Origin: Elusimicrobiota bacterium
GTDB lineage: Bacteria > Elusimicrobiota > Elusimicrobia > UBA1565 > UBA9628
Reading direction: 5' to 3'
Length of the DNA: 10,108 nt
Assembly (NCBI GenBank): GCA_028717525.1
Contig: JAQUNT010000041.1
Coordinates: forward strand, 1-10,108
This document shows, in pieces, positions 1-10,108 of this stretch. The position numbers and the translations under genes were made by a program. The notes under the pieces are model-generated. The model was not told the origin of the DNA, searched no databases, and saw only the letters and a list, made by a program, of their open reading frames with translations. Each line of letters starts with the position of its first letter. Within the stretch, counting starts at the first letter, position 1.

Positions 1-267
1 CAGCTGGCCCCGGAGGACGTCCTGCGCGATAAGGTCATCGCCAAGCTCGACTGCTACGTGAAGAACCGCGCCCTGCTCGAGCGGTCCCTCGGCTCGAAGT
101 TCGACGAGGTGGTCTTCTCCTTCGACGTGGGGCATCAGCCCGAGCTCGCGGAGTTCCTCAAGGCCCGCGAGGCCGAGCTCTCCCGGAGCTACGGCTTCCC
201 GGTGCGCTTCCTCTTCCTGGAGACCGGCCCGCAGGCCGGCCGCCAGGGCCAGCATAAGAATCGTTGA
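1..267 (+). CDS. Partial hypothetical protein (C-terminal 88 residues)
   Basis: The reading frame is open from base 1 and ends at TGA 265-267, so the start lies outside the window. A GTG at 58 is in frame, but the coding frame continues upstream of it without a break, so that GTG is probably internal. The visible part is charged and soluble, with a helix-like stretch (KNRALLERSLGSKFDE), a hydrophobic strand (EVVFSFDV), another helix rich in Glu/Ala/Leu and a final strand (VRFLFLE), ending in a polar Gln/Gly/Arg tail. The alternating strand and helix pattern suggests an alpha/beta domain. I do not recognise the family. Codon use (G/C at third positions) matches the downstream genes. It ends 45 bases before the MFS gene. 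Confidence 0.6.
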   Translation, partial: QLAPEDVLRDKVIAKLDCYVKNRALLERSLGSKFDEVVFSFDVGHQPELAEFLKAREAELSRSYGFPVRFLFLETGPQAGRQGQHKNR

Positions 268-300
268 AATTGCTACCATCCCCTTCGTCTTGACAGCCGT

Positions 301-308
301 GAAGGGGG
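301..308 (+). promoter_or_regulatory. Ribosome binding site of the MFS gene
   Basis: A purine-rich GAAGGGGG run lies 4 bases upstream of the ATG at 313 and supports that start. There is no convincing promoter in the 45-base gap, so the gene may be co-transcribed with the partial gene upstream. Confidence 0.5.
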
Positions 309-312
309 TCTG

Positions 313-1797
313 ATGGCTCAATCCCAAGGCGCCGATTCGTCCTTCCTCGGAAGGTTCCTGGTCCTCAAGGGCGCGGTCCGCGAGCTCTGGATCATCTTCG
401 GCTGCAAGATCCTGGCCATCGTGGCCTACGGCCTGGTCAACTCGACTTTGGTGCTCTGGCTCTCCTCGGACCTGGGCTACAGCGACGTGCGCGCGGGCTT
501 CGTCATCGCGACCTGGTCCACCTTCATGACCCTGTTCACGGTGATGGTCGGCTCCTTGGTGGACGCCATCGGCGTGCGCAAGGCCTTCCTCATCGGCTTC
601 GGCGCGTGCATCCTCGCGCGCGGGATCATGGCCTTCTGCCTCTCGCAGTGGGTCGCCCTCGCCGGCGGCCTGCTGCCCCTGGCCCTGGGCGAGGCGCTCA
701 TGACCCCGGTCATGGTGGCCGCGGTCAAGCGCTACGCCACCACGGCCCAGCGCTCCATGTCCTTCTCCATCTTCTACGCCATGATGAACGTGGGCTTCGC
801 CATCTCCGGCTACACCTTCGACAAGGTGCGCACGGCCCTGGGAGAGTACGGCCACTACACCCTGCCGGTGCTGGGCGCGACCCTGAGCACCTATCAGACC
901 CTGATCTTCCTGGGCTTCCTCTTCACCATCCCCAACCTGCTCATCATCTACTTCTTCCTGCGCGGCGGCATCGAGGTGACCGACGAGGGGGTGCGCAACA
1001 ACCCCGAGAAGTCCAAGTACCCCGGGGAGTCGCTGGCCAAGGCGCTCTGGCTCTCCTCGCGCGACGCGCTCAAGGACTGGGTGCGCATCTTCGCCCACCT
1101 CTGGACCCAGCCGGCCTTCTACCGCTTCCTGGTCTTCCTGACCTTGGTGGTGTGCGTGCGGCTCATCTTCTACCACATGCACTACACCTTCCCCAAGTAC
1201 GGCATCCGGGAGCTGGGCGAGGGCGCGCCCATCGGCCGCATCTTCGGCGTGCTCAACCCCGTGCTCATCGTCATCCTGGTGCCCATCGTGGGGGCCCTGA
1301 CCCAGAAGATGTCCGCCTATCGGGTGGTCATCATCGGCAGCTTCATCGCGGCCTGCTCCGTGTTCTTCATGGCCATGCCCCCGGCCTGGTTCCAGCCCCT
1401 GGCCGACGGCTGGCTGGGAGACCTCATCGCGCACCGCTGGCTCGGGGTCAAGGACCCGTCGGTCAACCCGCTCTACGTCTCCATCGTGCTGAGCATGGTC
1501 CTGCTCTCCGTGGGCGAGGCCTTCTACTCCCCGCGCCTCTACGAGTACCCGGCCGCGATCGCGCCCAAGGGCCAGGAGGGCTCCTACATGGCGCTCTCGC
1601 TGCTGCCCTACTTCGTCGCCAAGTTCTTCGTGGGCAGCATCTCGGGCTTCCTGCTGCAGTCCTACTGCCCCGCGACCGGGCCGCGCGACTCCGGGACCAT
1701 GTGGCTCATCATCGGGATCATGGCCATGATCACGCCCATCGGCCTGCTGGTCTTCCGGCGCTACATCCAGGTCCACGAGGCGGGGCGCAGCGAGTGA
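313..1797 (+). CDS. MFS transporter, POT/PTR2-like
   Basis: A 494-residue inner-membrane transporter with about 12 hydrophobic segments separated by short charged loops, the usual length for the major facilitator superfamily. The loop after the second hydrophobic segment carries MFS motif A (GSLVDAIGVRK, residues 80-90). Residues 148-166 (SMSFSIFYAMMNVGFAISG) resemble the signature region of proton-dependent oligopeptide transporters, so a proton-coupled peptide or related solute carrier is plausible. The ExxER motif of true POT transporters is not evident in the first segment, so the substrate is open. A long polar loop around residues 220-260 separates the N and C halves, as usual. Start ATG 313 has a purine-rich RBS. 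Its stop TGA overlaps the GTG start of nth, which suggests translational coupling. Confidence 0.85.
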   Translation: MAQSQGADSSFLGRFLVLKGAVRELWIIFGCKILAIVAYGLVNSTLVLWLSSDLGYSDVRAGFVIATWSTFMTLFTVMVGSLVDAIGVRKAFLIGFGACILARGIMAFCLSQWVALAGGLLPLALGEALMTPVMVAAVKRYATTAQRSMSFSIFYAMMNVGFAISGYTFDKVRTALGEYGHYTLPVLGATLSTYQTLIFLGFLFTIPNLLIIYFFLRGGIEVTDEGVRNNPEKSKYPGESLAKALWLSSRDALKDWVRIFAHLWTQPAFYRFLVFLTLVVCVRLIFYHMHYTFPKYGIRELGEGAPIGRIFGVLNPVLIVILVPIVGALTQKMSAYRVVIIGSFIAACSVFFMAMPPAWFQPLADGWLGDLIAHRWLGVKDPSVNPLYVSIVLSMVLLSVGEAFYSPRLYEYPAAIAPKGQEGSYMALSLLPYFVAKFFVGSISGFLLQSYCPATGPRDSGTMWLIIGIMAMITPIGLLVFRRYIQVHEAGRSE

Positions 1798-2414
1798 AAG
1801 CCGCCGCGCTCCTTAAGGGCCTGCGCCAGCTCTACCCGGACGCGAACTGCGAGCTCGACCACAAGACGCCTCTCGAGCTGCTGGTGGCCACCATCCTCTC
1901 CGCCCAGTGCACGGACAAGCGCGTCAACCTGGTGACCAAGGCGCTCTTCAAAAAATACCGCAGCGCCGCGGACTACGCCAAGGCGGACACGGCCGAGCTC
2001 GAGGCGGACATCCGCTCCACGGGCTTCTTCCGCTCCAAGGCCAAGTCCATCCAGGAGACCGCGAAGATCCTCGTCGCCGAGCACCACGGCAAGGTGCCGG
2101 ACACCATGGAGGAACTGCTCGAGCTCCGCGGCGTGGCGCGCAAGACCGCCAACGTGATCCTGGGCACGGCCTACGGCAAGGCCAGCGGCATCGTGGTGGA
2201 CACCCATATGAAGCGGGTCGCCTTCCGCCTGGGCCTGACCGCCCAGACGGACCCGGAGAAGGTCGAAGTCGACCTCATGAAGTCCGTTCCGAAGCGGGAC
2301 TGGATCTTCTTCAGCCAGGCCATGGTCTGGCACGGACGCCGGGTCTGCTTCGCGCGCAACCCGGACTGCCCGGGCTGCGCCCTGAACCGGGTCTGCCCCA
2401 GGCGGGGGCTCTGA
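1794..2414 (+). CDS. nth: Endonuclease III (DNA glycosylase/AP lyase)
   Basis: Bifunctional base-excision repair enzyme that removes oxidised pyrimidines and cleaves the abasic site. The GTG start at 1794 overlaps the MFS stop (GTGA), giving 206 residues against 211 for E. coli Nth. The N-terminal part (ELLVATILSAQCTDKRVN, residues 28-45) is the family hallmark. The helix-hairpin-helix LRGVARKTAN contains the catalytic Lys at 117, and VVDTH contains the catalytic Asp at 136. The [4Fe-4S] cluster is complete: Cys185, 192, 195 and 201 in C-x6-C-x2-C-x5-C spacing at the C-terminus. The longer open frame that reaches back to 606 is only a shadow of the MFS gene. The usual Pro of the hairpin motif (LPGVG) is Arg here, a tolerated change. 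Ten bases separate its stop from the uraA start. Confidence 0.95.
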   Translation: MKAAALLKGLRQLYPDANCELDHKTPLELLVATILSAQCTDKRVNLVTKALFKKYRSAADYAKADTAELEADIRSTGFFRSKAKSIQETAKILVAEHHGKVPDTMEELLELRGVARKTANVILGTAYGKASGIVVDTHMKRVAFRLGLTAQTDPEKVEVDLMKSVPKRDWIFFSQAMVWHGRRVCFARNPDCPGCALNRVCPRRGL

Positions 2415-2420
2415 GGAGGG
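2413..2420 (+). promoter_or_regulatory. Strong ribosome binding site of uraA
   Basis: GAGGAGGG, overlapping the nth stop codon, sits 3 bases before the ATG at 2424. It fixes the uraA start and shows the two genes are translated from one message. Confidence 0.7.
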
Positions 2421-2423
2421 CTG

Positions 2424-3758
2424 ATGCCGAACAAGCCGCTCTACATGCCGGAAGACCGCATCCCCTTGCCCAAGCTCATCCCCATGGGCCTGCAGCACGT
2501 GGTGGCCATGTTCGGGGCCACGGTGCTGGCGCCCATCATCATGGGCTTCAATCCCCAGGTGGCCCTGTTCTTCTCCGGCGTCGGGACCCTGATCTTCGTC
2601 TTCACCACCCGCTTCCAAGTGCCGAGCTACCTGGGCTCCTCCTTCGCCTTCATCGGCCCGGTCCTGGCCGTGACCGGGGGCAAGCCCGAGAACATACCCT
2701 TCGCCCTCTGCGGCATAGCCGCCGCGGCATTCCTCTACGGCTTGGCCGCGGGCGCCACCATGAGATGGGGCTCGGGCTGGGTGGACCGGCTCATGCCTCC
2801 GGTGGTGACGGGCACCGTGGTCGCCATCATCGGGCTGAACCTCGCCGCCTCCGCCGTGGCCAACTCCCTCAACGAGAGCTTCGCCATCCGCGACGGGGAC
2901 GACCTGGCGCGGCTGGCCGTCGCGAGCGTGACCTTCCTGACCGCGGCCTTGGTCTCGGTCTACCTGCGGGGCTTCCTCCGGCTCCTGCCCATCCTGACCG
3001 GGGTGGTGGTGGGCTACGCCCTGACCGCGGGCCTGGGCCGGCTGGACCCGGCGGCCATGGCCGCCATACGCGACGCCTCCTGGCTCGGGGTGCCGCCGTT
3101 CCAGACGCCCTCCTGGAGTTGGAACGGGGTGCTGGTGATCGCGCCCATCTTCGTCGTGCTGGTGGCGGAGAACAAGGGGCACATCGCGGCCATCTCCACC
3201 TGCATCGACCGGGACCTGAGCCCGCACCTGGGCCGGGCCTACCTGGGAGACGCCCTGGCCACCTTGGTCTCGGCCCTGGGCGGGGGGACTCCGCAGACGA
3301 CCTACGCGGAGAACATGGGCGTGATGGCCATCACGCGGGTCTTCAGCGTCTACAACTTCATCATGGCCGCGTGCATCGCGATGGTCCTGGGGATCAGCCC
3401 GAAGTTCGGCGCGGTCATCCAATCCATCCCCGCGCCGGTGCTGGGCGGGGTGACCCTCGTGCTCTACGGCCTGATCACCATCATGGGCGCCAAGATCTGG
3501 GTGGATGCCAGGGTGGATTTCTGCCGGCAGAGGAACCTCATAGTGGCGGGCTCCTCCATCATCGTGGCCACCGGACTGGGCATCAAGGGCTTCTCCGTGG
3601 GAGGCTTGAACATCGCGGGCATCGCCTTCGGGACGGTCCTGGCCCTGGCGCTCAACTGGCTGATGTCTTTCGGGGAGCCGGCGGAGCAAGCCGCCTGCGC
3701 CCCTTGCGGGCATGCGGCCGGAGTGGAAGGACTCCCGGGGGGGAACGGACATGGGTGA
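2424..3758 (+). CDS. uraA: Uracil/xanthine permease, NCS2 family (UraA-like)
   Basis: Inner-membrane nucleobase:proton symporter, 444 residues (E. coli UraA is 429). The N-terminus (LIPMGLQHVVAMFGATVLAPI) and the half-helix motif YLGSSFAFIGPV (residues 69-80) are typical. Substrate and proton residues of UraA are conserved: Glu249 and His253 in VAENKGHIA (UraA Glu241 and His245) and Glu296 in TPQTTYAENMGVMAITR (UraA Glu290). The TTYxENxGVMAxTR form is that of uracil rather than xanthine permeases, so uracil is the likely substrate. The last 27 residues form a hydrophilic tail with a C-x2-C-G-H group (CAPCGH) that goes beyond the usual family end. The gene ends at TGA 3756-3758, inside the start region of the next gene. 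Confidence 0.92.
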   Translation: MPNKPLYMPEDRIPLPKLIPMGLQHVVAMFGATVLAPIIMGFNPQVALFFSGVGTLIFVFTTRFQVPSYLGSSFAFIGPVLAVTGGKPENIPFALCGIAAAAFLYGLAAGATMRWGSGWVDRLMPPVVTGTVVAIIGLNLAASAVANSLNESFAIRDGDDLARLAVASVTFLTAALVSVYLRGFLRLLPILTGVVVGYALTAGLGRLDPAAMAAIRDASWLGVPPFQTPSWSWNGVLVIAPIFVVLVAENKGHIAAISTCIDRDLSPHLGRAYLGDALATLVSALGGGTPQTTYAENMGVMAITRVFSVYNFIMAACIAMVLGISPKFGAVIQSIPAPVLGGVTLVLYGLITIMGAKIWVDARVDFCRQRNLIVAGSSIIVATGLGIKGFSVGGLNIAGIAFGTVLALALNWLMSFGEPAEQAACAPCGHAAGVEGLPGGNGHG

Positions 3759-4185
3759 GAAACTCGGACGCGATGACCAGACCCTGGCGATGCTGCGCGA
3801 GGCGTTCCGCCTGGCGGGGTTCTCGCCCGAGATCGAGGTCGAAGACGTCCCGAAGCTGCTGCCGAACTCGGGCTTCTTCGCCTACGCTCCTGACGAGCAC
3901 ATCATCGAGCAGGACGAGGCGGGCAAGGACCTTTACATCCTGTGCTCCGGCCAGGTGCTCATCACCAAGACCTTCGGCAGCGCCGGGGTCACCCTGGCCG
4001 TCTTGGAGCCCGGAGCCGTCTTCGGCGAGATGGCCCTGCTGCGCGACGGCATCCGTGTGGCCACCGTCGCGGCCGGGGCCGATTGCCGGGTCTTCCGCGT
4101 CGCCGCCCGGGACATGGAGTCCGTGCTCACGAGCCACCCCCGCCTGGGGACCATGCTCCAGGAACTGGCCGCCAAGCGCACCTAG
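3751..4185 (+). CDS. Cyclic-nucleotide-binding-fold protein (CAP_ED domain)
   Basis: A 144-residue single-domain protein. After an N-terminal helix (residues 8-24) comes a beta-roll of the cNMP-binding family: PDEHIIEQDEAGKDLYILCSGQV (47-69), then the phosphate-binding cassette FGEMALLRDGIRVATV (91-106). FGE and the key Arg (102) are present, but the Ser/Thr that normally follows the Arg is Val, so ligand binding is uncertain. There is no DNA-binding helix-turn-helix, so this is not a complete CRP-type regulator; it is more likely a stand-alone sensor or partner subunit. I chose ATG 3751, which overlaps the uraA stop and follows a G-rich stretch, over an in-frame ATG at 3712 that would lie 47 bases inside uraA. 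The gene is followed by a homologous damaged copy. Confidence 0.8.
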   Translation: MGEKLGRDDQTLAMLREAFRLAGFSPEIEVEDVPKLLPNSGFFAYAPDEHIIEQDEAGKDLYILCSGQVLITKTFGSAGVTLAVLEPGAVFGEMALLRDGIRVATVAAGADCRVFRVAARDMESVLTSHPRLGTMLQELAAKRT

Positions 4186-4373
4186 CAGGCCGACCGACGG
4201 TGCCGCGGCGGAGGGTTATGATATGATCCCGACGAGCACATCATCGAGCAGGAAGAAACCGACAAGGACATCTATGTCCTGTGCTCAGGGCAGGTGGCGA
4301 TCACGAAGATATTCGGCAGCGCCGGGGTCACCTTGGCTGCTTTGGAGCCGGGGGCCGTCTTCGGCGAGATGGC
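3892..4373 (+). repeat. Tandem duplication, unit offset 339 bp
   Basis: The segments 3892-4034 and 4231-4373 are homologous with a constant offset of 339 bp (113 codons). They share exact blocks of 23 bp (3892/4231), 21 bp (3973/4312) and 20 bp (4015/4354), with third-position changes between blocks. The constant offset, divisible by three, shows a duplication followed by mostly protein-preserving divergence. Confidence 0.85.
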
Positions 4374-4524
4374 TTTGGTCAGCGGAGGCGTCCGCGTGGC
4401 CAGCGCCGTGGCCCAGTCCAAATGCGAGGTCTACCGCATCGTGGCCGAGGATCTGGAGGCCGTGCTCAAGGACCGGCCCCAGCTGCTCTCCAAGATCCAA
4501 GGGCTCGCCGCCCAGCGCCGCTGA
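4210..4524 (+). pseudogene. 5'-damaged tandem copy of the cNMP-binding domain
   Basis: Frame 1 from about 4222 to TGA 4522-4524 encodes YDPDEHIIEQEETDKDIY and onward, a close homologue of residues 45-143 of the preceding gene, including FGEMALVSGGVRVAS. Three exact DNA matches of 20-23 bp (4231-4253, 4312-4332, 4354-4373) all lie exactly 339 bp downstream of their partners, so the two copies align without gaps. The copy lacks the N-terminal helix and first strand, and a TGA at 4219-4221 stands in frame just before the homology. A good RBS (GGAGGG, 4210-4215) precedes ATG 4223, but that ATG is one frame off. One extra C in the CCC run at 4228-4230 would give an ORF of 100 residues starting MIPDEHII. 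As the sequence stands, only an internal GTG (4294, 76 residues) could start it. Remnant, frameshift or sequencing error are all possible. Confidence 0.7.
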
Positions 4525-4549
4525 CGGCCCTCTAGGACCTCGCTGGGTC

Positions 4550-4578
4550 TTGACATCGGATGGGTCCGGGCCTATACT
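4550..4578 (+). promoter_or_regulatory. Sigma-70 promoter of the putative ncRNA
   Basis: TTGACA (4550-4555), a 17-base spacer, and TATACT (4573-4578). This is a perfect -35, ideal spacing and a -10 with five of six consensus bases, the best promoter in the window. Predicted transcription start is near G4585. It lies 25 bases after the damaged cNMP-domain copy. Confidence 0.8.
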
Positions 4579-4584
4579 GCTTTT

Positions 4585-4787
4585 GTCGGGTCGCCTCCAG
4601 CCCGTCCTGAGTCCGGTGTCGTCGACGCGGTCGTCAACGTAGACGTGGTTGTAGCGGAGCGTAAGCCGGTGCCGTGGCAGCCGTTGCAGTCGCAGTATCG
4701 TTCCGGACTCAGGGCGGGTCCCCGGCAGGATCTGGGGCGCCCAGGCAGTCGATTGAACGACGCTTGCCTGGGCGCCTCGACTTTTTG
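4585..4787 (+). ncRNA. Putative structured small RNA of unknown family
   Basis: A free-standing transcription unit without a convincing ORF. From the predicted start, GUCGGG (4585-4590) pairs with CCCGGC (4721-4726). Then 4601-4616 pairs with 4703-4718 over 16 bp with a single G-U pair. The two stems are separated by 10 unpaired bases on the 5' side and 2 on the 3' side. The 86-base interior (4617-4702) can form smaller helices, for example GACG/CGUC around a 4-base loop at 4624-4635, or alternatively CAACG/CGUUG (4635-4639 with 4682-4686). A terminator hairpin follows. Length would be about 200 nt, or about 140 nt if processed after the closing stem. I could not match it to 6S, tmRNA, RNase P, SRP RNA or a riboswitch I know. 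A valine-rich frame crosses the region but lacks a good start and RBS. Confidence 0.6.
4733..4786 (+). terminator. Rho-independent terminator of the ncRNA
   Basis: A perfect 12-bp GC-rich stem, 4736-4747 with 4765-4776, extends outward by about three more pairs including G-U pairs (4733-4735 with 4777-4779). A small inner stem GTCG/CGAC (4748-4751 with 4758-4761) is possible. TTTTT follows at 4782-4786, two bases after the extended stem. Confidence 0.7.
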
Positions 4788-4838
4788 TTCTTGGGCAGAG
4801 CCCTGGCTCCAATCCTAGTCCGGCAGCCACTTTCACCT

Positions 4839-4849
4839 GTTATCATAAC
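4839..4849 (+). promoter_or_regulatory. 11-base palindrome, possible operator
   Basis: GTTATCATAAC is a perfect 5-1-5 palindrome in an AT-richer pocket between two terminators. It overlaps one of two TAACGG(C/T)TG motifs (4846 and 4927) that flank the second terminator. No regulator can be named, and it may be chance. Confidence 0.2.
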
Positions 4850-4860
4850 GGCTGAACAAG

Positions 4861-4889
4861 AAGCCCTCCGAAAGGAGGGCTTTCGTTTT
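4861..4889 (+). terminator. Rho-independent terminator with GAAA loop
   Basis: A 9-bp stem AAGCCCTCC/GGAGGGCTT closed by a GAAA tetraloop, then TTTCGTTTT. It terminates + strand transcription coming from the ncRNA promoter or from the upstream operon, insulating the gene at 4953. Confidence 0.8.
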
Positions 4890-4940
4890 GCGCCCTCCCC
4901 TGGACTTTTGCGAGGCAATGCGCCCGTAACGGTTGCCGGT

Positions 4941-4946
4941 TAAAAT
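4941..4946 (+). promoter_or_regulatory. Possible -10 element for a leaderless start
   Basis: TAAAAT lies six bases upstream of the ATG at 4953, so transcription would begin at or next to the start codon. No Shine-Dalgarno sequence is present before this ATG, which fits a leaderless mRNA. No clear -35 lies 17 bases upstream. Confidence 0.4.
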
Positions 4947-4952
4947 CATTCT

Positions 4953-5567
4953 ATGCGCAGGGTCGTTCTTGTGTCGATCTGCCTCTCGGCTCTGCTGGTC
5001 GCTGCCTGCGCAGTCATCGTCGCATGGCCTCCTTGTTGGGGAAACGACGCCGCGAAACTAATCACGGTCTTCGACCGACAAGCAACGATCTTCAAGAAGG
5101 GGCTTGAACACGAGCGGTGGTCATTGAGCGATGCCGAGGCCGACGCTATCCGTAGCTTGGAGAAGAATAACCAGGTGGCGCGGCTTGAATATTTTGCCGT
5201 CGACGAAGGCCGCCTTAGCACACGATGGTCGAGGAGGCGGGATGGCGCTTTCCTTGCGGTTTCTTCTGACGTCCTCATGCCGGGGCCGTACGCATGGTCC
5301 GAGATCAAGACCGACGCGGCACTTCGAGCCGTGCAGGTGGGGCATCCAGTGCTGAGGCAGCAACCACTGGGCCCCGCTTTCTACGAGCTAGGTTATCCGA
5401 TTCTCGATGACGGGAAGGTCATCGGCATTTTCGTCGTCGCTGCAGCGATGCATAGTCCCGACTGGCTGTGCCGCCTCAAAGGCGCCTTATGGGGATGGAA
5501 CTCGAAGGTGCAATGGGCACAGCTTCGCGGAACTTGGAATCGGGGGCCTCTCAAGGACGATGGCTGA
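4953..5567 (+). CDS. Hypothetical membrane-anchored or lipoprotein with Cache-like end
   Basis: A 204-residue protein of no family I recognise. The N-terminus MRRVVLVSICLSALLVAACAVIVAW is either a signal anchor (residues 4-25) or a lipoprotein signal with lipobox VAAC (Cys19). The body would be outside the cytoplasm. An acidic/helical stretch (50-75) is followed by strands and by YELGYPILDDGKVIGIFVVAAAM (144-166), which resembles the closing strands of Cache/PAS-like extracellular sensor domains (inference from pattern only). There is no signalling output domain after it. Codon use is more mixed and GC lower than in the flanking genes, which suggests recent acquisition. It has its own possible promoter, no RBS, a terminator in front and gene-poor DNA behind. 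Confidence 0.65.
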   Translation: MRRVVLVSICLSALLVAACAVIVAWPPCWGNDAAKLITVFDRQATIFKKGLEHERWSLSDAEADAIRSLEKNNQVARLEYFAVDEGRLSTRWSRRRDGAFLAVSSDVLMPGPYAWSEIKTDAALRAVQVGHPVLRQQPLGPAFYELGYPILDDGKVIGIFVVAAAMHSPDWLCRLKGALWGWNSKVQWAQLRGTWNRGPLKDDG

Positions 5568-5574
5568 TCGTGTC

Positions 5575-5643
5575 GCCGGCCAGACAAGGTCGAAACTCGT
5601 CTAGGTAGGGCAGCCATTCTTGTCGACGTCGACTGTGGCCGGC
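5575..5643 (+). other. Imperfect long hairpin in intergenic DNA
   Basis: GCCGGCCA (5575-5582) pairs with TGGCCGGC (5636-5643), and the adjoining GACAAG (5583-5588) pairs with CTTGTC (5619-5624). This makes 14 pairs with an 11-base bulge (5625-5635) that itself holds GACGTC and a GTCGAC-type repeat. It begins 7 bases after the stop of the 4953 gene. No T-run follows, so it is not a standard terminator; an mRNA 3'-end structure or an element end is possible. Confidence 0.45.
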
Positions 5644-5656
5644 TACATTCTCACCC

Positions 5657-5753
5657 GGTTCTGATAACGTCCTATTCCCTCTGTGCATAACCTGCCAATG
5701 TATCCCATCCGAGCGATATAAGTGGGTTCTGGGCCCTCAGCCAGGTTCTGATA
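5657..5753 (+). repeat. Direct repeat GGTTCTGATA, 87 bp apart
   Basis: GGTTCTGATA occurs at 5657-5666 and 5744-5753, with a related GGGTTCTG at about 5724-5731. The copies lie in the gene-poor stretch 5568-5863, which otherwise holds the hairpin at 5575-5643 and the terminator at 5816-5841. I see no gene or tRNA in this stretch. Confidence 0.35.
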
Positions 5754-5807
5754 TTGTCGGTTTCCCCCAGGGAAGCCAAGCCGTTAAGTTCACGAAAGCC
5801 TGGCACC

Positions 5808-5841
5808 AAAACGCAGGGCGGCTCCTCGGCAGGAGCCGCCC
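5808..5841 (-). terminator. Terminator of the exported-protein operon
   Basis: An 11-bp perfect stem GGGCGGCTCCT/AGGAGCCGCCC (5816-5826 with 5831-5841) closed by a 4-base loop. On the - strand it is followed by TGCG and then TTTT. It lies 22 bases beyond the stop codon of the HEAT-repeat gene. On the + strand there is no T-run, so it acts for the - strand gene. Confidence 0.75.
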
Positions 5842-5863
5842 ATGGCTTCGGCAGGTAAACCGA

Positions 5864-6778
5864 TTACTCGTTCTCTATGGGGCTCACGTAGACGTGTCCG
5901 TTCACGTGGGTCCCGATGTGGAAGTAGGCCCGCATGAACAGGTCGTCGTTGCCCAGGGCCTTGATCGCCGCCACGCGGATGTCCGGGTCCGACTCGCGGC
6001 TCATGTCCTTGAGGGCATCCTGGACTTCCCACTGGTTCCTCGCCCCGTAGAGCGCGTAGACGGCCGGGACGCGCAGGTCCTGGTCCAGGCCGCGGTCCTT
6101 GGCCAGGCCCAGCACCAAGTCCTTGACCTGGGAGCGGTTCATGGCCAGGAACAGGCTCTTGACCGCCTCGGCCCGCATCGCCGCGTCTTCCCGATAGGAC
6201 TTGGCGATGTCCATTAGGGTGTCGAGGATCTCGGAGTTCCCCGTGCAGTCGAAAAGCGCCCAGATCGCGGCCGCGCGCACGGTCGGCTCGCGCTCGTCTT
6301 GGGCCGCGTCGCGGACCGCGTCGCGGATCTCGGAGAAGGTGAAGGCCGACTGGTAGAGCGCCTTGTAGGCCATCGCCCGCACGGGCAGGGAGCGGTCGCG
6401 GCGCGCCAGGTCCAGCAGCTTGTCTCGCGTCTCGTTGAAGTTCGTGGCCCAGAACATGGTGCGCACCGCTTCGCGCCGAACTCCGGTGTCTTCGGAGGTG
6501 TCGCCGGCCATCGCGAAGACCCGCTCGCGCACATCGCTGTTGATGCCTTGCTGGAAGCGCGCGGTCCTGAGCGCCTCCTTGCGGACCGCGGGGTCCCGGT
6601 CCTTGAGCAGGTCCAGCAGATCGTCGTGGTCGATGGCGGCGGCCAAGCTCATCGCCGAGACCTTGGTCTCCTGCAGGACGGCCTTGAAGGCGGATGAGAA
6701 CTGGGCGTCGCTCAGCGGGGCCGGGCCTGAGGCCCAGGCCGGGCACAACGAGACGGCGAGCAGGAAGGACGCGATCAT
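5864..6778 (-). CDS. Exported HEAT-repeat protein
   Basis: A 304-residue protein with a Sec signal peptide (MIASFLLAVSLCPAWAS, cleavage likely after Ala16). About seven helical HEAT-like repeats follow, each with the pattern D/E-x-x-V/I-R-x-x-A-x-x-A-L: residues 61-73, 96-110, 129-142, 163-176, 197-211, 232-243 and 263-276. Such repeats form a curved solenoid for protein binding. No catalytic motif is seen, and the role in the cell envelope is unknown. I chose ATG at 6778 because it starts the signal peptide and has GAGGTG just upstream; a longer in-frame start at 6883 would run inside the preceding gene and give an Arg/Pro/Cys-rich nonsense head. The start lies 13 bases after the stop of the beta-rich exported protein, so they form an operon. 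Confidence 0.82.
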   Translation of the reverse strand: MIASFLLAVSLCPAWASGPAPLSDAQFSSAFKAVLQETKVSAMSLAAAIDHDDLLDLLKDRDPAVRKEALRTARFQQGINSDVRERVFAMAGDTSEDTGVRREAVRTMFWATNFNETRDKLLDLARRDRSLPVRAMAYKALYQSAFTFSEIRDAVRDAAQDEREPTVRAAAIWALFDCTGNSEILDTLMDIAKSYREDAAMRAEAVKSLFLAMNRSQVKDLVLGLAKDRGLDQDLRVPAVYALYGARNQWEVQDALKDMSRESDPDIRVAAIKALGNDDLFMRAYFHIGTHVNGHVYVSPIENE

Positions 6779-6791
6779 AGGCACCTCGATT

Positions 6792-7409
6792 CTATTTGGA
6801 TTGCGGGGGCATGGAGTCGAGCACGGAGAGCACCGCGCCCAGCGCGGCCAAGGACGTCTCGTCGAACTGGCTGAGGTCGACATTGCCCGTCACCCAGAGC
6901 CTCTGGCCCGAGCCCATGATGTTGAGGTTGAGGCCCATCTGGCCGTAGAGGCTGAAGCCGCCTCCGGCGTGAGGCATGGCCTGCAGCCAGATGCTCTTGT
7001 GGTTGACCCAGCCGTTGATCGAGTAGCTGCTCCCCGAGCGGTCGATGGACAGGTTCACGTAGGCTCCGCTGAGGGTGTAGCCCTGGCGCAGGTCCTGGCT
7101 GTTGCGCGGGTAGGCGTTGAGGTTGAGGTACTGGCTGCCCGCGCTGCCGTTGAAGAAGAACTGCCCGCCCGAGCTCCGGCTGCCGCGCAGGTTGATGCGC
7201 AGGGAATAATCCGAGACCTCGTAAAAGCTCTGGGAGCCGTAGATGTTCATGTTCACGTGGGTCCAGCGCGGGGAAGCCTGCTGGATCCGGAGCAAGCCCT
7301 CGCTCAGGGCCGGGGTCAGGAACTCCAGCCTGGCCTGCTCGGGGCCCGCAGCCAAGGCCGGGGCGGCCAGAATCACGGTCAGAACGGCGCCAAGGATGGG
7401 TCTCGCCAT
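6792..7409 (-). CDS. Exported beta-rich protein of unknown function
   Basis: A 205-residue protein with a clear signal peptide (MARPILGAVLTVILAAPALAAG, cleavage after residue 20 or 21). The mature part begins with a short helix (EFLTPALSEGLLRIQQ) and then consists of alternating polar and hydrophobic strands rich in Ser, Gly, Tyr and Asn (NMNIYGSQSFYEV, SGAYVNLSIDRSGSSYSI, GGGFSLYGQMGLNLNIMG). The C-terminus is helical (ETSLAALGAVLSVLDSMPPQ). The strand pattern suits a periplasmic or outer-membrane-associated beta structure; I do not recognise a family. It has its own promoter and an RBS (GGAGGG, 4 bases before the ATG). It is the first gene of a two-gene unit with the HEAT-repeat protein, suggesting a shared envelope role. 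Confidence 0.75.
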   Translation of the reverse strand: MARPILGAVLTVILAAPALAAGPEQARLEFLTPALSEGLLRIQQASPRWTHVNMNIYGSQSFYEVSDYSLRINLRGSRSSGGQFFFNGSAGSQYLNLNAYPRNSQDLRQGYTLSGAYVNLSIDRSGSSYSINGWVNHKSIWLQAMPHAGGGFSLYGQMGLNLNIMGSGQRLWVTGNVDLSQFDETSLAALGAVLSVLDSMPPQSK

Positions 7410-7429
7410 TGTCCCTCCGGTATGGCGAG

Positions 7430-7459
7430 ATTATAGAACCTTCGGTCCCATCCTGTCTA
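7430..7459 (-). promoter_or_regulatory. Sigma-70 promoter of the exported-protein operon
   Basis: On the - strand, TAGACA (7454-7459), an 18-base spacer and a perfect TATAAT (7430-7435). The predicted start near 7423 leaves a leader of about 14 bases that contains the GGAGGG ribosome binding site at 7414-7419, before the ATG at 7409. Confidence 0.7.
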
Positions 7460-7470
7460 GGAACTTCGGC

Positions 7471-7500
7471 CCCAGGCCCGTCTGGGCCTTTAGGCCCAGG
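7471..7500. other. Overlapping alternative hairpins at the acpS-fusion stop codon
   Basis: CTGGGCC (7482-7488) and GGCCCAG (7493-7499) form a 7-bp stem whose loop contains the stop codon of the - strand gene. The same GGGCC can instead pair with GGCCC at 7475-7479. The two hairpins exclude each other. No T-run follows on either strand, so I cannot call it a terminator. Confidence 0.35.
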
Positions 7501-8155
7501 GGAACCAGGAGCGCTTGGCCGGCAGGACCACCACGGCGGCGGCCAGCTGCGCGGTGTGAGTCAAGCTCACGGCATGAGGCAGGCGCTCGGCGCCCTGCGG
7601 GGCGAGCTTCTGGAAGAAGACGCTGCCGGACGCTTCGCGGACCACCTCGACGTCGTTGAAGGGCCAGGCGCCCATCCCGGGGTCGCATTTGCGCAGGGCT
7701 TCCTTGGCCGCCCAGCGCGCGGCCAGGTGCATGCGGGGGTCGCTCTGGGCGGCGCAATAGGCGCGCTCCGCCTCGGTGAAGTTCTGGACGTAGAACTCGT
7801 GGGTCCGGTAGTCCTGCGCCTGGGGCAAGGCCCCCACCAGCTCCAGGTCGATGCCGCAGCGGAGGCCGCCGGCGGGGCTGGCCGCCGTCTGAGGCATCGG
7901 GAGTTCCGCAGGTGCCGGCCGAACGGTCTCCCCTGCGGCAGGCGCCTGGACCATCGCCTCGAGCTCTGCGAAGGTCCTGGCCAAGGCGGCGCGCATACAG
8001 TCCACGCCCAGGCTGCGGCGGATGGAGGCGACGAGCACCGCCTTCTTGAGCGAGCCCGCGAAGGCCGGGCCCTCCAGCGAGAAGGCCGGGCCGACCTGCC
8101 CCGGGTCGACTTTAGCCAGCTCCGCGACTATGGTCCTGAGGTCTTTGGCGGCCAT
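7490..8155 (-). CDS. acpS: Acyl-carrier-like domain fused to AcpS-type phosphopantetheinyl transferase
   Basis: A 221-residue two-domain protein; ordinary AcpS is about 120-130. Residues 1-69 look like an acyl carrier protein: helix LRTIVAELAKVDPGQV, then AGSLKKAVLVASIRRSLGVD where G-S-L with Ser35 takes the place of the D-S-L prosthetic-group site, and a final helix RTFAELEAMV. A Pro/Ala-rich linker (70-97) leads to an AcpS domain: GIDLELV with metal ligand Asp103, FTEAERAYC, RWAAKEALRKC with Lys151 and Glu152, and a C-terminal SLTHTAQLAAAVVVL. AcpS moves 4'-phosphopantetheine from coenzyme A to the carrier Ser, which is needed for fatty-acid synthesis. The missing Asp before Ser35 makes carrier function uncertain; it could be a decoy or regulatory domain. 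It follows the hydrolase gene by 24 bases with a TATAAT between. No RBS is visible. Confidence 0.8.
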   Translation of the reverse strand: MAAKDLRTIVAELAKVDPGQVGPAFSLEGPAFAGSLKKAVLVASIRRSLGVDCMRAALARTFAELEAMVQAPAAGETVRPAPAELPMPQTAASPAGGLRCGIDLELVGALPQAQDYRTHEFYVQNFTEAERAYCAAQSDPRMHLAARWAAKEALRKCDPGMGAWPFNDVEVVREASGSVFFQKLAPQGAERLPHAVSLTHTAQLAAAVVVLPAKRSWFPWA

Positions 8156-8167
8156 GCGGTGCGGGGG

Positions 8168-8173
8168 ATTATA
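8168..8173 (-). promoter_or_regulatory. TATAAT -10 element before the AcpS fusion gene
   Basis: A perfect TATAAT on the - strand, in the 24-base gap after the hydrolase gene. TTGCCC, 15 bases further upstream, is a poor -35. The predicted start is only 5-7 bases before ATG 8155, and that leader is C-rich with no Shine-Dalgarno, so a very short-leader message is possible. Confidence 0.4.
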
Positions 8174-8179
8174 ACAAAA

Positions 8180-8989
8180 TCATCTTCCGGGCAAGGATGC
8201 GAGGAAGCCGGCGATCGCCTGTTCGTAGGCGGGGCCCGTGTCCAGGAAACCCTCGTTGTGGCCGCCCTTGAGCTCCAGGAAGGTCTTGGGCCCGGGCGCG
8301 GCGTCGTAGAGGCGGCGCCCCATGGAGTAGGGCACCACGTCATCCTCCGGGCTGTGCATGACCAGGACCGGGCAGGACAGTCGGGGGATCTTGGCCAGGC
8401 TGTCGTAGCGGAAGCGCACGATCAGCTCCGCGGGCAGGAAGGGGAAGACATGCCGGCACATCTCCACGACCGAGGTGAAGGCGCTCTCCAATATGAGGCC
8501 CGCGGGGCGGCGGCGCAAAGCGAGCTCCAGCGCCACGGCTCCGCCCAAGGACTCGCCGTGGATGACGATGCGTCCGGCCGGGGTCTTCTTCTGCTCGGCC
8601 AGCCAACGGTAGGCCGCCTCCGCGTCCAGGTAGGTGCCCAGCTCGTCGGGCCTGCCGGAGCTGCGGCCATAGCCCCGATAGTCGAAGAGGAGCACCGAGG
8701 CCCCGGCGCGGCGCAGGGCCATGAGCTTGTCCAGGCGGTGGCTGATGTTGCCCGCGTTGCCGTGGCAGAAGACCACGGCCGGGCTCTGCGGCCGCAAGGG
8801 CACGAACCAGGCGTGCACCGTGGCCCCGTCCGCCGCGGTCAGAAGCAGGTCCTCGAAAGGCAGCCCCAAGGCCCCCGGGTCGGCTTCCAGATGCCGGTTC
8901 GGGAAATAGAGGTTGGCGCGCTCGAACCAGCGCAGTCCCAGCCAGAGCAGGGGGACGGCCAGAAGCCACCAGAGCGAGGACGCGTTCAT
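8180..8989 (-). CDS. Membrane-anchored alpha/beta hydrolase (BEM46/YfhR-like)
   Basis: A 269-residue serine hydrolase. An N-terminal hydrophobic helix (residues 6-20) likely anchors it in the inner membrane. The fold landmarks are in order: HGNAGNISHR (76-85, oxyanion hole), FDYRGYGRSSG (102-112), the nucleophile elbow GESLGG with Ser147, HSPEDDVVP with Asp216, and GGHNEG with His244, giving a complete catalytic triad. This set is typical of the BEM46/ABHD13 group of the family, whose substrates are mostly unknown; esterase or thioesterase activity is likely. The start ATG at 8989 lies 9 bases after the yjbQ stop. Neighbouring the carrier protein/AcpS fusion, an acyl-thioester or acyl-ester substrate is a guess. 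Confidence 0.88.
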   Translation of the reverse strand: MNASSLWWLLAVPLLWLGLRWFERANLYFPNRHLEADPGALGLPFEDLLLTAADGATVHAWFVPLRPQSPAVVFCHGNAGNISHRLDKLMALRRAGASVLLFDYRGYGRSSGRPDELGTYLDAEAAYRWLAEQKKTPAGRIVIHGESLGGAVALELALRRRPAGLILESAFTSVVEMCRHVFPFLPAELIVRFRYDSLAKIPRLSCPVLVMHSPEDDVVPYSMGRRLYDAAPGPKTFLELKGGHNEGFLDTGPAYEQAIAGFLASLPGR

Positions 8990-8998
8990 CGCCGACGG

Positions 8999-9409
8999 CT
9001 ATTCACCGATGACCTTGACCACGACCCTCTTGCGCCGCCGACCGTCGAACTCGGCGTAGAAGACCTGTTCCCACGGCCCCAGGTCCAGCCGGCCCTTGGT
9101 CACGGGCAGGACCGCCTGATGCCCCGTCAAGGTGCGCTTGAGGTGGGCGTCGCCGTTGTCCTCCCCGGTGCGGTGATGGCGGTAGTCCGCCGTCGGAGCC
9201 AGGCGCTCAAGGAGCTCCATGAAGTCTTCCTTGAGGCCGGGCTCCTCGTCGTTGACCCAGACGCCCGAGGTGATGTGCATGGCGCTGACCAGGCAGAAGC
9301 CCTCCTGGACCCCGCTGGCCGCGACGGTCTGCGCGACGCGGGCCGTGATGTTGACAAGCTCCCGGCGCCGGGCCGTCTCGAAGAAGAGATAGTCGGTCCT
9401 GGAGCGCAT
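8999..9409 (-). CDS. yjbQ: YjbQ/UPF0047 family protein
   Basis: A 136-residue single-domain protein of the UPF0047 family, at normal length. Hallmarks are [14 protein letters not shown] (45-58), [22 protein letters not shown] (75-96), [23 protein letters not shown] (101-123) and the basic end [12 protein letters not shown]. The conserved His and acidic residues form the family's putative metal/active site. E. coli YjbQ shows weak thiamine phosphate synthase activity, but the physiological role is not settled. Its ATG is 2 bases after the amidase stop, so it is translated as part of the same - strand operon. Confidence 0.92.
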
Positions 9410-9411
9410 GC

Positions 9412-10095
9412 TCAGCGGGCCGGCTCGAGCAGCTCGTCAAGCGCGGACGGCTTCGGCGCCTTCTTGGCCGCGGGTGGGCGGGGCTTCTTCATGCTCTTGG
9501 CCGCCGGCTTCTTGGCCGCGGCGGCCGGCTTTTTCGCCGCCGGCGCGGCCGGCCGGACGGTTTTTTTGGCGGCCGGGGCCGGGGGCTTCTGCTTGGCGCG
9601 CTCCGCGCTCAGGAAGGATTCCAGGCCCGCCGTCAAGGCCTCGGCGAGCCGGCCGCGGGCGGCCGGGTTGCTGAGCAGCTCCTCCTGGGAGGGGACGATC
9701 ATGTAGGCGGTCTCGAGGAGGATGGCGGGCATGGCGGAGAGGCGCGCCACCAGGAGATTGCCGTAGCGCAGTTCCTCGCCGGGCAGGGACCAGCGCTCCT
9801 CGAAGGACCTATACATGGCGCCGGCCAAGGCCAGGCTGTGGGGATGGTAGTAGAACACCGAGAAGCCCCGGGGCCGGGCGAAGGGGTTCTCGCCGTCGGG
9901 CAGGGCGTTGTTGTGGATGCTGACGAAGACGTCGCCCTTGCGCTCCACGGCCAGGCGGGGCCGCTCGGCCAGGCCGACTTCGTCTTCGTTGCCGGCCCGC
10001 GTCAGGACGGGCAGGGCCCCCCGCTTGGCCAGGGCCGCGGCCGCGGCCTGGGCGATGGCGAAGTTGGCGTCCATCTCCCGGGTGCCGCGGGGCCC
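9412..10095 (-). CDS. N-acetylmuramoyl-L-alanine amidase (Amidase_3), 5'-truncated
   Basis: Peptidoglycan hydrolase that cuts the amide bond between MurNAc and the stem peptide. 227 residues are visible. An ATG at 10074 exists but is internal: the frame continues upstream as GPRGTRE before MDANFAIAQ, matching the family motif around the second zinc ligand (Glu, just before that ATG). VSIHNNA carries the next zinc ligand His, and [18 protein letters not shown] carries the catalytic Glu. The N-terminal part with the first zinc His and any signal peptide is lost at the contig end. The last 60 residues are a low-complexity Lys/Ala/Pro tail with repeated AAKK and PAAKK units, unusual for this enzyme and likely a flexible cationic cell-wall or polymer-binding segment. 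First visible gene of the - strand operon. Confidence 0.87.
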
Positions 10096-10108
10096 AGATC
10101 GGAAGAGC
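10096..10108. other. Illumina adapter remnant at contig end
   Basis: The last 13 bases, AGATCGGAAGAGC, are exactly the common stem of Illumina TruSeq adapters. Genuine genome sequence therefore ends at or shortly before 10095, and any reading frame across this segment is artificial. Confidence 0.93.

Follow-up and report, generated by a model that had tools for sequence, protein, structure and literature searches.

A candidate family of structured RNA genes with a constant 3′ hairpin in one order of Elusimicrobiota

Does the sequence at positions 4550-4787 of contig JAQUNT010000041.1 from an Elusimicrobiota bacterium (assembly GCA_028717525.1) encode a structured RNA, and if so, what is its family and how might it act? 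The whole stretch of 10,108 nucleotides that was analyzed is called the window below. The original prediction, made from the letters of this stretch, described an unlisted gene for a structured RNA, equipped with a promoter and a terminator of its own. That reading is supported by comparison with related genomes: homologs keep the stems, with compensatory changes in the terminal hairpin and between genera, and we are highly confident that, as far as sequence can tell, positions 4545-4786 belong to a real family of RNA genes.

Promoter, folded parts and terminator in the window

On the forward strand, positions 4545-4786 display the full layout of a transcription unit, composed of GGGTC-TTGACA-17-TATACT, a folded body and a hairpin followed by T5. 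The -35 box (TTGACA, 4550-4555) and the -10 box (TATACT, 4573-4578), separated by a 17-nt spacer, are evident in the sequence and were recovered by a promoter scan with 11 of 12 consensus matches; three such sites were found in the window as compared to 1.1 expected from shuffles. The GGGTC pentamer (4545-4549) lies directly 5′ of the -35 box, and RGGYC occupies the same spot in 44 of the 46 promoter-bearing copies of the family. The RNA is predicted to be ca. 200 nt long (4585-4786), its start being deduced from the promoter (4585 is the seventh base past the -10 box) and its end from the T-run (4782-4786). A scan of the window led us to reject a tRNA or tmRNA.

Folding of 4585-4787 gave a lower energy than all 200 dinucleotide shuffles (z −4.75), and the same holds for 4585-4730 (z −3.49). 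The main stem, P1, pairs 4600-4616 with 4703-4719. Its 16-bp core (4601-4616/4703-4718) with one G·U pair (4605-4714) is the long stem that had been predicted and is confirmed by relatives; counting the second G·U pair, 4600-4719, P1 comprises 17 bp. An RNAalifold consensus of 16 copies adds an inner helix of TAGCGG (4652-4657) with CCGTTG (4681-4686), in which one of six pairs shows two-sided changes. The terminal hairpin (4734-4778), defined by covariation and column conservation, has a 13-bp lower stem (4734-4746/4766-4778), a 1x4 internal loop (4747 versus 4762-4765), a 4-bp upper stem (4748-4751/4758-4761) and a 6-nt terminal loop (4752-4757). Like the promoter, this terminator hairpin with its T5 tail was present as predicted and reappears in the relatives.

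The proposed 6-bp closing stem (4585-4590/4721-4726) fared less well. It is present in the window, with one G·U pair, but it is poorly conserved and weakly supported: a run of at least six pairs occurs in eight of 16 genus copies, against 78 of 240 partner-swapped and 377 of 1600 shuffled combinations, and the mean run is 5.9, compared to 5.25 for swapped partners and 4.7 for shuffles. Since the stem is found in only half of the copies, its coincidence with the promoter-derived start, originally taken as a match of two independent signals, is weak evidence. Conservation is highest in the terminator hairpin, not in the closing stem, and this hairpin also stands alone behind the same promoter.

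No protein frame is shared by the 16 genus copies, whose longest ORFs of 38-64 codons lie in differing frames. Own promoter, compensatory structure changes, terminator and lack of a reading frame together mark the locus as a very probable stand-alone structured RNA gene. The claim that the family is undescribed agrees with a cmscan against Rfam 15, which at E values up to 1 gave two sub-threshold matches elsewhere in the window (E 0.31 and 0.49) and none over 4550-4787; among relatives, five loci had no match at E 0.1 and eight had none at the gathering threshold. In a literature search covering mainly open-access journal papers, none of the publications listed deals with this RNA family, and among those listed for the phylum name together with sRNA, structured RNA or noncoding RNA none is about RNAs of Elusimicrobiota.

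After the RNA, the window contains a second hairpin with a T-run (AAGCCCTCCGAAAGGAGGGCTTT, 4805-4883). For this stretch, a counterpart with 85% similarity exists on contig C26 of genome G005, and parts of it match contigs C202 of G000 and C44 of G001.

Range, conservation and size forms of the family

Searching the bacterium's own genome with 4540-4800 identified three places at the DNA level, and 12 genomes matched in a set of 57 (its own and relatives), including all seven of the genus. The 16 long copies in the genus, distributed over 7/7 genomes, share the promoter, P1 and the terminal hairpin as conserved blocks, with an interior of the RNA body that varies in length and sequence; these 16 body-matching places make up alignments A1 to A3, from which partial, hairpin-only and duplicate rows were excluded. 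Covariance models extended the range stepwise. The body model R2 detected the long form in seven of 44 genomes of the taxonomic family, all in the window's genus, and the hairpin model R1 matched 25 of the 44. With hairpin model R3, constructed from the hairpin alignment A4 described below, 30 of 56 genomes of the order matched at 1e-4 or better, representing seven of 19 genera and three families; the other 26 genomes gave no match. The same 30 and none outside the order were found in a phylum-wide R3 search of 340 genomes including the order, in which 17 candidates were scored per genome (105 in the order search), with stricter filters in both, and weak members may escape. At least two hairpin matches per genome occur in at least six of the seven genus genomes.

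Families f2 and f3 were absent from the training set of R3, yet each yielded one match (G044 and G036, respectively), and both matches carry the promoter, an element outside the model. A hairpin pattern applied to named genome contigs returned 12 records, 11 of them labelled Elusimicrobia bacterium. The twelfth, labelled Undibacterium (L095), fits the pattern by letters, scored only 25.7 bits with R3 and was discounted. The set of 50 hairpins used below consists of the forward R3 matches of at least 39.8 bits among 89, the rest being 38 reverse-strand echoes and L095.

The homologs retain the stems instead of breaking them, as the original prediction required. Within the genus, 249 of 256 P1 cells are paired in the 16 copies and most pairs are invariant, so this stem provides little covariation signal there. 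Differences appear between genera: the long forms of genus g9 combine CCCGCYCCGA on the 5′ side with TCGGGGCGGG on the 3′ side, whereas the window's genus has CCCGTCCTGA with TCAGGACGGG, and the two versions are related by two T-A to C-G exchanges. A helix-finding script detected nine to 11 pairs out of 11 in each of 33 long forms (the 32 with a promoter and L075); this helix is P1 in 30 of them, with a different best helix in L052, L069 and L057. Long forms have as their consensus a branched domain together with the hairpin, and for 13 of the 15 g9 long forms (alignment A6) it comprises P1, an inner hairpin and the terminal hairpin, with two-sided changes in eight of 41 pairs.

For the terminal hairpin, 29 sequences (28 distinct) from five genera, 15 of them from the window's genus, were aligned (A4); they were picked to span forms and genera from the 45 forward hairpins among 49 R1 rows, the other four being reverse-strand echoes. 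Paired cells amount to 97.9% (87.2% shuffled), and two-sided changes occur at 11 of 17 pairs (6.0 shuffled) and in 54 cells (15.8 shuffled), counts that lean towards structure because the rows are matches of R1, a structure model built on genus copies. None of 500 shuffles reached any of these three figures and seven of 500 reached that for further pair types, one of five measures; slid controls of the alignment were 33-51% paired. On the four-base side of the internal loop, the first position is G in 28 of 29 sequences, the second C in 25, the third C or T in all 29, and the fourth is variable. Judged by this alignment, the conservation of the internal loop exceeds what a plain terminator would need. 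The terminal loop (AUAGAA, AUUGAA, CUUAGU and similar) has T in 28/29 and A in 26/29 at two positions, and its other four positions vary between copies and genera.

A same-strand promoter lies within 330 nt upstream of 46 of the 50 hairpins, a threshold reached by six of 1000 shuffles and by one of 50 on the opposite side. Three of the four promoter-less hairpins have just 50-123 nt of upstream DNA, and the fourth (L075) has a degraded -10 box. The family promoter has a TTGAC-containing -35 box, a spacer of 16 or 17 nt and TATACT (TAGACT in two copies and TATAAT in another two). The motif alone was rejected as a mark of the family, as GGGYCTTGAC-18 to 20-TATACT also occurs at six other places in the seven genus genomes; these places (L088-L090 and L092-L094) gave no tRNA or Rfam match.

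The distance between the -10 box and the hairpin separates three size forms. The short form (eight copies, 4-6 nt) is promoter and hairpin only, with a predicted RNA of ca. 55 nt. The intermediate form (six copies, 26-51 nt) has one small predicted 5′ hairpin, or two in L133, and the long form (32 copies) spans 125-279 nt; the 279-nt form, L069 from the window's own genome, has CCGTTCGTCCGTCG-like units repeated in tandem between its promoter and P1 (L069 1-320). The inserted 5′ domain measures ca. 20 to 270 nt and is absent from short forms, which are found near mutL in two genera.

These data bear on the reading that the element is a mere terminator or a DNA-level inverted repeat that gives no functional RNA. 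The TTT that follows close to the stem end in 46 of the 50 copies (it is lacking in four) and the frequent convergent orientation to queE fit such a role, but the same-strand promoter precedes 46 of the 50 hairpins, pairing is preserved through two-sided changes, and the orientation of the asymmetric internal loop is constant. Moreover, as the promoter lies 4-6 nt before the hairpin in eight copies, the hairpin does not end the mRNA of another gene there. We consider this reading most improbable.

A base-pairing small RNA, which would pair with mRNAs through unpaired segments of its 5′ domain or through its terminal loop and would use the 3′ hairpin mainly as terminator and stabilizer, has more in its favor. 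The 5′ domain is G-rich and strand-asymmetric, with GCAGTC in 15 of 16 genus bodies and eight of 15 bodies from other genera and its reverse complement in none, and two hairpin loop positions are conserved, which would also suit a role in which the loop is bound. Against it stand the persistence in two genera of a short form without 5′ domain, the variability of the other four loop positions, and the conserved internal loop that a plain terminator does not need. In addition, Hfq (PF17209) was found in none of the 56 genomes of the order in a search that recovered its control in 5/14, which lowers the usual Hfq-type reading. Base pairing is rated unlikely, and we judge it to come next after protein binding through the hairpin, which is most likely.

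The near-constant, strong promoter could also belong to a 6S-like RNA that binds RNA polymerase. 6S RNA is a long duplex with a central open-promoter-like bubble, and the long form of the family resembles it as a stand-alone structured RNA of about 200 nt with a sigma-70-type promoter. Rfam 6S RNA (RF00013) was detected in none of the 56 genomes of the order, which would leave its place vacant, but with sensitivity limited to recovery in only five of 14 known control genomes this absence is weak. Unlike 6S RNA, the family has no Rfam match, includes forms of ca. 55 nt and occurs in several copies per genome in the genus (at least two hairpin matches in at least six of seven genomes). Its predicted folds lack the long duplex with central bubble: the 14 short and intermediate members, as well as two look-alikes from genus g13 described below, fold into one to three hairpins, and no open-promoter-like bubble was seen in the 14. 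A 6S-like function is regarded as very unlikely.

Genomic setting and extra copies

The neighborhood of the 50 hairpins was compared over stretches of ca. 3 to 16 kb by tblastn with twelve neighbor proteins, named after Pfam. MutL, MutS or QueE was found beside 29 hairpins and other proteins of the mutL/queE neighborhood beside six more; none was found beside 15, including that of the window. The usual order, also present in the f2 genome, is mutS-mutL, the RNA on the same strand, and then convergent queE-queC-exonuclease. In the f3 genome, mutL lies 1.8 kb from the hairpin on the opposite strand. The copy in the window does not lie at this place and counts among the extra ones.

We also inspected the DNA after mutL in genomes without R3 match: 23 of the 26 were queried, 22 matched and 20 stretches were read. 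A family-type promoter was not seen downstream of mutL in 17 of these 20, covering up to 1.5 kb and in three cases 262-623 bases, and known members can sit farther from mutL than that. The other three do have such a promoter. In G034 and G045 (genus g13; loci L186 and L189), ca. 0.5-0.6 kb after mutL, GGTC-TTGACG is followed by a small hairpin and then by a diverged hairpin similar to that of the family, with GTCC/GGAC at the top and an asymmetric loop; a T-run is clear in G034 only. These look-alikes are likely diverged members missed by R3 and were kept outside all counts. In G041, inspection by eye revealed no such hairpin after the promoter.

Upstream of the window's RNA lie two tandem genes for cyclic-nucleotide-binding proteins according to Pfam (3712-4185 and 4228-4524), of which the second lacks the part that corresponds to the first one's start. 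A comparable gene pair is found in G001, and no match to this region was present in the examined stretches of four other genus genomes. An ORF for 204 amino acids without Pfam match (4953-5567) follows downstream; it is missing together with the RNA at the corresponding place of G001. There, the cyclic-nucleotide-binding genes are upstream and a gene for a HEAT-repeat protein is downstream, with few tens of bases in between. As the next gene is also missing, the boundaries of a unit are not visible from this site. In sequence comparison it shows that putative RNA copies come and go.

Many genus copies away from mutL are alike over ca. 240-280 bp, coinciding with the segment from promoter to T-run, and have unlike flanks; some copy pairs share more than this unit because they represent the same locus. 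In G005, a pair of copies matches perfectly along the 130 bp that run from ATTGGGTC to the T-run, and the DNA on either side differs. This unit-limited identity, and the location of the window's copy in DNA that is missing in G001, speak for a dispersing, selfish promoter-to-terminator unit that is copied around the genome without cellular function. Yet gene conversion between paralogs would account for the G005 pair as well as transposition, and may underlie unit-limited identity more generally. No target-site duplication was noticed by eye in the inspected flanks, and in the one case tried, the copy on contig C74 of G001, no clean empty site was found in G000. In several genera and in f2, a copy is located close to mutL or queE, as would fit a kept gene. 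A phage or plasmid origin was rejected after blastn of the unit against phage and plasmid collections gave no match. Viral origin was likewise rejected: the hairpin pattern had no match in viral contigs and the P1 pattern matched one (L203), by chance, because neither R2 nor R3 matches that contig and the pattern lies inside an ORF. Taken together, a selfish unit appears distinctly unlikely.

Ten proteins encoded next to RNA copies were examined with PADLOC. One copy has a Fic-type protein nearby, and a second copy has a related protein in its vicinity; in addition, there was a single weak TPR match. No constant partner gene emerged among these neighbors. On contig C12 of G005 (L055, 3600-6450), two predicted genes lie between a pair of identical intermediate-form RNA genes; TPR repeats are encoded by one of the two, and the other has no Pfam match. 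Locus L142 (ca. 3970-4790 in locus coordinates) contains stretches of ca. 45-410 bp that recur at many places in all seven genus genomes, the first of them inside a gene whose product has a pilin-type motif at its N-terminus (L071:7420-7878). One RNA copy has a divergent neighbor encoding an RNA recognition motif protein (RRM_1; L073, 7071-7490).

Proposed mode of action and significance

The window's RNA gene would be one of several paralogs in this Elusimicrobiota genome, members of a family characterized by a near-constant sigma-70-type promoter and a constant 3′ hairpin that also resembles a terminator. The 5′ domain is absent in the simplest members, consists of a single small predicted hairpin or a pair of them in others, and at its largest is a branched domain closed by a 17-bp stem. 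The short form that is little but hairpin, the conserved internal loop and the lack of detectable Hfq in 56 genomes point to a protein-bound RNA. We infer that the working part is the hairpin with its 1x4 internal loop, to which a protein would bind. The RNA itself may be trans-acting and serve this protein as decoy or scaffold. Greater stability or an additional partner could be the contribution of the 5′ domain, and the dose might rise with extra copies. An RNA gene family that works through protein binding is, as a joint statement, considered a balanced proposition; the protein-binding mechanism in itself is proposed tentatively, at somewhat below even confidence.

The proposed mode resembles that of CsrB/RsmY-type RNAs, which sequester a protein via hairpins and of which more copies give more dose. 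Those sponges carry repeated GGA in hairpin loops, whereas the family described here has one conserved hairpin per RNA, with no GGA in its loop among the A4 sequences. As a more far-reaching and rather improbable extension, the family may represent a lineage-specific regulator class operating without Hfq or recognizable 6S RNA, in which the constant 3′ hairpin would be a protein docking module, the 5′ domain of 0 to ca. 270 nt would be swapped or grown for new specificities, and a unit of ca. 90-360 bp would spread in the genus as a minimal RNA gene.

From the parts of the sequence record compared here, the family is unlisted, lineage-specific and structured; it appears ordinary in kind, its unusual features being the constancy of the 3′ hairpin and the elasticity of the 5′ domain. 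Comparative genomics has yielded other candidate structured RNAs, whose families were likewise new and deduced from covariation in unannotated intergenic DNA (PMC2864571, PMC8632094). The present family differs in its confinement, as searched, to one Elusimicrobiota order and in its constant 3′ hairpin with expandable 5′ part.

The phylum Elusimicrobiota would thereby gain an unlisted RNA family with a testable structure. Neither Hfq nor 6S RNA was found in the 56 genomes, which lends interest to the way in which small RNAs work in this order, and the member of ca. 55 nt, nearly a bare hairpin, would be a ready bait for a protein partner. The series from bare hairpin to a branched RNA of ca. 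300 nt, largely at one syntenic place, may offer a natural experiment on how an RNA gains domains.
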